Shown here: piece by piece, positions 1 through 64,000 of the stretch | How the letters are laid out: every line of letters begins with the position of its first letter | Position numbering within the stretch: the first letter of the stretch is position 1 | Assembly (NCBI RefSeq): GCF_001889405.1 | Contig: NZ_CP017921.1 | Location: forward strand, 572,057 to 636,056 | Direction: 5' to 3' | Length of the DNA stretch: 64,000 bases | Source of the DNA: Methanohalophilus halophilus | GTDB lineage: Archaea; Halobacteriota; Methanosarcinia; Methanosarcinales; Methanosarcinaceae | Made by a program: the position numbers and the translations under genes | Notes under the pieces: generated by a model | Told to the model about the DNA's origin: nothing | The model's database searches: none | Seen by the model: the letters and a program-made list of their open reading frames with translations, nothing else

Positions 1-50
1 CCTGGATTTGAGCTTCACGTCTATTCTATAGACATATTATTGTTAGCTAT

Positions 51-887
51 TCAGAACAGACCCAAACCGGGACCCAGGTGCGGGATTATGGCAAACAGGA
101 ATACATTTACAAAACCGTGTGTAAATGATACAAAAGAGATACTGTGCGTCCTGAGGAACATATAACCCAGAATCAGTCCTGCAAATGCTGTCATAAGTAC
201 TTCTAAAGGGGCACCATAGCCCGAGTGCATTACACCAAACAACAAACTGGTTATTATTAATCCCGGCCAGATACCAAAAGTTTCTACAAGTCTGGTCTGC
301 AGGATGTACCTGAAGATCAATTCTTCGACAAATCCTACAAAAAGCACCATTACCAGAGAGATCTTGAGGATGCTGATAAATGAGAGGTCCGGTACCAAAT
401 AATCACTTGCAATAATTGCATATTCACCCTGGGCAATTGCAACTGCAACCAGGATTGCCAGAGTAACATAGAGAAGCCACATCCTGTTTGCTTTGAGAAA
501 ACCGAAAGCTTTCAGAGTAAAATCCTGTTCCTTGGCAACCAGGTAGACAGGAATAATAAGAGGGGCGTAGATGAATACGAATACGTACAGGGTTGTTTCG
601 AAAAAGATAGGCATGGAGATATTTACCAATCTCAGCAGGGGCAATAATAGCAAGGCCTGAAAGGCCATTGTAACCTGCCTGTTATCAAAAAAGATGGATG
701 CCAGAGGAAGACCTACAATTAAACCCACGTGGATACAGATGGAAAGATAATCCATTTCGACAAAAAGTAACATTTCTGCCAGCATAATGAGCAGTATTGG
801 CACCATAATTACAGCTGAATTCCGGTTAAACTGTACATCTGACAGATCCGGTAAAGCCACATTTTTGAATGGATGAAGTTCAGTCAT
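51..887 (-). CDS. CPBP-family intramembrane metalloprotease
   Basis: A 278-residue polytopic membrane protein of the CPBP (CaaX protease and bacteriocin-processing, Abi/Rce1) family, which cleaves or processes substrates within the membrane. The three family motifs are visible in order in the C-terminal half: EELIFR (glutamate pair and arginine), FGVMH (metal-binding histidine) and HGFVN (second histidine and asparagine). About seven hydrophobic segments span the chain. The start lies 8 bp inside the end of the DUF1616 gene, so the two are probably co-transcribed and translationally coupled. The substrate is unknown; given the neighbouring secreted proteins, a role in envelope protein processing is an inference only. 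Confidence 0.9.
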   Translation of the reverse strand: MTELHPFKNVALPDLSDVQFNRNSAVIMVPILLIMLAEMLLFVEMDYLSICIHVGLIVGLPLASIFFDNRQVTMAFQALLLLPLLRLVNISMPIFFETTLYVFVFIYAPLIIPVYLVAKEQDFTLKAFGFLKANRMWLLYVTLAILVAVAIAQGEYAIIASDYLVPDLSFISILKISLVMVLFVGFVEELIFRYILQTRLVETFGIWPGLIITSLLFGVMHSGYGAPLEVLMTAFAGLILGYMFLRTHSISFVSFTHGFVNVFLFAIIPHLGPGLGLF

Positions 888-1764
888 TTATATCCTCCGA
901 TACATTGATCCAGAGATGCAGATCCCTGTAGGATTCTGTATAATTACCATCTTTATAGAGCAAAAACTGTAGTCTCATGTCCGTGCCGTTAAACGGCGGA
1001 GTAACCGTGACAGGTTGCTCCCAGGTCTGGTTATGCTCAAGGTTTACCTGTTGTATGGTTTGCAGGGATTGATTTTCTAATTGTATGTCAATAGTATAAT
1101 TGACATCCTCATATTCATGATTCACCACACCGATAATTACCTTTCCACTGTCTCCAAGAGTATAATTGACAGGGTAATCATCCGCCATGCCTCCTGGACC
1201 CAGGATATAGAATTCGGTGAACTGTTCCCCCTGTTTCGGAGTTACTACCACATAGATCAGGGTTACTACCGAGGCCAAGATCGAAATTACCAGAATTATT
1301 GTTAGTGCCTTGTCCAACCTGGACTGGGATTCGGAGTGAAATTCGTCCTGCAGGGATTCGTAGGATTGCCTGAAGGGTACGTAAAATGCATCTTCTTCAG
1401 GAAGATTGGAGCGGCGCACCACGGCTATGATACACATACCGATTGTGAAGATGGATAGTGAGATCAGTATAGGCAACAGACGGATACCCCACGGTGTGTA
1501 GTTCAATCCCAGACCTATCAGAGGCACCACTGCAATACTCAGACCAAAACTCAAAGCCACACGTTCAATGCCATCCAGATCATCTTTCTTGGGAAATAGG
1601 GCGGCAATCAGCGCATAACCCGGCAGGAACAATACCATGGGCAGGCCCAAAACAGTACGAATGGCCGAATCACTGAGTTGGGGAATGAGAATAAATACTG
1701 CCGTCAGGAGTACCAGGCCTACGACAACTTGTATGTCAACAGGGATTTTTCTTATATCCGCCAA
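880..1764 (-). CDS. DUF1616 family membrane protein
   Basis: A 294-residue protein with the DUF1616 signature near the N-terminus: a hydrophobic run ending FLPGYALIAALFP around residues 46-58. Four membrane segments occupy about residues 1-115, a fifth lies near 152-174, and the last 120 residues form an ectodomain with several N-x-S/T sites that could be glycosylated. DUF1616 proteins are common in archaea and often lie beside polysaccharide or surface-protein genes; their function is not established. It overlaps the CPBP protease gene by 8 bp and the two probably form one transcript. An A/T-rich 138-bp gap separates it from the upstream protease gene. Confidence 0.85.
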   Translation of the reverse strand: MADIRKIPVDIQVVVGLVLLTAVFILIPQLSDSAIRTVLGLPMVLFLPGYALIAALFPKKDDLDGIERVALSFGLSIAVVPLIGLGLNYTPWGIRLLPILISLSIFTIGMCIIAVVRRSNLPEEDAFYVPFRQSYESLQDEFHSESQSRLDKALTIILVISILASVVTLIYVVVTPKQGEQFTEFYILGPGGMADDYPVNYTLGDSGKVIIGVVNHEYEDVNYTIDIQLENQSLQTIQQVNLEHNQTWEQPVTVTPPFNGTDMRLQFLLYKDGNYTESYRDLHLWINVSEDIND

Positions 1765-1880
1765 TATATACCCTCAAATTGATTGCAGAACCAAATGTTA
1801 CAATGTTTAAATATTATTCGGTCAGCAAATATATAATTCACATTGTAGCCGAGAAACGAAATTTAGTGATAAGATTAATC

Positions 1881-1910
1881 AAAAAAGGATTGGCTGTAAT
1901 TATTACAGCC
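1881..1910 (-). terminator. hairpin plus T-run terminator of the C1A protease gene
   Basis: On the minus strand a 9-bp stem GGCTGTAAT/ATTACAGCC (1892-1910) overlaps the stop codon of the 992-residue protease gene and is followed by a run of six T (complement of 1881-1886). The shape is that of an intrinsic terminator separating this gene from the DUF1616/CPBP pair downstream. Confidence 0.6.
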
Positions 1911-4881
1911 GTCTTCGCATCACATACAGAATGCAGAGGATTCCAAGTATTGGAAATACCCCCAGACCCGGAATGGAATGGGTTTTTGCAGTATCTGTTG
2001 TGTTCTCAGAAATTGTTTCACTAGCCAATTCTTCCGCAATATCTTCAGGTTGTGGTTTGGAACTCTTTTCCATACCTGTTTCCTGCTCCACAGCCGAAAT
2101 GGCAAAAGGGGAAAAATGATCGGTCTGTGCCTCGAAGTAGAAATGGTCTGCATCTTGCCCTGTCTGCACGGTTTCCAGAGCCTGCCATTTATAGTCATAA
2201 TTGAAAAGTGTAATCATAGAGGGCATTATTCTGTTTTCAGACAACCATGTTTTGTTCACCTTAAAACCAATCACAGGATTTTCCATGTTTTCAGCATCAA
2301 AGGCATTATTACCCACCCAGATATTGAAATTGCTGTAAACCTGTCCCGGTGCTCTTTCATCCACCAGGGATGAAGTATCTTTCAATTTCTCAATTGTTGC
2401 TTTAACCTGTCCGGAGTTGGTAGCACCTTTGAATCCGATAAAGGATATTTCATTGTCCTTTTCATTAAACTCATACACGACATCAGTACCTACTGAAACT
2501 TTTTGAATCTGTACAGTCTTTGTCAGGATATTGGCATAAGACTCACCGGTGTTACCACCACCTCCGCCACCACCAGAGGAGCCTGAACTGGGGGAAGATG
2601 AAGGTTTCTCTGGCTTATCAATTACATACCACAACCAGCTCCTGTTTGCACTGAAACTTTCACTTTTCACAATAACAGTAACATTCCAACAACCCTTATC
2701 TGCAGTGGAATTGTAATATGATCGATTAACATTGGTTTCATTCTGAACCTCAGTTGAATTTACATACCAGGTCATATTGCCAGGATGACTTACTTCTGCA
2801 TAGAATGAAGTATTTTTATTTATCTCACTGGTAATTTCAGAATCCTCAGGAGACGATTGCATTCTGGTTGAAGCAGTATCATTTATCCAGGTATGGTTTA
2901 TGTTACCACCCTTATCCACGGTTTTTAGACTCAGATTGTAGGAATATGCAGGTTTTAGATTCGTTGCAGTGTAACAAAAGTCTGAGACATTGGTTTCAAA
3001 CAAACCATCAAGATACACCTCAACATGATCAAAATCATGAATTGTCTGGTTGGACCATTTCCAGGTAATCGAATCAGATGTTGAAGACATACAATGAAGG
3101 TCAGTCACACTCGCAGGAACCATATCGGTTGTTTGTGAAGTATTGTTCACCCAGGTACTGTTAACATATCCGTCTGTATCCACGGTTTTAAGGCCAATCG
3201 AGTGATTTGTACCATCCAGCAGACCTGTGAGATTATAGTGTGTGTCAGAGGTGGTGGACATCAATGATCCATTAATGTATATCTCGATGTGATTGAAATC
3301 CGGGTCTTGCGGGTTGGACCATGTCCAGTTTATCCATGAAGGGCCGGTGGTTGCGTGGAGATTGGATACGGTAGAAGGGGGTGCAGAGGTAAACGCTTTG
3401 ATACATACATTCGAATCATTAAGTTCACCCACATCCGTCCAGTTGGAACCATCAAAACTCATAAAACTCTCGTTCGGGTTTGCAGAAGCCCTGCTTGAAT
3501 AATTGGATTCGGGATATTCTGTTGCCAGAGGATATTCATACTCGGGGTTGCAAAGTTTTGTGACTATCGAAAATCTCTGTCCTTTTTCAAGATGTACAGG
3601 TGTGTCAAGGGTTATCGTATGATAGCCTGCATTTGCAAAGGTACCATTGGTTTGTGCCAGCAGGGTTTGCCCTACAGGAGTCGGTAGCGAGAGGTTTGTA
3701 TATATACTTACATTGTAAACCGCATTTGTATCTGTGGTATAGAAACTGACCGCTTCCAGATATTCTTCAGATACGGTCTGGAAAACATTGGCACCGTGGA
3801 CTGTTGTAGAATTAGAGAACCCGCGGGAATCCGTATAACCCAGAGGATCATACTGATAGATGCTGTCATAATTGTCTGCATCTTCGGTGGCAATCAAAAC
3901 TGCCGGATGGCCTGAATGATCATTGAATGATTTTTCATAGTATGATATGTAGAAATATCCTTCATCTCCAAGCTCTGTGCCCCAGCTGTTCTTGAGAATA
4001 AAGGCTCCGTCCTCTGGAGGATTAATATTGAATTTTTCTTTGGGGAATGAGTCGTTCCAGCCTACAAGAGCCACTGCATGACCCCCATCATATGCAGATT
4101 CATTATAGTAGTAGGTTGTATAATTATCGGCAAAAGCACCCATGTTCACCATGAAATAGGAATAAACCGCTCCATATTTCATTACCGCTTCTTTGAGATA
4201 ATCATCATCAGAAACCCGGTACTCCTCGTCTGTAAAATTAAGCCGCTTGGGCAGATATATTATCTCCTGAATATGCCCGGCTACAGGTTTGTCTGGATCT
4301 GTGTAATCATTAAAACTGGATGTGTCACTGTATGGATCATCAGTTTCATTGACAGGACCACTCCAGCATGCCAGATAAGCCGTAGCCATCAACATATTAC
4401 CTCCCTGCGAAAAATCAAAACCGGTAGGACTTTCGTTTGAAAGGATGTTTTTCATATGATTCTCGGAAAAATCATAGGGGCCTTCATCATAGGTACAGGA
4501 TTCCAGGGACGCATATGTTGCAAACGTCCAGCATGAGCCGGTCTCCCCCTGATCCCGTACTGGTGTGAGACGGTTTTCCTCACGCAGGTCATAGGAAGAG
4601 GGTAGAGATGTGAAAAGGCGATACTTACTGTCTGTCTCTGAATATTGCAGATGGCTCATATCAACAGGAGATGGTATTAGACCGAGTGGATATTCTTCGC
4701 TGTCGGCAGAGGTGTCCATTATTGTGTTTTTAGAATCCGAATCTTGTAAACCGGACAGATAATCAATAAATTCCGGGTTTAACGGTGCAGAGGTGATCTC
4801 AGGGTTGTTTTCTGAGGCCAGTACTGCTGTACTGAACAGGATAATGATAATAACAGATAACAAAATGAGTTTTTTAAGCAT
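1903..4881 (-). CDS. secreted C1A (papain-like) cysteine protease with PGF-pre-PGF domain
   Basis: A 992-residue secreted protein. Residues 1-22 are a signal peptide. The papain fold starts after a propeptide-like stretch: oxyanion glutamine Q111 and nucleophile C117 (QGETGSCW), histidine H268 (GGHAVALVGW) and asparagine N298 (LKNSWG). Then come a beta-sandwich region as in other lectin-like C1 proteases, at least two fibronectin-like repeats (each with W-x-W and HxxGLK/NLSLKTVD-type motifs), a Ser/Gly-rich linker near residue 755, and a PGF-pre-PGF domain (about 780-935). The C-terminus is a PGL tripeptide, a hydrophobic segment and RRR: a variant of the PGF-CTERM sorting signal, so the protein is probably anchored or lipid-attached at the cell surface. 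It lies in tandem with a paralogous protease upstream. Confidence 0.92.
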   Translation of the reverse strand: MLKKLILLSVIIIILFSTAVLASENNPEITSAPLNPEFIDYLSGLQDSDSKNTIMDTSADSEEYPLGLIPSPVDMSHLQYSETDSKYRLFTSLPSSYDLREENRLTPVRDQGETGSCWTFATYASLESCTYDEGPYDFSENHMKNILSNESPTGFDFSQGGNMLMATAYLACWSGPVNETDDPYSDTSSFNDYTDPDKPVAGHIQEIIYLPKRLNFTDEEYRVSDDDYLKEAVMKYGAVYSYFMVNMGAFADNYTTYYYNESAYDGGHAVALVGWNDSFPKEKFNINPPEDGAFILKNSWGTELGDEGYFYISYYEKSFNDHSGHPAVLIATEDADNYDSIYQYDPLGYTDSRGFSNSTTVHGANVFQTVSEEYLEAVSFYTTDTNAVYNVSIYTNLSLPTPVGQTLLAQTNGTFANAGYHTITLDTPVHLEKGQRFSIVTKLCNPEYEYPLATEYPESNYSSRASANPNESFMSFDGSNWTDVGELNDSNVCIKAFTSAPPSTVSNLHATTGPSWINWTWSNPQDPDFNHIEIYINGSLMSTTSDTHYNLTGLLDGTNHSIGLKTVDTDGYVNSTWVNNTSQTTDMVPASVTDLHCMSSTSDSITWKWSNQTIHDFDHVEVYLDGLFETNVSDFCYTATNLKPAYSYNLSLKTVDKGGNINHTWINDTASTRMQSSPEDSEITSEINKNTSFYAEVSHPGNMTWYVNSTEVQNETNVNRSYYNSTADKGCWNVTVIVKSESFSANRSWLWYVIDKPEKPSSSPSSGSSGGGGGGGNTGESYANILTKTVQIQKVSVGTDVVYEFNEKDNEISFIGFKGATNSGQVKATIEKLKDTSSLVDERAPGQVYSNFNIWVGNNAFDAENMENPVIGFKVNKTWLSENRIMPSMITLFNYDYKWQALETVQTGQDADHFYFEAQTDHFSPFAISAVEQETGMEKSSKPQPEDIAEELASETISENTTDTAKTHSIPGLGVFPILGILCILYVMRRRL

Positions 4882-5049
4882 AGTGTCTTTTAATACACTT
4901 ACTTTAAATATAATTTATCTGATGAATGCCTATGTCCTCAGAGTTATGTGACAGTCATCTACAGCTAAACACAGACCCGTTAAATGGGCAGGGCAAATGA
5001 GACAATTGACACATACCCCACCCCTCGTAGTGATATAATTCCTATTCTT

Positions 5050-8000
5050 TCACTCCTTCTTTCGCATTGCAAACGCTGCACTTGCAGTCAATGCCACTGC
5101 AAAAATGGCAGAAAATCCGGGCACCTGAGCATTATCGTCTTCAGTTTCAGCCTCAGGTTTGTCTACTACCTCTTCAACATCATTCTCCTCAGCAATCGGT
5201 TCTTCAATCACTTCTCTTTCATCTCCAACAATACTGAAAACTGAAAACCCAGATGTCCTGGCATTGAAATAAAGATATTCGTCATCTTCTTCAACCTGAT
5301 TGCCTGGAAGGTCCTGCCATTGCCCGTCATGGAATCTGGTCATACGGATTGTGGACGGATCGATATTGTTTTCGTCAACCCATTCTTTGCTGACCTGAAA
5401 TTCTATGGTTGCATTATCTTCTGAAAATAAATCTTCACTACCCATATTGATATCCATTATCATGTAGGATTTGCCCGCAGGCCCGTCCATATCTACAGGT
5501 ACTGCATCCAGCAGACTGACCGATGCCATTACATACCCTTCATTTTTCCCTGCATTAAAACGAATCTCAGTTACAGGTGTACTGTCTTCATTGAACGTAT
5601 ATCGAACTTCGGCATCTATTCCCACAAAACGAGTGTCGATATCTTGTTCAACGGTGCTGGAAGAATATGCCGTCCCTGCAGCTTTTTGGACACGCACACC
5701 GTCATTGTCGGAAGGTTGAACTTCTTGCTCTTTGGGTTCTGAAGGTTTTTCTGCATTTGCTGTCAGGGGCAGACAATCAGTATTATTGCCATCATCTGTG
5801 ATATTGTATGGTTGACAGAAGCCATCTACTATGGAATATTCAACCTGACTCCAACCCGTACCATCCGGTTCTGCCCAGAAATTGCCTCCAAGATAGGATC
5901 CATTTATGGTATTTCTGCCGGCTGTCTTTGTTATATTCCATTCATTGAAAGTTCCTGCTGAAATATGGATATTGTTGGTGTTGTTGAAATAATTGTTATA
6001 GATCAGATTATCAACGGAATCAGTAATGTATATTCCAATTTTGTTACTGTCATTTACGGTGGAATTGGACAGGATGTTGTCCCGGGATCTGCCCAGATAT
6101 ATACCATAAAGGTTTTGGATAGAAGTGTAATTTCTGATGCAGGTATCGGTGGTATTATACAGATAGATCCCGTGTCTCTGGTTTCTGCATTCAAGATCCT
6201 CTATAGTAATATTGGTACAATCAACCAGATGTACAAGGGCTGCATTCGAATCAGAATCTATTACAATATCGGATTTGCCGACAAGACTGTAGATGGGTTT
6301 GCCATCCACGGTGTTACTGGTATCGACATAATTTGGATTCGAATCCATATCAAAAGTGTATAACAAATTATTATTGATAGAATTATTTGCCAGATAGTTA
6401 TCAGCCGAATTTGATAACACGAGACCTGCTATGTTTTTTTCGAAGGTACAGTTGATTATTTGGTTGTTATTGGATGATAAATCAAGTACCATACCAAGAC
6501 CGTTATCAGTAAAGGTACAGTTTATTATGGTACAATTATTTGAAGAAGAAGCAAGAAATCCATAAAACCCACCTGTAACATTAATGTCCTGCAACGTGAT
6601 ATTATCTGCCATTATAAAGACTGCATTATTATACACATTGCTAAATTTAGAATATGGATACGGAGACGTTATCCTGACATCTTCCGGATTGCCTGTGGAA
6701 GATTTGAGAGTAAGATTATCCTTCCTGAAACTGACTCTTTCTGTATAATTTCCCGGCTCAACAATAATGGCATCTCCTGGATAAGCTGCATCAACGGCCA
6801 TCTGAATTAGTTTAAAGTCCGCTCCTCCACTGCTGTTGACAGTGATGGTGCTGTTGAGTACATGGATGAAAGTGTCCCTGACAGTAACATTGCTACCAAA
6901 TTCGTTTGATACATTCAGAGAAACATTGTAGATCCCAGGACTTGCATAGGAATAAGTCGGGTTTTGCTGTGTTGATGTATTACCATCCCCGAAATCCCAT
7001 TGCCAGAGTTGAGGGGAATAGAGACTGGCGTCATGGAACTTTACCGACTGGTTTATATGCACATATCTTTTGTCAGCAACAAAATTAGATTGGGGTTGCC
7101 TGGATTCTGTAGTGAAAGCCTTTATGCACACATTCATATCAGAAGCTGAGATATCCGTCCAGTTGCTGCCATTGGAACTTAAGTAACTCTGGCCGGATTC
7201 AGCATTGGCATTACTGCTATGCCTATCTATGACTTTTTCTATAGCGACAGGGTAAGTGTATTCAGGTGTGGTGAAATTGATAACGATGGAGAAATTCTGA
7301 CCGGCAGGCAGGGATACATTGTGGTCAAGGTCTATGGTATGATAACCCGCCAGAGCAATAGTGCCATTTGTTACAGCAACCGGACCTGAAGAATTTACCG
7401 GCCCGTTCTCAGGATCGAGATATACTGAAATGTTGTAATACGAATTGGAATCCACAGTATAAAAACTCACAGCCTCAAGTGTCTGGTTTGCTGTGGCTGT
7501 AAAGACATTTGCCCCCAGGGCCGTACTGTTGTTGAATCCGGTGTTTGAGCACCAGCCAAGCAAATCGTACTGATAGATATGATCATAATTGCTGACATTC
7601 TCTGCCATTATAACATAGTTTGTAGTATAGGATTCACTTCCATTCATTTGATCTTTATTGCCTATCGACTTATCATAATAGGAGACGTAATAGTAACCAT
7701 CTTCTGCCCAGTTATTCCCCCAAGAATTCTTGATGATATACGCACCGTCTGCCGGTGCAGCAGGAGTGAATTTAGTCTTGTTGAAATTATCATCCCAGCC
7801 TACCAGAGTTATCGCATGGGTCAGCATTTTGTCTTCTTCATAACAGTAATAGGCATTGTTCTCTGCATTGAAGTAGGCGGATTGATCATCATGGATGGCT
7901 ACTGAAATACCGCCATAATCCATTATCATTTGTTTGAACAAATCGTTTGTATGATTTATCTGCGGAAAAATAAAAGCATCCTGTACATGTTTTGCCACAA

Positions 8001-8748
8001 CTACATCAGCAGACGATTCCGATGACAGGGAGGCGTAATGATCATCCGATTCGGTAACCGGGCCGTCCCATCTTGCAAGATAGGCCAGGGCCATCAGAGT
8101 GGTTCCCCCATCATCATGTTCACTGCGATCAAACCCATTCGGGGAGGAGGATACAAGCGTGTTTTTCACATGCTGTTCGGAAAAATCCCAGTTTTCTGAT
8201 TTATTGTGAATTAAATAAGATTCCAGGGTTCCATAAGATGCAAACGACCAGCAACTTCCCGCGAGTGCCTGGTCGCGTATAGGAGTAACACCACCTTCTT
8301 TTCTGAGGTCATAGCGGGATGGATATGTTACTGAACCTGAGGCGGAGAAAGACAACGTTGCATATTTCTCATCTGCCAACAGGTCTTTTGTATTTACAGG
8401 TGAAATATAAGAGAAATCTATAGGAGAGGGCATAAGACCCGGAGAATGGAGAGATGGGTCTGTAACTTCATTTTCATCCAACATTCTGTCCATATTTTCA
8501 GAAGAGATGTCCTCGTAAGATTTTCCTGATAATACCTTATTTGAGGTGAATACTGTATTTGTGGAAGCTTTACTTTGGTCCAGATCTTCTTGATATTGAA
8601 CAAAATCAGGATTTAGAGGTGATATGGATATTTGTGTATCCGATGATGATTTGTTAATATTATCTGTTGCGTTAACAGGAATAATTGACATAGATACAAT
8701 GAAGATTAATGTAAAAAATAGTATGTTCAATATCTTTGATTTTTGCAT
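5050..8748 (-). CDS. secreted C1A protease with PKD, NosD beta-helix and PGF-CTERM
   Basis: A 1232-residue mosaic surface protein. Signal peptide about 1-27; C1A peptidase core with Q160, C166 (GSCWSFASY), H311 (THAITLVGW) and N341 (IKNSWG); lectin-like beta region; one PKD domain (about 555-625, WQWDFGDG motif); NosD/right-handed beta-helix repeats (about 640-975, repeated N-N-x-I-x-N units); PGF-pre-PGF domain (about 1040-1180); acidic linker; and a PGF-CTERM tail (PGF, hydrophobic span, RKK) at 1210-1232. All catalytic residues are present. The tail predicts removal by an archaeosortase and lipid attachment to the outer face. Paralogous to the 992-residue protease downstream, which lacks PKD and NosD parts. 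Likely roles are processing of surface proteins or protein scavenging; inference only. Confidence 0.92.
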   Translation of the reverse strand: MQKSKILNILFFTLIFIVSMSIIPVNATDNINKSSSDTQISISPLNPDFVQYQEDLDQSKASTNTVFTSNKVLSGKSYEDISSENMDRMLDENEVTDPSLHSPGLMPSPIDFSYISPVNTKDLLADEKYATLSFSASGSVTYPSRYDLRKEGGVTPIRDQALAGSCWSFASYGTLESYLIHNKSENWDFSEQHVKNTLVSSSPNGFDRSEHDDGGTTLMALAYLARWDGPVTESDDHYASLSSESSADVVVAKHVQDAFIFPQINHTNDLFKQMIMDYGGISVAIHDDQSAYFNAENNAYYCYEEDKMLTHAITLVGWDDNFNKTKFTPAAPADGAYIIKNSWGNNWAEDGYYYVSYYDKSIGNKDQMNGSESYTTNYVIMAENVSNYDHIYQYDLLGWCSNTGFNNSTALGANVFTATANQTLEAVSFYTVDSNSYYNISVYLDPENGPVNSSGPVAVTNGTIALAGYHTIDLDHNVSLPAGQNFSIVINFTTPEYTYPVAIEKVIDRHSSNANAESGQSYLSSNGSNWTDISASDMNVCIKAFTTESRQPQSNFVADKRYVHINQSVKFHDASLYSPQLWQWDFGDGNTSTQQNPTYSYASPGIYNVSLNVSNEFGSNVTVRDTFIHVLNSTITVNSSGGADFKLIQMAVDAAYPGDAIIVEPGNYTERVSFRKDNLTLKSSTGNPEDVRITSPYPYSKFSNVYNNAVFIMADNITLQDINVTGGFYGFLASSSNNCTIINCTFTDNGLGMVLDLSSNNNQIINCTFEKNIAGLVLSNSADNYLANNSINNNLLYTFDMDSNPNYVDTSNTVDGKPIYSLVGKSDIVIDSDSNAALVHLVDCTNITIEDLECRNQRHGIYLYNTTDTCIRNYTSIQNLYGIYLGRSRDNILSNSTVNDSNKIGIYITDSVDNLIYNNYFNNTNNIHISAGTFNEWNITKTAGRNTINGSYLGGNFWAEPDGTGWSQVEYSIVDGFCQPYNITDDGNNTDCLPLTANAEKPSEPKEQEVQPSDNDGVRVQKAAGTAYSSSTVEQDIDTRFVGIDAEVRYTFNEDSTPVTEIRFNAGKNEGYVMASVSLLDAVPVDMDGPAGKSYMIMDINMGSEDLFSEDNATIEFQVSKEWVDENNIDPSTIRMTRFHDGQWQDLPGNQVEEDDEYLYFNARTSGFSVFSIVGDEREVIEEPIAEENDVEEVVDKPEAETEDDNAQVPGFSAIFAVALTASAAFAMRKKE

Positions 8749-8978
8749 TTTGTAGCCTCTATTTCTTCACCTGAAGTTAACTCTGTTAATATATAATTAC
8801 ATTAGTATATTCTGTGTTTGAAAACAAAGTATGAGATTTTAATAAGCATAAATGTATAGTGTCAATTATATAGAAACTGGCATGGGTATGCAAACCTATA
8901 AGGCAAGGATTGTACAAAAATTAGATTTATATTTATGTATACTTGCAAAGATATATAATGATTGAAGAAGGGGCACCA
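8749..8978. promoter_or_regulatory. divergent promoter region between protease and NosD genes
   Basis: This 230-bp AT-rich gap holds the promoters of two divergent surface-protein genes. On the minus strand a TATA-like block TTAATATATAATTA (complement, 8786-8799) lies about 40 bp before the protease start. On the plus strand TTTATATTTATG (8926-8937) predicts transcription from about 8955-8962. That supports the ATG at 8979 as the NosD-protein start rather than the TTG at 8943 or the ATG at 8958, and GAAGAAGGGG just ahead of 8979 would serve as its ribosome binding site. Confidence 0.5.
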
Positions 8979-11900
8979 ATGTTAAAAATAGAAAAATTAT
9001 CAAGAAAACAAACTATATTGAAACTTTCAATTATGTTTATTTTGCTATTCACAATTATAACACTACTTTCTGGAATTACATATGCACTCCCAAATTACGA
9101 AATTGATTCGTATCCCGATGACTATACACCCAATCCCCAGGAAATATTGCTTATCAACGATACAGGAACAATTAAAGGACTCTGGATGGGAAATTCATCT
9201 GGAGTTTTTTATTATAACAATACCACCAGCAGTTGGTATAAAGAAATAGATGGCGGCCTCAAAACAATAGCCGTACAAAGGGCCATCGATAATTCTACCA
9301 CGAATGAAAACACAATAATCGTGGGTGAAGGGGCCTATGATGGAACTTTAAATATCGATATAGATGATTTGGAATTAAAAATCCATGGAAACAGACCAAC
9401 AATAGATGGCCTAAATTCATTTTATACAATCCAAATCTCATCCGACAATGCTACATTGGAAGGTTTCAGGATAACTGGAGCAGACAGCAATGGAATATAT
9501 CTTCGAGGCATTAATAATACAATCAAAAATAATACAGTACAATATAATGGACAGGGGATTGCTCTTTCCACCAGCAGCAATAATTCAATAATAAACAATG
9601 CAGTTCAATACAATAGTTGGCATGGAATCGCCATCACAGGTTCCTGCAATAATAACTTTATAGCAAACAATACAGTTCAATACAACAGCTTTTTTGGAAT
9701 TTGGATATTAAGCAGGAATAACTTACTGGAAAACAATACAGTATGTTATAATGAAGATGATGGTGTCTACATTGCGAGTACTAATAATACGTTAAATAAA
9801 AACGATATATACAGCAATAAAGGCCATGGTACCAATATTCATACATCTTCTGATGCTCATGTGGGAAGCAATAATACGCTAATAAATAACAATATGCATA
9901 ATAATACCTACAGTGGAATCTCAATTGGTAAATATTATCAAGCCACTGTGGGCAGTACTAATAATACACTAATAAATAATAATATACACAATAATACTCA
10001 GTATGGAATCATTGTTGGAGAAGATTGCTCGAATAATTCTATCAAGAATAATGCCATACGAAATAATACTGACTATGGCATACGATTTTTTGGTTCGAAT
10101 AATCTTTTGAAGAATAATGAATTTACTGAAGATGGCTTGTTTTTAGAATCTTTTGACAATATTATAGCAGATAATACTGTCAATAATAAACCCCTTGTAT
10201 ATCTGAAAAATGTAACTGGTGAATTTGTTGATAAGGCAGGACAGGTAATACTGTTAAAATGCAACAATATCACTTTTAAAGATATGAAAATAGAGAATAC
10301 AGATACTGGAGTATATCTGCACCAGACAAACGATACAAGATTTTATAATTGTACCATCAGGGACAATTCTTATGAGGGTATTCATCTCCGGGGCCAGGAT
10401 AATATCTTAAAAAACGTTACAATCGTGGAGCATGGCAGTAGTGGGATTGAAATATTGGGTGACAATAATACTGTCATAGATAGTACTATCAGGGATAATG
10501 GTAGATTTGGAATCGACACCAGAGGTTTGAATAATATCTTGAATAACGTTGTAGTACAAAACAATGCTGCAGATGGCATTGCACTTTCAGGTAGGAGTAA
10601 TATCATCAATGATAGTACTATCAGGGATAATGGTAGATATGGAATAGATATCGACGGTTTGAATAATACCCTGAATAACAGCATCATACAAAACAATACC
10701 GAGAATGCTGTTTATTTCAGAGGCGATAGTAATATCTTAGTAAATAATATTATACAATACAATAAAGCTAATGGGATCTCATATTCAGGCAGTAATAATG
10801 TTATGAAAATGAATACTGTACGACATAATAGAGAATATGGTATCTGTCCTAATCGTTATAGTTATCCTAACAGTTTCAATGAGTTGAAACATAATACAGT
10901 ACAAAACAACAGTAATGGAATTTATTTCAATGATAATCGGGGAGTATTACACAATAATACTATAGAAGACAATACTTTAAATGGTGTAATACTATCTGGT
11001 AGTGATAATGAGGTCAGTCATAACACGATAGAGAACAATACTGACAGTGGAATCAAAATTTATAGTAGTTTTGGGTCTACATTAGAAAGTAATACAATCG
11101 TAACTAATAGTATTGGAATTAATCTGATAAAAAGTGCATCTAATATTTTTTATCAGAACACAATTGCAAATAATACCCAGCGCAATATCCAATCAATGGG
11201 ACCACCCAATTACTGGACTTCTCCCGATAATATAACATATAGTTATGAAGGTAAAGAGTACACCAGCAAACTGGGTAATTACTATGGAGATTATGACGGA
11301 AATGATACCGATGGAGATGGAATAGGGGACACTTTAAACTATACCATTGATTCAGGAAATATTGATACTCGACCATTAGTACTGCAATGGGAAGAAATTA
11401 CAAAATCTTCATCGACATCTGATACATTTGCTGAAACCACAGAACAAGATTCCAATGGCCGCACATCTGTGGGCCCAAGTATACCCCCAGAAGCAGTTGA
11501 TATAACTAATTCTAATATAAAGTCAGTAACTGGCGGCTCAAATGTAAAGTATGATTTCTCAGACAGTGAGGGGCCTGTAATGGGCATCAGTTTTGATGCA
11601 AAGGATAACGAGGGCAATGTGGTCGCAAAGGTACAGGTACTGAAAGAGAAACCCGATGATGTCGATGAGCCTTCAGGCAAATCCTACCGGGTCCTGAGCA
11701 TGAGCGTAGGTAGCGAGGGTACTATCAACGAAGATAATGCTGATAACATCCTAATTGATTTTAAAGTTAGTTGGAATTGGATAAAGGAAAATGATATCGA
11801 TCCTGCAACAATACATATGGCCAGATTCCATGACGGACAATGGCAGGACCTTCCAAGCAACAAGGTTGGAGAGGATGATAAGTTCCTGCATTTTGTTGCT

Positions 11901-12110
11901 GATACACCCGGATTCTCTTTATTCAGCATTATTGGAGATGAAAGAGAAGCGATCGAAGAAGTGATTCCGGAAGAACGTGAAGTTGAAGAGGTAGCAGATG
12001 AACCTGCCTCTGAAGAGGAAAGTGCTAAGACACCTGGATTTACTGCTCTCTTTGCGGTAGCAATCATTGCAGGTGCAGCACTGCTAACCAGACAAAAAAG
12101 CAATCGTTAA
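8979..12110 (+). CDS. NosD-type beta-helix surface protein with PGF-pre-PGF and PGF-CTERM
   Basis: A 1043-residue surface protein from the chosen ATG. Residues 1-38 form a long signal peptide. Residues about 90-780 are right-handed parallel beta-helix (NosD/CASH) with dozens of coils of about 22 residues carrying N-N-[TS]-[IV]-x-[ND]-N motifs and hence many N-glycosylation sites. A calcium-binding-like DxDxDG stretch (near 'DTDGDGIGD') follows, then a PGF-pre-PGF domain (about 835-975), an acidic linker and a PGF-CTERM tail (TPGF, hydrophobic span, basic end). Such proteins are exported and archaeosortase-processed; beta-helices often bind or cleave polysaccharide, but no catalytic residues were recognised. 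A 132-bp (44-residue) internal duplication is evident at 10479 and 10611. Confidence 0.9.
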   Translation: MLKIEKLSRKQTILKLSIMFILLFTIITLLSGITYALPNYEIDSYPDDYTPNPQEILLINDTGTIKGLWMGNSSGVFYYNNTTSSWYKEIDGGLKTIAVQRAIDNSTTNENTIIVGEGAYDGTLNIDIDDLELKIHGNRPTIDGLNSFYTIQISSDNATLEGFRITGADSNGIYLRGINNTIKNNTVQYNGQGIALSTSSNNSIINNAVQYNSWHGIAITGSCNNNFIANNTVQYNSFFGIWILSRNNLLENNTVCYNEDDGVYIASTNNTLNKNDIYSNKGHGTNIHTSSDAHVGSNNTLINNNMHNNTYSGISIGKYYQATVGSTNNTLINNNIHNNTQYGIIVGEDCSNNSIKNNAIRNNTDYGIRFFGSNNLLKNNEFTEDGLFLESFDNIIADNTVNNKPLVYLKNVTGEFVDKAGQVILLKCNNITFKDMKIENTDTGVYLHQTNDTRFYNCTIRDNSYEGIHLRGQDNILKNVTIVEHGSSGIEILGDNNTVIDSTIRDNGRFGIDTRGLNNILNNVVVQNNAADGIALSGRSNIINDSTIRDNGRYGIDIDGLNNTLNNSIIQNNTENAVYFRGDSNILVNNIIQYNKANGISYSGSNNVMKMNTVRHNREYGICPNRYSYPNSFNELKHNTVQNNSNGIYFNDNRGVLHNNTIEDNTLNGVILSGSDNEVSHNTIENNTDSGIKIYSSFGSTLESNTIVTNSIGINLIKSASNIFYQNTIANNTQRNIQSMGPPNYWTSPDNITYSYEGKEYTSKLGNYYGDYDGNDTDGDGIGDTLNYTIDSGNIDTRPLVLQWEEITKSSSTSDTFAETTEQDSNGRTSVGPSIPPEAVDITNSNIKSVTGGSNVKYDFSDSEGPVMGISFDAKDNEGNVVAKVQVLKEKPDDVDEPSGKSYRVLSMSVGSEGTINEDNADNILIDFKVSWNWIKENDIDPATIHMARFHDGQWQDLPSNKVGEDDKFLHFVADTPGFSLFSIIGDEREAIEEVIPEEREVEEVADEPASEEESAKTPGFTALFAVAIIAGAALLTRQKSNR

Positions 12111-12114
12111 AATT

Positions 12115-12135
12115 GAGCAGGATATTTTCCTGCTC
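12115..12135 (+). terminator. hairpin downstream of the NosD-protein gene
   Basis: A perfect 8-bp stem GAGCAGGA/TCCTGCTC with a TATTT loop begins 4 bp after the stop codon. No strong T-run follows, so it may be a terminator or an mRNA 3'-end stabiliser. Confidence 0.45.
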
Positions 12136-12190
12136 CAAATTTGACAAATAACCGAAACCTTGAACACATCAATCGATTATTCCACAACCA

Positions 12191-12715
12191 ATGTTTGTGT
12201 TTGGCCACCTGGGATTAACTATACTTGCCTTCTATCTGGCAGAGCAATGGCTGCCCAGGTTGCAGGGCAAAGTCAATTATGGATTTGTGGCGGTCGGAGC
12301 GCTGCTGCCAGACCTGATCGATAAACCGCTGGGCCGGTTTTTGCTGGCGGATTCCCTGGCAAGCGGCAGGGTTTTTGCCCATACCTTAATATTCTGGATA
12401 CTGGTTTGCCTCATTATTGTTTTAATATGGCAGAAGTGGCGAGCAGATTTTTTATTGGTATTGCCCGGTGCAGCAGTTTTGCATTTATTGGAAGACTCGA
12501 TGTGGCAGACTCCCGAGGTTTTGTTCTGGCCGTTTATGGGATGGAGTTTCCCGGCCGATGAGATTGCAGGCGGTTTTCTGGATTACCTGATGCACGTGTT
12601 CGACAACTGCTATGATCCGGCCATATCGATGGTTTTTGTATCGGAAATTTTCGGGATCATGATCTGCATGGTGGGTGTTGTGCGATGGTACAGGGGAAAT
12701 AGGAATTGGCAGTGA
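12191..12715 (+). CDS. DUF457/YdjM-like membrane-bound putative metal-dependent hydrolase
   Basis: A 174-residue integral membrane protein. Features of the LexA-regulated YdjM / DUF457 family: an N-terminal GHLGLT motif with a histidine near residue 6, GALLPDLIDKPLG around residues 38-50 and GRVFAHTL near 60 (two histidine/aspartate metal-ligand candidates), then hydrophobic spans. The family is annotated as putative metal-dependent hydrolases of the membrane; no substrate is known. No clear ribosome binding site precedes the ATG, so the mRNA may be leaderless. It ends 3 bp from the convergent DUF4143 ATPase gene. Confidence 0.75.
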   Translation: MFVFGHLGLTILAFYLAEQWLPRLQGKVNYGFVAVGALLPDLIDKPLGRFLLADSLASGRVFAHTLIFWILVCLIIVLIWQKWRADFLLVLPGAAVLHLLEDSMWQTPEVLFWPFMGWSFPADEIAGGFLDYLMHVFDNCYDPAISMVFVSEIFGIMICMVGVVRWYRGNRNWQ

Positions 12716-12718
12716 ACA

Positions 12719-14041
12719 TCAAATGTTTGCAGAATCCGTTTCAAGTAACCAGTACCACAGAGGTACATAATTGATTATTTTGCCGTTTACATCTTCACTA
12801 TCAAAAAGATCAGCCGTTATTATAGTTCCTTCCTGAAAACCAAAATGGTCCATTGCCGAAAGTAATCCCTGAATTTCCCTCTGCTTTGTATCAGGATCTG
12901 AGATGTCGACACTTACCTGGATCAAACTTGTGGGGTGCAAACCCTGTTTTGTAACAAAATCTACTTCCAATCCTTTTTGGTCTTGCCAATAATAGATGTC
13001 TTCGCCACTTCTTAGAAGTTGAATGAAAACTATATTTTCATACAGCCTGCCAAGATCATCTGAGAATCGGAATGAAACTGCATTCAACAAGCCAGTATCT
13101 ATGCAGTATAGTTTTTTAGGCTTGTTTATCTGCTTTTTGAGGGATGCGTCATAATGATTGATAGTAAACAACAGGAAAGCGTCTTCAAGATAAGAGACAT
13201 AGGTGATCAGGGCATCGGTACTCAGGGATGTATAACTGGCAAACAATTTGCGCAGCGAGTTGTAGGTATGGGGTTTGGCGATATTTGATATGCAAAAAAG
13301 TGCAAGTTCATTGAATATGCGGGTATTGCGTATCCTGTGTCTGCTAATGATATCCCGGTAGATGATGTCGTCAAAATAGGACTGCAACAATTCTTTATGG
13401 TCAATTGAGGGATAGAATATAACTTCCGGAAAACCTCCTTTCCTTAAATACTCATTGAATTTAGTTTTCATTTCAACATTCTTTTTTGAGAACGGCAATG
13501 TCTCGATATCAAAATCTACTTTCTGGCTGCGAAGAAATTCGGCGAAACTGAAAGGAAACATCCGGGTAGTCAGATGTCTGCCTGTCAGGCGTGAAGAGAC
13601 ATCCTTTGCAAGCAGGGATGCATTGGAGCCGCTTATTATGAGTTTGACGTTTTTCCGCCTATCATAAACTCCTTTCATCCATCTTTCCCATCCCGGAAAG
13701 TTCTGGATCTCATCAAGAAATAGATATAATACGTCTTCCTCAGAAGCCGGGAAAAGTTCCCTGAAAGTGTCTATCAATAATGCCAACTCGTCTCCCTTAA
13801 GAGGCTGGAGCCTGTCATCATCAAGATTGAAGTAGAGAATACTGGTTTTGGGTACCCCTCGTCCAAGCAATTCGGAAATCAGTTGATACATATAATAGGT
13901 CTTGCCGCAGCGGCGCACGCCTATAATATCATTGATATGGGGTGCATCTATGTTAGTTTTGCATGCCCTCTGCTGAAACGGCGGCAACTCCCTTTCCTGC
14001 CATTCGACAATTGCCTTTTTGAGTTTGACCCGTGTATCCAT
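12719..14041 (-). CDS. ATP-binding protein with AAA and DUF4143 domains
   Basis: A 440-residue AAA-type ATPase of the archaeal/bacterial DUF4143 group. Walker A is GVRRCGKT (41-48), Walker B is YLFLDEIQN (106-114), and a sensor-like IISGSNASLL follows. The C-terminal half is the DUF4143 domain, ending in a PD-(D/E)xK-like stretch (the 'GLEVDFV' motif preceded by YYWQDQ). Such ATPases are numerous in archaeal accessory regions and behave as lineage-specific expansions; cellular role unproven. It is transcribed as a single gene, with TATA-like sequence near the GTATATAAACG at about 14114. Confidence 0.88.
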   Translation of the reverse strand: MDTRVKLKKAIVEWQERELPPFQQRACKTNIDAPHINDIIGVRRCGKTYYMYQLISELLGRGVPKTSILYFNLDDDRLQPLKGDELALLIDTFRELFPASEEDVLYLFLDEIQNFPGWERWMKGVYDRRKNVKLIISGSNASLLAKDVSSRLTGRHLTTRMFPFSFAEFLRSQKVDFDIETLPFSKKNVEMKTKFNEYLRKGGFPEVIFYPSIDHKELLQSYFDDIIYRDIISRHRIRNTRIFNELALFCISNIAKPHTYNSLRKLFASYTSLSTDALITYVSYLEDAFLLFTINHYDASLKKQINKPKKLYCIDTGLLNAVSFRFSDDLGRLYENIVFIQLLRSGEDIYYWQDQKGLEVDFVTKQGLHPTSLIQVSVDISDPDTKQREIQGLLSAMDHFGFQEGTIITADLFDSEDVNGKIINYVPLWYWLLETDSANI

Positions 14042-14316
14042 TATAGATTAATTTGCCTGCATATATTATAATTTTATCGACTGTGTTCGACAAATATGCG
14101 GTTTTTTATCGTATATAAACGACAAACTTCCAGAAATATTTGTATTGGACCAAATTAGGTCTGCATGTCTATTAATGAATTCACTTATTATTGTCACAAC
14201 ATTTATTGTCCAGACAATAATGTATGAAATCAAGCCTTAGAAACTGACGATGTGGGTTTACCAAAAATACCTTCCAGACAAAGACTATTTGGACAATTCA
14301 GAATATACGGATCAAC

Positions 14317-14505
14317 ATGTTACCGGACAATTGCAGTTTCTGTCAGGGGAAACTGGTTGAGAAAAACACCGAAGTGGAAGTCAAAAAAGCGGATGGGGAA
14401 AGTGTTTCTTTGAGAGTGCCTGCCTACGTTTGTGAGACCTGCGGAGAGGTTTACTATAAGCCCGAGGTTTCCCGGCAACTTGACAGGATTGCTTATAGCA
14501 GGTGA
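14317..14505 (+). CDS. YgiT-type zinc-finger (MqsA N-terminal-like) protein
   Basis: A 62-residue protein with two CxxC zinc knuckles (CSFCQG and CETCGE) and the VPAYVCETCG motif of the YgiT/MqsA N-terminal zinc domain. In type II toxin-antitoxin loci this domain belongs to the antitoxin. Here it lacks the C-terminal DNA-binding HTH of full MqsA, as is usual for the short archaeal forms, and no toxin (DUF4258 or MqsR) gene was found directly upstream; the preceding 275 bp hold no convincing ORF. It is therefore probably an orphan half of a module. Confidence 0.75.
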   Translation: MLPDNCSFCQGKLVEKNTEVEVKKADGESVSLRVPAYVCETCGEVYYKPEVSRQLDRIAYSR

Positions 14506-14544
14506 GGGCCTCCATAACTGCACAGGGACATATATCATGTCCAT

Positions 14545-14615
14545 TTTTGTTCACTTAATATAAATAACATGTGAACAAATTTACCCATAGTCCTTAATTT
14601 GGCTGCAAATCAACT
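14545..14615 (+). promoter_or_regulatory. orphan copy of the winged-helix gene promoter/operator
   Basis: TTGTTCAC (14547-14554) and GTGAACAA (14571-14578) form an inverted repeat around an ATATAAATAA TATA-like core. The stretch AATAACATGTGAACAAAT, then T/A-TACCCATA, matches the promoter and start-codon region of the winged-helix gene at 24.77 kb (minus strand there), and weak similarity runs on into where its first codons would be (CTTAATTTGG against CTGAATTTAA). No intact gene follows. This is best read as the remnant of a second copy of that locus. Confidence 0.55.
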
Positions 14616-14685
14616 GCACCCTAACGGAAGGGGCTTGAAAGAATTTGATACAAGTCAGGAGACCATCACTTAAGGATGCGGGATA

Positions 14686-15153
14686 ATGTTAAATGATGAT
14701 GAAATACAATCTCTGATTGGTGAAACAAAACCAGTTTCGGCGTTGTCCGTAAAAGATATTCGACCAATATTGAAAAAAGGTAGGCAGTACAAGGAATACG
14801 ATCTACCATTAACTTCCTCTAATGGAAATAGATTCCAAATCCGCATCCGTGTTAATGATAACAACCCATTTGACTTCTCAGTTATTTTGATGTATCAAGA
14901 ACCACAAAGCAAATTTTGGTATATTTTGAGACGATACAACGGTAAAAACCATACTCACAAGAATAAAATTGAAAAGGAAAAAATTCGTGGGTACCATATA
15001 CACAAAGCAACAGAACGCTATCAAAAGAGTGGATATAATATTGATGGATATGCGGAAGAAGCATTCACCTATTCTAATTGGCACGATGCACTAAGCGTCA
15101 TGTTGGATGATTGCAACATAAAAATAGAAGGAAAAACAATATATGATTATTGA
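14686..15153 (+). CDS. small protein of possible DUF6978 family, partner of the next gene
   Basis: A 155-residue cytosolic protein without signal peptide or membrane segment. The middle is beta-rich (RFQIRIRVND, FDFSVILMYQ), followed by a basic His-containing stretch (YNGKNHTHKNK, RGYHIHKATERYQ). It resembles what is annotated as DUF6978, proteins usually encoded just upstream of a DUF1828 gene; the assignment is from memory and tentative. The stop lies 15 bp before the ATG of the DUF1828 gene, so they form an operon. A toxin-antitoxin or defence role is plausible from such pairings but not shown. Confidence 0.5.
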   Translation: MLNDDEIQSLIGETKPVSALSVKDIRPILKKGRQYKEYDLPLTSSNGNRFQIRIRVNDNNPFDFSVILMYQEPQSKFWYILRRYNGKNHTHKNKIEKEKIRGYHIHKATERYQKSGYNIDGYAEEAFTYSNWHDALSVMLDDCNIKIEGKTIYDY

Positions 15154-15168
15154 AACGGAGTGTTAAAC

Positions 15169-15936
15169 ATGGAAACGGATCTGATAAAGACTCTACGGGA
15201 ATCCGTGTGCCAGGAGTTAGAGATTTTCCAGGAAGGAAAAGAACGATACGTAGTAGATACTCCGTTTGGATTTGATGATGGTGATTCTTTTGTAATAGTG
15301 CTAAAGAAAGATGAAGGCGGTTGGCACTTTACAGATGAAGGTCATACTTTAATGCATTTATCATATTATGATCTCGATATCCCCTCTACAAAAGGAAAAA
15401 GACGTTCATTTTTCAATAATATATTGGAAACGCATAATATAGAAGACCGAAATGGCGAACTGATTATTAGAATTGAAAATGAACAATATGGGGATTCTCT
15501 TTTTAGTTTCATACAGGCACTTACAAAAATAACAGATTTATCGTTCATCAGAAAACAGCACATATCCTCTTTATTTAAGGAAGATTTTAAGGAATATATG
15601 AAACAGACCTTTGGAGATAAATGTACTTTTAGTTATAGTGAGCCAAAGCATGACCCAGACGGCAACTATGTTGTCGATTGTTATGTCGATTTAGACCGGC
15701 CACTGTTGATTTTCGCACTTACAGGCGATTACAGGTGCAAAGACGCTATCATAACATGTTTGGCCTTCAAAGAATGGGGATACACATTTAATTCTATTGG
15801 TGTTTTTGAAGAAAGTAAAAACATTAGCCCAAAGGTTTTAGCTCAATCCATGGATTGGGTCGATAAGCAATTTTCAACATTGACATCCGCAAAGGAACTA
15901 ATGCCTGAGTATACCAAAAAAATGGCCTTATGCTAA
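15169..15936 (+). CDS. DUF1828/DUF1829 domain protein
   Basis: A 255-residue protein from the ATG at 15169, preceded by ACGGAGTG as ribosome binding site. The N-terminal 90 residues carry the DUF1828 pattern: DTPF-GFDDGDSFVI, a WHFTDEGHTL motif and SYYDLD. The later part (about 125-240) is DUF1829-like, with a CYVDLDRPLLIFAL strand-rich core. These domains occur in small two-gene modules in mobile regions of bacteria and archaea; biochemical activity is unknown. It follows the DUF6978-like gene by 15 bp. Confidence 0.65.
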   Translation: METDLIKTLRESVCQELEIFQEGKERYVVDTPFGFDDGDSFVIVLKKDEGGWHFTDEGHTLMHLSYYDLDIPSTKGKRRSFFNNILETHNIEDRNGELIIRIENEQYGDSLFSFIQALTKITDLSFIRKQHISSLFKEDFKEYMKQTFGDKCTFSYSEPKHDPDGNYVVDCYVDLDRPLLIFALTGDYRCKDAIITCLAFKEWGYTFNSIGVFEESKNISPKVLAQSMDWVDKQFSTLTSAKELMPEYTKKMALC

Positions 15937-16356
15937 CTAAATTTGTTTAGATATGTACTGTCGGACAGGCAGCATCTGTATTGTGTGGTAGCCAGCAAAT
16001 AATTGCAAGGATTTATATCACAAAAAATGATTAATATACACCTAATATTAACTTGATAGGTTATGAGATTGGAGGAAGGGTGGTATGAGCGGATGGAGGG
16101 ACCGGATAAAATAGAGGGGATTGTGATGTATTGGGGGTACAATGATGTTTTAGCCCGATCCCGTTCACCTAATGATGATACAAAAATATTAGTTATGTTA
16201 TATAAGTGTGGCTGTTTTCATTTATGAGCCGATTTATGTCAAATACTCCTCCTTTACGGAAGGATTCTCCTGTTTCAAAGAGATGAATCCCATCAGCATC
16301 CAAAAGATATGTATAAATGCACAACTCTATATGTTTGATTACAAAGAGGGGATCAA
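15937..16356. other. 420-bp intergenic region without a convincing gene
   Basis: A TATA-like GGATTTATATC near 16010 and, before the next gene, ATGTATAAATG near 16309 look like promoters; AGAGGGGATC (about 16346) is the ribosome binding site of the membrane-protein gene. A 55-codon G-rich frame at 16063-16227 is present but lacks protein-like composition. Confidence 0.4.
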
Positions 16357-17253
16357 ATGCCAATAACCATAGAAGAAGTACTAAACCGGGGCTTTACTGC
16401 CTGGACTAAGAATTTGAAGATATCAGTTCCTTTCATTCTGTCGGTTATCATAATAGGTATTATCTGGATAGCTTACATGCTTCTGTTTGTAGCAGCAGTA
16501 GTACCATCTGTAGCGCCACTGATGGCCGACCCTGTCATGGGCGATATTATTGAAGCAATCACTCCACATATTATGTACTTAGGTGGGGGATTTGCAATAT
16601 TGCTGATAATCAGCTCTTTAATAGAGGTGTTCTTTACAGCCGGTGCAATCGGCATGGCAAAAGATGTAGCACTAACTGGCAGGACCAGTTATGAAGAGAT
16701 GATCGATTCCGGGAAAGCACATTTTTTCAATTACTTCCTGTTGCAGATATTGTTTTACCTGATAATACTGGCAGGCGTTGTATTTGTCCTACCCGGTATT
16801 TTGCAGGTAGGCGACCTTACCAACCCTGATGCGATAATGCAAAATCTGTTAGTACTCGGTGCTGGATTTTTGCTCTGGATTATTTATGGTATCGCAGTAA
16901 GCATCATATTAGCAGTATCCTACTACGCACTTGTTGTTGACAATCTCGGACCGATTCAGGCTCTAAAGACCGGGTACAGGTTCTTTCTTAATAACAAGGC
17001 CGCTGTTGTGATATTGTGGTTACTTACTATTGTGGTGGTTGTTGCACTCAATTCTCTTAGTTCATTATTTGCCTCGTTTGAGTATCTTTCAATTATATGG
17101 AGTATCATAAGCACTGTGCTGAGTGTTGTCGTAATACCTGCAGTATTCACGTTATGGTGGACTTTCCTGTACATGGGAAAAACCGGCCGGGATGTACGGG
17201 ATCCCAAAAATATTGATGATCGTAAAACCACTGAACCGGAATCAACTGAATGA
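16357..17253 (+). CDS. multi-pass membrane protein, DUF7847-like
   Basis: A 298-residue membrane protein with about six hydrophobic spans (residues near 25-47, 72-98, 125-148, 160-190, 208-232 and 240-272) and a charged cytosolic tail (KTGRDVRDPKN). It resembles archaeal proteins annotated as DUF7847 or glycerophosphoryl-diester-phosphodiesterase membrane-domain-like proteins, whose function is unknown; the family assignment is tentative. An own promoter (TATA near 16309) and a strong terminator overlapping the stop codon make it a single-gene transcript. Confidence 0.65.
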   Translation: MPITIEEVLNRGFTAWTKNLKISVPFILSVIIIGIIWIAYMLLFVAAVVPSVAPLMADPVMGDIIEAITPHIMYLGGGFAILLIISSLIEVFFTAGAIGMAKDVALTGRTSYEEMIDSGKAHFFNYFLLQILFYLIILAGVVFVLPGILQVGDLTNPDAIMQNLLVLGAGFLLWIIYGIAVSIILAVSYYALVVDNLGPIQALKTGYRFFLNNKAAVVILWLLTIVVVVALNSLSSLFASFEYLSIIWSIISTVLSVVVIPAVFTLWWTFLYMGKTGRDVRDPKNIDDRKTTEPESTE

Positions 17254-17298
17254 GATCTTAATTACAAATTTTGATTTAAGATCTCTTTTCTATTTTTT
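17252..17298 (+). terminator. strong intrinsic-type terminator
   Basis: A perfect 10-bp stem GAGATCTTAA/TTAAGATCTC overlaps the stop codon of the membrane-protein gene and is followed by TTTTCTATTTTTT. It lies directly upstream of the IS200/IS605 element. Confidence 0.75.
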
Positions 17299-17430
17299 AC
17301 GAGTGACGGGGTGCAGGGGCAGAGAAAGCCCATGAGTTCACTCATGGGATGAATCGTGTCCCGCTTCCTGTTATGCACTGCATCTATATGTGGGAAAAGC
17401 ATTATATATTTGTCGAGCATATACTAAACT

Positions 17431-17832
17431 GTGGCAACAAAGAGATGGACCTGTAGTAGGACAACTGTGTACAATATAGGGTATCACTTGATATGGTGTC
17501 CCAAATATCGCAGAAAAGTTCTCGAAGAACATATCCAAAACAGACTAAGGGAACTGTTGTTAGAAAAAGCCTATGAAATCGGGATAACAATAGAAAAGAT
17601 GGAGGTCCTTCCAGATCATGTGCATTTGTTTGTGAAATCCCCGCCTACAGCAAGTCCACACTGGATAGTTCAGCAATTAAAAGGCTATAGTTCAAGGATT
17701 CTCAGACAAGAGTTTCCTGAACTCAAATCGAGGTTGCCTACACTCTGGACAAGAAGTTATTATTGTGAATCGGTTGGACATATTTCGCAAAAATCCGTTG
17801 AAAAATATATCGAGCAGCAGAAGAATGTATGA
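17431..17832 (+). CDS. tnpA: TnpA, IS200/IS605 HUH/Y1 transposase
   Basis: A 133-residue single-strand DNA transposase. The HUH metal motif is in PDHVHLF (H-V-H) near residues 63-65, the WCPKYRRKVL signature lies near residue 23, and the catalytic tyrosine is in SVEKYIEQQ near the C-terminus. Length matches intact family members. The start is GTG. The tnpB ATG overlaps its stop by 4 bp, indicating coupled translation. Confidence 0.93.
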   Translation: MATKRWTCSRTTVYNIGYHLIWCPKYRRKVLEEHIQNRLRELLLEKAYEIGITIEKMEVLPDHVHLFVKSPPTASPHWIVQQLKGYSSRILRQEFPELKSRLPTLWTRSYYCESVGHISQKSVEKYIEQQKNV

Positions 17833-18845
17833 TATTGACCTACAAAATCAAGCATAATCGGGACTTTTCCGGACAACTCTTGAAAGCAAGGAGAATAGCC
17901 GAATATGTAGTAGCTCACAAACCGTCTTCTGCAAAATTAACTTCCAGGGATGTAAAGCATTTTGGGCTGAAATCTGTCATATCCAATCAGATTATCAGGA
18001 AATATGGACGGAATAAAAGAATAAAGAAAGTCAGTCGAGTAAATCTGATTATTCCAAATCAGGGCATACAGATTAAGGAAGATAACATCATCTATATTTC
18101 TTCTTTGAAGTTGAATCTCAAATATCAGTTTCCCGGTAACTTTGAGAAAATCAATCAGATAGAAATCAATCAAGAATATGCTTTTGTTTCTGTAACAATT
18201 CCTGAAAATACTGAATATGAACCTGAACACTGGCTGGGTGTGGACAGGAATACCACAGGACATGTAGTTGTTGCTGGTGAACCTGATAGTGGGAAGGTAC
18301 TGAAACTTGGAAAACATGCACAGCACACTCATAATAAATATAAAAATATCAGGAAGCGATTGCAGAAACAGGGTAAATACAGAAAGGTCAAACAGATTAA
18401 AAATCGGGAAAGCAGAATAGTTCGTGATTTAAATCACAAGATGAGCAGGAAAATTGTTGATACTGCCAAATCAAATAATAGCGGAATTAAACTTGAAAAA
18501 CTTAAAGGCATAAGGAAAAACCGCAAACATGCGAAATCATTCATGTACTCCTTGAACAGTTGGTCCTTCTATCAATTGCAAACAATGATAGAATACAAGG
18601 CCAGGCTGCTTGGAGTACCGGTTTCCTATATCGATCCGGCATATACTTCTCAGAAATGCAGCAGGTGTGGACATATTGGAGACAGGAATGGCAAAGTATT
18701 TGAGTGTCCTGCATGTGGACACATTGATCATGCGGATGTTAATGCAGCTTTCAATATTGCGTTATCTCCATGCATGAGTCAATCCAGTGCAGAAAGTGAT
18801 GTACTGGAAGGGAGTACTGATGCCCCTAAAGTGGCAATGGCTTGA
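17829..18845 (+). CDS. tnpB: TnpB RNA-guided endonuclease of the IS605 element
   Basis: A 338-residue TnpB. RuvC-like acidic residues are visible in order: D in WLGVDRNTTGH, E in IKLEKLKGI, and D in HADVNAAFN. A zinc ribbon of two CxxC pairs (CSRCGH and CPACGH) separates the last two. It is somewhat short compared with the typical 370-430 residues, with a reduced N-terminal region; the catalytic set is complete. The family cuts DNA guided by an RNA made from the element's right end, here expected to overlap the 3' end of the gene and the 18865-18885 hairpin. Confidence 0.9.
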   Translation: MILTYKIKHNRDFSGQLLKARRIAEYVVAHKPSSAKLTSRDVKHFGLKSVISNQIIRKYGRNKRIKKVSRVNLIIPNQGIQIKEDNIIYISSLKLNLKYQFPGNFEKINQIEINQEYAFVSVTIPENTEYEPEHWLGVDRNTTGHVVVAGEPDSGKVLKLGKHAQHTHNKYKNIRKRLQKQGKYRKVKQIKNRESRIVRDLNHKMSRKIVDTAKSNNSGIKLEKLKGIRKNRKHAKSFMYSLNSWSFYQLQTMIEYKARLLGVPVSYIDPAYTSQKCSRCGHIGDRNGKVFECPACGHIDHADVNAAFNIALSPCMSQSSAESDVLEGSTDAPKVAMA

Positions 18846-19164
18846 AAGCAGTCAACCACAGAACCCCACGGACTTTAGTCGTGGGAGTATGTCAGTAATC
18901 GAGGAAGGTGTGCTAATAAAAAAATTATTGTTTGTTAATACCAAATCTTTCCTCAAACAATTCTGCGATTTTATAGGAGAGGGTATTTAGATAGACGGTG
19001 CCCCAGAAAGCTACTACAATCGATCCTATCAAATTGAATAGCATGTCATCCATTGTATCATGAATACCATGCTGCACAAGAAAAGCGTCTATTCCAAGCA
19101 TCAATGCCAATTCATCGGTTATGAATTCCAGAATCTCCCAAAAAATTACACCTACTGAAAGGGT

Positions 19165-19300
19165 GAACTACACCACGCTTACGCATGGTGCTTCCTGCTT
19201 CATTCTTTGAACTTATGTTCACAAGTCCACAGGCTCTTCCCGTAGTTCCTACGGTGCTTCAAATGCCTATCAAATTCTGTTTATTTAAGGCAAACTTCTT
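19165..19300 (-). ncRNA. candidate right-end guide RNA (reRNA/omegaRNA) of the standalone TnpB
   Basis: In this family the guide RNA is transcribed from the 3' end of tnpB through the element's right end. Here that stretch carries two stable hairpins (19240-19254 and 19171-19190), and the guide segment would be host DNA just beyond about 19165. Position and structure fit; no expression evidence is available from sequence. Confidence 0.4.
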
Positions 19301-20380
19301 AATGTTGATTGCAGCATTGACATCTCTGTCATGAGATGCACCACAATCAGGACATTGCCATTGCCTATCTGCAAGTGTCAGGTCTTTATTGTAATATCCA
19401 CACACATTACAAATTTTAGTCGATGGCTCAAACTGCCCAATTCTCAAAATAGTTTTGCCATACCACTGTGCTTTATACTCCAACTTTGACACGAAAGAGC
19501 TCCATGAAGCATCAGAGATGGATTGAGCAAGACAATGATTTTTCAACATGCCGTTAACATTTAATGTTTCCAGTGCAATTGCTTGGTTCTCGCTTATCAA
19601 TCTGGAACTTAATTTATGCTGAAAATCATGTCTCTGATTGCTTATATTTTCATGAAGTTTTGCGATTGCTATCTTAACCTTTTCCCTGTTTTTCGAACCT
19701 TTTTGCTTTCGTGAAAGACGTTTGTGCAAGACTTTCAGTCTCTTGATTGACTTTTTCAAATTCGATGGATTTGCGATTTTGGTACCATCTGATATTATTA
19801 CAAAATCCTTGATACCTACATCTATACCCACCGTATTGTTTTCCGAAAATTCCGATTTTTTCGGGGTTTCCAGACCACTATCTACAAGAATACTAATGTA
19901 GTATTTTCCGGTAGGTGTGCGTGATACTGTAGCGGTTTTTAGGTCTCCATCTCCGTAGTGGCGGTGTAAAATAGTCTTGACGTTACCTATTTTCGGAAGG
20001 TATATCTTATTATTCTCAAAATCAACCTTGTAATTCTGAGGAACACTGTACGCCTGTACTGGATTTTTCTTTGATTTAAACTTGGGAAAACCCCTTTTCT
20101 CTCTGAAAAATCGTGTAAAGGCATTATCGAGATTGAGAGTAGCACCCTGCAATGACTGAGAATTAACGTCTTTGAGCCATTCGTGCTCTCCGTCTCTTTT
20201 CAAAATTGTAATTCCTTTATTCAGGTCAAACCTTGAGATTGATTTTCCATCCTGTTCATAGGATTTGATTTTGTTTTCCAAAGCCCAGTTATAGATGAAT
20301 CTACATGCACCAAAATGTTTATGGAACATTTCAATTTGGTTTTTGTTAGGATACATCCGGTATCGGTAGGCTTTCAGCAT
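19259..20380 (-). CDS. tnpB: TnpB RNA-guided endonuclease, standalone
   Basis: A 373-residue full-length TnpB from the ATG at 20380; an open frame continues upstream but the conserved N-terminus begins at MLKAYRYRMYPNKNQ. Order: N-terminal helix bundle with FIYNWALE, RuvC acid D in VGIDVGIKDF, a basic helix RLKVLHKRLSRKQKGS, E in IALETLNV, a zinc ribbon with CNVCGY and CPDCGA, and D in DRDVNAAINI. All catalytic and zinc residues are present, so it should be an active reRNA-guided nuclease. It is a different lineage from the tnpB at 17.8 kb. Confidence 0.93.
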   Translation of the reverse strand: MLKAYRYRMYPNKNQIEMFHKHFGACRFIYNWALENKIKSYEQDGKSISRFDLNKGITILKRDGEHEWLKDVNSQSLQGATLNLDNAFTRFFREKRGFPKFKSKKNPVQAYSVPQNYKVDFENNKIYLPKIGNVKTILHRHYGDGDLKTATVSRTPTGKYYISILVDSGLETPKKSEFSENNTVGIDVGIKDFVIISDGTKIANPSNLKKSIKRLKVLHKRLSRKQKGSKNREKVKIAIAKLHENISNQRHDFQHKLSSRLISENQAIALETLNVNGMLKNHCLAQSISDASWSSFVSKLEYKAQWYGKTILRIGQFEPSTKICNVCGYYNKDLTLADRQWQCPDCGASHDRDVNAAINIKKFALNKQNLIGI

Positions 20381-20528
20381 GCAATTAACAATTGGACTTA
20401 ACATTATATATATTTTGTACCAGATGCACGGTGTGTAGAATATGAAAGGTGGAACCATTGGTAATATAAGCAAAAAAGTTACCCAATACATCCATAATCA
20501 GGGTAAAAGTGACGCTTACATATCCAAC

Positions 20529-20551
20529 GTTTCATTTCAAAGAAATGAAAC
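20529..20551. repeat. perfect 10-bp hairpin, function unknown
   Basis: GTTTCATTTC-AAA-GAAATGAAAC forms a perfect inverted repeat with a 3-nt loop at the upstream edge of the broken membrane-protein gene. It could be an old terminator or the scar of an element end. The remaining DNA to 20860 holds no gene; GGAGAGGATG ahead of 20863 is the ribosome binding site of the next gene. Confidence 0.4.
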
Positions 20552-20862
20552 TTCCATTAAATCTCTGATTTGATGAGATGCGAAAGACATAGGGTTTTTA
20601 CGCTACCTTTATAAATTTATATTCTTTTTGCAAGTTTAGAATGTTTACAACCTGACAGATTTCCACAACTAACGTTCAGGTGGATATGTCAGCAGATGTC
20701 GCAGAATGCCTTTTTCACAGAGAAACTGGATTTGGAATACCTTAGCATAGCAGGTTTTTCCCTGCCTGTCTATTTTGACGTAACTTCGAACGAACTCGAA
20801 CCTTAGACAATTTTTTAATACCTGCCGGTACATCTATTGTATGGAACAAAGGAGAGGATGAA

Positions 20863-21612
20863 ATGTCCCCGGAAAATAATAAAGATAAATTATACTACAT
20901 CACCATTGCACTTACAATAGTCCTGGTGCTAATGGCAGCCACGTTGTATGCGGGATCGGTCGGCGGATCAGACACAGATTCAGAAAATACTCTGCAGATG
21001 AATGGAAATGCAGAAATGATGGTTGTGCCCGATACTGCAACCCTGAACATTGGTGCAGAGATTATGGCTACCACCGCAGAAGAAGCGAGTCAGGAGAATG
21101 CAGCTATCATGAATGCGGTTATCGAGGAACTTAAAGGTCTCGGTCTGGAAGAGAAAGATATCCGTACATCACGTGTTTCTGTGAGACCTGAGTACAACTA
21201 TGCAGAAAGCACACGAACGATTGAAGGGTATTCGGCTTCCAATAGTGTGCAGATTACCACTACAAACCTCGATATCCTCGGAGAGATTATTGACAGGTCT
21301 GCATCTGCAGGAGCAAATCAGATCGGAGGAATTTCTTTTAGTGTGTCTGATGAAAAACAGAAAGAAGTACATGAAGACCTGATCACTGAAGCTGTGGCCG
21401 ACGCATCGTCAAAAGCTGAAATCCTGGCTGAGAATCTGGGCGTGGAGATCATAGGTGTTAAGTCATCATCGATATCCGATGGTACACAGCCAAGAACATA
21501 TTATGAGGAAAGTGTGGCAATGGATGCTGCTACTGAAAAACCGGCAACACCTATTGAGCCAGGAGAGTCTAAGATATCGATGTCAGTGCAGGTTACATAT
21601 ATTGTTCAATAA
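20863..21612 (+). CDS. SIMPL (DUF541) domain protein
   Basis: A 249-residue exported or membrane-anchored protein: a short basic N-terminus, one hydrophobic segment (about 9-29) and then a single SIMPL/DUF541 domain. Family motifs are NGNAEMMVVPDTATL, IRTSRVSVRPEY, GYSASNSVQI and GANQIGGISFSV, ending in a beta strand SMSVQVTYIV. SIMPL proteins (BP26 type) are periplasmic or extracytoplasmic in bacteria, form multimers and are linked to stress tolerance; the archaeal role is unknown. The start is preceded by a strong GGAGAGGATG site. Appears to be a single gene. Confidence 0.9.
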   Translation: MSPENNKDKLYYITIALTIVLVLMAATLYAGSVGGSDTDSENTLQMNGNAEMMVVPDTATLNIGAEIMATTAEEASQENAAIMNAVIEELKGLGLEEKDIRTSRVSVRPEYNYAESTRTIEGYSASNSVQITTTNLDILGEIIDRSASAGANQIGGISFSVSDEKQKEVHEDLITEAVADASSKAEILAENLGVEIIGVKSSSISDGTQPRTYYEESVAMDAATEKPATPIEPGESKISMSVQVTYIVQ

Positions 21613-21786
21613 AATTTTTGAGAAATTGATTAGAACTGCCACAAAAAGCAAAAGTCCGGGAGTTGTAGAATGGCGAATTTGCTTTCTACAATCTTCCGGG
21701 GTAACTATTATTTTAAGAAGGATGGGGAGAAAAGATACTCCGATAAGGGCTCTGCAGATTCCTCTAACTTTCACTGGTACATTTTC

Positions 21787-22806
21787 TCATAAGAGGTCAT
21801 ATTTTGCAACCATTGCTTTTGTAATATCCATCGCAGAATATCCCATTCCTGCCAGATCCAGAAGTGCCTGGGAAGTAGATACGATACGAACACCCTCTAT
21901 TTCCAGAGTGTTCTGGAAAACTTCTCTGTCAGGCCTATAGATTATCGCCTTTATACTATTTGCCGGAGAGGATTCGAATAATTCTCTAAAATAATCTATA
22001 TACTCATCATTCAGGTATAAGTAAACTGCATCATTACGTACGCTGTAACCGGCATACAAAGCAGCTGCCGTGTATGAAGTAAAGCCGACTGGTATGTTGT
22101 GCTGCATTGAAAATGCCCGGGTAATTTCCCTTGCTGCATGCATAGATTCACTGAAGGGAATCTGGATTTCGCAACTTTTAAGGTTGGTTAGAGGACGTTC
22201 CCAAGCAATACCATTTAGCAGTTTATCGACATTAGAAATACTTACACGGTTGTTTTCCTTTTTCACAATATTCTGCTGAATAAGTGCCTGGATTGTTTTG
22301 TGCGCCCAGCCGTACGATATATCTTCACCAATTGCCAACTGCCGGATTGAAGTTTTCTTTTCTTTCAAAAGGCGGGATACTATTTTCCATGATTTGGCCG
22401 AAGTAATTCGATGGTTGCTGGGTTTGGACTGTTTTTCAGTGGCGAGTTTAATAGACCAGGGAAGTTTTACCATGGTGATGTCCAATTGGTCCATAAGCCG
22501 TTTTTCTCGTTCAGGAAAGGATTTGGCGGCAATAACCAATTGTATTTCTTTTGGGAATTTGCTTTTTAAACAGAAATCCCGAAGAAGATTTAATCTTGCA
22601 ATAACGTCTACAGTGGCTTTCGATTTAACCCCAATAAAATAGATAGTGTTATTTTCTTCTACTATTAGATCAGGATAGATAGGAAGATCCATTGCAATAT
22701 TTTCGCTTAAAGTAGTGATGTCGGTATGGAGGGATTGTGGTGAAATATCCAGGTCTTTGCGGATATGGTTTTGCACGTTGTTCCAATCAGTAGTTTCTGC
22801 ACTCAT
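21787..22806 (-). CDS. AbiEi-like regulator with N-terminal nuclease-like domain
   Basis: A 339-residue protein in three parts. Residues about 40-105 look like a PD-(D/E)xK fold core: PDLIVEENN then YFIGVKSKA, but the expected acidic residue before V-K is glycine (G59), so the site is probably inactive. Residues about 130-190 are a winged helix (IRQLAIGEDISYGWAHKTI). Residues 200-335 resemble the AbiEi antitoxin C-terminal region (TAAALYAGY, VRIVSTSQALLDLAGMG). AbiEi proteins are DNA-binding antitoxins that repress their own promoter; a perfect palindrome sits 8 bp upstream of this start. A cognate AbiEii-like nucleotidyltransferase is not adjacent, though one lies 190 bp upstream with its own regulator. 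Confidence 0.6.
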   Translation of the reverse strand: MSAETTDWNNVQNHIRKDLDISPQSLHTDITTLSENIAMDLPIYPDLIVEENNTIYFIGVKSKATVDVIARLNLLRDFCLKSKFPKEIQLVIAAKSFPEREKRLMDQLDITMVKLPWSIKLATEKQSKPSNHRITSAKSWKIVSRLLKEKKTSIRQLAIGEDISYGWAHKTIQALIQQNIVKKENNRVSISNVDKLLNGIAWERPLTNLKSCEIQIPFSESMHAAREITRAFSMQHNIPVGFTSYTAAALYAGYSVRNDAVYLYLNDEYIDYFRELFESSPANSIKAIIYRPDREVFQNTLEIEGVRIVSTSQALLDLAGMGYSAMDITKAMVAKYDLL

Positions 22807-22813
22807 CTGTAAC

Positions 22814-22831
22814 TATCACTATATAGTGATA
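22814..22831 (-). promoter_or_regulatory. palindromic operator candidate of the AbiEi-like gene
   Basis: TATCACTATATAGTGATA is a perfect 18-bp palindrome ending 8 bp before the gene start. A TATA-like TTTATATAG lies just upstream of it on the minus strand (about 22832-22840), so the palindrome would sit at the transcription start, the usual place for an archaeal repressor site. A half-site-like ATCAGTGAT recurs about 20 bp further away. Confidence 0.6.
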
Positions 22832-22914
22832 CCTATATAAACCTATCAGTGATAATCCCATATTCCCAGATAAAAGAAATATTTGCATGCACACGCATAA
22901 TCAACATACGAGTG
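22832..22914 (+). repeat. copy of the DUF234-ATPase upstream region
   Basis: From TATATAAACCTATCAGTGATAAT to ATAATCAACATACGA this stretch resembles the plus-strand leader of the ATPase gene at 24.84-24.92 kb and the leader of its remnant at 44.6 kb (shared: ATATAAAC-TATCAGTGATAAT, TTCCAGAT-A, AT-ATCAA-ATACGA). No ATPase coding sequence follows; an IS remnant does. It suggests a lost third copy. Confidence 0.45.
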
Positions 22915-22927
22915 ATAGTACCATGGA

Positions 22928-22969
22928 GCAGAGAAAGTCTATAAACTTTAGTCTTGGAAGTATGTCAGT
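22928..22969 (+). mobile_element. 42-bp IS200/IS605 end remnant
   Basis: GCAGAGAAAG matches the left edge of the IS at 17319-17328, and AACTTTAGTCTTGGAAGTATGTCAGT matches its right edge at 18871-18896 with few differences. The two ends are joined with the whole interior missing. It lies between the AbiEi-like and nucleotidyltransferase genes. Confidence 0.6.
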
Positions 22970-22995
22970 TTCAAAAAACAGATAGTGAAATATCT

Positions 22996-23835
22996 TCACC
23001 TATATCTTGTATTTTGATCATGGCCTTCATCTGGTTTCAATGAAAATATTCCCTGCTTATCCTTAAGCACAACCCCTTGTTTAATAAGTTTATCAAGTAT
23101 GACCTCTACATCATTTTGATCAAGCCCATCACTAATTTCAGATATTTGCCTGGGGCTCATACTCAACCTTTCTTTGATAAAACCGATAAGCATATCTTCT
23201 TCCGCAATGTCATGCAGTCTTGCAACGATCGGATGAGTTATATGATATTTATCAAAGAAGTCTTCCACTCCATCAAAAAAGAATGCCATCCAGGCATAAT
23301 CATTTTGTTTATGCTCGTTTTGCCAGAAAAATTCTTTTTCTATTATATCAAAGTCCAGAACTTTGCTAAATAACGAATACATATCTTCCTGGTCTCTTTC
23401 TCTTGTTGTTATCGACTTAAAAACAAAAATATCCTCCGGGCATATCATATAAACAGAAACATGTTCCATTTTCAAGAGTTGAATAGAACGCTCTATCATG
23501 CCATCTGACAGCCGAAGTCCTCCACAAATAACATTAACAAAGATATCCCATCGAAACCCATCAGTATTTTCGAGTATCGAATTTGCTTCCATTTGTTTGT
23601 ATGGACCACGAACTACAGGAATGAAATAATTTAGCGACTGCAGTGCTGTTACAATAAGACCCAATTCATGGTTAGACCTTACCACGACATCAATATCTTT
23701 GGTAGCAGCTTTATATTTTTGAAAACTCATTGAGCCACCACCAATAAGATAGAGGGTTATATGTTCGTCCAATACCTCATTGAGTTTTTCAAATTCTTTT
23801 TGTAAATATTGTTTATCAAATAATTTTGAGACCAT
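22996..23835 (-). CDS. nucleotidyltransferase-fold protein, DUF6036-like
   Basis: A 279-residue protein. The N-terminal half has the minimal nucleotidyltransferase pattern of AbiEii/DUF6036 proteins: LIGGGSMSFQ (31-40) followed by KDIDVVV with two aspartates (D47, D49). A helical middle contains FKSITTRERDQEDM, a motif shared with AbiEii-type proteins (K...R.KD..D). The last 70 residues look like a small winged helix (MSPRQISEISDGLDQNDVE). It starts 13 bp after the winged-helix regulator gene and is surely in its operon. By analogy with AbiE it could be the toxin, transferring nucleotides to tRNA or protein; that is inference. Confidence 0.7.
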   Translation of the reverse strand: MVSKLFDKQYLQKEFEKLNEVLDEHITLYLIGGGSMSFQKYKAATKDIDVVVRSNHELGLIVTALQSLNYFIPVVRGPYKQMEANSILENTDGFRWDIFVNVICGGLRLSDGMIERSIQLLKMEHVSVYMICPEDIFVFKSITTRERDQEDMYSLFSKVLDFDIIEKEFFWQNEHKQNDYAWMAFFFDGVEDFFDKYHITHPIVARLHDIAEEDMLIGFIKERLSMSPRQISEISDGLDQNDVEVILDKLIKQGVVLKDKQGIFSLKPDEGHDQNTRYR

Positions 23836-23848
23836 GTATATGCACTCC

Positions 23849-24766
23849 TTATTGTATATCTTTTACCAAGTCGATGAATTCGCTCCATGGAAGAAGAAAA
23901 CTACTATTTTTTTCCTTATCCTGTAAATATTCCTGAAGGATTTTAGCATGATCTTCCATATCATACATTTTACCAAATTTTACCAGTCCTGCAGAACCTG
24001 TTTTTAAGTAAAGGGCCAACGCATAAGAATTATATATTGAACTATGGGGATCTATCAAGATCGTGTGAAGCACGTAATCTTCAACTTTAAGATCTCTTTT
24101 ACTGTAAAAATAATATCCCATGTCACTTATGACCTTCAGACTATATTTTGGAAATATACTCATTGCAGTAGGTTGTATCGATTCTTTTTTCACCGGATTA
24201 TCTGAATTAATAAAATCGGTATCGATTTTGAACAAAAATTCCGGCCCTCTTTGCCAGATCAAAACAGCATTTGGAGAAATCTCTTTCAGGATTTTATTTG
24301 TCCTATATTTCCAATAGTTATCAACAAATCTTCTAATAAAAGAATGCCGTTCACTAAAAAAATATTTCTTGTTTTTTTGCAGGATTATTCCATATTTTGT
24401 GAGTTCTTCAATGGCAGATGCCACCGTTTTTCTATTCAATCCGGTTTTTGTAACAACATCACTGATCGAACATGAATTATTCAAAACTGCCAGAATATGT
24501 AGTGCTGAATTTGTAAGGATTTTTTTTAGTGGCAGACGAGGATATTCAATGAGGATATCCTCCAATGACCTAGAATGCAGTGATTCAGAACGAGTTACGT
24601 AGGTATACCGGCCTTGATTTTGTTTTACAACAAAACCGTCTTCAACGAGTGAATTTATGGATTTGGAAATTGTGGAATGATCCAGATTCAGAAGTGTTGA
24701 TAACTCGGATATGGATCTCGAATGAGTTAGATGTTTGAATATTTGTATTTTAGTTAAATTCAGCAT
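23849..24766 (-). CDS. tandem winged-helix regulator paired with the nucleotidyltransferase
   Basis: A 305-residue protein with two winged helices: residues about 5-60 (ISELSTLLNLDHSTISKSI) and 85-140 (ISDVVTKTGLNRKTVASAI), followed by a 160-residue C-terminal domain of unclear type with FVDNYWKYRTN, VLIWQRGPEFLFK and LHTILIDPHSS. The layout is that of an autoregulating antitoxin. It is first in a two-gene operon with the DUF6036-like gene, behind an inverted repeat overlapping the TATA region (24781-24806). A decayed copy of its promoter and start occurs at 14.55 kb. Proposed as the antitoxin of a type IV AbiE-like module; not proven. Confidence 0.65.
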   Translation of the reverse strand: MLNLTKIQIFKHLTHSRSISELSTLLNLDHSTISKSINSLVEDGFVVKQNQGRYTYVTRSESLHSRSLEDILIEYPRLPLKKILTNSALHILAVLNNSCSISDVVTKTGLNRKTVASAIEELTKYGIILQKNKKYFFSERHSFIRRFVDNYWKYRTNKILKEISPNAVLIWQRGPEFLFKIDTDFINSDNPVKKESIQPTAMSIFPKYSLKVISDMGYYFYSKRDLKVEDYVLHTILIDPHSSIYNSYALALYLKTGSAGLVKFGKMYDMEDHAKILQEYLQDKEKNSSFLLPWSEFIDLVKDIQ

Positions 24767-24780
24767 TATGGGTATATTTG

Positions 24781-24806
24781 TTCACATGTTATTTATATCA
24801 TGTGAA
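24781..24806 (-). promoter_or_regulatory. inverted-repeat operator of the winged-helix/nucleotidyltransferase operon
   Basis: TTCACATG (24781-24788) and CATGTGAA (24799-24806) are perfect 8-bp arms separated by 10 bp holding a TATA-like ATATAAAT (minus strand). The site is 15-40 bp before the gene start, so a bound protein would block transcription. The same arrangement recurs at 14547-14578. Confidence 0.6.
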
Positions 24807-24937
24807 TAAAATTGGACATTTTATCGCTCAGGGTGTAGTGACACTATATAAACTTATCAGTGATAATACTCTTTCCAGATTCAGAAAAATCTCCAGCCAC
24901 AAACATTATCAATATACGAAACACAATCATAATAAAC

Positions 24938-26356
24938 ATGTTTCGTAAATTTGTGGATCGGGGCGAAGAACTCAATTCCCTGGAAAAAGAGTATGCAAAC
25001 GGCGGATTTTCCTTCACGGTAATCTACGGCCGGCGCAGGATTGGTAAAACCGAATTGATAACACATTACATCCGGGATAAGCCGCATATCTATTTCCTGG
25101 CAGACCTTAGGGGCACCTCCTCCAATGTCGAGAGGTTTAGAAAGAGGGCTGCAGATTTTTTTGATGATTTCGAACCCCGTGTGGAGGGCTTTGACGGTGT
25201 CTTTGAGTATATCGCCAAAAAGTGGGACAGAGAAGAAAAACTGGTGGTGGCAATCGATGAATTTTCCTATCTTGTGCAGCAGGACGGTTCCATTCCTTCA
25301 GTCTTCCAGTTGATAACCGACGAAATACTCAGAGAAAGACCCGTTCATCTAATCCTGTGTGGCTCTTCGATTTCTATGATGGAAAAAAGTACCCTGGCCC
25401 ATTCCAGTCCCCTCTATGGCAGACGCACCGGCCAAATTCAAACAAAACCAATCCCTTTCAGGAATATTCAGCAATTTTTCCCGGATATATCATTGGAAGA
25501 ATGCATGCAGATCTATGGAGTGACAGGCGGGATTCCCTATTACCTATTGTTCTTTGATCCGGAAAAAGAATTTGTCGCAAATCTTGAAAACAATGTGTTT
25601 GCCACGGATGCGGTGCTCTATGAGGAAAGCGATTTTCTGCTGCGGGAGGAGATCAGGGAGCCGGCAACTTTCATGAATATCCTGCATGCTATTGCCACAG
25701 GCGCATCCAGACCTGCAGAGATTGCCACCAGAGCATATCTTCAGCCCAAGGATCTTTCCTATTACTTGAAGATGCTTATGAAACTCGGGTTTGTAAGCAG
25801 ACAACATCCGATTGCAGACAAACCTGCCACAAAAAAGACCATTTACAAGTTGGAGGATAATTTCCTGAGATTCTGGTTTCGTTTTGTATTGCCTCACAAA
25901 GATGAACTGGAGCCGGGAAATGTAGTGCCTGCACTGGAGGATATAAAAAAGAATTATGATCGTTTTCTGGGGATGACTTTTGAAGATGTAGGCAAAGAGG
26001 CATTGATCCATCTCAACTCAGCAGGCAAACTGCCCTTCACTTTTCGCAAGATCGGCAGACAATGGGGCAAAATTGCTGCAGCTACCAGGGGAAAAAATGA
26101 TTACGAGATAGATCTTGTGGCCCTTAACGCAGAATCCCGGGATATCCTGTTCTGCGAATGCAAGTGGCAGAAGCAAAAGGTTGGACCGGATGTGTACTAT
26201 TCCCTGAAAGAAAAGGGCGGCTTTGTGGACTGGCATCCTGAAGGCCAAAAACATTTCGCCCTGATAAGCCGGGCAGGTTTTACTTCCCGGATGCGGGAGA
26301 TTGCAGAGGAAGAGAAAGTGATTCTGATTGATCTGGCAGATATGATTAAGGGATGA
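24938..26356 (+). CDS. archaeal ATPase (Arch_ATPase/DUF234 family)
   Basis: A 472-residue ATPase from the ATG at 24938, where the family's N-terminus (MFRKFVDRGEELNSLEK) begins; an in-frame upstream start at 24860 would add 26 unlikely residues. Walker A is GRRRIGKT (31-38), Walker B is VVAIDEFSYL, then LCGSSISMM. The C-terminal DUF234 part carries a PD-(D/E)xK-like core: DYEIDLVAL followed by LFCECKW. The family is expanded and mobile in archaea; function unknown. An internally deleted remnant lies at 44.6 kb and an orphan leader at 22.85 kb, so the locus has been copied within this chromosome. Confidence 0.9.
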   Translation: MFRKFVDRGEELNSLEKEYANGGFSFTVIYGRRRIGKTELITHYIRDKPHIYFLADLRGTSSNVERFRKRAADFFDDFEPRVEGFDGVFEYIAKKWDREEKLVVAIDEFSYLVQQDGSIPSVFQLITDEILRERPVHLILCGSSISMMEKSTLAHSSPLYGRRTGQIQTKPIPFRNIQQFFPDISLEECMQIYGVTGGIPYYLLFFDPEKEFVANLENNVFATDAVLYEESDFLLREEIREPATFMNILHAIATGASRPAEIATRAYLQPKDLSYYLKMLMKLGFVSRQHPIADKPATKKTIYKLEDNFLRFWFRFVLPHKDELEPGNVVPALEDIKKNYDRFLGMTFEDVGKEALIHLNSAGKLPFTFRKIGRQWGKIAAATRGKNDYEIDLVALNAESRDILFCECKWQKQKVGPDVYYSLKEKGGFVDWHPEGQKHFALISRAGFTSRMREIAEEEKVILIDLADMIKG

Positions 26357-26470
26357 GATACATTCCAGTGTGATTGCTCTTTTTCAAAAAATTAGACTGA
26401 TTCAGCGTTTTTATCACAAAAAATTTGAAGGAAAGGAGATTGCAATTGTTTTGCAACCTCATTAAAACTA

Positions 26471-27055
26471 TCAGTACTCTTCGCACTTTCTCTCGAAATA
26501 ATTGTAGGGATGGTCGCATGAAGGACATTCTTCGGGAGGCTGCGGGCCTTTGTGTACATAACCACATTTGCGGCAGACCCATTCGACCTCTTTTTCCTTT
26601 TTGAAAACAGTTTCATTTTCCACTTCCCTGAGAAGCTTTTCAAAGCGTTCTTTGTGATGCATTTCAGCTTTGCCGATTGCTCTGAGTCTTGCCGCGACCT
26701 CAGGCAGGTTCTCGTCTTCAGCAGTCTGTGCAAATTCGGGATACATGGTGGTGGTTTCGTAAGTCTCACCGTTGATTGCGGCTTTCAGGTTCTCGGCGGT
26801 TGTACCGTAGTCGGTCGGAACATCAGCCTGAATTTCAATGTCATCAAAGGATTCTCCACTTTCCTCTTTCAACTCATTGATCAGGCGGAAACTCCATTTT
26901 GCATGCTCTCTTTCGTTCTCGGCGGTGAGAAGGAAAAGATCTGCTATTTGCTCGAAGCCTTCCTTTTTAGCAACCTTTGAATATATTGTATACCGGTTTC
27001 TGGCCTGGCTTTCGCCGACAAATGCTTTTGACAGGTTTTCTACAGTCTTTTTCAT
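26471..27055 (-). CDS. rubrerythrin
   Basis: A 194-residue non-heme iron protein that reduces hydrogen peroxide in anaerobes. The N-terminal ferritin-like domain has the ExxH motifs (SFAFVGE-type start KAFVGESQARNRY, AENEREH, KAEMHHKERFE), and the C-terminal rubredoxin-like domain has CRKCGY and CPSCDH cysteine pairs. Length and domain order match ordinary rubrerythrin. On the minus strand a TATA box (TATATATTTATTAAC, about 27107-27121) and TCTGGAG before the ATG give a standard own promoter. Cytosolic oxidative-stress defence. Confidence 0.95.
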   Translation of the reverse strand: MKKTVENLSKAFVGESQARNRYTIYSKVAKKEGFEQIADLFLLTAENEREHAKWSFRLINELKEESGESFDDIEIQADVPTDYGTTAENLKAAINGETYETTTMYPEFAQTAEDENLPEVAARLRAIGKAEMHHKERFEKLLREVENETVFKKEKEVEWVCRKCGYVHKGPQPPEECPSCDHPYNYFERKCEEY

Positions 27056-27153
27056 GATTTGTTTCTCCAGATTTTGCTTTAATGAATTGTTCTGTATATG
27101 ATTTAGTTAATAAATATATAATGGGTTTTTTGAACTCAATTTTTTGGAGATTA

Positions 27154-27256
27154 GCGAAGAACACCCCTACTACGGAGAGATAGTTGAAATGAAAAGGGGT
27201 CTCAAGCAACGGGTACTTGTCTTAAAGAGTGTTGTCAGAAGCTGGAGGAAAACATC
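27154..27256 (+). pseudogene. HicB-like antitoxin remnant
   Basis: GAAGAACACCCCTACTACGGAGAGATAG-like sequence aligns with the intact HicB-like gene at 55.36-55.47 kb: shared blocks are TACGGAGAGATA, GCAACGGGTACTT, AAGAGTGT-GT-AGAA and CTGGAGGAAA. Several indels destroy the frame. It abuts the end of the convergent RelE-like gene. Confidence 0.6.
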
Positions 27257-27529
27257 TCAGGATTGATATTTCCGATAGATTGTTTTACGATCCCCAACTT
27301 CTACAATAAATATTAACATTCTATTGTTTTCGATTGTCAAGATGACTCTATATTCCCCAACCCGGTGAGAATATAGAGGTTGTTTACCTATGCCTTTCAA
27401 TTTTTTTATGTTACAATAGGGATCGTTTTTCAATTCTTCTATTGAACTGATTATGCTCTCACTTACAGTTATAGATAGTTTTTTTAACTGTTTCAATGAT
27501 TTGTTTGTATAGATTACGTCGTAACTCAT
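27257..27529 (-). CDS. RelE/ParE-family toxin
   Basis: A 90-residue protein of the RelE/StbE superfamily: SLKQLKKL near the N-terminus, YCNIKKLKGIG, then the RVGEYRVILTIENNRMLIFIVEVGDRKTIYRK-type core (R-V-G-x-Y-R-V, V-x-x-V-G-x-R), with the C-terminal Y/R typical of ribosome-dependent mRNA interferases. Its ATG overlaps the stop of the antitoxin gene by 4 bp. A complete type II toxin-antitoxin pair. The toxin is expected to cleave mRNA at the ribosome when the antitoxin is degraded. Confidence 0.87.
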   Translation of the reverse strand: MSYDVIYTNKSLKQLKKLSITVSESIISSIEELKNDPYCNIKKLKGIGKQPLYSHRVGEYRVILTIENNRMLIFIVEVGDRKTIYRKYQS

Positions 27530-27756
27530 AACAAACCAAGCTCTTTCTTGACCTCATCTTCACTATAGGTCCTACCCATTTTGATGTCTTCCAAAGCTTC
27601 TTCAATGTCCTGAATAGCTTCATCACTTAGTTCATCCTCGTCGATTGCCATCCTGGTTAATCTCTCGATTACAGAATTAAAGGATTCTTTTGGGTATTTT
27701 TTTAGAACTTTAAGTTTTTCTTTTGTTTGCGGATCCACACAGATAGTAGTTGCCAT
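27526..27756 (-). CDS. antitoxin of the RelE-like pair
   Basis: A 76-residue protein: the N-terminus (ATTICVDPQTKEKLKVLKK) resembles archaeal RelB/VapB-type antitoxins, the middle has NSVIERLTR, and the acidic C-terminus (EEALEDIKMGRTYSEDEVKKELGLL) is the usual toxin-wrapping helix ending in the K-x-x-L-G motif. It precedes and overlaps the toxin gene by 4 bp, the normal order for autoregulation by the antitoxin-toxin complex. Confidence 0.85.
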   Translation of the reverse strand: MATTICVDPQTKEKLKVLKKYPKESFNSVIERLTRMAIDEDELSDEAIQDIEEALEDIKMGRTYSEDEVKKELGLL

Positions 27757-27868
27757 TTTGATTCTCCTTTACACCGATTGCAGAGACGTGGTGACATTTG
27801 TCTATAGAATGCTATAGGTATCTATAAATATAAATATCCATCCATTGACCCTTATAATCTATTCAAAT

Positions 27869-28780
27869 TTACATTTTTGCCACAAACTCAGCCAGCCCGT
27901 CCTCCAGGGAAACTTTCGGGGCAAATCCCAGTCCTTCAGCAGCACTTATATCAGCCACGCTGTGGCGGATGTCACCTGTTCTGGCTTTCTGGTATTCTAC
28001 AGGCAGGTCACTGTCAAAGACGTCCTGTACGATCTCAGCCAGCCGGTTGACCGAGGTCTGTGTGCCGGTGCCAGCATTGAAGACTTTGCCAATGGCTTCG
28101 TCCTTTTCAATCAGCAGTTGTACCAGGTTTACTATGTCGTGCACTGAAATGAAGTCGCGGGTCTGCTCCCCATCGCCGAAGATTATCGGTGATTGTTGGG
28201 CTTTTGAACGTTCGATGAATTTGGTGATGACACCGGAGTAGGGATTGGAAGGGTCCTGACGGGGACTGTAGATGTTAAAGGGGCGCAGCACTGCCACGGG
28301 CAGATCGAAGGCGCGGTGATACATCAGGGCGTATTGCTCGCCTGTGAGTTTGCTGACACCATAGGGGGAGAGGGGCTGTGTGGGATGGTTTTCATCTATG
28401 GGAGTGTATATGGTGTCCCCATAGATGGCGGCCGAACTGAAGTAGACAAAGCGTTTTAAGCTGGTCCGTCGGGCGGCTTCAAGCAGGTTGAGGGTGCCAA
28501 GGATGTTGTTCTCACAGTCAAAAAGCGGCTGGTCCAGGGAGCGGTTGACATCGATCTGGGCGGCGGTATGGATTACCACATCGGCCTGCTCGACCAGCCG
28601 CACTGCTTCGGGGCCCTGAATATCCCCGACTACCAGCTGTACTCCTGCGGGCACGTCATGTCGGCAGGGAGAAGAGGTATTGTCCAGCACGATCACTTTA
28701 TTGTCTGTGCAGAAGCGGTCTGTCAGATACGAACCGACCTGGCCCAGCCCGCCGGTGATGAGGATTGTTTGGGAGTTCAT
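27869..28780 (-). CDS. NAD-dependent sugar-nucleotide epimerase/dehydratase
   Basis: A 303-residue extended short-chain dehydrogenase from the ATG at 28780 (MNSQTILITGG); a longer open frame upstream lacks family similarity. The Rossmann motif is GGLGQVGSYL, the catalytic tyrosine-lysine pair lies in SPYGVSKLTGE (YxxxK), and the downstream RPFNIYSPRQDP is typical of UDP-glucose/GlcNAc 4-epimerases. It probably converts a nucleotide sugar for the neighbouring polysaccharide island. Base composition is richer in G+C than the island itself, so it may belong to the older backbone. Confidence 0.9.
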   Translation of the reverse strand: MNSQTILITGGLGQVGSYLTDRFCTDNKVIVLDNTSSPCRHDVPAGVQLVVGDIQGPEAVRLVEQADVVIHTAAQIDVNRSLDQPLFDCENNILGTLNLLEAARRTSLKRFVYFSSAAIYGDTIYTPIDENHPTQPLSPYGVSKLTGEQYALMYHRAFDLPVAVLRPFNIYSPRQDPSNPYSGVITKFIERSKAQQSPIIFGDGEQTRDFISVHDIVNLVQLLIEKDEAIGKVFNAGTGTQTSVNRLAEIVQDVFDSDLPVEYQKARTGDIRHSVADISAAEGLGFAPKVSLEDGLAEFVAKM

Positions 28781-29121
28781 GGTTTGTGGGAGGTGCTTTT
28801 TGGAATATATATTTAGTGTACACATGTATTTCAATATGATTGGAATTTGCAATATTTAGATAGCAATATCTTTTTTATAATAATAATTAGATGTATCTCA
28901 ACACAGTTATATACGATGAGTCCAATCCCCATATAAATATTTCACAGGGTGGTAAATATTAACAATTGTGCATTAAATACGGTGGCGGTGATTTTCTGAC
29001 GAGTGTGGCTGCTGTGCTGCCGGCAGATGACAAATATATAAGAGGAAACATGGATTCACTCCATCTTAAAATTGACCTAAACAAATAGACTTATTCAATA
29101 AATTTTTACAAAGATATTTTA
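28781..29121. other. intergenic edge of the polysaccharide island
   Basis: A 341-bp stretch between the epimerase gene and the first glycan pseudogene. A 40-codon open frame at 28967-29089 (GGGDFLTSVAAVLPADDK within) may be a scrap of a lost gene but was not recognised. No RNA gene or repeat seen. Confidence 0.3.
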
Positions 29122-29289
29122 ATGAAATTAGTAGTAATGATTCCTGCATATAATGAAGAAGATACAATCGCTTCAGTTATTAAAAAAATACCTAGAAATT
29201 GTTGTGACGAAGTTGAAGTTCTTGTGATTAATGACGGATCTACCGATAATACCGTTGAAGAAGCCAAAGGGGCAGAGCAGATCGAATAG
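29122..29289 (+). pseudogene. family 2 glycosyltransferase, N-terminal fragment
   Basis: Fifty-five codons that begin as a dolichyl-phosphate-mannose/GT2-type glycosyltransferase: MKLVVMIPAYNEEDTIASV and VLVINDGSTDNTVEEA, with the IPAYNE and NDGSTD nucleotide-binding motifs. The reading frame then ends at TAG 29287-29289 and similarity is replaced by a dehydrogenase fragment. About 80 percent of a normal gene is missing. Confidence 0.75.
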
Positions 29290-29611
29290 TTACTTCAAAG
29301 AAGAATATAGGTGATACCAGGGAATCTCCCAGTATCAAGATCATTGAAGAACTTGTGGGAAATGGGGCAAATGTCAAAAGTATATGACCCTTATGTGGAG
29401 GCGATTGATACCAGCAAGGGCACATATTATTCAGAAAAGTGTGTTGAAGATGCCCTGAAAGAAGCAGACGCCACTATTTTTGCTACGGATCATGAGGAGT
29501 TCAGGTCTCTCGATTTAGCAGGATTTGTGGGAAATCTGGCAGTGATCGATTGTAAAAATATTGTTAAGAAATGTGATGATTTGGTGTATTTAGGGATAGG
29601 AGAAATGGCCA
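29290..29611 (+). pseudogene. UDP-ManNAc/UDP-glucose-type dehydrogenase, C-terminal fragment
   Basis: Reads KKNIGDTRESPSIKIIEEL, then, after a one-base insertion in the A-run near 29376-29380, VYDPYVEAIDTSKGTYYSE and AIFATDHEEF-like text with VIDCKNIV: the C-terminal domain of a nucleotide-sugar dehydrogenase of the WecC type. The N-terminal NAD-binding and catalytic domains are absent. Part of a fused scrap-heap with the GT2 and ligase fragments on either side. Confidence 0.7.
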
Positions 29612-29881
29612 ATGAATACATTCCACAAACACCTCTTCATCCTTGCACATCAGGTGGGAGACCGCAATTCCTATCCAACCTACAAACGGCTGCTTGCAAA
29701 CCAATGGCAAAGTTATCCCCTACAGAAGGAATCCCAGGAGATGCAGTTGAAGAAGATAGTGAATTTTGTGTGAGAAAATGTACCGTATTACCACAAATTG
29801 TTCCGGGAATTCGGGATTGAGCCTGCTGATATAAGGCGGGTGGAGGATTCAAATGGGAATCAATTTGAACTAACTGCATAA
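29612..29881 (+). pseudogene. CapK/phenylacetate-CoA-ligase-like fragment
   Basis: Starting MNTFHKHLFILAHQVGDR, the frame continues YPTYKRLLANQWQSYP, QLKKIVNFV, an in-frame TGA (29771-29773), then ENVPYYHKLFREFGIEPADI, matching the N-terminal 85 residues of CapK-type adenylate ligases found in polysaccharide loci. Family length is about 430-460 residues, so most is gone. Confidence 0.7.
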
Positions 29882-29897
29882 ATGGTGGGAATTATAA

Positions 29898-31067
29898 ATG
29901 GACATAAACGTAAAAGAAGATGAACAAAAAAATTTATTGATTTTAACTCCGGCATATCCAAACTCAGATAATTCATTTATTGGTGAGAAATTCGTAAAAG
30001 ATCAAATTGCTGCCTTAAGTCCTTATTTCAAAAACATCTATGTAATTGCTCCAGTCCTGTATAGTTTCAAAAGATATAAAAAAGATAAGATGTGCCATGA
30101 TTATAGCTATGATAACATCAAAGTATTTTTTCCAAGATGTTACTATATACCAATATTCTATTTTAACAAAATACTAATTGACAATCGGTTGAAAGTTTTT
30201 ATTGATACAATTGAAAGAAATGGATTGAATATTGACATTATACATGCTCATATGACATGGCCCTCGGGATATATTTCTGCAAAACTAAAGGAAAAATATA
30301 ATGTGGCCAGCGTTCTAACGATACATGAAAATGGAGATTGGTTTGAAAAAGAAGTAAATATGAACTATCCACTTATAAACTATGCATGGGAAAAGAATGA
30401 TGTATTGATACGAGTTAACAAAAAAGATGTTCCATTATTGAAAACGTATAATTCAAATACATATTCGATACCAAACGGATATTCTTCAAATTACAAAGTT
30501 TTAGATAAATCTGAATGTCGTGAAAAGTTAAATATCGGACAGGAAAAACAGTTATTGTTCAGTGTTGGTAATTTGATTGAAAGGAAAGGTTTCAATTTTT
30601 TAACTGATGCAATTCATGCTTCTGCTAAAACAAATCCCAATATATTATGTGTTATTGGTGGTTCCGGCCCACTCAAAAATAAACTACAAAAACAAATCGA
30701 TAATTTAAATATTAATGAGCATGTGGTTCTTACAGGATTCATCCCAGAAGATTTGTTGTCTGTTTGGATGAATGCCAGTAATGTTTTTGTAATGCCGAGT
30801 TTAAGTGAAAGTTTTGGCGTAGTGCAAATAGAAGCAATGGCATGTGGAAAACCTGTGGTTGCTACCCGCAACGGTGGAAGTGAGGAGATCGTAACTTCCG
30901 ATGATTACGGGCTGCTGGTTGAAGCAGGTGATTCGCAGACTCTGGCCAAGAAGATTGGGATTGCATTGGATAAGACATGGGATGAAGAGAAGATTATAAA
31001 TTATGCCAAACAGTACCAATGGGATAACATTGCGGAGCAGATACCGGAAATTTATGAAACAGTTTAA
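29898..31067 (+). CDS. family 4 glycosyltransferase
   Basis: A 389-residue GT-B glycosyltransferase. The acceptor-side N-terminal domain has IIHAHMTWPSGYI and a YNVASVLTIHENG motif; the C-terminal nucleotide-sugar domain has VGNLIERKGF, GGSGPLKNKL and the E-x7-E signature in ESFGVVQIEAMACGKPVVAT. Cytosolic, expected to add a sugar to a lipid-linked oligosaccharide. Followed after 25 bp by a polytopic membrane protein in the same direction. Close in sequence to the GT4 gene at 41.8 kb; the two bracket the island. Confidence 0.92.
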   Translation: MDINVKEDEQKNLLILTPAYPNSDNSFIGEKFVKDQIAALSPYFKNIYVIAPVLYSFKRYKKDKMCHDYSYDNIKVFFPRCYYIPIFYFNKILIDNRLKVFIDTIERNGLNIDIIHAHMTWPSGYISAKLKEKYNVASVLTIHENGDWFEKEVNMNYPLINYAWEKNDVLIRVNKKDVPLLKTYNSNTYSIPNGYSSNYKVLDKSECREKLNIGQEKQLLFSVGNLIERKGFNFLTDAIHASAKTNPNILCVIGGSGPLKNKLQKQIDNLNINEHVVLTGFIPEDLLSVWMNASNVFVMPSLSESFGVVQIEAMACGKPVVATRNGGSEEIVTSDDYGLLVEAGDSQTLAKKIGIALDKTWDEEKIINYAKQYQWDNIAEQIPEIYETV

Positions 31068-31092
31068 CTAATGAGATATCTGGAAGTCTTAA

Positions 31093-33009
31093 ATGTTTAA
31101 GCCTCAATTTGAAAAAAGTATAGATTATATTCTGGCTATTGTCGGTTTTATACTGGGGATACTCATAATTTCTCTGTATACAATGAGTCCCACCATCCAT
31201 CTGGTAACCATCGGCATGGCACTTACTTTGGGCTGTGCATTGTATATAATATTAAAGAAAAGACTTCTCATTACAAACAACGTTCAAAAATCCAGCATCA
31301 ATGAAAAACGAATATTAGATATTGCATATCTGCTCTTTTTCAGCCTTTCACTGATAATATGGAACACTTCAGTAGATCGGCCTTTCAGTTATTTTTTGAT
31401 ATTCTCTCTCTGTGCCGGAGCACTGGCTCTTTCAATCTATCTGAGTGATAACAAACTGGACTATTATATACAGTATGGAAAAATTATTCTTCTCTCATTC
31501 AACATCAAATATTCCATCTATATGCTTGCTGGCTATATTCCCGGAGTGGATACATACTGGCATTCCAAAATGAACGAATTACTTGCTTTATCAGGAAATA
31601 TTGCGTCTCTGCAAGAAAAAGAATTCTACTTTCCAATTATGCACATCCAAACGGCAGTTATGGAAATCGTCTCTGCAGCACCCATTAAAGATGCCAGCAA
31701 TTTTGCCATTATCGTTCCTTTTGTTATTGCAAGTACTTTTGTATATTTGGTCGGCAGAGAACTTTTCGGAGAAAAAATCGGCCTCTTTGCTATGCTACTT
31801 GTAAATTTCAGTGATTTCCACATATACTGGGGGTCTGCGCCCCAGACCACCTCTTATGGAATTATATTGTATTATCTGTTGATGTATGTATTATACAAAA
31901 TATTCAGTGAAAACTTCAATCCAAAATGGATAACGATGTCAATATTTCTGATGATTACTTTGATAATTACACATGCTGTTTCTTCATTTATATTTGTAGT
32001 AACCATGTTTGCTCTGGCCATGGGTTCTTTGATCTATAACTATTGGTATGAAAAAGACAGAAAGATTCTTTACAATGGTCTATTTTTGATATCAGTTGTG
32101 GCTCTCCTGCAGCACTGGTTTATAGCCTTGTATTCCAAGGGAGGAAAACCTTTTTTTGATAAGATAGTGTCTTCATTACATTATTATGTAACCGGAGTTG
32201 CAGATTTTCTAGACAGGCCTGAAGTAATTGCAGATATTGCTACAACTCTGCCTCCATTCATAGAAAGATTTGCAGATACATTGGGATTATCACTTTACCT
32301 TTTCTTTGCAATCATGGGTTCATTACTGGCTCTTTCATACAAATACAGAAACCAGATCAATTTTAATTATATTCTTGTAATGATCATCCTGTTTGGGATC
32401 ACTTTTGCCTTTCCACTCTTTGGAATCAGGAACATAATTCCAAGTCGATGGTTTGCTTTTGAATACTTTATTGTGAGTATATTTGCAGCTTTTGCAATTA
32501 TCCAGTTATCTCATGTGACAAACAAGATAATCTTGAAAAAAGTATTTATAGTAACCATATTTTGTATGATGGCATTTTTTATGTCTGCCAGTACCTTTTC
32601 AGGTTCAAATGTGGATAGCCCAATATGGTTAGAAGATTCCACCATTTCCACAACGTACAATACTGCTGAAATACAGGCCGCAGAAACTATGGCACTATTT
32701 TCTGATAATTTTTTTAGTGATAGTAGATATGGAAGTTCTGTTTTAGGGGTTTATCTAAGTGATTCTGGTAGCAAGCGTAACCTAACAACTTCTTTCAATA
32801 ACAAAGAACAAATACACAAAAGAAAAAAACATATTTTTCTTTGGCGAAATTATATGTTAAATCGGCCAATTAGAACTCATGTCAGAATCGAGGGATATGA
32901 CCAAATTGTTGCGAAAAATGAGGTATTGGGACATAATACATTGGAAAGTTTATATAACTCACAGAAGATATATACAAACAATGAAATCATCGGATATTAT
33001 GTTCGGTAA
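31093..33009 (+). CDS. polytopic membrane protein, GT-C-like glycosyltransferase candidate
   Basis: A 638-residue membrane protein with about 13 hydrophobic spans. After the fifth span lies GVDTYWHSKMNELL, an acidic loop motif (D-T-Y-W-H) like that in GT-C lipid-dependent glycosyltransferases, and IYWGSAPQTTSYG follows later. The last 130 residues are soluble. Proteins of this build in archaeal glycan clusters are usually annotated as hypothetical membrane or dolichyl-phosphate-mannose mannosyltransferase-like. Its job here is probably transfer of a lipid-linked sugar on the outer face; alternatively a polymerase (Wzy). No family is certain. Confidence 0.65.
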   Translation: MFKPQFEKSIDYILAIVGFILGILIISLYTMSPTIHLVTIGMALTLGCALYIILKKRLLITNNVQKSSINEKRILDIAYLLFFSLSLIIWNTSVDRPFSYFLIFSLCAGALALSIYLSDNKLDYYIQYGKIILLSFNIKYSIYMLAGYIPGVDTYWHSKMNELLALSGNIASLQEKEFYFPIMHIQTAVMEIVSAAPIKDASNFAIIVPFVIASTFVYLVGRELFGEKIGLFAMLLVNFSDFHIYWGSAPQTTSYGIILYYLLMYVLYKIFSENFNPKWITMSIFLMITLIITHAVSSFIFVVTMFALAMGSLIYNYWYEKDRKILYNGLFLISVVALLQHWFIALYSKGGKPFFDKIVSSLHYYVTGVADFLDRPEVIADIATTLPPFIERFADTLGLSLYLFFAIMGSLLALSYKYRNQINFNYILVMIILFGITFAFPLFGIRNIIPSRWFAFEYFIVSIFAAFAIIQLSHVTNKIILKKVFIVTIFCMMAFFMSASTFSGSNVDSPIWLEDSTISTTYNTAEIQAAETMALFSDNFFSDSRYGSSVLGVYLSDSGSKRNLTTSFNNKEQIHKRKKHIFLWRNYMLNRPIRTHVRIEGYDQIVAKNEVLGHNTLESLYNSQKIYTNNEIIGYYVR

Positions 33010-33184
33010 TATGAGTCAAAAATGGATTAATTTTTTAATAGGCACAAATCATCATGCAGCATAGTTCAATACTCAAGAGGCTTACACATTTATGAAGAAA
33101 TTAAGAAGTGTTTGGCTAATATATGTGTTAAATTTGATAGTAATTCTAAAATAATGCCGCCGTACCAGAGGATTGTGAAGACAC

Positions 33185-34585
33185 ATGGTTTCAAATAACA
33201 GCATATTGAAACAATTTATTGAAATTGAAAGTAACTCAAATCTATGGAATTATGAGATCAATGGCATTCATCTATGGCCTCTTATTAGAACAAATACTCT
33301 TACATATGCTAACAATAAGACTAAAGGTTATTGCACGGCTCACGCAGGTACCAATAAAACTAATTTTTTGAAACCTCGTTTCCTAATCAATTCATTGAAA
33401 ACCCAGCTCTTTTTTATTGCAAACAAAGCAGATTATGACTCCCTGTTCATCACTACCAAAAGGTATCTTTCAGAATCCGGCAGGTATAATGATTATTTTT
33501 TTGGACCATATTTTTCCCTCTTTTCAAAACCACTTATTTTTGAAAGCAGTTTTCAGGGCCAGACCAGACAACCATGGGAAAAGGAAGAAAAATATCTATT
33601 TGACTTTGTTGTGCTTTCCTCTGCAGTAAAAGCTATGATAAAATTACAACTTAAGCAGAGTAAATACAAAAAGGAAATAGCAGAATTCACGTCTCTGGTA
33701 TGCCAATCATTTTCAATTCCGGATTATTACCTAAAGTTATATAAACTACTGAATCGAAGATTCCACAGCACAAAATACATAAAATCCTACACTAACAAAA
33801 TTAGCGATCGGCTCGATGGAAAGATTGCTTTCATACATTGTGCGTCCAATCATCCAACACATGGAGAAATAATCAAAAGTTTAAAAGAAAATGGAATTAC
33901 TACAGTCGAATTACAACATGGTTATGTTGGTACAGAACACCCTGCCTATAATAATCCAGCAGGAGATGCACAGTTAATTGCTAAAGAGTATTTACCCGAT
34001 TATTTTCTTACTTTTGGTAAATACTGGAACGAACAAATCCAGACACCAAGCAAAGTCGTAACTGTTGGAAATCCTTCCTTTAATAGTTCCAGAGATTATT
34101 ATGAGAAGAATTGTACTGTTGATCCCAATTCTATTCTAATAATATCCCAGGGCACGGCCACCCCTCGAATGGTCAAAATTGCTACATATCTTTCAGAAGT
34201 GTTTCCAGAAAGAACAATTATTTTCAAACTCCATCCCGGAGAAGTGCCCTTTAGAGAACGGTATGAGCAACTTGATCAATTTGAAAATATAGTTATAAAG
34301 ACCTATGATTATATACATGAACTCATAGCATCAACCAAAATAATCGTGGGATATTATTCTACAACACTCTTTGAAGCTATGGCATACAGCAATAAAAGAA
34401 TCTTTGTCTTACAAAATGATTTAATCCCGGATTCAATAGGATACAAATTTTCTGCATGCGATGAACTGAGAGATGCAATTTTGAACCCTAAATTAGGGTA
34501 TTCTACAGCAGACTCCTCGTATTTCTGGGAGCCAGACTGGGAATCCAGGATAGCGGAGTTTTTAGGCGGATTGTCGCAGAAGTGA
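33185..34585 (+). CDS. GT-B-fold surface polysaccharide transferase-like protein
   Basis: A 466-residue soluble protein. The C-terminal 270 residues look like a GT-B transferase of the capsule/CDP-glycerol/sialyltransferase kind: FIHCASNHPTHGE, TVELQHGYVG, YFLTFGKYW, VGNPSF, IIFKLHPGE (K-x-H-P) and GYYSTTLFEAMAY (S-T-x-x-x-E-A). The K-L-H-P and S-T-T-L-F-E-A motifs are those that bind the CMP/CDP donor in such enzymes. Given the CMP-sugar synthetase 3.4 kb away, a nonulosonic-acid transferase is a reasonable but unproven guess. The N-terminal part (about 1-190) is unrecognised. Confidence 0.6.
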   Translation: MVSNNSILKQFIEIESNSNLWNYEINGIHLWPLIRTNTLTYANNKTKGYCTAHAGTNKTNFLKPRFLINSLKTQLFFIANKADYDSLFITTKRYLSESGRYNDYFFGPYFSLFSKPLIFESSFQGQTRQPWEKEEKYLFDFVVLSSAVKAMIKLQLKQSKYKKEIAEFTSLVCQSFSIPDYYLKLYKLLNRRFHSTKYIKSYTNKISDRLDGKIAFIHCASNHPTHGEIIKSLKENGITTVELQHGYVGTEHPAYNNPAGDAQLIAKEYLPDYFLTFGKYWNEQIQTPSKVVTVGNPSFNSSRDYYEKNCTVDPNSILIISQGTATPRMVKIATYLSEVFPERTIIFKLHPGEVPFRERYEQLDQFENIVIKTYDYIHELIASTKIIVGYYSTTLFEAMAYSNKRIFVLQNDLIPDSIGYKFSACDELRDAILNPKLGYSTADSSYFWEPDWESRIAEFLGGLSQK

Positions 34586-34593
34586 AAGTCGAT

Positions 34594-36042
34594 TTATCTG
34601 TGATGCATAAGGGACTTAAAAAATAAGATTTCTTCTTCCCGAAATGTTTTTAATGCATACATAAGTGCAAAATATATGGCAGCACAAAATGCAATAATCA
34701 TTAATATATTGTGCAATCCTGTTGGTTCATAGATAATTATTGGTATGGCCATCACAGAAGAGGAAAATAGACTCTTTAATATTGGTTGCAGGCTCATATC
34801 AAAGGGAAGCATTTTGTTGGAATAAATAAAAGTTATTAGGAAACTGAAACCAAATGCCAACAGGGTTGTAAAAGCTGCCCCTATGATACCAACATAAGGA
34901 ACAAGAAGGAAATTCAATACAAGGTTTAATATTGCAGCAATTGTCCAGATCTTGCCGCCGATATGTGTTTGTTTTTCAAGAATTATAATCTGTCCTGTTA
35001 TGGCACGCCCCCCAAATAAAAGCATACTTGCACATATAAAAGGTGTTATGAAATATCCTTTCTCTGCAATTTCCGGTGTTGAAAGTATTGTTAACAGAGG
35101 TTTGGACAATAGCGATAAGCCAAATGTTGCAGGGATTGCAACTACCATGAAGTATTTGAAAGAATAACCAAGTATATTTTTGACATTTACAATTTGTTTT
35201 TTATCATAATTTTCTGAAAGAATGGAAGGTAACAGGAATGTGAGAGGTGAGACAAACATTCTCACCATCCCCCCAAGTGCGTAACCTGGAGAATAATAAC
35301 CAACAGAGGATGCACCAAGTAAAATACCAATAACATAACGGTCACTGGAGTTTACCACCCAGCTGGACAGATTGTTAGGGACAGTGGGAATTCCAAAATA
35401 GAGATATTCTTTCATATTATGGAAATGGGGTACTGCAAATCCCACATCATTATAAATCAGGATTGTTAAAATTAGAAATAATATAATATCAATAAGAAGT
35501 AAACCATATACTGCACCAGTGATCCCATATCCACTGAATACAAAATAACCAACTATAAGAATCACCAATACGGTCTTGGCCAGCATTATGGTCGAATATT
35601 TTTTTATGTACTGTTTTGCTCGAAGATAATTTATGAAAAAGAGTATCAAACATTCAAAGAAAACAATAACTACCAATATCTGTGCAACCAGCAAGTTTCC
35701 TTCAAATAATATATTCGCAATTTTTTCAGAAAAGAGATATAACATGATTGAAGAGAATATAGTTGATGAGATTACAATACTAAATATAGAATAAAATGTT
35801 TCCTGCAAATCATTCTTATTTTCAATGGCAGGAATATAACGTACCATGGTAAAGGGAAGACCAAAAAGTGCAATTTGGGGAACGATACCAATGGTTACCA
35901 TTATTTGGGCCCATATACCATAATTCTCAATGGAAAGGTTTTTTGTCAGGATTGGTAGCAGAATTAATCCTTGTAAACCTACAACTAATTGGGTTAAGCC
36001 GACAAGTCCTACTCTACGGACAAAAAGATGGTATTGGGTCAT
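34594..36042 (-). CDS. oligosaccharide flippase (Wzx/RfbX type)
   Basis: A 482-residue membrane protein of the MOP superfamily with 12-14 hydrophobic spans starting RRVGLVGLTQLVVGLQGLI. Features include the YGIWAQIMV loop and a repeated two-bundle architecture. It would move lipid-linked oligosaccharide to the outer face. It is the only minus-strand gene at this place, convergent with the GT-B gene (8-bp gap) and divergent from the CBS-cupin gene. Confidence 0.9.
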   Translation of the reverse strand: MTQYHLFVRRVGLVGLTQLVVGLQGLILLPILTKNLSIENYGIWAQIMVTIGIVPQIALFGLPFTMVRYIPAIENKNDLQETFYSIFSIVISSTIFSSIMLYLFSEKIANILFEGNLLVAQILVVIVFFECLILFFINYLRAKQYIKKYSTIMLAKTVLVILIVGYFVFSGYGITGAVYGLLLIDIILFLILTILIYNDVGFAVPHFHNMKEYLYFGIPTVPNNLSSWVVNSSDRYVIGILLGASSVGYYSPGYALGGMVRMFVSPLTFLLPSILSENYDKKQIVNVKNILGYSFKYFMVVAIPATFGLSLLSKPLLTILSTPEIAEKGYFITPFICASMLLFGGRAITGQIIILEKQTHIGGKIWTIAAILNLVLNFLLVPYVGIIGAAFTTLLAFGFSFLITFIYSNKMLPFDMSLQPILKSLFSSSVMAIPIIIYEPTGLHNILMIIAFCAAIYFALMYALKTFREEEILFFKSLMHHR

Positions 36043-36237
36043 GTAAACTAACTATAGTAATTACTGTTTATATAAAAGTTTGATTGAAGCTTAACCCATC
36101 AAATTTGATCTTAACCACTTCATTATACTTTTATAGAGGCATCTTGAGAACTTCTAAACTTACCTAATGGTTTATATAATGCATCGAACTATATTCTTTT
36201 GCACTATAATATGTATCAAAATGGAAAGGGGAACCTC

Positions 36238-36990
36238 ATGAAATTATATCCTTATGTGATATATCCAACACAAAAAATAAAGTTTGCTTTAGAAAAAATA
36301 GATAAGAACAAGCAAGGATTTTTAATTGTAATTGACAATTCAAAAAAAGTGATTGGAACTCTTAGTGATGGCGATATTAGAAGAGGGTTTCTAAAAGGAA
36401 CAAAAATAGATGATTATGTAGATTCTGTGAAATTTTCTGATTTTGAATATATATACATTACTTCTTCTTTCAAAGAAATAACACAAAAATTTAAATCCGG
36501 AAAAATTACTTTTTTACCAATATTGGACTCTTCTTATAAACTTATCAATATTATAACAAAAAAACAATTTCACTTGTTACTTATGGAAGATATGATATAT
36601 GATTTAAACTCAGACTTCTTTTCTCTGGATGTAACTAAATTGGACCATGAGATATACAATCGTCCATGGGGATATTATAAAACAACTTTTTTAAACGAAC
36701 AAACAAGAGCAAAAATAATAAAGGTTCTGCCAAAAGGTGAATTAAGCCTCCAGGAACATAAAAAAAGAGAAGAACACTGGGTCATCATTAAAGGTTGTGG
36801 AGAGGTAATAATAGGTGATTCTGTAAAAAATGTATATCCCGGTGATTATGTTTTTGTTCCAAAAGGGTGCAAGCATAAAATTTCAAATAAGTTATCAGAT
36901 GACACTTTACTGGTTTCAGAAGTACAACTCGGAGATTATTTTGGAGAGGATGATATTATAAGGTACAAAGATATATACGGTAGAATATGA
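36238..36990 (+). CDS. CBS-domain pair fused to mannose-6-phosphate isomerase-like cupin
   Basis: A 250-residue protein from the ATG at 36238, after a GGAAAGGGG ribosome binding site; a TTG start at 36199 is less likely. Residues 1-115 are two CBS-type repeats (GFLIVIDNSKKVIGTLSDGDIRR; FLPILDSSYKLINIITKKQ). Residues about 140-245 are a type II mannose-6-phosphate isomerase cupin: RPWGYYKT, the EHWVIIKGCGEV metal-site motif and VFVPKGCKHKI. The same domains occur in bifunctional nonulosonic-acid or mannose enzymes, usually with a nucleotidyltransferase domain, which is missing here. It precedes the NeuB-like gene, suggesting a regulatory or isomerase role in CMP-sugar synthesis. Confidence 0.8.
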   Translation: MKLYPYVIYPTQKIKFALEKIDKNKQGFLIVIDNSKKVIGTLSDGDIRRGFLKGTKIDDYVDSVKFSDFEYIYITSSFKEITQKFKSGKITFLPILDSSYKLINIITKKQFHLLLMEDMIYDLNSDFFSLDVTKLDHEIYNRPWGYYKTTFLNEQTRAKIIKVLPKGELSLQEHKKREEHWVIIKGCGEVIIGDSVKNVYPGDYVFVPKGCKHKISNKLSDDTLLVSEVQLGDYFGEDDIIRYKDIYGRI

Positions 36991-37057
36991 TATTAAATAC
37001 TTCATACCCCGCTTATTTGATGGAACTTAAACTAAATTAACTCAAAGGATGATTAAT

Positions 37058-37945
37058 ATGAATGATTTACTTGGCCAAACCCCAACAGTGATAGCCGAAA
37101 TTGGTTGTAACCACAAGGGTGAAATGGATATCGCCCACGAGATGATCAAAGTATGTGCCCAATTTTGCAAGACAGACGTGGTGAAATTTCAAAAACGTAA
37201 TCCTAAAGAACTGCTTTCCCCTGAAGAATACAATGCACCACATCCTGTTCCAGCAAACTCTTATGGAAAAACTTATGGTGAACACAGAGAGTATTTGGAA
37301 TTTGATTTAGACCAACATCGACAATTGAAAAAATGGTGTGAAGAATGGGATGTTGTTTATTCCACTTCTGTATGGGACTTGACTTCTGCAAAAGAAATTA
37401 CCTCTCTTAATCCAGAATTGATCAAAATACCGTCCGCATGTAACCTAGAATTTAATATGCTCGACTACCTTTGCAAGAATTATAATGGCGACATCCATGT
37501 TTCTTTAGGTATGACTTCACAGGAAGAAGAAGAGAAAATTGTCAAATTTTTTGAAGAAAGAAATCGTGCAAATGATTTGGTAATTTATAACTGCACATCT
37601 GGATATCCTGTTCCTTTTGAAGATATTTGTTTGAAAGAAATACTTAGAATAAGAGATAGGTTTGAAAACCGAGTTAAAGGTATTGGTTTTTCGGGCCATC
37701 ATTTAGGAATTGCTGCTGACATTGCAGCTCTGGCATACGGAGCACAGTACTTTGAAAGGCATTTTACGTTGGACCGAACCTGGAAAGGAACAGACCACGC
37801 TGCAAGCTTGGAACCGGATGGCATGCGAAAACTTGTCCGGGATTTAAAAAATGTATCAGAAGCATTAACCTATAAGGAAAAAGAAATTCTCGATATTGAA
37901 GAAGTACAGAGGAAAAAACTCAAGAGGTTTTCTTGTGCTGAATGA
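37058..37945 (+). CDS. neuB: N-acetylneuraminate synthase-like enzyme (NeuB family)
   Basis: A 295-residue TIM-barrel synthase that condenses phosphoenolpyruvate with an N-acyl-hexosamine or hexose to make a nine-carbon sugar acid. Motifs: VIAEIGCNHKG, VVKFQKRNP, KIPSACN and the diagnostic GFSGHHLGI and FERHFTLDRTWKGTDHAASLEP. The protein stops about 50-60 residues short of typical NeuB because the C-terminal antifreeze-like SAF domain is absent, so it resembles KDN-9-phosphate or short NeuB forms. ATG at 37058 has AAGGA eight bases upstream. Its stop overlaps the start of the CMP-sugar synthetase gene. Confidence 0.88.
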   Translation: MNDLLGQTPTVIAEIGCNHKGEMDIAHEMIKVCAQFCKTDVVKFQKRNPKELLSPEEYNAPHPVPANSYGKTYGEHREYLEFDLDQHRQLKKWCEEWDVVYSTSVWDLTSAKEITSLNPELIKIPSACNLEFNMLDYLCKNYNGDIHVSLGMTSQEEEEKIVKFFEERNRANDLVIYNCTSGYPVPFEDICLKEILRIRDRFENRVKGIGFSGHHLGIAADIAALAYGAQYFERHFTLDRTWKGTDHAASLEPDGMRKLVRDLKNVSEALTYKEKEILDIEEVQRKKLKRFSCAE

Positions 37946-39092
37946 ATATGTAGCACTTATTCCTGCTAGAGGGGGAAGTAAAAGTATTCCTCTCAAAAAT
38001 ATCAAGGAAATTGCAGGTAAACCCCTTATTCAGTGGACCATTGAGGCAGCAGCCAATTGTAGCAAAATCAATGAAGTTTATCTATCAACAGATTCTGAAG
38101 AAATATTTTCTATTGGTCAATCACTAAATTGCAACAAATTGGATGTAATAAACAGAGATCCTGAAAACGCAACAGATACAGCAAGCACTGAATCTGTTAT
38201 GCTTGAATTTGCAGACAAACATAAATTTGAAAATATTGTCCTTATACAGCCTACTTCTCCTTTACTTACAGCAATAGACCTCGAAAAAGCAATTGAAATC
38301 TATGAAGAAAAAAACGCGGATTCACTACTTTCAGTCGTTGAACAAAAACGGTTTATTTGGGAAGTAGAAAAAAATGAATTTGTGTGTCCTGTTAATTATA
38401 ACCCACAATCTAGGCCTCGAAGACAGGAAATGGAAGGATGTCTTGTTGAAAACGGCGCATTTTACATAACAAAAAAAGAATTACTTATTGAAACAGGCTG
38501 TCGATTATCGGGTAACATTGCCTATTACAAAATGTCTGATGAATCATATTATGAAATTGATGAGCCTGAAGACTGGATTATAGTTGAAAAATTGCTTCAA
38601 CAAAAAAACAAAACACAATCCCCAATAGACAGGGATATAAAACTCTTTTTAACTGATGTTGATGGTGTATTAACAGATGCAGGCATGTATTATAGTGAAA
38701 AAGGGGATGAACTTAAAAAATTTAATACTCATGATGGAAAAGGAATGGAACTACTCAGGAAGGCTGGAATTAAAACAGGAATCATAACCAGTGAAAATAC
38801 CGAGATCGTGACAAACAGAGCTAAAAAACTTAAAGTTGACTATTTGTACCAGGGAGTAAAGGATAAGTTAAAAGTTGCCAAAGAAATTTGCCAGCTGGAA
38901 GGAATTACATTGTATGAAGTCGCATATATTGGTGACGATGTAAACGATATTGAATTGATTAGAAATGTTGGCAAGGCTGCGTGTCCTTCAAATGCTTTAA
39001 AAGAAATAAAATCACTTAAACATATAATTAAACTTAATACTTCAGGAGGAAATGGAGCCGTAAGAGAGTTTTCAACATTGATATTGGAATAA
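37935..39092 (+). CDS. neuA: CMP-nonulosonate cytidylyltransferase fused to KdsC-type HAD phosphatase
   Basis: A 385-residue bifunctional protein. Residues 1-225 are an acylneuraminate cytidylyltransferase: ALIPARGGSKSIPLKN, STDSEEI, LIQPTSPLLTA and EIDEPEDW. Residues 235-385 are a HAD phosphatase of the KdsC class: LFLTDVDGVLTDAG (D241 and D243 catalytic), ITSENTEIV and GDDVNDIELI. The GTG at 37935 is preferred (overlap of 11 bp with neuB, AAGAGG upstream). The same fusion occurs in vertebrate CMP-sialate synthetase and in some bacterial KDN pathways, where the phosphatase removes the 9-phosphate. With the short NeuB it points to a phosphorylated-intermediate pathway. Confidence 0.9.
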   Translation: MLNEYVALIPARGGSKSIPLKNIKEIAGKPLIQWTIEAAANCSKINEVYLSTDSEEIFSIGQSLNCNKLDVINRDPENATDTASTESVMLEFADKHKFENIVLIQPTSPLLTAIDLEKAIEIYEEKNADSLLSVVEQKRFIWEVEKNEFVCPVNYNPQSRPRRQEMEGCLVENGAFYITKKELLIETGCRLSGNIAYYKMSDESYYEIDEPEDWIIVEKLLQQKNKTQSPIDRDIKLFLTDVDGVLTDAGMYYSEKGDELKKFNTHDGKGMELLRKAGIKTGIITSENTEIVTNRAKKLKVDYLYQGVKDKLKVAKEICQLEGITLYEVAYIGDDVNDIELIRNVGKAACPSNALKEIKSLKHIIKLNTSGGNGAVREFSTLILE

Positions 39093-39161
39093 AAAATATT
39101 ATGAGAGTGTAATTTATTTTTAATAGTAAAAATGATTTAAACTTTAACTCGATATATCTTA

Positions 39162-41195
39162 TCAGTCAACTTGATTTTTTAAGAGATGCAGTATTTTATG
39201 CATATTGGATAAAGTAATATTATATAAATCATCTTGTTTCTTTTTAATTCTTTGTATAGTATTATTGAATTTGTAATTATCACCATACAAACACATAAAC
39301 TTATTAAATATAGCATCCGATAAATATTCAGGTTCTTCAGTAATATCAATATAAAAATCTAGTGAATCAATATCTTCTAAGAACCATTTCATTTTGTCAT
39401 GGCTTCCTAAAGTAATAATTCCACAATTCAAACCAAAAGGAATCATTTGAGCATGTCCTCTCATTCCAATGACAACATCCATTTGTTTATAAAACTCTAT
39501 AGCTTTATCAGGGAATTCTCCAGATAAATCCACATTTACATATGGTACAGAAGCATTATCAAGTGATAAAGAAAAAGTGGCATCTTTTTTAATATGATTT
39601 ACTAAATATATATTATAACCGAGGTCATCTAGACGTTTTGCAGCACTTGCAATTTGACTTAAAATTAAATAAATGTTTTTGCCAAATCTTTTGTCATACC
39701 TATCAAACGCTACATTAAAAGCAATGTTTTTAGTTCTTTTTTTTTCAGGAAGTGAATATAATTTACTAATCAAAGTTGTAGGACAGGGCTGAAATACAAT
39801 TTTCTCCTCAAATTGAGTTCCAACAAGTTCTATTATTTTTTTACGACTTCCAGAATTCCTTACCCCAAAGAAACTAGATTTTTTAACAAATTCCTTCAAA
39901 TTTTCTACAAATAAACTCTCTGGATGTTGTCCCTTGAAGTAATTATAGCCAACTGCGAAAAAAACAATGGGAATTTTTATTTGATTCAAGCTATCTTTAC
40001 CGCAAGCCCATTGCCAACCAGAAATATTATTTTTATTGGTATCTGGAAGAAATAATCCACCTCCCCCTATTACCAGCATTTCAGATTCATTTATTTGCAT
40101 AATTGAATTTGAATTTACAGTTTTTTTTACTGGAATTAAATTCCAACTCAAACTATTATTGCATTCATTGAAAATAGATCTTACACATTTAGATAAAATT
40201 GTATCTCCAATATTTCCTAAAGAATAAACTGAAACATGAGACAGAGGTATTTCTTTTCCTTTCCTAGATTCATTTAACTCATATTTTTTAAAACATAATT
40301 TTTTGTTAATGAAAGGAATAATTTTCTTCAAATTAGTAGGATTAGAGACTACATGGTTTAGTCCAAACTTGAAATAACTATGAATATACTGATTAGAATT
40401 TATCAAATACATCGATTTAGACAAAAATTTATATTTATACAATTGTATATTTTTTATTTCATTCTTTTTAGAAAGTGATTTTTTACCCAATACATAAAGG
40501 GAGTTATTCCTAAAACCGATATACTCCACATCGTAATACAAAGATACCAGATAATATAGACTTGAAATTGTAAAATAATGTATATGTGGTTTCCAGATGA
40601 ATTTATTCATATTGCCAGAGAAGTGTATATCTAAAGATGGACATTCTATCAATAAGGTGCCTTTGTTATCTAATAATTCATAAATATTTAGCAAAAAATT
40701 ATGAGGATCTTGTATATGCTCAAGTACATGAAAACTAATGACTCCATCCCATTTATTGCTAGATTTGAAATTTTCTAAAAAATCATGGTATTGTTCAAAT
40801 CCATATTGATCTTTCGAAAAAGAGCAATATTCAAAATCAGGCTCTAACCCCATAGTATTTTTCCCATAAATTTTTAGTAAATGAACAAATGAGCCTATTG
40901 AACTTCCCACTTCCAAAATATTCTCCATTTCTTTAAAGAAAGACTTATAAAAAATGAACCTATCTATAGCTGATTCATCTAATTGTTTGATTTTAGCATC
41001 ATTCGGAATGATGGAGCCTCTAGCTTCCTGACTGAATTTCCCATTTGAATAGATATCTGTGTATTGTTTTGCAGATTGAAATAAATGCCCACAATACTTA
41101 CATTTTATTAAATTTATGTAACTGCCGTCTCTTGATTTTTTTTGTAACGGTGTTACATGAGAACTGTTACATATAATACAAGTCAATTTTTGCAT
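39162..41195 (-). CDS. SAM methyltransferase fused to polysaccharide pyruvyl transferase
   Basis: A 677-residue two-domain protein. Residues 1-240: an N-terminal zinc-binding piece (CIICN and CKYCG) and a class I methyltransferase with NILEVGSSIGSF (93-103), then GVISFHVLEHIQDPHN, as in sugar C-methyltransferases. Residues about 318-615: polysaccharide pyruvyl transferase, with GNIGDTILSK, MLVIGGGGLFLPD, VGYNYFKG, FGVRNSGSRK and VIGMRGHAQMIPFG. Pyruvyl transferases add a ketal from phosphoenolpyruvate to glycans; the methyltransferase probably decorates the same sugar. An unusual fusion. AT-rich, single gene, divergent from the downstream GT4 gene. Confidence 0.85.
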   Translation of the reverse strand: MQKLTCIICNSSHVTPLQKKSRDGSYINLIKCKYCGHLFQSAKQYTDIYSNGKFSQEARGSIIPNDAKIKQLDESAIDRFIFYKSFFKEMENILEVGSSIGSFVHLLKIYGKNTMGLEPDFEYCSFSKDQYGFEQYHDFLENFKSSNKWDGVISFHVLEHIQDPHNFLLNIYELLDNKGTLLIECPSLDIHFSGNMNKFIWKPHIHYFTISSLYYLVSLYYDVEYIGFRNNSLYVLGKKSLSKKNEIKNIQLYKYKFLSKSMYLINSNQYIHSYFKFGLNHVVSNPTNLKKIIPFINKKLCFKKYELNESRKGKEIPLSHVSVYSLGNIGDTILSKCVRSIFNECNNSLSWNLIPVKKTVNSNSIMQINESEMLVIGGGGLFLPDTNKNNISGWQWACGKDSLNQIKIPIVFFAVGYNYFKGQHPESLFVENLKEFVKKSSFFGVRNSGSRKKIIELVGTQFEEKIVFQPCPTTLISKLYSLPEKKRTKNIAFNVAFDRYDKRFGKNIYLILSQIASAAKRLDDLGYNIYLVNHIKKDATFSLSLDNASVPYVNVDLSGEFPDKAIEFYKQMDVVIGMRGHAQMIPFGLNCGIITLGSHDKMKWFLEDIDSLDFYIDITEEPEYLSDAIFNKFMCLYGDNYKFNNTIQRIKKKQDDLYNITLSNMHKILHLLKNQVD

Positions 41196-41369
41196 GAGAC
41201 CCTCTATAATTTGAACTTTTTTATAATAGTCACTTTTTTACATAATATGTAAATATATCATAACTAATATTTAAATAATAGTACATAAGATTAGTATATT
41301 ATACATATATGCTTGCCTAATTGATTGTAGAGTAATAAACTCCCCGGGTATATAAAAGTTAAGGTGACT

Positions 41370-41620
41370 TTGGCTCTGTAGAAACCCTTTACTCTAACCT
41401 ATACTAATACATTATCATTTTTTTATAAGAAGAGGGGGCTCCATTGTGATTTTGGGTATAAAGAAGGAACTTAAAAAAATGTTTCCAGAAGGGACTATTT
41501 ATGAAAAAATTATTTGGACTAACCTATTCTTTTATTGTATATTCTGATTAAAACTAATAGGGACTCTGTAGAAACTCTCCTTTATTTCCATTCATTAATA
41601 CATTTATTACTTTTAAAACC
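41370..41620. repeat. direct repeat pair around a short frame, possible IS remnant
   Basis: GGCTCTGTAGAAAC (about 41371-41384) and GACTCTGTAGAAAC (about 41562-41575) each lead into a similar AT-rich stretch with CATT-ATACATT(A/T)AT. Between them is a 30-codon frame beginning ILGIKKELKKMFPEG. The unit of about 190 bp and the repeated ends suggest a scrap of a transposable element; family not recognised. The rest of this 569-bp gap shows nothing else. Confidence 0.35.
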
Positions 41621-41764
41621 CTATTTCAAATACCGATTGCCCCCCCTATTCAAATTCATTAGGAAAAATGCAATATCTGATAGTTTTTTGAAAAAGTTCA
41701 TCATGTAAAGGTCGACCAAATACTTAAAAACCTTTTATCTCATAGAACATCTATACATTCATCG

Positions 41765-42982
41765 GTGATTTTATTGAAAAAACGCAACATGTTGTTCATA
41801 GCCCATTCATATAGCAATTTCCAAAAGGAATCAATCGACAGTGTCGCCAAGTATTTCAATAAATGTTCAGTATTGATTGAGTCAAATCCTATCGCAGAAA
41901 TTAGCAATTATATAAATATACCTTATTTGAAACAATTTAACCTAAATTATAAAATAGATTTATCTGGCTCACCCGTCAATGTAAATGTACAAACAACACC
42001 AATGTTATACGCCCCGCTAGATTCACAATATAAAAAGTTAGGAGAGAAACACTTAAAGAAAGTTGAACAAAAAATATCTGAAACAAATATTGATTTTGAT
42101 ATTATACATTCACATTTTACATGGTCATCTGGCTATGTAGGTGCAAAACTAAAGGAAAAATATAATGTTCCTTTTGTGGTCACAGCCCATGGATTTGATA
42201 TTTACTTATTGCCGTTTAAAGATGAGGAGTGGAAAGAAAAAATCGAATATGTATTAAATTCTGCAGACCATATTATCACTGTTAGTAAAAGTAATTTGAG
42301 ATGTATAGAAAAATTAAACGTCAGGAGCCCAGTTAGCCAAATACCAAACGGATTTAATTCTAATCTTTTCTATCCCAGAGACCCAATAAAATGTAGAAAA
42401 TATCTGAATTTGCCTTTAGATAAAAAAATAATAGTCTCGGTCGGAAATTTAGTAGAGGTAAAGGGACACAAATACCTAATTCAAAGCATAAAAAGTATGG
42501 TTGAAAGCCGCAGTGATATACAATGTTATATTGTTGGATGGGGCAGATTAGATAAAAAATTACGAAAATTAATTGATAAATTGGGTTTACGAAATCATGT
42601 GAAATTAGTGGGAGGAAAACCTCACAATGAAATTCCATATTGGATGAATGCATGTGATCTTTTTGTATTACCCAGTTTAAGAGAAAGTTTCGGAGTCGTT
42701 CAAATAGAAGCCCTTGCTTGTGGTAAACCGGTTGTTGCTACTCACAACGGTGGCAGTGAAGAAATAATAGTTTCTGAAGATTATGGGATACTGGTTGAGC
42801 CGGGCAACTATGATGATTTATCAAAAAAAATAGATCTGGCATTGAATAAAAAGTGGGACACAAAGTCAATTTTAAATTATTCAAATAAATTCAAATGGGA
42901 CATTGTTGCGGCAGAGGTCCATCAGATATATGAAGATGTCGAAACTAAGTTGACCAAAGGAGATTATAAACTTTTACAGTGA
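41765..42982 (+). CDS. family 4 glycosyltransferase
   Basis: A 405-residue GT-B glycosyltransferase. N-terminal domain: FIAHSYSNF, IIHSHFTWSSGYVG and PFVVTAHGFDIYLLP; C-terminal donor domain: VGNLVEVKGHKYLI, IVGWGRLDKKL and the E-x7-E motif in ESFGVVQIEALACGKPVVAT. Start is GTG at 41765 or ATG at 41789. Very similar to the GT4 at 29.9 kb in both domains. Cytosolic, probably acting on the same glycan as the other enzymes of the island. Confidence 0.92.
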   Translation: MILLKKRNMLFIAHSYSNFQKESIDSVAKYFNKCSVLIESNPIAEISNYINIPYLKQFNLNYKIDLSGSPVNVNVQTTPMLYAPLDSQYKKLGEKHLKKVEQKISETNIDFDIIHSHFTWSSGYVGAKLKEKYNVPFVVTAHGFDIYLLPFKDEEWKEKIEYVLNSADHIITVSKSNLRCIEKLNVRSPVSQIPNGFNSNLFYPRDPIKCRKYLNLPLDKKIIVSVGNLVEVKGHKYLIQSIKSMVESRSDIQCYIVGWGRLDKKLRKLIDKLGLRNHVKLVGGKPHNEIPYWMNACDLFVLPSLRESFGVVQIEALACGKPVVATHNGGSEEIIVSEDYGILVEPGNYDDLSKKIDLALNKKWDTKSILNYSNKFKWDIVAAEVHQIYEDVETKLTKGDYKLLQ

Positions 42983-43003
42983 GTCTACAGACCACTGTCT
43001 TCA

Positions 43004-43757
43004 ATGGATAAAAAATATAGTTTGATGAACAAAATAACTTATATCACATATGAAACATATAAACGATGAAAAAAAGACGTGCATTCAATGAAGGGACTAA
43101 TCGTTCTAATGAACCATAAGGCATCATATAGCATAGTCCGGTCCTCCAGAGCATTGCATTTGCTTCATGATTAAAAATACTACCCTGATACTTATACCAT
43201 GCTACAAAAAATGAAAGTGAGAAAATACCATTTGGAAAACTATTAGAAGTACACCAAAATATTCCGATATCAGGCAAATTTATATTGTTGAAAGGAATCT
43301 TATTCCGACTCCAAATGTCTTTATAAGCGATGTATTGTGTGATATCAAAAAAATAGATTATGTGATTTTAAGAGAGTTTACGAGCATATTATTATTTTTG
43401 TTGCTTAAACTTTTAAGAAAAAAGTATATTATGATTTTCATAGAAAATATGATATTGAACTACAACAACAAAATCACAATTCAAGGGCATTCATAGAAAA
43501 CTAAAGAATATATTGCCGCAGGTAAACCTATTGTGGTTGCTGATGTCATTGGAAAAGAAGCCTGGTTAAAGCCTGAGGAGAATTGCCTATTATATGAATC
43601 AAGAAATTCAGAAGACCTCGCCGAGAAAATTTCCATTCTCTTAAATGACAAAGAACTGTATGCAAACATGTGTAAAAATAACAGAGAATTGGCAAAACCG
43701 TTCGAGTGGAACGCGATTGTCCAAAATTCAGGAATATTGGAAGACATTCAGAACTAA
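43004..43757 (+). pseudogene. decayed GT4-like glycosyltransferase gene
   Basis: Pieces in three frames: MDKKYSLMNKITYITYETYK at 43004 (a typical GT4 N-terminus) ending in a TGA; NVFISDVLCDIKK and DYVILREFTSILLFLLLK at about 43310-43400 (the helix-rich acceptor domain); and EYIAAGKPIVVADVIGKEAW followed by NCLLYESRNSEDLAEKISIL at 43502-43757 (the C-terminal donor domain). The middle with the E-x7-E region is mostly missing. A large deletion and several frameshifts separate the pieces. Confidence 0.7.
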
Positions 43758-43771
43758 ATCAATTATTATAG

Positions 43772-44368
43772 GGAGGCATCACCAACGGTGTCCATAATGT
43801 GGGAGATGTGATAATGGATGCCGTGCTCTACAACAGCAAAATAGCAGAGGAAAAATCCACCATTCTTGAAGACCTGAAACTCGAAGTCGGCCAGTATCTG
43901 CTTGCCACGATACACAGGGCTTCAAATACCGATTCCAGGCAAAACCTGACCTCCATTATCAATGCCTTTGTGGACTGTGGAGACAAAATAGTGTTCCCGG
44001 TACATCCCAGGACTGCCAAATACATGGAGCAGTACGGTCTGTGGGAAAAAGCAAATGCAAATCTTGTGCTTACACCACCTGTGGGCTATCTGGACATGCT
44101 CAAACTCACCGCCAATGCAAAGAAAGTGCTAACTGACTCAGGCGGGTTGCAGAAGGAGGCCTGCATGCTGGGCGTGCCCTGCATCACCCTACGGGAGAAT
44201 ACCGAGTGGGTGGAGACCGTGGAGGGCGGCTGGAATGTGCTGGTGGGTACGGAGTATGGGAAAATTTTGGAAAAGATTGCAGATTTCAAAAGCAATTCCA
44301 CAAAAGCAGATATCTTCGGAGATGGCAATGCCAGCGGAAGAATCTGTGAAATATTGTACATGCAATAA
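43772..44368 (+). pseudogene. UDP-GlcNAc 2-epimerase (WecB) C-terminal half
   Basis: From GGITNGVHNVGDVIMDAV the frame is open to the stop: LLATIHRASNTDSRQNL, VFPVHPRTAKYM, LTPPVGYLDML, LTDSGGLQKEA and GVPCITLRENTEWVET, the classic catalytic and UDP-binding motifs of WecB/MnaA. About 165-170 N-terminal residues are missing, including the first Rossmann strand, so it cannot be a working enzyme unless recut. The base composition is richer in G+C than the rest of the island, closer to the backbone. Confidence 0.8.
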
Positions 44369-44609
44369 TCCCCTATCCCATCCAGAATGCAGGCCAGCCG
44401 AACTTTAGAGACTGCGAAAATGCACCGTTCACGACCGCCGGTGTTTCATACTTGCAAATTTTTCGATCGCCCTCTCCTTCATTACCCTGTGAATAATCGA
44501 GAGTATTGTTATTCCCATGCTGGATGAGCCTTATTTTCTGGAGGTTGGATGAATATTGTGTGCATGGTACAATCAAAACCTAATGGAATATGATAGCAGT
44601 GTTTCCAGA

Positions 44610-44843
44610 TAAATGAAAATTCTCCAGCCACAAAATTATCAACATACGAAACACAATCATAATGAACATATTTCATAAATTTGTGGATCGGGCCGAGGAA
44701 CCCAATTTCCTGAAAAACAAAAACATTTCTCCCTGATAAGCCGGACAGGTTTTACTCCACGGATGCGGGAGATTGCAGAGGAAGAAAAAGTTATTCTGAT
44801 TGGCCTGGAAGATATGCTCAAACGCAAAAAAGTGAAATTATGA
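44610..44843 (+). pseudogene. internally deleted copy of the DUF234 ATPase gene
   Basis: The leader (TCTCCAGCCACAAA, ATCAACATACGAAACACAAT) and the first codons (FHKFVDRAEEPNFL) match the ATPase at 24.9 kb, with the start codon changed to ATA at 44668. After AAAAACAAAAACATTTC the sequence jumps to the 3' end of that gene (TACTCC-ACGGATGCGGGAGATT, AGAGGAAGAAAAAGT) and stops at 44841-44843. About 1.25 kb is missing; the join lies in an A-rich microhomology. The rest of the 44369-45128 gap holds no gene. Confidence 0.8.
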
Positions 44844-45236
44844 GGAGGGACAGGATATTGGAAAAAACAGACAGTGGTATAGTGGTGGTGGTACGATACG
44901 AAACTGGATCAGTTTTTTTATCCTGCCCATCTGTACATAATGATTATTTGTCTTAATATATTAATGTAGCCATTGATATTATTTCATTTCATGCTCGTTC
45001 TTATCCTGCAGAAGATTGCCTTATACACAGCCCCTGCATCATTTAAAGCATCCGGTTTCATCACATTTCTGCCACCGCGATAACATGACGATTTAAGCGG
45101 ACTATCGATACAATATAATTATTGTTATATGTTGCTTAATTTATTCTACCTATACTTTCAAAACCTGCCGCAATTATCCGATTTTAGACATATAAAAAAC
45201 AATAAGTATATATATATTAAAAGTTACATGTTTTAT

Positions 45237-48200
45237 ATGTATTCTTTATTAAAATATATTAATCCAGGAAATGTAGCGCCTGTTAAACACCTTCTCTTTT
45301 CCCTGTTATTGTTATGTATCATAGCGATTTCTTTGCCTGTTGCAGCCGGTTTTACCGGAGGCAACGGCTCTGTCGAAAACCCCTGGCAGATTGCAAACCT
45401 GCAGGAGTTAAACGATACCCGCAATTATCCGGATAATCATTTTGTCCTGATTGCAAATATCGATGCGACAGATACTCAAAACTGGAACGATGGTGCCGGG
45501 TGGCAGCCTATCGGGAATTGGACCAGCCCATTTACGGGAACCTTTGACGGGAAGGGACATGTTATCGATAATCTATACATCGACAGAAATACAGACAAAG
45601 TAGGCTTATTCGGACATATCGATGCGGCCACCGTACAAAACATCGGGATTGTGAATGCAGATATCACAGGCCACAGATGGGTCGGCGGACTTGTGGGCTC
45701 AGCCCGATCCTCCTCCTTAATCCAGAACTGTTATTCCACTGGAGATATCCGGGGCACATACAATATGATCGGAGGGATTGCCGGAGTCCAGGATTCGTCA
45801 CAGATAATAAACTCCTATTCCTGTGCCAATGTATCCAGTACATATCATGAATATAATTATGTTGGAGGTCTGCTTGGATCCAATTACAATCAGGCCAGTG
45901 TAATAAATTCGTATTCCACAGGTGAAGTTACAGGCGCGGATAGTATCGGCGGGCTTATCGGGGTAACAAGCACAGATGCCACTACAATGGCCTCCTACTG
46001 GGATGTAAATACATCAAACCTTACAACATCTGCAGGTGGCGAGGGAAAAACCACTGAACAGATGCAGCAGCAATCCACCTTTGTTGGCTGGGATTTCACC
46101 AACACCTGGTTGATCGAGGCAGATGAGTATCCCAAGTTTCAGTATACCAGGTTTGCCGGCGGCGACGGTTCTGAAACAAATCCATACAAAGTATCTACCC
46201 TAAACCATCTCAAAAATATAAACTATAATCTTGCTGCACATTATGTTCAGATATCCGATCTCGATGCGACAGACACCCAAAACTGGAACGATGGTGCCGG
46301 CTGGCAACCTATCGGTAACAAAGAAAACAGGTTTACAGGAACTTTCGATGGTAGCAACTATACGATAACAGACCTGTACATTTACAGACCTGCTACACGA
46401 TATGTGGGGCTTTTTGGCTATGCTTATAAGGCAAATATCAAAAATATCGGACTGGAAAACGTTAATATCACAGGTGGCGACGATACTGGCGCAGTGGCAG
46501 GATATAGTTACTATGGAGGGGTGATTGGGAATTCCTATTCAACAGGAAACGTAAACGGCCAGAAATATGTAGGCGGAATTGCAGGTTCTACCAGTGCACA
46601 TATCGTGAACTCATACTCCACTTGTGGTGTGGATGGCAATACCGGAGTTGGAGGACTTTGCGGCATGAGTGGTACCAATGGAGTTATTCATAATTCCTAT
46701 TCCACCGGTGAAGTAAACGGCACCGATTACCTGGGAGGCCTTGTCGGACAGAACCACGGCTCCATATTCAACTCCTACTATAACACCGAAACCTCCGGTC
46801 AAAATGATACAGACAAAGGTGTACCCAAGACAACCGATGAGATGAAAAACATTTCAACATTCTCTGCCTGGGACATTAACGCAATTGACAATTACCTCAA
46901 TGACGGTTATCCCTTCCTTGCCTGGCAGGATGATCGAGACGATTATGTCTGGTTGATCTCAAAACCCCTCTTCTGCGAGGGAGATGGAACTGTCGATGAA
47001 CCCTATCTAATCTGTGATGCTTATCAATTAAACAACACGAGGTACAACCTATCTGCACATTATAGGCTTGGAAATGATATTGACTTAACATCCTACAATA
47101 CAGGCAAAGGCTGGCAGCCTATCGGCACTCCTTACTTCGAGTTTAACGGAACCTTTGACGGACAGGATTACACTATATCCAATCTTACAATCAACAGGTC
47201 CAATGAGGATTTTGTCGGTTTATTCGGATGTGTGGAAAACGGCACGATCAAAAATGTTGTTCTTGACAATGTAAATGTAACAGGCAGCAATTGGGTGGCA
47301 GCCGTGGCAGGGGCTCAGACAGTTCGCACCTCTGCAACATCTCCCGAAACTATCGAAAATGTTACAGTCTCCGGAAATGTTGCAGGACAGGGCTATGTAG
47401 GCGGGATTGTGGGTATGCTGCAAAACGAGAGGATACTCAATTCCGTATCCCATGTGGAAGTTACAGGCGAGTATCACAATATTGGCGGGCTTGTCGGCCA
47501 AAGTGTCAATTCTACTGTGCAAAATTCCCGGGCCACAGGAGATGTAATTGCTCCAGGTGCATCCAGGGTCGGAGGACTTATCGGTAGCAATTCAGCAGAA
47601 CACTTATCCAGGACCGTGCGTGAATCTTATGCCACCGGCAATGTTACCGGCTATAATTATGTAGGTGGGCTTATCGGGAAAAACCGTGACGATCCGGTGA
47701 TCGGGTCTCATGCAACGGGAGACGTGCGGGGTTACAGTCATGTAGGAGGCCTGGTCGGGTATAATAATGGAGGTATCATTGAAAACTCCAGTGCAGCAGG
47801 AGATGTCCGCTATGAAGCACAGGAATATGCCCCTACTTCCAATGAAATAAAATCTCCTATCGATCCATCCTATTTCGGTGGCCTGATCGGATACAGCAAT
47901 CAGGGAACTATCAATACATCGCATGCCAGCGGGGATGTGATCGCACCCAATACAGACAGAGTCGGAGGACTGGTCGGCTACAATACGGCAGCAGAGTTCC
48001 ATACTGTACGCCAGTCCAATGCCACCGGTAATGTTACAGGCTATCGTTATGTAGGTGGTCTTATCGGGCAAAATTCAGATGACCTCATAACCGAATCCTC
48101 TGCAAGAGGAGATGTGCATGGTCAAACATATGTGGGTGGCCTTGTAGGGTATAACCATCTGGGCACCATTGAAAGATGTGATGCAGCAGGAGAGGTTTTC

Positions 48201-50150
48201 CAGGAATTACTGGTTGTTCCCGGGCCCCTGAGAACCGAGAGCCTGACAGACAATGAGGTTACGTATAGTATTGCAGGCTTTTCTGACAGAGAAAACGGTT
48301 TGCAGTCCCCTGAAAATACCGTTCTTAGAGAGAAAATATATTACCCGGGCACAACCGGGGGTCTTGCGGGTATGAACAAGGGTGGACAGATTATTGACTC
48401 ACATGCAACCGGCGATGTTGTTATCAATACTGACAGGAACGTAATTCTGCAAGGTATTGGAGGTTTTGCCGGTTATAATGAGGATGGAACGATAAACAAT
48501 TCCTATTCAACAGGCAATATCGTGTTTGCCAGATCTTATCAGCAAATCCCTATAATGGGTCTCGGAGGGTTTGTTGGCTTCAATGATAATGGAAAAATCC
48601 AGGATTCACATTCAACTGGAGATATAATTAATGAAAACAACCTTAATGGCACTCTTATTTTCTACATGGGAGGCCTGGTCGGGGTTCATGACGGCGGATA
48701 CATAAATGACTCCTATTCACAGGGCGAGATCCACTTTGGCAATATTACCGGAAAAAGCACAATTATGGGCTGCGCAGGTTTAGTCGGGGCTCATGACGGT
48801 GCAATAATACGCTCCCATTCCACAGGAGATGTTGTTATTGAGGGTAATATTACAGAAGGGACAATAACCTCTGTTGGCGGTTTGCTGGGTGCTGATTATG
48901 GAGGAGAGATAAACCAATCATACACTACAGGAGATGTTACCGTTAATACCGGTAGCAATGGCACGGTCACCTATATAGGCGGCCTTGTGGGTCTGAATCA
49001 GGGGGCATTGGATTCCTCCTATGCCACCGGAGATGTTCTTGCTCAAGGAGACTATCTGGGCGGGCTTGTGGGTCTAAATGATGGTTCAGTTAACAACACC
49101 TATTCAAGAGGGGATGTAACAGGCAACAGCAGTGTGGGTGGATTTATTGGACAGAACCATGGCAATGTCAGCAATTCCTATTCCACGGGATACGTAACTG
49201 CTGAATATTCTGAATATCTCGGCGGGTTTATCGGCCAGCATACTTCCGGAAATATCACAAATTCCTACTGGTACAAAATAGATGATTCAATGATTACAGG
49301 TGTAGGAAATCAGTCAGACGTGCAAGGCGTCTTTGGCAGGAGTGCTCAGCAGATGCAAAGCCAGTCCACATTTTCGGGATGGGATTTTGCAAATATCTGG
49401 TATATTCATCCAACCATAAATGACGGATATCCCCAATTACAGGTTTTCATTAACGAATATCCCGCTGCAGAAAATAAAGAAAAGACCACTACTTCCACCA
49501 GCCGCACCTCAGTGGGTCCAAGCCATTCTCCGGAAAATGTTGACAGTACGGATTCTGCCATAAATAAAGTGCTTGCAGGTTCCAGTGTCAGATATGATTT
49601 CTCAAAAAGCCAAGGACCTGTAATGGGAATCGGTTTTAAGACAAAGGATAATAAAGGTAATGTTGTGGCAAAAGTGCAGGTACTTAAGGACAAACCTGAT
49701 GATGTCGATGAGCCTTCAGGCAATTCCTACCGGATCCTGAGCCTGAGCGTAGGTAGCGAGGGTACTATCAACGAAGATAATGCCGATAATATCCTGATCG
49801 AATTCAGGGTCAGCAAGGAGTGGATCGAAGAAAACAATATAGATCCTTCCACCATCCGCATGACCCGATTCAATAATGGAGAATGGCAGGATTTACCAGG
49901 CAGTCAGGTGAGAAAAGATGAGCAATACCTGTATTTCAATGCAGAAACACCCGGATTCTCTGTCTTCAGCATTGTGGGGGAGGAATACAAAGAAGTAATA
50001 GAGGAGCCGATTGCACAGGAGCCAGAAGCCGAGCAACAGACAGAAGAGGATCAAACGTCTGAAGCAGAAAGCGCTCAGGCACCTGGGTTTACGGGCCTTT
50101 TTGCACTGGCACTGTTTGCAGGTGCAGCACTGATCATGCGCAAGAAGTGA
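45237..50150 (+). CDS. giant GLUG-repeat surface protein with PGF-pre-PGF and PGF-CTERM
   Basis: A protein of about 1637 residues. The start is uncertain: ATGs at 45129, 45228 and 45237; a TATA-like AGTATATATATAT near 45205-45217 favours the later ones. After a signal peptide (hydrophobic LLFSLLLLCIIAISLPVAA) come three copies of a module with ATDTQNWNDGAGWQPIG or a close variant (EDGTVDEPYLI-type openings), then more than 30 GLUG repeats (GGLVG-x-N ... NSYSTGDV) forming a long beta-roll, a PGF-pre-PGF domain (about residues 1425-1570), an acidic linker and a PGF-CTERM tail (APGF, hydrophobic span, RKK). Extracellular; adhesin-like by build, ligand unknown. Internal segmental duplications are visible. 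Confidence 0.92.
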   Translation: MYSLLKYINPGNVAPVKHLLFSLLLLCIIAISLPVAAGFTGGNGSVENPWQIANLQELNDTRNYPDNHFVLIANIDATDTQNWNDGAGWQPIGNWTSPFTGTFDGKGHVIDNLYIDRNTDKVGLFGHIDAATVQNIGIVNADITGHRWVGGLVGSARSSSLIQNCYSTGDIRGTYNMIGGIAGVQDSSQIINSYSCANVSSTYHEYNYVGGLLGSNYNQASVINSYSTGEVTGADSIGGLIGVTSTDATTMASYWDVNTSNLTTSAGGEGKTTEQMQQQSTFVGWDFTNTWLIEADEYPKFQYTRFAGGDGSETNPYKVSTLNHLKNINYNLAAHYVQISDLDATDTQNWNDGAGWQPIGNKENRFTGTFDGSNYTITDLYIYRPATRYVGLFGYAYKANIKNIGLENVNITGGDDTGAVAGYSYYGGVIGNSYSTGNVNGQKYVGGIAGSTSAHIVNSYSTCGVDGNTGVGGLCGMSGTNGVIHNSYSTGEVNGTDYLGGLVGQNHGSIFNSYYNTETSGQNDTDKGVPKTTDEMKNISTFSAWDINAIDNYLNDGYPFLAWQDDRDDYVWLISKPLFCEGDGTVDEPYLICDAYQLNNTRYNLSAHYRLGNDIDLTSYNTGKGWQPIGTPYFEFNGTFDGQDYTISNLTINRSNEDFVGLFGCVENGTIKNVVLDNVNVTGSNWVAAVAGAQTVRTSATSPETIENVTVSGNVAGQGYVGGIVGMLQNERILNSVSHVEVTGEYHNIGGLVGQSVNSTVQNSRATGDVIAPGASRVGGLIGSNSAEHLSRTVRESYATGNVTGYNYVGGLIGKNRDDPVIGSHATGDVRGYSHVGGLVGYNNGGIIENSSAAGDVRYEAQEYAPTSNEIKSPIDPSYFGGLIGYSNQGTINTSHASGDVIAPNTDRVGGLVGYNTAAEFHTVRQSNATGNVTGYRYVGGLIGQNSDDLITESSARGDVHGQTYVGGLVGYNHLGTIERCDAAGEVFQELLVVPGPLRTESLTDNEVTYSIAGFSDRENGLQSPENTVLREKIYYPGTTGGLAGMNKGGQIIDSHATGDVVINTDRNVILQGIGGFAGYNEDGTINNSYSTGNIVFARSYQQIPIMGLGGFVGFNDNGKIQDSHSTGDIINENNLNGTLIFYMGGLVGVHDGGYINDSYSQGEIHFGNITGKSTIMGCAGLVGAHDGAIIRSHSTGDVVIEGNITEGTITSVGGLLGADYGGEINQSYTTGDVTVNTGSNGTVTYIGGLVGLNQGALDSSYATGDVLAQGDYLGGLVGLNDGSVNNTYSRGDVTGNSSVGGFIGQNHGNVSNSYSTGYVTAEYSEYLGGFIGQHTSGNITNSYWYKIDDSMITGVGNQSDVQGVFGRSAQQMQSQSTFSGWDFANIWYIHPTINDGYPQLQVFINEYPAAENKEKTTTSTSRTSVGPSHSPENVDSTDSAINKVLAGSSVRYDFSKSQGPVMGIGFKTKDNKGNVVAKVQVLKDKPDDVDEPSGNSYRILSLSVGSEGTINEDNADNILIEFRVSKEWIEENNIDPSTIRMTRFNNGEWQDLPGSQVRKDEQYLYFNAETPGFSVFSIVGEEYKEVIEEPIAQEPEAEQQTEEDQTSEAESAQAPGFTGLFALALFAGAALIMRKK

Positions 50151-50169
50151 AAAACAGTAACTTTTGTAT

Positions 50170-50206
50170 CAATAGGGGCCAGGCCTCTATTGATCTTTTT
50201 TTAAAG
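50170..50206. terminator. bidirectional hairpin terminator
   Basis: CAATAGGGGCC-A-GGCCTCTATTG (50170-50192, one G-T pair) followed by ATCTTTTTTT lies between the convergent GLUG-protein and zinc-ribbon genes. Confidence 0.7.
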
Positions 50207-50214
50207 TCGTGCAC

Positions 50215-50361
50215 TTAGGATCCCACAGCAATCTTTTCAGACCGCTCCCCGTCTGCCTGCAAACAACATCCCAGAGTGCAGTACAGTTCCCTGTCAGCCA
50301 GTCTTTCCTCAACCTCAAACTTATTCCCGCATACCGGGCAGATTTTTTCGATCAAACTCAT
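50215..50361 (-). CDS. small zinc-ribbon protein (48 residues)
   Basis: Reads MSLIEKICPVCGNKFEVEE, then ELYCTLGCCLQADGE, ending KIAVGS. The CPVC and CTLGCC cysteine clusters look like a treble-clef or zinc-ribbon metal site. CCGGGGGTG lies 8 bases before the ATG as a ribosome binding site, which supports a real gene although it is short. Function unknown; possibly a metal-binding regulator. Confidence 0.6.
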   Translation of the reverse strand: MSLIEKICPVCGNKFEVEERLADRELYCTLGCCLQADGERSEKIAVGS

Positions 50362-50688
50362 TTGTACACCCCCGGATATGACACCATCATAACCTGGTCT
50401 CTATAAGCATATCCGGCAATTAAATAAGACATAAGGGATACAATTATTTAAATTTAGCCGTATATTATAATATTATATGTATATACAGAATCGAACTATA
50501 GTTTGCAAAATAATCCAGGACCAAACACCCCGGAAAGATTGATGCAAACCATTTTGTGAATCCTGTCCCGGACATAAGATGTACGCCATTGCAGGGTTTG
50601 CAGAAATATATCATGTCGACCGAGATACAGAAGGCATTACCTGTATGCAAATGAAGATTAATATACAAGCACGACAAAATTAACAAAT

Positions 50689-50895
50689 ATGCAATACACA
50701 GTCGTACTTACAGATGCAGAAGAAGGTGGATACACAGCACATTGCCTCGAACTTCCCGCGGCTATCAGTGAAGGCGATACTCGAGAAGAAGCCCTCGAGA
50801 ATATAAAAGAAGCAATTCAGCTTGTGCTTGAAGTCACCGAAGAGCAGGCCAGAGTACTTGGTGAAATCACAAAGGTTGATGTTGCAAGTGTCTGA
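50689..50895 (+). CDS. HicB-family antitoxin, orphan
   Basis: A 68-residue partial-RNase-H-fold HicB protein: YTVVLTDAEEGGYTAHCLELP, then ISEGDTREEALENIKEAI and a short tail. HicB neutralises the HicA mRNA interferase. No HicA gene is found on either side; the next 350 bp hold a structured repeat. It is thus an orphan or acts in trans. The TATA-like ATATACAAGC region lies about 25 bp upstream; little 5' leader. Confidence 0.85.
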   Translation: MQYTVVLTDAEEGGYTAHCLELPAAISEGDTREEALENIKEAIQLVLEVTEEQARVLGEITKVDVASV

Positions 50896-50980
50896 ATTAC
50901 CCGTTACTTTTTATTAGGATTGATAGCTCACAAAGAATTCAATCAGCCATACACCCTATATTTTCTTCTTCAAAAAATAA

Positions 50981-51083
50981 TATTTTTACTGCTATGTGTA
51001 CATGCATACGATGCTTTGCATCAGAGATGCAAGAGTAGGAAAGTAGGCAAGGGCGTATACGCCTGGTGTGAAAAGGCGCAGAG
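50981..51083 (+). repeat. structured repeat, copy 1 (diverged)
   Basis: A T-rich lead (TTTTTACTGCT), stem 1 GATGC-TTT-GCATC (51010-51022) and stem 2 GGCG-TATA-CGCC (51052-51063), then GGCGCAGAG. Related to copies 2 and 3 at 52.9 and 61.2 kb; stem 2 differs in sequence but still pairs. Confidence 0.6.
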
Positions 51084-51251
51084 ATAGGTATGGTAAATAT
51101 GTAGATAATTTATCCTGAACTTCTTTCTGTTTTTTTATGTTGGATATTCCAATTATCTTAAAGCCCGGCTTTGACAGTTAAAGTTAGGATATAAAATTCT
51201 TTTAATAACCCCAGGCGACCAATCCCTGCAGAATGAATCAAAGTGGATGAA

Positions 51252-51512
51252 TCACTGATGGCTTCGGACATAATCAAGATCTTCATCCAAATTTTGTTCA
51301 GTATAGTGACGGGAAATTCCATGTCGCCCCAAAAGTTCCTCGAACTCCCATCGGGTCATCCCGGCAAGAGCACAGGCTTTACCGGATGAAAGTATACCAC
51401 GTTGATACAGTGCCAAAGAAAGTTCTTTGTGCAGTTCCCGATCCAAATCCCCGGGGGGCAAATGAATCGCATCTACAACATCATCAGGTATTTTCAATGC
51501 AAAAGCACTCAT
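51252..51512 (-). CDS. UPF0175 family protein
   Basis: An 86-residue protein with the UPF0175 pattern: ALKIPDDVVDAIHLPP, ELHKELSLALYQRGILSSGKA and AGMTRWEFEELLGRHGIS. The central part is a helix-turn-helix-like DNA-binding segment. UPF0175 proteins are often the antitoxin-like first gene of a pair with a PIN-like (DUF3368) toxin. No such partner is next to it here, making it another orphan. The gene is transcribed toward copy 1 of the structured repeat. Confidence 0.85.
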   Translation of the reverse strand: MSAFALKIPDDVVDAIHLPPGDLDRELHKELSLALYQRGILSSGKACALAGMTRWEFEELLGRHGISRHYTEQNLDEDLDYVRSHQ

Positions 51513-51575
51513 TTTTCTTCCTCTGCTTTTTTATCATAGATTATTCTTTATCTATTCATAGTTATAATTTTCCCT

Positions 51576-51701
51576 GTGAACATCAGAACCAAAAACGGGG
51601 ATAAGTTCCGGATGACCCTGGATTACAATAACAGGGCAAACAACATCAGTATCAAATTGAGAAAAGGCGAATATGATTTATATGACTATTTATTGACGTG
51701 A
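51576..51701 (+). CDS. possible small protein, 41 codons
   Basis: A GTG-started frame reading VNIRTKNGDKFRMTLDY and ending GEYDLYDYLLT. Composition is protein-like (alternating strand pattern), but there is no ribosome binding site or recognised family. It could be the tail of a lost gene. Confidence 0.25.
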   Translation: MNIRTKNGDKFRMTLDYNNRANNISIKLRKGEYDLYDYLLT

Positions 51702-51762
51702 TGAAACAAATCATTTCATCGCTAATCTCACACACCCCGACTGAAAATTGTATCCGCCAGTT

Positions 51763-52776
51763 TCACCACGCCGAAGATGAATAATTAAATTCATACTCAT
51801 CCACGGCCGCTTCAGGTAATCCAACCTCTTTGAACATCGTCTTGAAACCCGCAGTGTATGTTTCTTCAGGGATCCTTTCTCCGGGGGCAAGTTCCACATA
51901 AAGATCCACACCGCCCAATTTGTCCACCTTGACAGTATAGGTTCCCTCATCTGTCTCATGAACTATCCGGTGGTTTGGGACCACGCAATTGATTTTGCCC
52001 GCAAGCTCTTCATCCTCATAAAACAGCAGGGCAGTAGTACCTTCTCCGTAGGTCAGTGAAAACTCTGAACCGGTGCTCATCTCCTGCAGATCAGTATACA
52101 GGGCAGAAGGTGAAACAGGCCTGGATAATTCCATTTTTGGCCGGTTCTCATTTTCAATTTCTGTTTTCATTTCCTGCAGATGACTCCTGGCTGTTTGCTC
52201 ATCAAACCCAAAGACTGCAATCATCCTGTCGATTATCCACCTGTCATCTGGCAGGTGCTCTACTTTGAAAGGAGAAAAGTAAGGATCCGGTCGGCTGTAG
52301 TTGAAGAACGTGATGGTTGTCTCATCCTCATCTACAAACATGATTTCCATTAGCGTATCTGCATTATAGTAATAGGTGCTGAATTTCAAAATATATTCAT
52401 TCCCGAGATGTTGTTCAAGTTCTGGAAGGTCATCCGGATATATGCCTGTTGAATCCTGAGGTCTGACATTTACATAGAAGGGACCCTGGATCTGGTAGCC
52501 TGCCTCCTTTGCATTCTTCAATATATTGTCATGATCTATATTTTCAAAATTCTTTCCACCGGTTGTATGATAGGACGCCTGGTCGCTGTCTACCAGTACA
52601 AGAAAGAACAATCCATAAACAAGACCTATCATGAAAATCAGCACAGCCAGGCTCAGGAAAACCTTTTTCGTGCCCGAATATGTCTTGTTCATCCATACCT
52701 TCACGGTCAATCCTACCAGAAAAACAACACAAAGAGCAACCGCAATCAATCCAAATATACCCAGCATACTGAACAC
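51763..52776 (-). CDS. hypothetical two-span membrane protein
   Basis: A 337-residue protein not recognised as a family. Two hydrophobic segments at residues about 4-25 and 37-60 form a hairpin anchor; the remaining 275 residues are a soluble, strand-rich domain, probably outside: YQIQGPFYVNVRPQDS, EYILKFSTYYY, TITFFNYSRPDPYFSP and GVDLYVELAPGE. Several acidic stretches fit a salt-adapted or extracellular protein. The gene stands alone, divergent from the small gene at 53241, with copy 2 of the structured repeat in its upstream region. Confidence 0.6.
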   Translation of the reverse strand: MFSMLGIFGLIAVALCVVFLVGLTVKVWMNKTYSGTKKVFLSLAVLIFMIGLVYGLFFLVLVDSDQASYHTTGGKNFENIDHDNILKNAKEAGYQIQGPFYVNVRPQDSTGIYPDDLPELEQHLGNEYILKFSTYYYNADTLMEIMFVDEDETTITFFNYSRPDPYFSPFKVEHLPDDRWIIDRMIAVFGFDEQTARSHLQEMKTEIENENRPKMELSRPVSPSALYTDLQEMSTGSEFSLTYGEGTTALLFYEDEELAGKINCVVPNHRIVHETDEGTYTVKVDKLGGVDLYVELAPGERIPEETYTAGFKTMFKEVGLPEAAVDEYEFNYSSSAW

Positions 52777-52820
52777 TTATCCTGTGACTGTATAAAGAGC
52801 CTTCTCTGTTTACATTCAAA

Positions 52821-53007
52821 GTTGTATCATACAAAATACCTTTTTGTCCTGCAATAATTTCCACATCTTTTTTTAACTGCTTGATGTATACGTACATACG
52901 ATGCTACGCATCGTAGATGATAGTAGAGTATGGAAGGCATGGATATGCCTGTAAAGGAGGAAGGCGCAGAGTTGAGAATATTTGTTGAATGTTGTATCAT
53001 ACAAAAT
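52821..53007 (+). repeat. structured repeat copy 2 between two identical 17-bp repeats
   Basis: GTTGTATCATACAAAAT occurs at 52821-52837 and again at 52991-53007. Between them, 52851-52956 is the repeat core: T-run, stem 1 TACGATGC-TAC-GCATCGTA (52897-52915), stem 2 GGCAT-GGAT-ATGCC (52936-52949), GTAAAG, then GGCGCAGAG at 52963-52971. The 17-mer contains a palindrome TTGTAT-C-ATACAA, so it may be a protein site or a target duplication. Otherwise the 52777-53240 gap is empty. Confidence 0.65.
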
Positions 53008-53240
53008 CATTGCTAACAATTTCTTTCATACATTGCAAATTTGAGATGATTTTGCAATAAACGATTGTTTACATGTATTCCTGACAAATTTTTCGACATA
53101 GGCGTTCTTTTCACGTCTGAAAAGGTTTTTTGGAAAAGACTGGAAGTAAGTTTTTGCTCGCAACAATGCAGATGCTGTTATACACCAACCAACATCCTAA
53201 TACATATGCAAATGCACAAAGTTATTCAAATGGTGATTCC

Positions 53241-53495
53241 ATGAAACGTTACACAGTAGCCCTATCAGATGACCTCAAAAAGGAGATACGAAAACGCAGG
53301 ATCCTCGAAACCTATAACCGCAACAATACCATCTCCGAATCTGATGCCTCCTTTTGTGAATCTATCGATTGGCATCCCGTTGATGAATTGCCCGTCAAAG
53401 AAGAGGTCGTTGATAAGATTAAATCCGATGATAAAAGTTCCCGTGTAAAAGTCAAAGACGTAGCCGACATATTCAGGTCAATTCCCCACAATTAA
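53241..53495 (+). CDS. small basic-then-acidic protein, ribbon-helix-helix-like
   Basis: An 84-residue protein from the ATG at 53241, preceded by TGGTGATTCC as ribosome binding site. MKRYTVALSDDLKKEIRKRR looks like the strand-helix start of a ribbon-helix-helix regulator; the rest (SFCESIDWHPVDELPVK, KVKDVADIFRSIPHN) is charged and without known similarity. Role as antitoxin or regulator is speculative. No toxin partner is adjacent. Confidence 0.5.
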   Translation: MKRYTVALSDDLKKEIRKRRILETYNRNNTISESDASFCESIDWHPVDELPVKEEVVDKIKSDDKSSRVKVKDVADIFRSIPHN

Positions 53496-53653
53496 AGCTT
53501 TGACCTTCCTACCAATTTCTCCTGAATTTCCAGATAGAGCAAACGACCTGCAAAATAATTATAAAAATAATGGTTACAAAAATAATGATTATACGCTTCT
53601 GTAACCGGCCATCAGAAAGACACATAAAGGACTAACAGCCATTTTTTATTACG

Positions 53654-54163
53654 ATGAATAATCCAGAGAACAGGGATTTCGAGATCATTCCACCAGAACC
53701 CAGGGCAGGAGATGACGTTACTATACGCGGCACATCCTCTGCAGAATCAGTGGACATAGCGATGACCTTTACCAGGACCGTGCCGGTGAAGGGCGGAAAA
53801 TACAAATGTCGTATGCCTGACACAGAAGTACCAGAAAGGCCCAATCGTTTAACGGTGAGAGCCGAAAATGTGAAGAATCTGAAGGTTAAGGTAAAGATAT
53901 TGTTATGGATGACCAGACGTGCAAGGGCTTCAGACGGTGTGGCGGAGATCTGCGAATCCAATGTACCTTCAGGCAAATATGACATCCGGATTGAAGGTAA
54001 TGCTGCAGATGGCCAGTCTCAGGTGGAACTTACAGTAGCCGCCAGCCGGACCATAAAGGTTGAGAATGGCAAGTTTGAACAAACCTTTCCCACCAGGACC
54101 ATTCCCGCAGATGAATTTGAAGTGGCAGTCGCAGAACAGACTGAAATTATCCAGCTGCAATAA
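53654..54163 (+). CDS. hypothetical all-beta protein
   Basis: A 169-residue protein, no signal peptide. Two related halves: an MTFTRTVPVKGGKYKCRMPDTEVP unit split as VPVKGGKYKCRMPDTEVP in the first and RTIKVENGKFEQTFPTRTIP in the second, each followed by a strand ending in LTVRAEN or FEVAVAE. This suggests a duplicated Ig-like or carboxypeptidase-regulatory-like beta domain. The family was not recognised. Acidic and probably monomeric; location uncertain without a leader. Confidence 0.5.
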   Translation: MNNPENRDFEIIPPEPRAGDDVTIRGTSSAESVDIAMTFTRTVPVKGGKYKCRMPDTEVPERPNRLTVRAENVKNLKVKVKILLWMTRRARASDGVAEICESNVPSGKYDIRIEGNAADGQSQVELTVAASRTIKVENGKFEQTFPTRTIPADEFEVAVAEQTEIIQLQ

Positions 54164-54209
54164 ATTTCCACTCCATTAAATAGATTCCTTCAGAAGATAC
54201 GAAGAGAAA

Positions 54210-54848
54210 ATGATGTATGAAATTGCAGAATTCCTGGTAACAGGGATCCTTCTCGGTTTTGCTGCAGGCATATCTCCGGGTCCGTTAATGGCCATAACAA
54301 TTTCCGAAAGCCTGCAACACGGGTCAAAAGAAGGTTTTAAGGTTGCTATTTCTCCTTTGATAACAGATTTCCTGATAGTATCAGCTGTGATTTACATACT
54401 AATGCATTTTCAGCAGCAAAATTCGGTGATCGCCCTTATCAGCCTGGCAGGAGCACTCTACCTGATGCATCTGGGTATTGCTTCCCTGAAGACCAAAAAT
54501 ATCAGTATCAATGTAAGTAACCTGAAGAAGGAATCCCTGAAAAAAGGTGTACTGGCAAATTTCCTGAATCCCCATCCCTACCTGTTCTGGATTGCAATCG
54601 GAGGACCCATTCTTTTCAGGGCTGCTGAGGTTGACAGACTCGCACAGATAATGTTTGTTATCGGATTCTATGCACTGCTTGTAGGTTCAAAAATGGTGAT
54701 TGCCCTGTTCGTAGGCAAAAGCAGGGATTTCTTGAAAAGCAAGTATTACCTTCATCTGTTTCGAAGTCTGGGAGTGCTGTATCTTATCTTTGCATTGTTT
54801 TTCATACAACAGGGACTGGAACTGCTGGGATTGCATATTTGGCGATAA
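54210..54848 (+). CDS. LysE/RhtB family exporter
   Basis: A 212-residue membrane protein with six spans of the LysE superfamily: the signature GFAAGISPGPLMAITISESL near the N-terminus, and NFLNPHPYLFWIAIGGPI in the second half. It exports amino acids or related small molecules; substrate unknown. Starts at either of two adjacent ATGs (54210 or 54213). Single gene. Confidence 0.9.
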   Translation: MMYEIAEFLVTGILLGFAAGISPGPLMAITISESLQHGSKEGFKVAISPLITDFLIVSAVIYILMHFQQQNSVIALISLAGALYLMHLGIASLKTKNISINVSNLKKESLKKGVLANFLNPHPYLFWIAIGGPILFRAAEVDRLAQIMFVIGFYALLVGSKMVIALFVGKSRDFLKSKYYLHLFRSLGVLYLIFALFFIQQGLELLGLHIWR

Positions 54849-54972
54849 AGAGTTGCAGGCACGGAGAAAGTTCATGGACGGGGGGAGAAGCAAAATCGGC
54901 CATTATTTCTCAGATGTACACAAAATAATTATACACTGCAAACAATATTAATCTGAAGGAGTTTGCTTAGAA

Positions 54973-55281
54973 ATGACTGTCCCACACAACCCGGATGCTA
55001 AAACGTACAGAAACAAACTCCGGGAAATGTTGCCGCAGTTGAAAGATCAATATAACGTCAAGTACATTGGACTATTTGGCTCCTACATAAGAGGAGAGCA
55101 AACTCCGGAAAGTGATCTCGATATACTGGTGGAATTCAGCAAAACTCCCACCCTTCTCCAATTCATAGATCTGGAGAATCATCTCTCTGATAATCTGGGA
55201 ATCAAGGTAGATCTGGTTATGAAGGATTCGCTGAAACCCAATATTGGAAAGCATATACTTAGCGAGGTCAGGACTGTTTGA
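54973..55281 (+). CDS. minimal nucleotidyltransferase (MntA-like)
   Basis: A 102-residue protein with the minimal nucleotidyltransferase core: YIGLFGSYIRGEQTPESDLDILVEF (GSY near residue 38, DLD catalytic aspartates), then IKVDLVMKDSL. Such MNT proteins act as antitoxins to HEPN toxins by adenylylating them, as in MntA-HepT. The gene that follows 4 bp later is a HicB-like antitoxin, not a HEPN gene, so the pair is unusual. Confidence 0.88.
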   Translation: MTVPHNPDAKTYRNKLREMLPQLKDQYNVKYIGLFGSYIRGEQTPESDLDILVEFSKTPTLLQFIDLENHLSDNLGIKVDLVMKDSLKPNIGKHILSEVRTV

Positions 55282-55293
55282 TAATTGCTTGAG

Positions 55294-55545
55294 ATGATCG
55301 AATCCATGTTACTCGAATACATACAGACAGCCCTTGCAAGAGCAAAATACGATATAATTGAGGATGATGAAGAGCCTTACTATGGAGAGATATCTGAACT
55401 GGAAGGAGTGTGGGCAACGGGTACTTCCCTTGAAGAATGTCGTAAGAATCTGGAGGAAATAATTGGAGAGTGGCTCATTTTGAGGCTGCGTCGAAATCTT
55501 CCTATTCCACCACTTGGCAATTTTAAAAATTGCGACCATCGATAA
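55294..55545 (+). CDS. HicB-family antitoxin
   Basis: An 83-residue HicB-like protein from the ATG at 55294 (TTG at 55285 is possible): YIQTALARAKYDIIEDD, PYYGEISELEGVWATGTSLEECRKNLEE and WLILRLRRNLPIPPLG. Closely follows the MNT gene, so co-transcribed. No hicA next to it. A decayed copy of this same sequence lies at 27.15-27.26 kb. Confidence 0.85.
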   Translation: MIESMLLEYIQTALARAKYDIIEDDEEPYYGEISELEGVWATGTSLEECRKNLEEIIGEWLILRLRRNLPIPPLGNFKNCDHR

Positions 55546-55669
55546 CAACTACACCTCTGTTTCGAATCCAAGTGGAGTATAAGACTATAAATGTCTGAAA
55601 AGAAGGCTGGTACACTTATCTCCTCAAGGAAATGAAGTTATGAGTGAATCATAAAAAGTCACACCAAGA

Positions 55670-55954
55670 TTGGATGAAATCAAACTCCTGATCAAAGAAC
55701 ACCGGGGAGAGATCAGGCAGGAGTACAAAGCCGAGGTTGTCGGAATCTTCGGATCCTATGCCAGAGGGGAAGAAAAACCGGGAAGTGATGTTGATGTGCT
55801 GGTCAATTTTGACACCAGAGCCACCCTGTTTGACCTTGTAGGACTTGCCGACTACCTTGAGGAACTGCTCGGATTGCCTGTGGACGTGGTATCAAAACGA
55901 GCCCTGCACCCCAGGATGCAGGATGATGTCCTGAAAGAGATGGTGGTTTTATAA
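55670..55954 (+). CDS. minimal nucleotidyltransferase (MntA-like), second copy
   Basis: A 94-residue MNT-fold protein with a TTG start: VVGIFGSYARGEEKPGSDVDVLVNF holds the GSY and DVD motif, followed by LLGLPVDVVSKRAL. Its C-terminus ends MVVL. The normal HEPN (DUF86/HepT) partner is missing; the next gene is an unrelated coiled-coil protein. Paralogous to the MNT at 54973. Confidence 0.85.
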   Translation: MDEIKLLIKEHRGEIRQEYKAEVVGIFGSYARGEEKPGSDVDVLVNFDTRATLFDLVGLADYLEELLGLPVDVVSKRALHPRMQDDVLKEMVVL

Positions 55955-56010
55955 GGATATTTTGCTTTCCTGCCACAAAATCTTAAATTCGGGGATGTAT
56001 ATTTTCTATC

Positions 56011-56286
56011 ATGGAAGTCGCAATCTCAGACGATGCAATTGAAGTTGTAAAAGAGTCACTGGAGAAAGAGATTCTTCTGCTGCGGACAAAGATACGTCTG
56101 GCTGAAAAAGAAATTGCTCTTTTTGAAGACAGGTACAATATGCCGTCGTCCCGATTTTGTATAGAATTTGAAAACGATGACCTTGGCGATTCCCAGGAGT
56201 ATTTTGAATGGTGGGGATTGTTGACGGGACTTGAAACTCTTAAAACACAGTTAGATCAGGCACAATCGGTGATTTCAAATTTGTAA
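56011..56286 (+). CDS. small coiled-coil protein, TA-associated type
   Basis: A 91-residue protein. Residues about 12-42 form a charged coiled coil (EKEILLLRTKIRLAEKEIA), followed by FEDRYNMPSSRF, a DDLGDSQEYFEWWGLL motif and another helix. Similar small coiled-coil proteins with a conserved F-x-WW motif are encoded next to toxin genes in archaea and bacteria, but I do not recall a function. No partner found; follows the second MNT after 56 bp. Confidence 0.55.
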   Translation: MEVAISDDAIEVVKESLEKEILLLRTKIRLAEKEIALFEDRYNMPSSRFCIEFENDDLGDSQEYFEWWGLLTGLETLKTQLDQAQSVISNL

Positions 56287-56314
56287 CTTCTGAGTACCTG
56301 TAATATCTTCTTCC

Positions 56315-56506
56315 TTAAGAAACATATCTTACTGCTGCAAGGATATCTTCTTTTTCAAGTTGGGGATAGTTTTTCAGAATATCATCAAATGTCCAGTTGT
56401 TTTCCAGAAGTTCGATGACAAAATCTACCGAAATCCTGGTTCCTTTAAAACCTAACCAACACCAACTAAACCTCCCTGACAAAAGAGATAGTTGATACTC
56501 CACCAA
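56315..56506 (-). CDS. DUF433 family protein, diverged N-terminus
   Basis: A 63-residue protein. The C-terminal 45 residues are clear DUF433 (GTRISVDFVIELLENNW, YPQLEKEDILAAVRYVS), an antitoxin with a homeodomain-like fold usually paired with a PIN-like DUF5615 toxin. The first 18 residues (MVEYQLSLLSGRFSWCW) do not match the usual IVSDPKIxxGKPVxKGTRI, suggesting frameshift or truncation. No toxin is adjacent, so this is probably decaying. Confidence 0.7.
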   Translation of the reverse strand: MVEYQLSLLSGRFSWCWLGFKGTRISVDFVIELLENNWTFDDILKNYPQLEKEDILAAVRYVS

Positions 56507-56586
56507 AACAGCCTTTGCAGCGTTTATTATATAGGCAAATAATTATTAAGATAGAGGAAGACTAAATTTAAGGTGTACTGTCGAAA

Positions 56587-58032
56587 ATGAGTGGATTAAG
56601 GATTAACGTAGTTCTTGGCGCCATCGGCTCAATCCTGTGGATAATTGGTATTTTAATGATAATCCCATTCATGGTAGCAGTTTACTACGGCGAACATCTG
56701 TTTCCTTTTTCTCTTTCCCTGACAATCACCCTTCTGGTTGCATTTATTTTTTCGTTGATGATAACAGAGGAAAAAGGCGAATGGAACATGAGAGAAGGTT
56801 TCATGATCGTAGCCCTGGGTTGGCTTACCGCTGCAATCTTTTCTTCAATGCCCTACATCTTTGAAGGAACACCGCCGATTAATGCTCTCTTTGAAGCCAT
56901 GTCAGGGGTAACTGCAACCGGTGCTACCGCTCTTGCAGATATTGAAAGTTATAGTAAAAGCCTCCTTTTCTGGAGAGCAATGACCCAGTGGGTGGGTGGA
57001 ATGGGTATCATTGTTCTATTTATAGTGATCCTTCCAAAACTCGGGGTTGCAGGCAGGCAGATGTTTCGTGCAGAAGTCCCGGGCCTAAAAGAAGAACAGC
57101 TCCGCCCCAGGATCAGGGAAACTGCGACTCTGCTCTGGTTTGTTTATATAGGGTTGTCAATTATAGAATTCATCTTACTGTATTTGGCAGGATTGAACGC
57201 TTACGATGCCATAACCCATACCTTCACCTCCATATCATGTGCCGGGTTTTCAACGTATTCAGACAGTATAGCAGCCTTCAATAACCCCATGGTAGAGGGT
57301 ATCTTCTTAATTTTCATGATCCTTGGCGGAGCCAACATTGCCCTGCACTACAAAACTATCTTCTCTGATAGGACAAGTCTGATTAAAGATGAAGAATTCA
57401 GGTTCTACCTTCTAATCATTCTGCTTGCAACCCTGGTCCTGACATATACCCTCACCAGGGGTGAAGTGTACGCAATTGCTGATTCCTTCAGATACAGTAT
57501 CTTCCATGTAGTATCCATACTGACAACCACAGGTTATGCTACTGTGGATTTTAACATGTGGCCGGACTCCTCCCGTTTTATCCTGTTTTTGCTGATGTTT
57601 ATTGGCGGCTGTGCAGGATCCACATCAGGCGGAATGAAAGTGGTACGTGTACTGCTTCTGATGAAATATGCAGATAACGTGCTTTTCAGAACAATCCATA
57701 CAAAAGCAATCAGACCCATTCGATTCAATCACAGAAGAGTGCCCGAAGAGATCATGCATGCCATTGTTTCTTTTTTGATAATCTATTTCATGATCTTTAT
57801 TACAAGTGCAACACTGCTCTCCCTGATGGGATTGGATTTTGTCACCACTCTCACGGCTTCGATCGCAACCCTGGGGAATGTGGGACCCGGGCTTGGCCTT
57901 GTGGGACCCATGGCGAATTTCGGAAATCTCCCGGATCTGGGAATGCTGATTCTTACAGCGAATATGTGGATTGGAAGGTTAGAAGTGTTTACAGTGATAG
58001 TACTTCTGACGCCTGCTTTCTGGAGACACTGA
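56587..58032 (+). CDS. trkH: TrkH family potassium uptake protein
   Basis: A 481-residue potassium translocator with the fourfold M1-P-M2 repeats of TrkH: the P-loop-like EAMSGVTATGATAL, TFTSISCAGFSTY, SILTTTGYATVDF and GNVGPGLGLVGP sequences each place a glycine at the selectivity filter. MTQWVGGMGIIVLF and GGCAGSTSGGMKVVR are diagnostic. It needs a TrkA-type NAD-binding gate protein, which is not encoded next to it here. A TATA-like TTTATTATATAGG at 56523-56535 is the likely promoter. Potassium uptake suits a salt-tolerant archaeon. Confidence 0.95.
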   Translation: MSGLRINVVLGAIGSILWIIGILMIIPFMVAVYYGEHLFPFSLSLTITLLVAFIFSLMITEEKGEWNMREGFMIVALGWLTAAIFSSMPYIFEGTPPINALFEAMSGVTATGATALADIESYSKSLLFWRAMTQWVGGMGIIVLFIVILPKLGVAGRQMFRAEVPGLKEEQLRPRIRETATLLWFVYIGLSIIEFILLYLAGLNAYDAITHTFTSISCAGFSTYSDSIAAFNNPMVEGIFLIFMILGGANIALHYKTIFSDRTSLIKDEEFRFYLLIILLATLVLTYTLTRGEVYAIADSFRYSIFHVVSILTTTGYATVDFNMWPDSSRFILFLLMFIGGCAGSTSGGMKVVRVLLLMKYADNVLFRTIHTKAIRPIRFNHRRVPEEIMHAIVSFLIIYFMIFITSATLLSLMGLDFVTTLTASIATLGNVGPGLGLVGPMANFGNLPDLGMLILTANMWIGRLEVFTVIVLLTPAFWRH

Positions 58033-58109
58033 AAAGATAAGGATTTGGTCTTCACCTGGCTTGTGGAAAGGACACTTTTCAAGATATTAAGATATATCCA
58101 GTTTCAAAA

Positions 58110-59426
58110 TTACAATTGCAAAGACATTACCCTGTTCTGCTTTTCGACATCTTCCAGCCTTTTTATCCGGCTATTTTTCCAGATGAACAGAGAAATGATC
58201 GAAATCATCAGGCCTGCAACGATGAACATGAAAGCAATTCCCCTGCCAGATCCGGTTCCTATTAGGAAACCAATAGAATCCGCAAGCACCCCATCTGGTT
58301 TTAGCAGGGGATCGAATAGAGCATCTGCCAGAAAACCTGCTACAGCAAAAGCAAGTATCGAACCGACATAGGTTGTCGTTGAAATAATTGACCAGACACG
58401 ACCCTGTTTTTGATTATCAATATTTGTCCTGATCAAAACCTCGATTGGGGTGTTTATGAAAGGCAACATTGCAAAGAACAAAAAGCCTGCCAGGGTAATC
58501 AAGATTATATTTGCTGAGAGGCCAAGCCCTGCAAAGAATAAACCTGACAGGAAAAGAGCAATCGACAACATTGTCACATGCCCGCTCCTGCTTCCAAATA
58601 TCCCGATAAAGAGGCTTCCAATAATCATCCCTGATGCACAGAGTGATTGGGAGATGCCCACCGTTTTAACTGATTCCAGATTCAGCAGCATTGGGACAAA
58701 GAGAGATTGCAGCAGGCCGACAAAAAAGAGGATTATCATGGTGGTAATTACAAGGTGTACCACTCCTGTATTCTTTGAAAACTCCTGAAACCCTTCTTTA
58801 AACTCTTCCATGAAATTTGTTTCCTGACGGTTAACAGGAATTTCACCCAGGATATTTCTGATCCAGATAACAATAAAACTGGCTATCAGGAGGGTGGAAA
58901 CATCGATCAGGAATATGAATTTGATATCCAATAAAGACAGCAATACACCGGCCAGAAGTGGCGATAGCAGATACTGGGCCGAACTTGCCAGCTGCATCAG
59001 CCCGCTTGCTTTAGCATACTGGTCCCTGGTCAAAAGATCAGTTACAAGAGCCTTGTAGGCGGGTTCCTGGAAAGCTGAAAAAATGGAACTTACAGATATC
59101 CCAAGATAGACCTGCCAGAGTTCTATATTGCCTTTAACCATCATGAAAAAGATGAAAAGAAGGCCCAGGGTTGAGCCAAGATCTCCAAACACCATCATTA
59201 TACGTCGATCATGGCGATCGGCCAGTATACCGCCGTAAGGTTTCAATAAAATAGGGGGCAGGAATGCACACATCAGGATAAAAACATAACTTGAAGCCGT
59301 ACCTGTTAGTTGGTATACATATACGCCCAGAGCAAAAATCGTAAGGCCGGTTCCTATTATTGAGATGAACTGGCCAAACCAGATATAGAGAAATTTGGAA
59401 TACTGGTCCTGGAAATTGTCTGTCAT
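58110..59426 (-). CDS. MFS transporter, efflux type
   Basis: A 438-residue transporter with 12 hydrophobic spans, of the macrolide/H-type MFS exporter group: WFGQFISIIGTGLTIFALGVY at the start, the loop motif GGILADRHDRRIMM between spans 2 and 3, and long internal symmetry. A 24-residue cytosolic tail. Substrate unknown. It follows a CPBP protease gene by 29 bp and may share its transcript; the two are often part of stress or antimicrobial loci in other organisms. Confidence 0.88.
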   Translation of the reverse strand: MTDNFQDQYSKFLYIWFGQFISIIGTGLTIFALGVYVYQLTGTASSYVFILMCAFLPPILLKPYGGILADRHDRRIMMVFGDLGSTLGLLFIFFMMVKGNIELWQVYLGISVSSIFSAFQEPAYKALVTDLLTRDQYAKASGLMQLASSAQYLLSPLLAGVLLSLLDIKFIFLIDVSTLLIASFIVIWIRNILGEIPVNRQETNFMEEFKEGFQEFSKNTGVVHLVITTMIILFFVGLLQSLFVPMLLNLESVKTVGISQSLCASGMIIGSLFIGIFGSRSGHVTMLSIALFLSGLFFAGLGLSANIILITLAGFLFFAMLPFINTPIEVLIRTNIDNQKQGRVWSIISTTTYVGSILAFAVAGFLADALFDPLLKPDGVLADSIGFLIGTGSGRGIAFMFIVAGLMISIISLFIWKNSRIKRLEDVEKQNRVMSLQL

Positions 59427-59455
59427 GCTATAACCTTACTTTATTTTGTGAATTC

Positions 59456-60289
59456 TCAGGTGCTTCTTTTCCCCAGATGGGCTCTGGAAAAGAACATTTC
59501 CCTGTCATACAAAATCAGAACAATAGTTACAATGAGGAGAACTGCAGTTTGAATACATTTTGTGTTTTGGGTTATATCCAGTATCTCCTGTGACATATTG
59601 ACAATAAAGTGAAAAACAATTGCAGCAATGATACTTTTCCCGTTCTTAATACATATCCAGCTGATTATCATTCCCAGGGGTATGATGCTTACAAAGAAGT
59701 TTAAACCGTACCAGAAACTTTCATGGAATATCTCATACTGATAGGAATTGTTCACAAATATCAGAGGGAAATGCCAGAGGGACCATAGTACACTGAAAAT
59801 AACTGATGCCTTGAAGTATGTGTGTCGACTCTGCAGGCTGTCAAAAGCATAGCCTCGCCATCCCAGTTCCTCAAAACCTGCTGCAAGTAAAAGAAGCAGC
59901 AGAACGGGAACAAAGCCAGTCGAGAAAGAGAAACCTTCAGCCAGCTGGAATTGTGACATCGATCCTCCAAAGAACAGGGAAATGAGAATCGATACTACAA
60001 CTGAAAGAGGCATTAGCAGAAAGAAAATTGGAAGGATTTTAGGTTGTATTAGCCTGATATTCGTCAGCCTGTTAACAAAATCCCTTTTAAGATCTGCATT
60101 TTTAGACCTGAAAATCATAACAAGCGAAATCAGAAAAGGTGCCATTAGCCCGGGGAGCATTAGAAGCATATATAGACCGCTCAGGTCATCCTGAAAACTT
60201 GCATAAGCTCCCGAAAACCAGAGTATATAGGTTACGATAAAAGTTGTAAGATAATAAATCCCTGGCTTGTAATTGTAGTTTGGTATCAT
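59456..60289 (-). CDS. CPBP-family intramembrane metalloprotease (second)
   Basis: A 277-residue membrane protein with the CPBP motifs: EELGWRGYAFD (EE...R), SLWHFPLIF (histidine) and HFIVNMSQE (second histidine and asparagine). About eight spans. Only distantly similar to the protease at the start of the window. Transcribed with the MFS gene in the same direction, 29 bp apart. The target is unknown. Confidence 0.9.
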   Translation of the reverse strand: MIPNYNYKPGIYYLTTFIVTYILWFSGAYASFQDDLSGLYMLLMLPGLMAPFLISLVMIFRSKNADLKRDFVNRLTNIRLIQPKILPIFFLLMPLSVVVSILISLFFGGSMSQFQLAEGFSFSTGFVPVLLLLLLAAGFEELGWRGYAFDSLQSRHTYFKASVIFSVLWSLWHFPLIFVNNSYQYEIFHESFWYGLNFFVSIIPLGMIISWICIKNGKSIIAAIVFHFIVNMSQEILDITQNTKCIQTAVLLIVTIVLILYDREMFFSRAHLGKRST

Positions 60290-60324
60290 TTGCTATTCCC
60301 CGGACCTACTTATTTTTTTGAACC

Positions 60325-60882
60325 TTATTCAAGCAAAGCTTTTCCAGTGGTTTTTGCTTCATCCATTAATTCTGTGTTATTTTTCACTGCACCCGGTTCA
60401 TAATAACCTGCAGCAAGCAATGTATTCTTATTTTCCATCCCGAAAAACTGATTCATCAGTCCACCGAATTCATCAAATACCGGTTTGTACTGATCCTTTT
60501 CAGGGAATCCCTGAGAACCCACCAATACAAGTTTCTTGCCGGCATTGATACGTGGAGAAAAATCCGGGTTGATCAGAGAATAGAACCTGTCTATGAATGA
60601 ACGTGCCTGACCCGTAAACTGGCCGAAATAGATGGGTGAGCCAAAAACAATACCGTCAGCATCGATGATTGCATCCAGAGCCTTTTCCATATCATCTTCA
60701 AGTTTGCACCTTTCATGAGCTTTACAGTAGCCACAAGCCTGACATCCTGTGAAATCCATCTCATTGATATTGAATTTCCTGACATCCGCACCGGCTTCAG
60801 AAGCTCCGTCAAGTACCTGCTGCACAAGAACATCTGTATTACCGTCCTTACGTGGACTGCCTACAAAACCTACCACTTTCAT
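60325..60882 (-). CDS. flavodoxin-fold NADPH-dependent FMN reductase family protein
   Basis: A 185-residue flavoprotein from MKVVGFVGSPRKDGNTD (ATG at 60882; a start three codons earlier is also open). SPRKDGNTD binds the FMN phosphate; ACGYCK-x-HERC is the CxxCx(2-5)C-type cluster of iron-sulfur flavoproteins, and GSPIYFGQFTGQARSFIDR is the family's flavin-stacking segment. It probably carries a 4Fe-4S cluster (Isf type), as in Methanosarcina, and reduces oxygen or peroxide or passes electrons. Cytosolic. TATA-like TTTATGTATATATGG near 60966-60980 (minus strand). Confidence 0.88.
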   Translation of the reverse strand: MKVVGFVGSPRKDGNTDVLVQQVLDGASEAGADVRKFNINEMDFTGCQACGYCKAHERCKLEDDMEKALDAIIDADGIVFGSPIYFGQFTGQARSFIDRFYSLINPDFSPRINAGKKLVLVGSQGFPEKDQYKPVFDEFGGLMNQFFGMENKNTLLAAGYYEPGAVKNNTELMDEAKTTGKALLE

Positions 60883-61197
60883 TGTTCTCACACCTGTTTG
60901 TATTCATGAATTATTTTTCAGTTCCTTTATGGAACGTTATTCGATGTATACGCAACAGACCATATATACATAAACCTTTCTATTTTTAGTCATGTTTCTT
61001 TTTAGTCTGAAATGTGTGATTAATCCACATTATCCATACCTGAAAAATCAGTACTTAGCTTACTTTTTGCAGCACATTCCCTTGTGGTCTCCAGGAAAAA
61101 AGCAACATTCCAGTAAATAGCAAAAATAAAAAAATGAAAAATATGGAAGTCTATAAGATTGGCTTATACGATGTGAGCTAAAATCGATTGGTATCAT

Positions 61198-61303
61198 GCA
61201 ATATTCCCACATCTTTTTTTTACTGCTTGATGCATACGTACATACGATGCTACGCATCGTAGATGGTAGTAGAGTATGGAAGGGCATGGATATGCCTGTA
61301 AAG
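61198..61303 (+). repeat. structured repeat, copy 3
   Basis: 106 nt nearly identical to copy 2: GCAATA, CCACATC, T-run, ACTGCTTGATG, stem 1 TACGATGC-TAC-GCATCGTA (61243-61261), stem 2 GGCAT-GGAT-ATGCC (61283-61296) and GTAAAG. The 60883-61456 gap contains the flavoprotein promoter and this element and nothing else recognisable. Confidence 0.65.
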
Positions 61304-61456
61304 CGACAGACACATAGATGACATATTTTCACAATTAAAGGATAGGAACTTTATCTAGCCTTTACATCCTGTTTTTGAGGAATTCTTCATAAGTTACGAA
61401 TGTAGTTTAGTTCCAAATTTGATTAATAGCAGCCAGTATATACTTCAAAAAATAGA

Positions 61457-61807
61457 TTATCCTTCACAGTACAATATCTTCAAATCTTGCCGAATGTGGG
61501 AAGAAATGTAAGGACTTAATGATTTTTCGGTAACCAGATCAACTTTTATCCCGAGCAAATCTTCCAGCTCTTCTTCCATTCTTATGTGATCAATCAAACT
61601 TTTCGTTTCAGAAAAACTCACAAGCAGATCAATATCACTATCCCTGGTTTGTTCTCTCCTGGAAAAGGAGCCAAAAAGACCCAGAAAAGCAATATCGTTA
61701 CGTTGGCAAAATGTTATGATTTACTCCCCTACACTCTTTTCAAGGTCCAGAGCCTGTGCAAGTTCAAATGGATTATTGATTCCATGAGAATGGTCTTTTG
61801 CTTGCAT
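61457..61807 (-). pseudogene. minimal nucleotidyltransferase gene with an in-frame stop
   Basis: From ATG at 61807 the frame reads MQAKDHSHGINNPFELAQAL, DLEKSVGE, then TAA (61723-61721), then IITFCQRNDIAFLGLFG, SFSRREQTRDSDIDLLVSF and GIKVDLVTEKSLSPYI. The catalytic GSF...DID pattern of MNT is intact but no ATG or GTG lies between the TAA and the motif, so no start supports a full product. The homologues at 54973 and 55670 show the missing N-terminal helix. One nonsense change suffices, so decay is recent. Confidence 0.75.
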
Positions 61808-61914
61808 TTTCACATGGAATTTTGGTTACTCATAATTAGTATATTTTGTCAACTACCTTCCTTCGTAGTAGTCAGATCTAAATATAGTCAGATTCAACGA
61901 CCCTTTTTTATATC

Positions 61915-63105
61915 TCACTTCACAATTTCCCCCAATCCCGTACACCTGCCCGTTTTGAGCACACACCCCACATTGATACAGGTATTGATTCCCGTATGCA
62001 CATCATCCCCCATGATAACTCCGAGTTTGCGCCGGCCTGAATCCACCTTTTCCCCTTTAACCATAACCCGGATAGTGCGACCGTCATGTCGGAGATTGGC
62101 AACCTTGGTGCCGGCTCCAAAATTACAATCCTGCCCGATCACGCTATCCCCCACATAACTGAGGTGCCCGATATTGGTATTATCCATCACCACGCAATTC
62201 TTGATTTCCACTGCATTGCCGATACGCACATTATCCCCTATGGCAGTGGACGGCCGGATGAAACAGTTCGGCCCGATATCACAATCTTTTCCAATAACCA
62301 CCGGTCCGATGATGTAGGCACCGTTGCGGATAACCGTACCTTCCCCCACAATTACCTCTCCCTTTAAGGTAGCATTGGGTTCCACTTCTCCCTCAATATT
62401 ACCCTCCAGCCCGAACAATACATGTTTGTTGGCAGTGAGCAGATCCCAGGGTCTGCCGATATCGATCCACACGTCCCTGAACACTTCATAGCCCACACTG
62501 GCACCGGAATCGATCAGCATCTGTATGGAATCCGTGATCTCGATTTCTCCGCGAGGTGATTCAGGGGTTCTGCGGATATGATCAAAGATCGCCTGTGGAA
62601 ACAGGTAGATTCCCGCATTGGCCAGGTTGGTCGGGGGGTTTTCAGGTTTTTCCACAATCCGGGTCACTTTCTCCCCGCCAGTACAGATAACTCCAAAATT
62701 ACAGGGGTCTTCTACTTCCTTGGCTGTCAATACCGCATCTTCTGACCTGTCGATCAGATTTTTAATCTGGACAGAACTTATCAGCATATCCCCGTTAAGC
62801 ACAATGAACCTGTCATCCACATAGTCTTCAGCACATCCGATGGCATGCCCCGTCCCATTCTGCTTTTCCTGGAGAACATACTCGATACTCACACTTTTCT
62901 GTAAACCATCCCCGAAATATTCCCGGATAGAATTTTCCATATAACCGCAAACTATCACAAATTCCTGAATACCTGCATCCACTGCCTCATCAATGATATG
63001 TTCCAGTATGGGTTTGTTCCCGATGGGCAGCATTACTTTGGGTCGCCTGTCCGTTAAAGGACGCATTCTTGTCCCCTGCCCCGCTGCCAGAATAACCGCT
63101 TTCAC
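61915..63105 (-). CDS. glmU: bifunctional sugar-1-phosphate nucleotidylyltransferase/acetyltransferase (GlmU-like)
   Basis: A 396-residue enzyme from the GTG at 63105, which overlaps the TGA of glmM by 4 bp. Residues 1-230: nucleotidyltransferase, with [33 protein letters not shown] and VLNGDMLI. Residues about 240-390: left-handed parallel beta-helix acetyltransferase with hexapeptide repeats ([27 protein letters not shown]). This archaeal type converts glucosamine-1-phosphate and acetyl-CoA to GlcNAc-1-phosphate and then UDP-GlcNAc. Coupled to glmM, it supplies UDP-GlcNAc for S-layer and glycan synthesis. Confidence 0.92.
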
Positions 63106-64000
63106 TGTATTGCACCCCTTGCAATACATACAGCTTCACCAAACAAATCATCCACATCCTTTCTGGCCTCAGCAGTGATACGAATTTTCGGTTCGGTACC
63201 AGACGGCCGCACAAGCACCCAGCCATCCTCCAGATCCACCCGAATTCCATCAATGGTAGTAACATCTCCCATCATTTCCAGGGATTGTTTGATCTGCTGC
63301 ATCGCCTGTTCCTTCCTGGCCTCAGGACATTCGATCGTCCCCCTGAGGGTGGGATAATGAGGCAGATCCTCAACAATCTTTGATAAGGATCTGCCTGCAA
63401 TCAAATTCACAATCCGGGCTGCTGCATAGATACCGTCGGGACAATACGATACGTCCGGGAAGATCCAGCTGCCTGAAGGCTCACCTCCAAAATAAGCGCC
63501 TGAAGCCTTGATCTTTTCTGCCACGTATACATCTCCAACTCTGCAGCGCAGCACCTCGGTTTCCCCTAGCGCATCATCTACTATCATGGAAGTATCCACA
63601 GGCACCACAACTTTTTCCTGTTTCTGTTGCAGGGCAAACAGAGCAAGCAATTCATCCCCCGAGACAAAATTACCCTGCTCATCCACAACCATCATCCGAT
63701 CCGCATCCCCGTCATGCGCAATGCCGATATCCGCCTCAAACGCCACCACTGCCTTGATAAGTTGGCCCAGATTTTTTTCCACGGGTTCGGGACTGCGTGC
63801 CGGGAAATATCCATCCGGCTGGCAGTTCAATGTAATTATCTCACAACCCAGTTTCCTGAGTAAATAAGGAGTGATCGTACTTCCGGCCCCGCAACCACAA
63901 TCCACGACAACACGTTTGTGACTGGGTTGCATTTTGCTTAAAATAGCATTGCAATGCCGCTCAACAAATTCTTCCCCATACTTCACATCTCCCACTTCAT
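63102..64000 (-). CDS. glmM: phosphoglucosamine mutase, C-terminal part (cut by window edge)
   Basis: The 3' two-thirds of a phosphohexomutase; the gene continues past position 64000, so the N-terminal domain with the catalytic phosphoserine is not in view. Visible: the magnesium-binding loop [14 protein letters not shown], the sugar-binding loop GGEPSGSW and the C-terminal phosphate-binding [12 protein letters not shown]. Converts glucosamine-6-phosphate to the 1-phosphate. Its last codons overlap the glmU-like start by 4 bp, so the two form an operon for UDP-GlcNAc synthesis. Confidence 0.9.

Follow-up and report, generated by a model that had tools for sequence, protein, structure and literature searches.

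The P0001 locus and its domain layout

The stretch of DNA studied here (the window, 64,000 nucleotides, G000:C1:572057-636056) belongs to the single-contig 2.02-Mb genome of Methanohalophilus halophilus. Its gene P0001 is preceded by two palindromes around a presumed TATA box and is followed by the stub of a second gene, while P0002 and P0003, which form a neighbouring module, sit upstream (Table 1).

Table 1. Features of the P0001 locus, in positions of the window
Feature	Position	Strand	Basis or remark
P0001, 339-aa AbiEi-like putative antitoxin/repressor with N-terminal NucS-like domain	21787..22806	-	ORF and translation, homologues
NucS/EndoMS-like PD-(D/E)xK domain, residues 7-118 of P0001	22453..22788	-	fold, profile, Pfam
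Winged helix, residues 132-205 of P0001	22192..22413	-	structure comparison
AbiEi-like nucleotidyltransferase-fold domain, residues 219-339 of P0001	21790..22152	-	structure comparison
9-codon stub of the deleted nucleotidyltransferase gene	21771..21800	-	start codon 21798-21800, 14-nt overlap retained
Second operator palindrome, 18 bp, TATCACTATATAGTGATA	22814..22831	.	just upstream of P0001 start codon; conserved
Presumed TATA box TTTATATA between the two palindromes	22834..22841	-	position conserved
First operator palindrome, TATCACTGATA on minus strand	22844..22854	.	conserved
P0002, DUF6036 nucleotidyltransferase of the neighbouring module	22996..23835	-	
P0003, winged-helix regulator with HVO_2833_C domain	23849..24766	-	
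P0003's own inverted repeat adjoining its start codon	24781..24806	.	seen by eye
Second operator copy: TATA box and first palindrome, second palindrome degenerate	24845..24865	-	

P0001 contains PDLIVEENNTIYFIGVKSK with the core PDLIVEENN...YFIGVKSK, and an earlier note on this DNA had claimed a glycine at residue 59 within the PD...GxK core of a PD-(D/E)xK fold, with a winged helix and an AbiEi-like C-terminus behind it. The glycine is indeed found in the reading frame, as the codon GGG at 22630-22632, and the fold prediction agrees with the claimed domains. In the full-length model (22-row alignment, mean pLDDT 70.9), EndoMS/NucS takes Foldseek's top four rows with E-values of 0.0097-0.016, all Foldseek E-values for the P0001 models being above 0.001, and the direct structure comparison of residues 7-118 with NucS (2vld_A) gives Z 10.1 and rmsd 2.8 over 98 residues. 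By sequence, a search of the PDB with P0001 alone gave nothing useful; a profile of 45 homologues found NucS at E 0.0067 and its alignment puts the ExK strand of the family onto the ExK strand of NucS, and Pfam NucS_C matches 8 of the 45 homologues with a best E-value of 1.4e-5. Since the whole-model structure search was dominated by winged helices, residues 128-339 were modelled separately (pLDDT 93); this C-terminal part compares with MenT1 at Z 10.4 and with the solved AbiEi 6y8q at Z 8.7 over 102 residues, and other nucleotidyltransferases match too. Structure comparison also places the claimed winged helix. No AbiEi model of Pfam names the putative antitoxin, and the AbiEi models of PADLOC give weak matches to single members of the family.

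A conserved operator at the promoter and its copies

The perfect 18-bp palindrome that the earlier note had pointed out at the promoter is the only perfect even palindrome of this length in the window. By itself such a palindrome is weak evidence, since a first-order Markov model yields 0.4 of them per window on average, with at least one in 30% of 60 simulated windows; it becomes significant because of its conservation in 58 of 60 operon-type loci. In fact it is one part of a module with the pattern TATCAnTGATA-N12-TATCAN8TGATA, where N12 includes what we take to be a TATA box. At its 20 fixed positions the module has no mismatch in 45 of the 60 loci, one in 12 and two in one, the exceptions being G569 with four mismatches and G056, which is cut by the contig end, while the spacer is 12 nt long in 56 loci and 11 nt in three. 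Among 1,200 shuffled upstream stretches, none came closer than four mismatches. A chance palindrome is thus ruled out by the conservation (0-2 mismatches in 58/60), not by its own rarity. The operator is absent in four diverged homologues, which have no partner gene. Moreover, the module is present twice or more in many promoters, often 43 bp apart; upstream of one homologue (L095, in G303) four modules stand in tandem.

The first palindrome adjoins the TATA box and the second spans the expected start region, and from these positions a bound protein should block initiation. AbiEi and Rv2827c are likewise described, in the passages of PMC7319586 concerned, as acting on inverted repeats in their own promoters.

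The strict pattern TATCASTGATANNTTWAWRTA has two matches in the window's genome, both in the P0001-P0003 cluster (reversed control, none), which rules out a wide regulon of this pattern in that genome; the looser TATCASTGATA occurs there at six places, four of them outside the cluster. Across the 111 family genomes the strict pattern gives 19 matches in 13 genomes, which by their positions we assign to 15 family promoters, two sites before P0003 and two places without an antitoxin gene. Operator copies with no antitoxin gene behind them are seen in L197 (G033:C1:73252) and L196 (G108:C107:8445), and they are probably remnants.

As for the copy before P0003, the upstream regions of 16 P0003 homologues were collected and 15 were usable (L129 was excluded for its internal start); among these 15, TATCACTGATA occurs only in the window and in G033, a genome of the same genus, besides the start-adjacent repeat. 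A third operator copy, L197 of G033, lies in flanks similar to those of the second copy, and the flanking sequences suggest that the P0001 promoter was duplicated around an inserted P0003-P0002 pair. The chances seem about even that the second copy is just a non-functional relic of this insertion into a duplicated promoter and not a control site: its flanks resemble those of the P0001 promoter in G033, the right half of its second palindrome is degenerate in both the window and G033, and the third copy stands without its gene elsewhere in G033. Against this, its first palindrome and TATA box are the same in the window and in G033 but for one base of the spacer, whereas the P0001 genes of the same pair have a dS of 0.46.

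Several other genes lie around. An ATPase_2-DUF234 protein (24860-26356, plus strand) is divergent from P0003, and the second operator copy coincides with the start annotated for it. At 27257-27756 on the minus strand, a gene for a ParE/RelE-type toxin is accompanied by a small antitoxin-like gene (Pfam ParE_toxin and DUF7557/VAPB_antitox), so that the region holds several toxin-antitoxin-like modules. On the other side are a transposase of IS200 type next to a TnpB-like gene (17431-18845, plus strand) and a second TnpB-like gene, which stands alone (19259-20491, minus strand).

The nucleotidyltransferase partner and its loss

In an initial comparison of 45 loci, 38 encode a nucleotidyltransferase of about 250 aa directly downstream of the P0001 homologue and on the same strand, with some of these genes broken. 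In each of the 34 full-length pairs, exactly 14 nt are shared between the end of the first gene and the start of the partner, and all 34 full-length partners bear AbiEii-type motifs I-IV as searched by regular expression, with the motif definitions taken from passages of PMC3985639. The Pfam AbiEii model matches 20 of the 34 at E-values up to 0.1 (best 2.8e-5) and leaves 14 unmatched, its score being below the model cut-off in the partner member tabulated; the PADLOC and NCBIfam models do not name the partner, and its profile matched no PDB chain by sequence. P0001 homologues are present in 23 of 111 family genomes and, by profile, in 39 of 392 phylum genomes, two sets that overlap. Carriage by plasmids or viruses was considered and rejected, as no match was obtained in the plasmids, phages and viral contigs searched.

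In the window the partner is missing. Downstream of P0001, bases 1-127 of the sequence compared pair with 1-127 of L002, a locus like that of M. profundi, and bases 111-1175 pair with 891-1951, that is, about 780 bp including the partner gene are absent relative to L002. The junction, about 17 bp long and located at roughly 21780-21796, resembles both borders, and the partner profile has no match elsewhere in the genome.

We surveyed such decay in 64 loci, 60 of operon type and four diverged; at two of the former the partner runs off the contig. The 58 assessable partners comprise 45 intact, 12 broken and one absent, the last being that of the window, and the antitoxin frame is open at all 13 loci whose partner is broken or absent. 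The reverse case, a broken antitoxin with an intact partner, is seen once (G527). These counts are biased, for the loci were found by antitoxin search, and six of the 12 broken partners (G008, G470, G477, G487, G560 and G566) are near-complete pieces in draft genomes that could be sequencing errors; the remaining ones are larger losses, including that in the single-contig genome G043. A search from the side of the partner in 343 genomes gave 41 matches that span 235 or more of the 250 positions (20 in the 111 family genomes and 21 in 232 order genomes), and every one of them lies at an antitoxin locus. The one-sided decay and the lack of stand-alone full-length partners in these genomes are what one would expect from a toxin-antitoxin dependence.

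The NucS-like domain and the proposed function

Across the 60 operon-type homologues, residue 59 is E in 51, G in three, Q in three, D in two and K in one; residue 61 is K in 43 and residue 46 is D in 59. The idea of a glycine fixed in the family, which the earlier note wished to see surveyed, is therefore ruled out, and Glu59 is kept even in G033 (L004). The three glycines are those of the window and two other Methanohalophilus genomes, both of which retain the partner gene. Gly59 is also found in all four members (4/4) of the diverged clade without partner and operator (L081-L084, in G136, G145, G118b and G127b), three of which also share two further gene families, clusters 7 and 8, as neighbours. 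On the maximum-likelihood tree of 64 rows, the Glu label needs eight changes and the Gly label two; thus Gly59 seems to need two origins, though the branch of the diverged clade is long and its placement unsure.

The D-(D/E)-K triad is complete in 38 of the 60 operon-type and none of the four diverged homologues; it fails in the window by Gly59 and is incomplete in 16 of the 45 operons with an intact partner. For residues 41-120, six pairs of four Methanohalophilus genes give a dN/dS of 0.17-0.31, compared with 0.13-0.24 for the whole protein, and purifying selection continues in the Gly59 genes; hence the domain is maintained although its nuclease activity looks dispensable, as judged from the sequences. 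The earlier note had pointed out that pseudo-nuclease domains in regulators can become DNA- or ligand-binding modules, an idea to be given up here if homologues retained glutamate or if the fold were another one. The PD-(D/E)xK fold stands and glutamate is retained in most homologues, so that the glycine is no family mark, while for the family the idea gains support because Glu59 or Lys61 has been replaced in many lineages with the domain retained. It is rather unlikely that members with a complete triad have a working nuclease domain and that Gly59 is simply a recent loss in three Methanohalophilus genomes: the complete Glu59-Lys61 in 38 of 60 and D46 in 59 of 60 would still allow some members to be active nucleases, and they are set against the incomplete triads beside intact partners and the continued selection on the Gly59 genes.

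We consider it likely, as the best explanation, that P0001 is the orphan antitoxin and autorepressor of an AbiE-type (DUF1814-like) operon of Halobacteriota, whose partner has been deleted and whose NucS-like domain is a binding or sensing module. This explanation builds on the folds, the operon structure, the conserved operator, the deletion and the motifs described above, from which we infer the activities as follows. The winged helix would bind the TATCA/TGATA half-sites flanking the TATA box, and occupancy of the operator would block the operon's own promoter and so repress it; the AbiEi-like C-terminus would neutralise a presumably toxic nucleotidyltransferase encoded by the overlapping second gene. 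In the window's genome, the deletion of this second gene across a short imperfect repeat would have left an orphan repressor, which may still control itself and possibly also the P0003-P0002 module carrying the operator copy. The NucS-like domain would then act by binding or sensing and need not be a nuclease.

A bolder proposal, which we put forward as improbable, takes the NucS-like domain as a sensor of infection or damage and the orphan P0001 as retained to regulate a second nucleotidyltransferase module that has captured its operator; mismatched, branched or broken DNA, when bound, might release the winged helix from the operator or free the nucleotidyltransferase, which would make an archaeal abortive-infection switch reading DNA structure. 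Equally doubtful is a regulator outside toxin-antitoxin function, namely a ligand- or DNA-sensing repressor of a nucleotidyltransferase from another pathway such as RNA modification, as the diverged clade and the window, which keep the regulator without the partner, are outweighed by the motifs I-IV in 34/34 partners, the AbiEi and MenT fold of the C-terminus, the patchy distribution (23/111 family genomes) and the one-sided decay.

If the orphan antitoxin explanation is right, several Halobacteriota families have a system of AbiE type that goes unnamed by the PADLOC, Pfam and NCBIfam models searched, whose antitoxin has repurposed a repair-nuclease fold and whose operator is the same from family to family. 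With so conserved an operator the regulation can be tested directly, while the one-sided decay of toxin genes would serve as a natural test of addiction; in the window, an orphan antitoxin stands beside a candidate for its new target.

Compared with the type IV toxin-antitoxin system AbiE (AbiEi COG5340 and AbiEii DUF1814-COG2253, from passages of PMC3985639 and PMC7319586), the family has the same order of antitoxin gene first and nucleotidyltransferase second, the same winged helix with a nucleotidyltransferase-fold C-terminus, repeats in its own promoter, and motifs I-IV in the partner; AbiEi itself is described in a passage of PMC7319586 as resembling antibiotic adenylyltransferases. It differs by an additional NucS-like domain, some 120 residues long, at the N-terminus, by an archaeal operator that straddles the TATA box, by being unnamed in the models searched, and in the window by having no partner. 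The system thus looks AbiE-like by testable structural and sequence features, with the NucS-like domain and its own archaeal operator added.

Also similar are the MenAT and COG4861-COG4849 pairs such as Rv0837c-Rv0836c, where a predicted regulator is followed by a DUF1814 nucleotidyltransferase (passages of PMC3985639, PMC7319586 and PMC3968373), and the K-L-x-A...R motif of the partner resembles motif III of COG4849. MenT1 is reported to add nucleotides to the acceptor stems of tRNA. The passages on these pairs, compared by description and not by COG profile, make no mention of an EndoMS-like domain; an assignment of our family to COG4861-COG4849 would reduce its novelty, as that pair has already been predicted in print.

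Keyword searches of the literature, covering the starts of abstracts and some passages, brought up no recognisable description of a fusion of NucS-like and AbiEi-like domains. With the mismatch endonuclease NucS/EndoMS (2vld, 5gke) the family shares the fold of the C-terminal nuclease domain and the ExK strand; unlike it, the family has no NucS N-terminal domain, its catalytic residues are often replaced, and the domain is part of a fusion with a winged helix and an AbiEi-like domain. Component 6,732, as described in the relevant passages of PMC10584680, consists of EndoMS-like proteins, some of them named AbiEi_1, and by this description its active site is invariant, unlike that of the P0001 family.

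Follow-up and report, generated by a model that had tools for sequence, protein, structure and literature searches.

Organization of the gene pair

The window analyzed here is a 64-kb stretch of a host genome that consists of a single 2.02-Mb contig; the host is probably a Methanohalophilus-like methanogen, to which Methanohalobium is closely related. The window carries two genes on the minus strand separated by a 13-bp gap (23836 to 23848). The first (23849 to 24766) encodes a 305-residue tandem winged-helix protein, a putative repressor and antitoxin, and the second (22996 to 23835) encodes a 279-residue nucleotidyltransferase (NTase), the putative toxin. A predicted operator occupies 24781 to 24806 on the same strand: the inverted repeat TTCACATG-N10-CATGTGAA, whose 8-bp arms pair with 0 mismatches, surrounds the TATA-like element ATATAAATAA and is centered about 27 nt upstream of the ATG. 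These features, along with aspartates 47 and 49 of the NTase and an unfamiliar C-terminal domain in the regulator, had been named in a preliminary description of the locus, and all of them were confirmed.

The AlphaFold2 model of the repressor (pLDDT, 92.3) comprises two winged helices and a C-terminal domain. The first winged helix (residues 4 to 59; 24590 to 24757, minus strand) has HTH_24/ArsR-like matches and the second (residues about 80 to 138; 24353 to 24529, minus strand) has Csa3/HTH-type matches. The C-terminal domain (residues 168 to 305; 23852 to 24265, minus strand) belongs to the Pfam family HVO_2833_C (PF24271); its score of 34.2 to 35.8 bits is just above the gathering cut-off of 34, and the domain is present in 31 of 31 repressor homologues. 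A profile search of the PDB with this domain returned no match at an E value of <0.3, and a PHROGs search yielded generic winged-helix matches only. No AbiEi match occurs in Pfam, and the PADLOC AbiEi profile matches residues 6 to 71 only (E value, 3e-4), corresponding to a generic winged helix. The family records examined assign no function to DUF6036 or HVO_2833_C, and a literature search on HVO_2833 and DUF6036 returned no paper in which either term is used.

The NTase scores 45.3 bits against PF19502 (DUF6036; gathering cut-off, 23.6), and the only NTase families that it matches are DUF6036 and DUF2204. PF08843 (AbiEii) has no match in this protein and does not appear in the list of families for 35 relatives. 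Residues invariant in 35 relatives include G32, G33, T45, D47, D49, D97, K140, R145, D148, and D151, and they correspond to motifs I to IV of AbiEii/MenT toxins: GG at 32 and 33, D47xD49, K140 and R145, and DxxD at 148 to 151. Motif II (T45-K46-D47-I48-D49; 23689 to 23703, minus strand) has a lysine, K46, in place of arginine; D97 (23545 to 23547, minus strand) is a third candidate metal-binding aspartate; and motifs III and IV lie at 23383 to 23418 (minus strand). In AbiEii, mutation of motifs I to IV, as defined in the same study, abolishes toxicity (PMC3985639). The catalytic residues of MenT1 are T39, D41, K137, and D152 (PMC10435456), of which T39 is auto-phosphorylated under MenA1 (PMC11375011). 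Their counterparts in the window protein are T45, D47, K140, and D148/D151, with T45 and D47 matched by HMMER alignment and the other residues by motif order.

The model of the NTase (pLDDT, 90.5) has a pol-beta fold followed by a C-terminal winged-helix-like domain (residues about 202 to 266; 23038 to 23232, minus strand) with MarR/Z-alpha-type profile matches, a domain found in most members and missing from a short subgroup (L047 and L049). MenT1 is the best PDB profile match (E value, 6e-4). With the model as query, Foldseek ranks LnuA first (3e-4) and MenT1 second (4e-4), with ANT(2'')-Ia among the top matches, so the fold alone leaves open whether the protein is a toxin or a resistance enzyme. 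With the whole repressor as query, Foldseek gave generic winged-helix matches only, aside from RPC62 and SelB (query-normalized TM scores of <0.25), which we set aside as winged-helix-stack noise.

Predicted operators and proposed autorepression

Dyads that span the TATA element recur in relatives of the repressor gene. We sorted 103 distinct upstream regions into 34 sequence families, most of which have such a dyad, usually centered ~27 nt before the start codon. Mean dyad complementarity is 0.56, versus 0.41 for shuffled sequences, with 56% of families lying above the 95th percentile of the shuffles, so that the dyads exceed what chance would give. Their recurrence in families of different sequence argues for conserved autorepression, and the constant geometry of arms whose sequences vary by lineage argues for selection on dimer binding. 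In many families the half-sites form two nested pairs, with a spacing of about 12 bp within each arm, an arrangement that would fit two winged helices per repressor monomer. The dyad is weak or missing in some families, partly owing to possible misassignment of the start codon. The position of the dyad would imply leaderless transcripts and interference with TBP/TFB.

Operator-like sites with up to 2 mismatches occur twice in the window (0.04 expected), and these two are the only ones in the genome, making a wider regulon of the repressor unlikely. The second site (14550 to 14575) is part of a diverged copy of the repressor gene's promoter (14537 to 14600, plus strand), which is 88% identical over 64 bp and has no winged-helix gene behind it. 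Relatives of this copy are present in five of six congeners tested (L156 to L162), with varied cargo genes behind them, and some of these genomes are without the winged-helix gene; such copies may mark a hotspot where cassettes are exchanged downstream of a shared promoter. A 62-residue CxxC zinc-finger protein resembling YgiT-type antitoxins (14317 to 14505) is kept upstream of orphan operator copies in several congeners.

Linkage, distribution, and mobility

The two genes are tightly linked. Among 295 genomes surveyed in the phylum, 45 contain the NTase, 44 contain the winged-helix gene, and 39 contain both (hypergeometric test, P of about 1e-36), and the NTase follows the winged-helix gene at 45 of 56 winged-helix loci. 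A scan of named GTDB genomes recovered 303 NTase relatives, and in all 80 of the best 80, for which the upstream gene was checked, a winged-helix gene lies directly upstream, at one locus (L113) with an insertion of ~1.4 kb. Most of these best 80 have a 4-nt start/stop overlap between the genes instead of the gap seen in the window. The hosts are haloarchaea, Methanosarcinales, Thermoplasmata, Bathyarchaeota, Thaumarchaeota/Nitrososphaerota, Asgard lineages, and Hydrothermarchaeota, along with one Atribacterota metagenome-assembled genome, possibly a case of contamination. In one haloarchaeon (L053, 3885 bp), a TnpB-like gene sits between the two genes.

Natural fusions of the two proteins occur in some haloarchaea: those at L029 and L030 are 556 to 558 residues long, and on a Halalkaliarchaeum plasmid a gene annotated as an "ArsR regulator" spans an NTase match. 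Intact close NTases nearly always keep the winged-helix partner or are fused to it. Full-length winged-helix genes without the NTase were found in at least 5 haloarchaea, where they retain the operator and in some cases adjoin VapBC-like genes, although the asymmetry is small (5 winged-helix orphans versus about 1 NTase orphan).

The pair is mobile. Only 2 of 8 congeners possess it; in one of them (G012), a 3.1-kb block that is 87% identical occupies a different site, and the genes flanking the pair in the window are adjacent to each other in G012 and in a second genome (G163). The NTase is carried on 88 plasmid records, and one cassette is 99.9 to 100% identical over 1801 bp among Halorubrum, Halobellus, Halorussus, and Halobacterium. 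Integration at a tRNA gene was considered and is unsupported, since scans for Rfam families and tRNA genes around the locus gave no hits.

A 339-residue gene (21787 to 22806) adjoins the pair; in two congeners (G012 and G085) an NTase gene lies behind it, of which the one in G012 passes the AbiEii Pfam cut-off (24.6 versus 22.5 bits), and at congener loci L147 and L150 it precedes an AbiEii-type NTase. From these comparisons, the copy in the window looks like an orphan antitoxin-like gene whose NTase is gone. Immediately 5' of its ATG (about 22814 to 22831) is the perfect 18-bp palindrome TATCACTATATAGTGATA. Similar promoter-like elements are present on both sides of the winged-helix–NTase pair (22804 to 22887 and 24836 to 24919) and are possibly a recombination site. 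Divergent from the pair is a gene for an archaeal ATPase with a DUF234 domain (24860 to 26356), which matches the PADLOC candidate PDC-S27 (E value, 2.5e-50) and fragments of which are left in congeners. Elsewhere in the window are a DUF6978 gene followed by a DUF1828 gene that matches the candidate defense family PDC-M24B (14686 to 15936); a ParE/RelE-like toxin of 90 residues whose start is overlapped by a 76-residue antitoxin-like open reading frame (27257 to 27756); and, as read from the sequence, IS200/IS605-type TnpA/TnpB-like open reading frames and a second TnpB-like frame near the island (17431 to 20491).

Proposed function of the pair and relation to known systems

We consider it probable that the locus is a mobile archaeal module resembling a toxin-antitoxin system, working in the manner of AbiE and MenAT with a different antitoxin. 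In such a module, a repressor dimer bound at its own promoter would cover the TATA box and block TBP/TFB, as the conserved TATA-spanning operators suggest. Loss of the antitoxin, through plasmid loss, stress, or infection, would free the NTase, which might then add nucleotides to RNA, most likely at the tRNA 3' end, and stop growth. The tandem winged-helix protein would neutralize the NTase by repression, with HVO_2833_C probably making direct contact as well. The target of such contact may be the invariant T45, in parallel with the effect of MenA1 on T39 of MenT1, a role for T45 that the alignment of the two residues suggests. The fusions count against a toxin-antitoxin reading, since they are unusual for antitoxins that need to be degraded. 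The preliminary description had also offered a defense function; the lack of any relative of the pair in the phage records and viral contigs searched, and of any PADLOC match for the NTase, provides no direct support for a defensive role, and any antiviral activity would be conjectural.

A bolder form of this proposal, which we advance tentatively and think somewhat unlikely, is that the pair forms a distinct, archaea-centered class of NTase toxin-antitoxin systems in which the tandem winged-helix/HVO_2833_C protein would repress the core promoter and also trigger a T45 phosphorylation that switches the NTase off, with the single-chain fusions acting as self-contained sensors.

The fusions can be read differently, as a repressor and an enzyme joined in one chain within a toxin-free, self-regulating maintenance or regulatory module, in which the NTase would modify the winged-helix protein or RNA and thereby switch repression, as in plasmid control. 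The winged helix of the NTase itself, the operator kept by orphan winged-helix genes, and an Orc1/Cdc6 gene near a fused copy are in keeping with such a module. We nevertheless regard it as distinctly unlikely, given that the NTase is dispensable and patchy among the congeners and that two operator-like sites in an entire genome leave no regulon for it to serve.

It is also improbable that the pair is a regulator-plus-enzyme operon, in which an LnuA/ANT-like NTase would inactivate a small molecule and the winged-helix protein would be a ligand-responsive repressor with HVO_2833_C as its sensor. Resistance genes seldom show the near-absolute 1:1 linkage and the fusions seen here across archaeal phyla, the residues of motifs III and IV (K140, R145, and DxxD) are the AbiEii set, and the flanks that were read contain no transporter or resistance genes accompanying the pair, although the placing of LnuA and ANT(2'')-Ia among the structural matches, the carriage on plasmids, and a TATA-blocking mode of repression, which also suits an inducible enzyme, are in keeping with an enzyme of this type.

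To our knowledge, few types of toxin-antitoxin systems have been characterized in archaea, and this pair is present in hundreds of archaeal genomes, moved by plasmids, under labels of "unknown function." If our preferred reading of a toxin-antitoxin-like module is correct, the AbiEii/MenT-type toxin core is paired with at least one further, unrelated antitoxin, and both HVO_2833_C and DUF6036 acquire a function. The predicted operator and active site make this reading testable, and, according to control searches, two tractable species, Haloferax volcanii and Methanosarcina acetivorans, have both Pfam families.

Among known systems, AbiE (AbiEi/AbiEii, type IV) is one of the closest, and the preliminary description had likened the logic of the pair to it. 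That likeness is well supported: an autorepressor-like gene precedes an AbiEii/MenT-like pol-beta NTase with motifs I to IV, inverted repeats lie over the core promoter, and the pair is patchy, plasmid borne, and frequently transferred. Family membership is not supported. AbiE antitoxins (AbiEi/COG5340) have an N-terminal winged helix and an AbiEi C-terminal domain, whereas the repressor here has two winged helices and HVO_2833_C; the toxin of AbiE is AbiEii/DUF1814, whereas the NTase here is a DUF6036 protein in which lysine replaces the arginine of motif II and which ends in an additional winged helix. Fusions occur here, and the pair is essentially archaeal in the scans made. Features that mark AbiE include binding of the repressor to inverted repeats in its own promoter, for which the conserved dyads over the TATA box would be the candidate sites here, and neutralization of toxicity without protein-protein interaction. 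Profile comparison with the genuine AbiEii-type pair beside the cassette in a congener did not group the window proteins with it, and hhalign aligned the NTase to the genuine AbiEii-type protein there over only 42 residues of the NTase core. Despite the shared gene order, motifs, inverted-repeat operator, and gene-pair logic, it is therefore very improbable that the pair truly belongs to AbiE.

MenAT1 and MenAT3 of Mycobacterium tuberculosis have DUF1814 NTase toxins that modify tRNA by transferring nucleotides to its 3' end. They share the core fold with the window NTase, which has equivalents of T39, D41, K137, and the acidic D152 region of MenT1, although MenT1 has no C-terminal winged helix. 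The partners also differ: MenA1 is a 68-residue protein and MenA3 is a COG5340 protein, and neither is a tandem winged-helix protein with HVO_2833_C.

LnuA, a lincosamide adenylyltransferase, and ANT(2'') resemble the NTase in core fold but are stand-alone resistance enzymes with no obligate tandem winged-helix repressor partner. HEPN-MNT (HepT/MntA; PDC-M05) likewise places an NTase in a two-gene toxin-antitoxin module that is common in archaea, but the roles differ, with the NTase serving as antitoxin and HEPN as toxin. The window locus has no HEPN gene, and a tandem winged-helix partner at every one of the best 80 of 303 relatives leads us to reject this system. The window pair belongs to both the DUF6036 and the HVO_2833_C family of Pfam (HVO_2833 of Haloferax volcanii).
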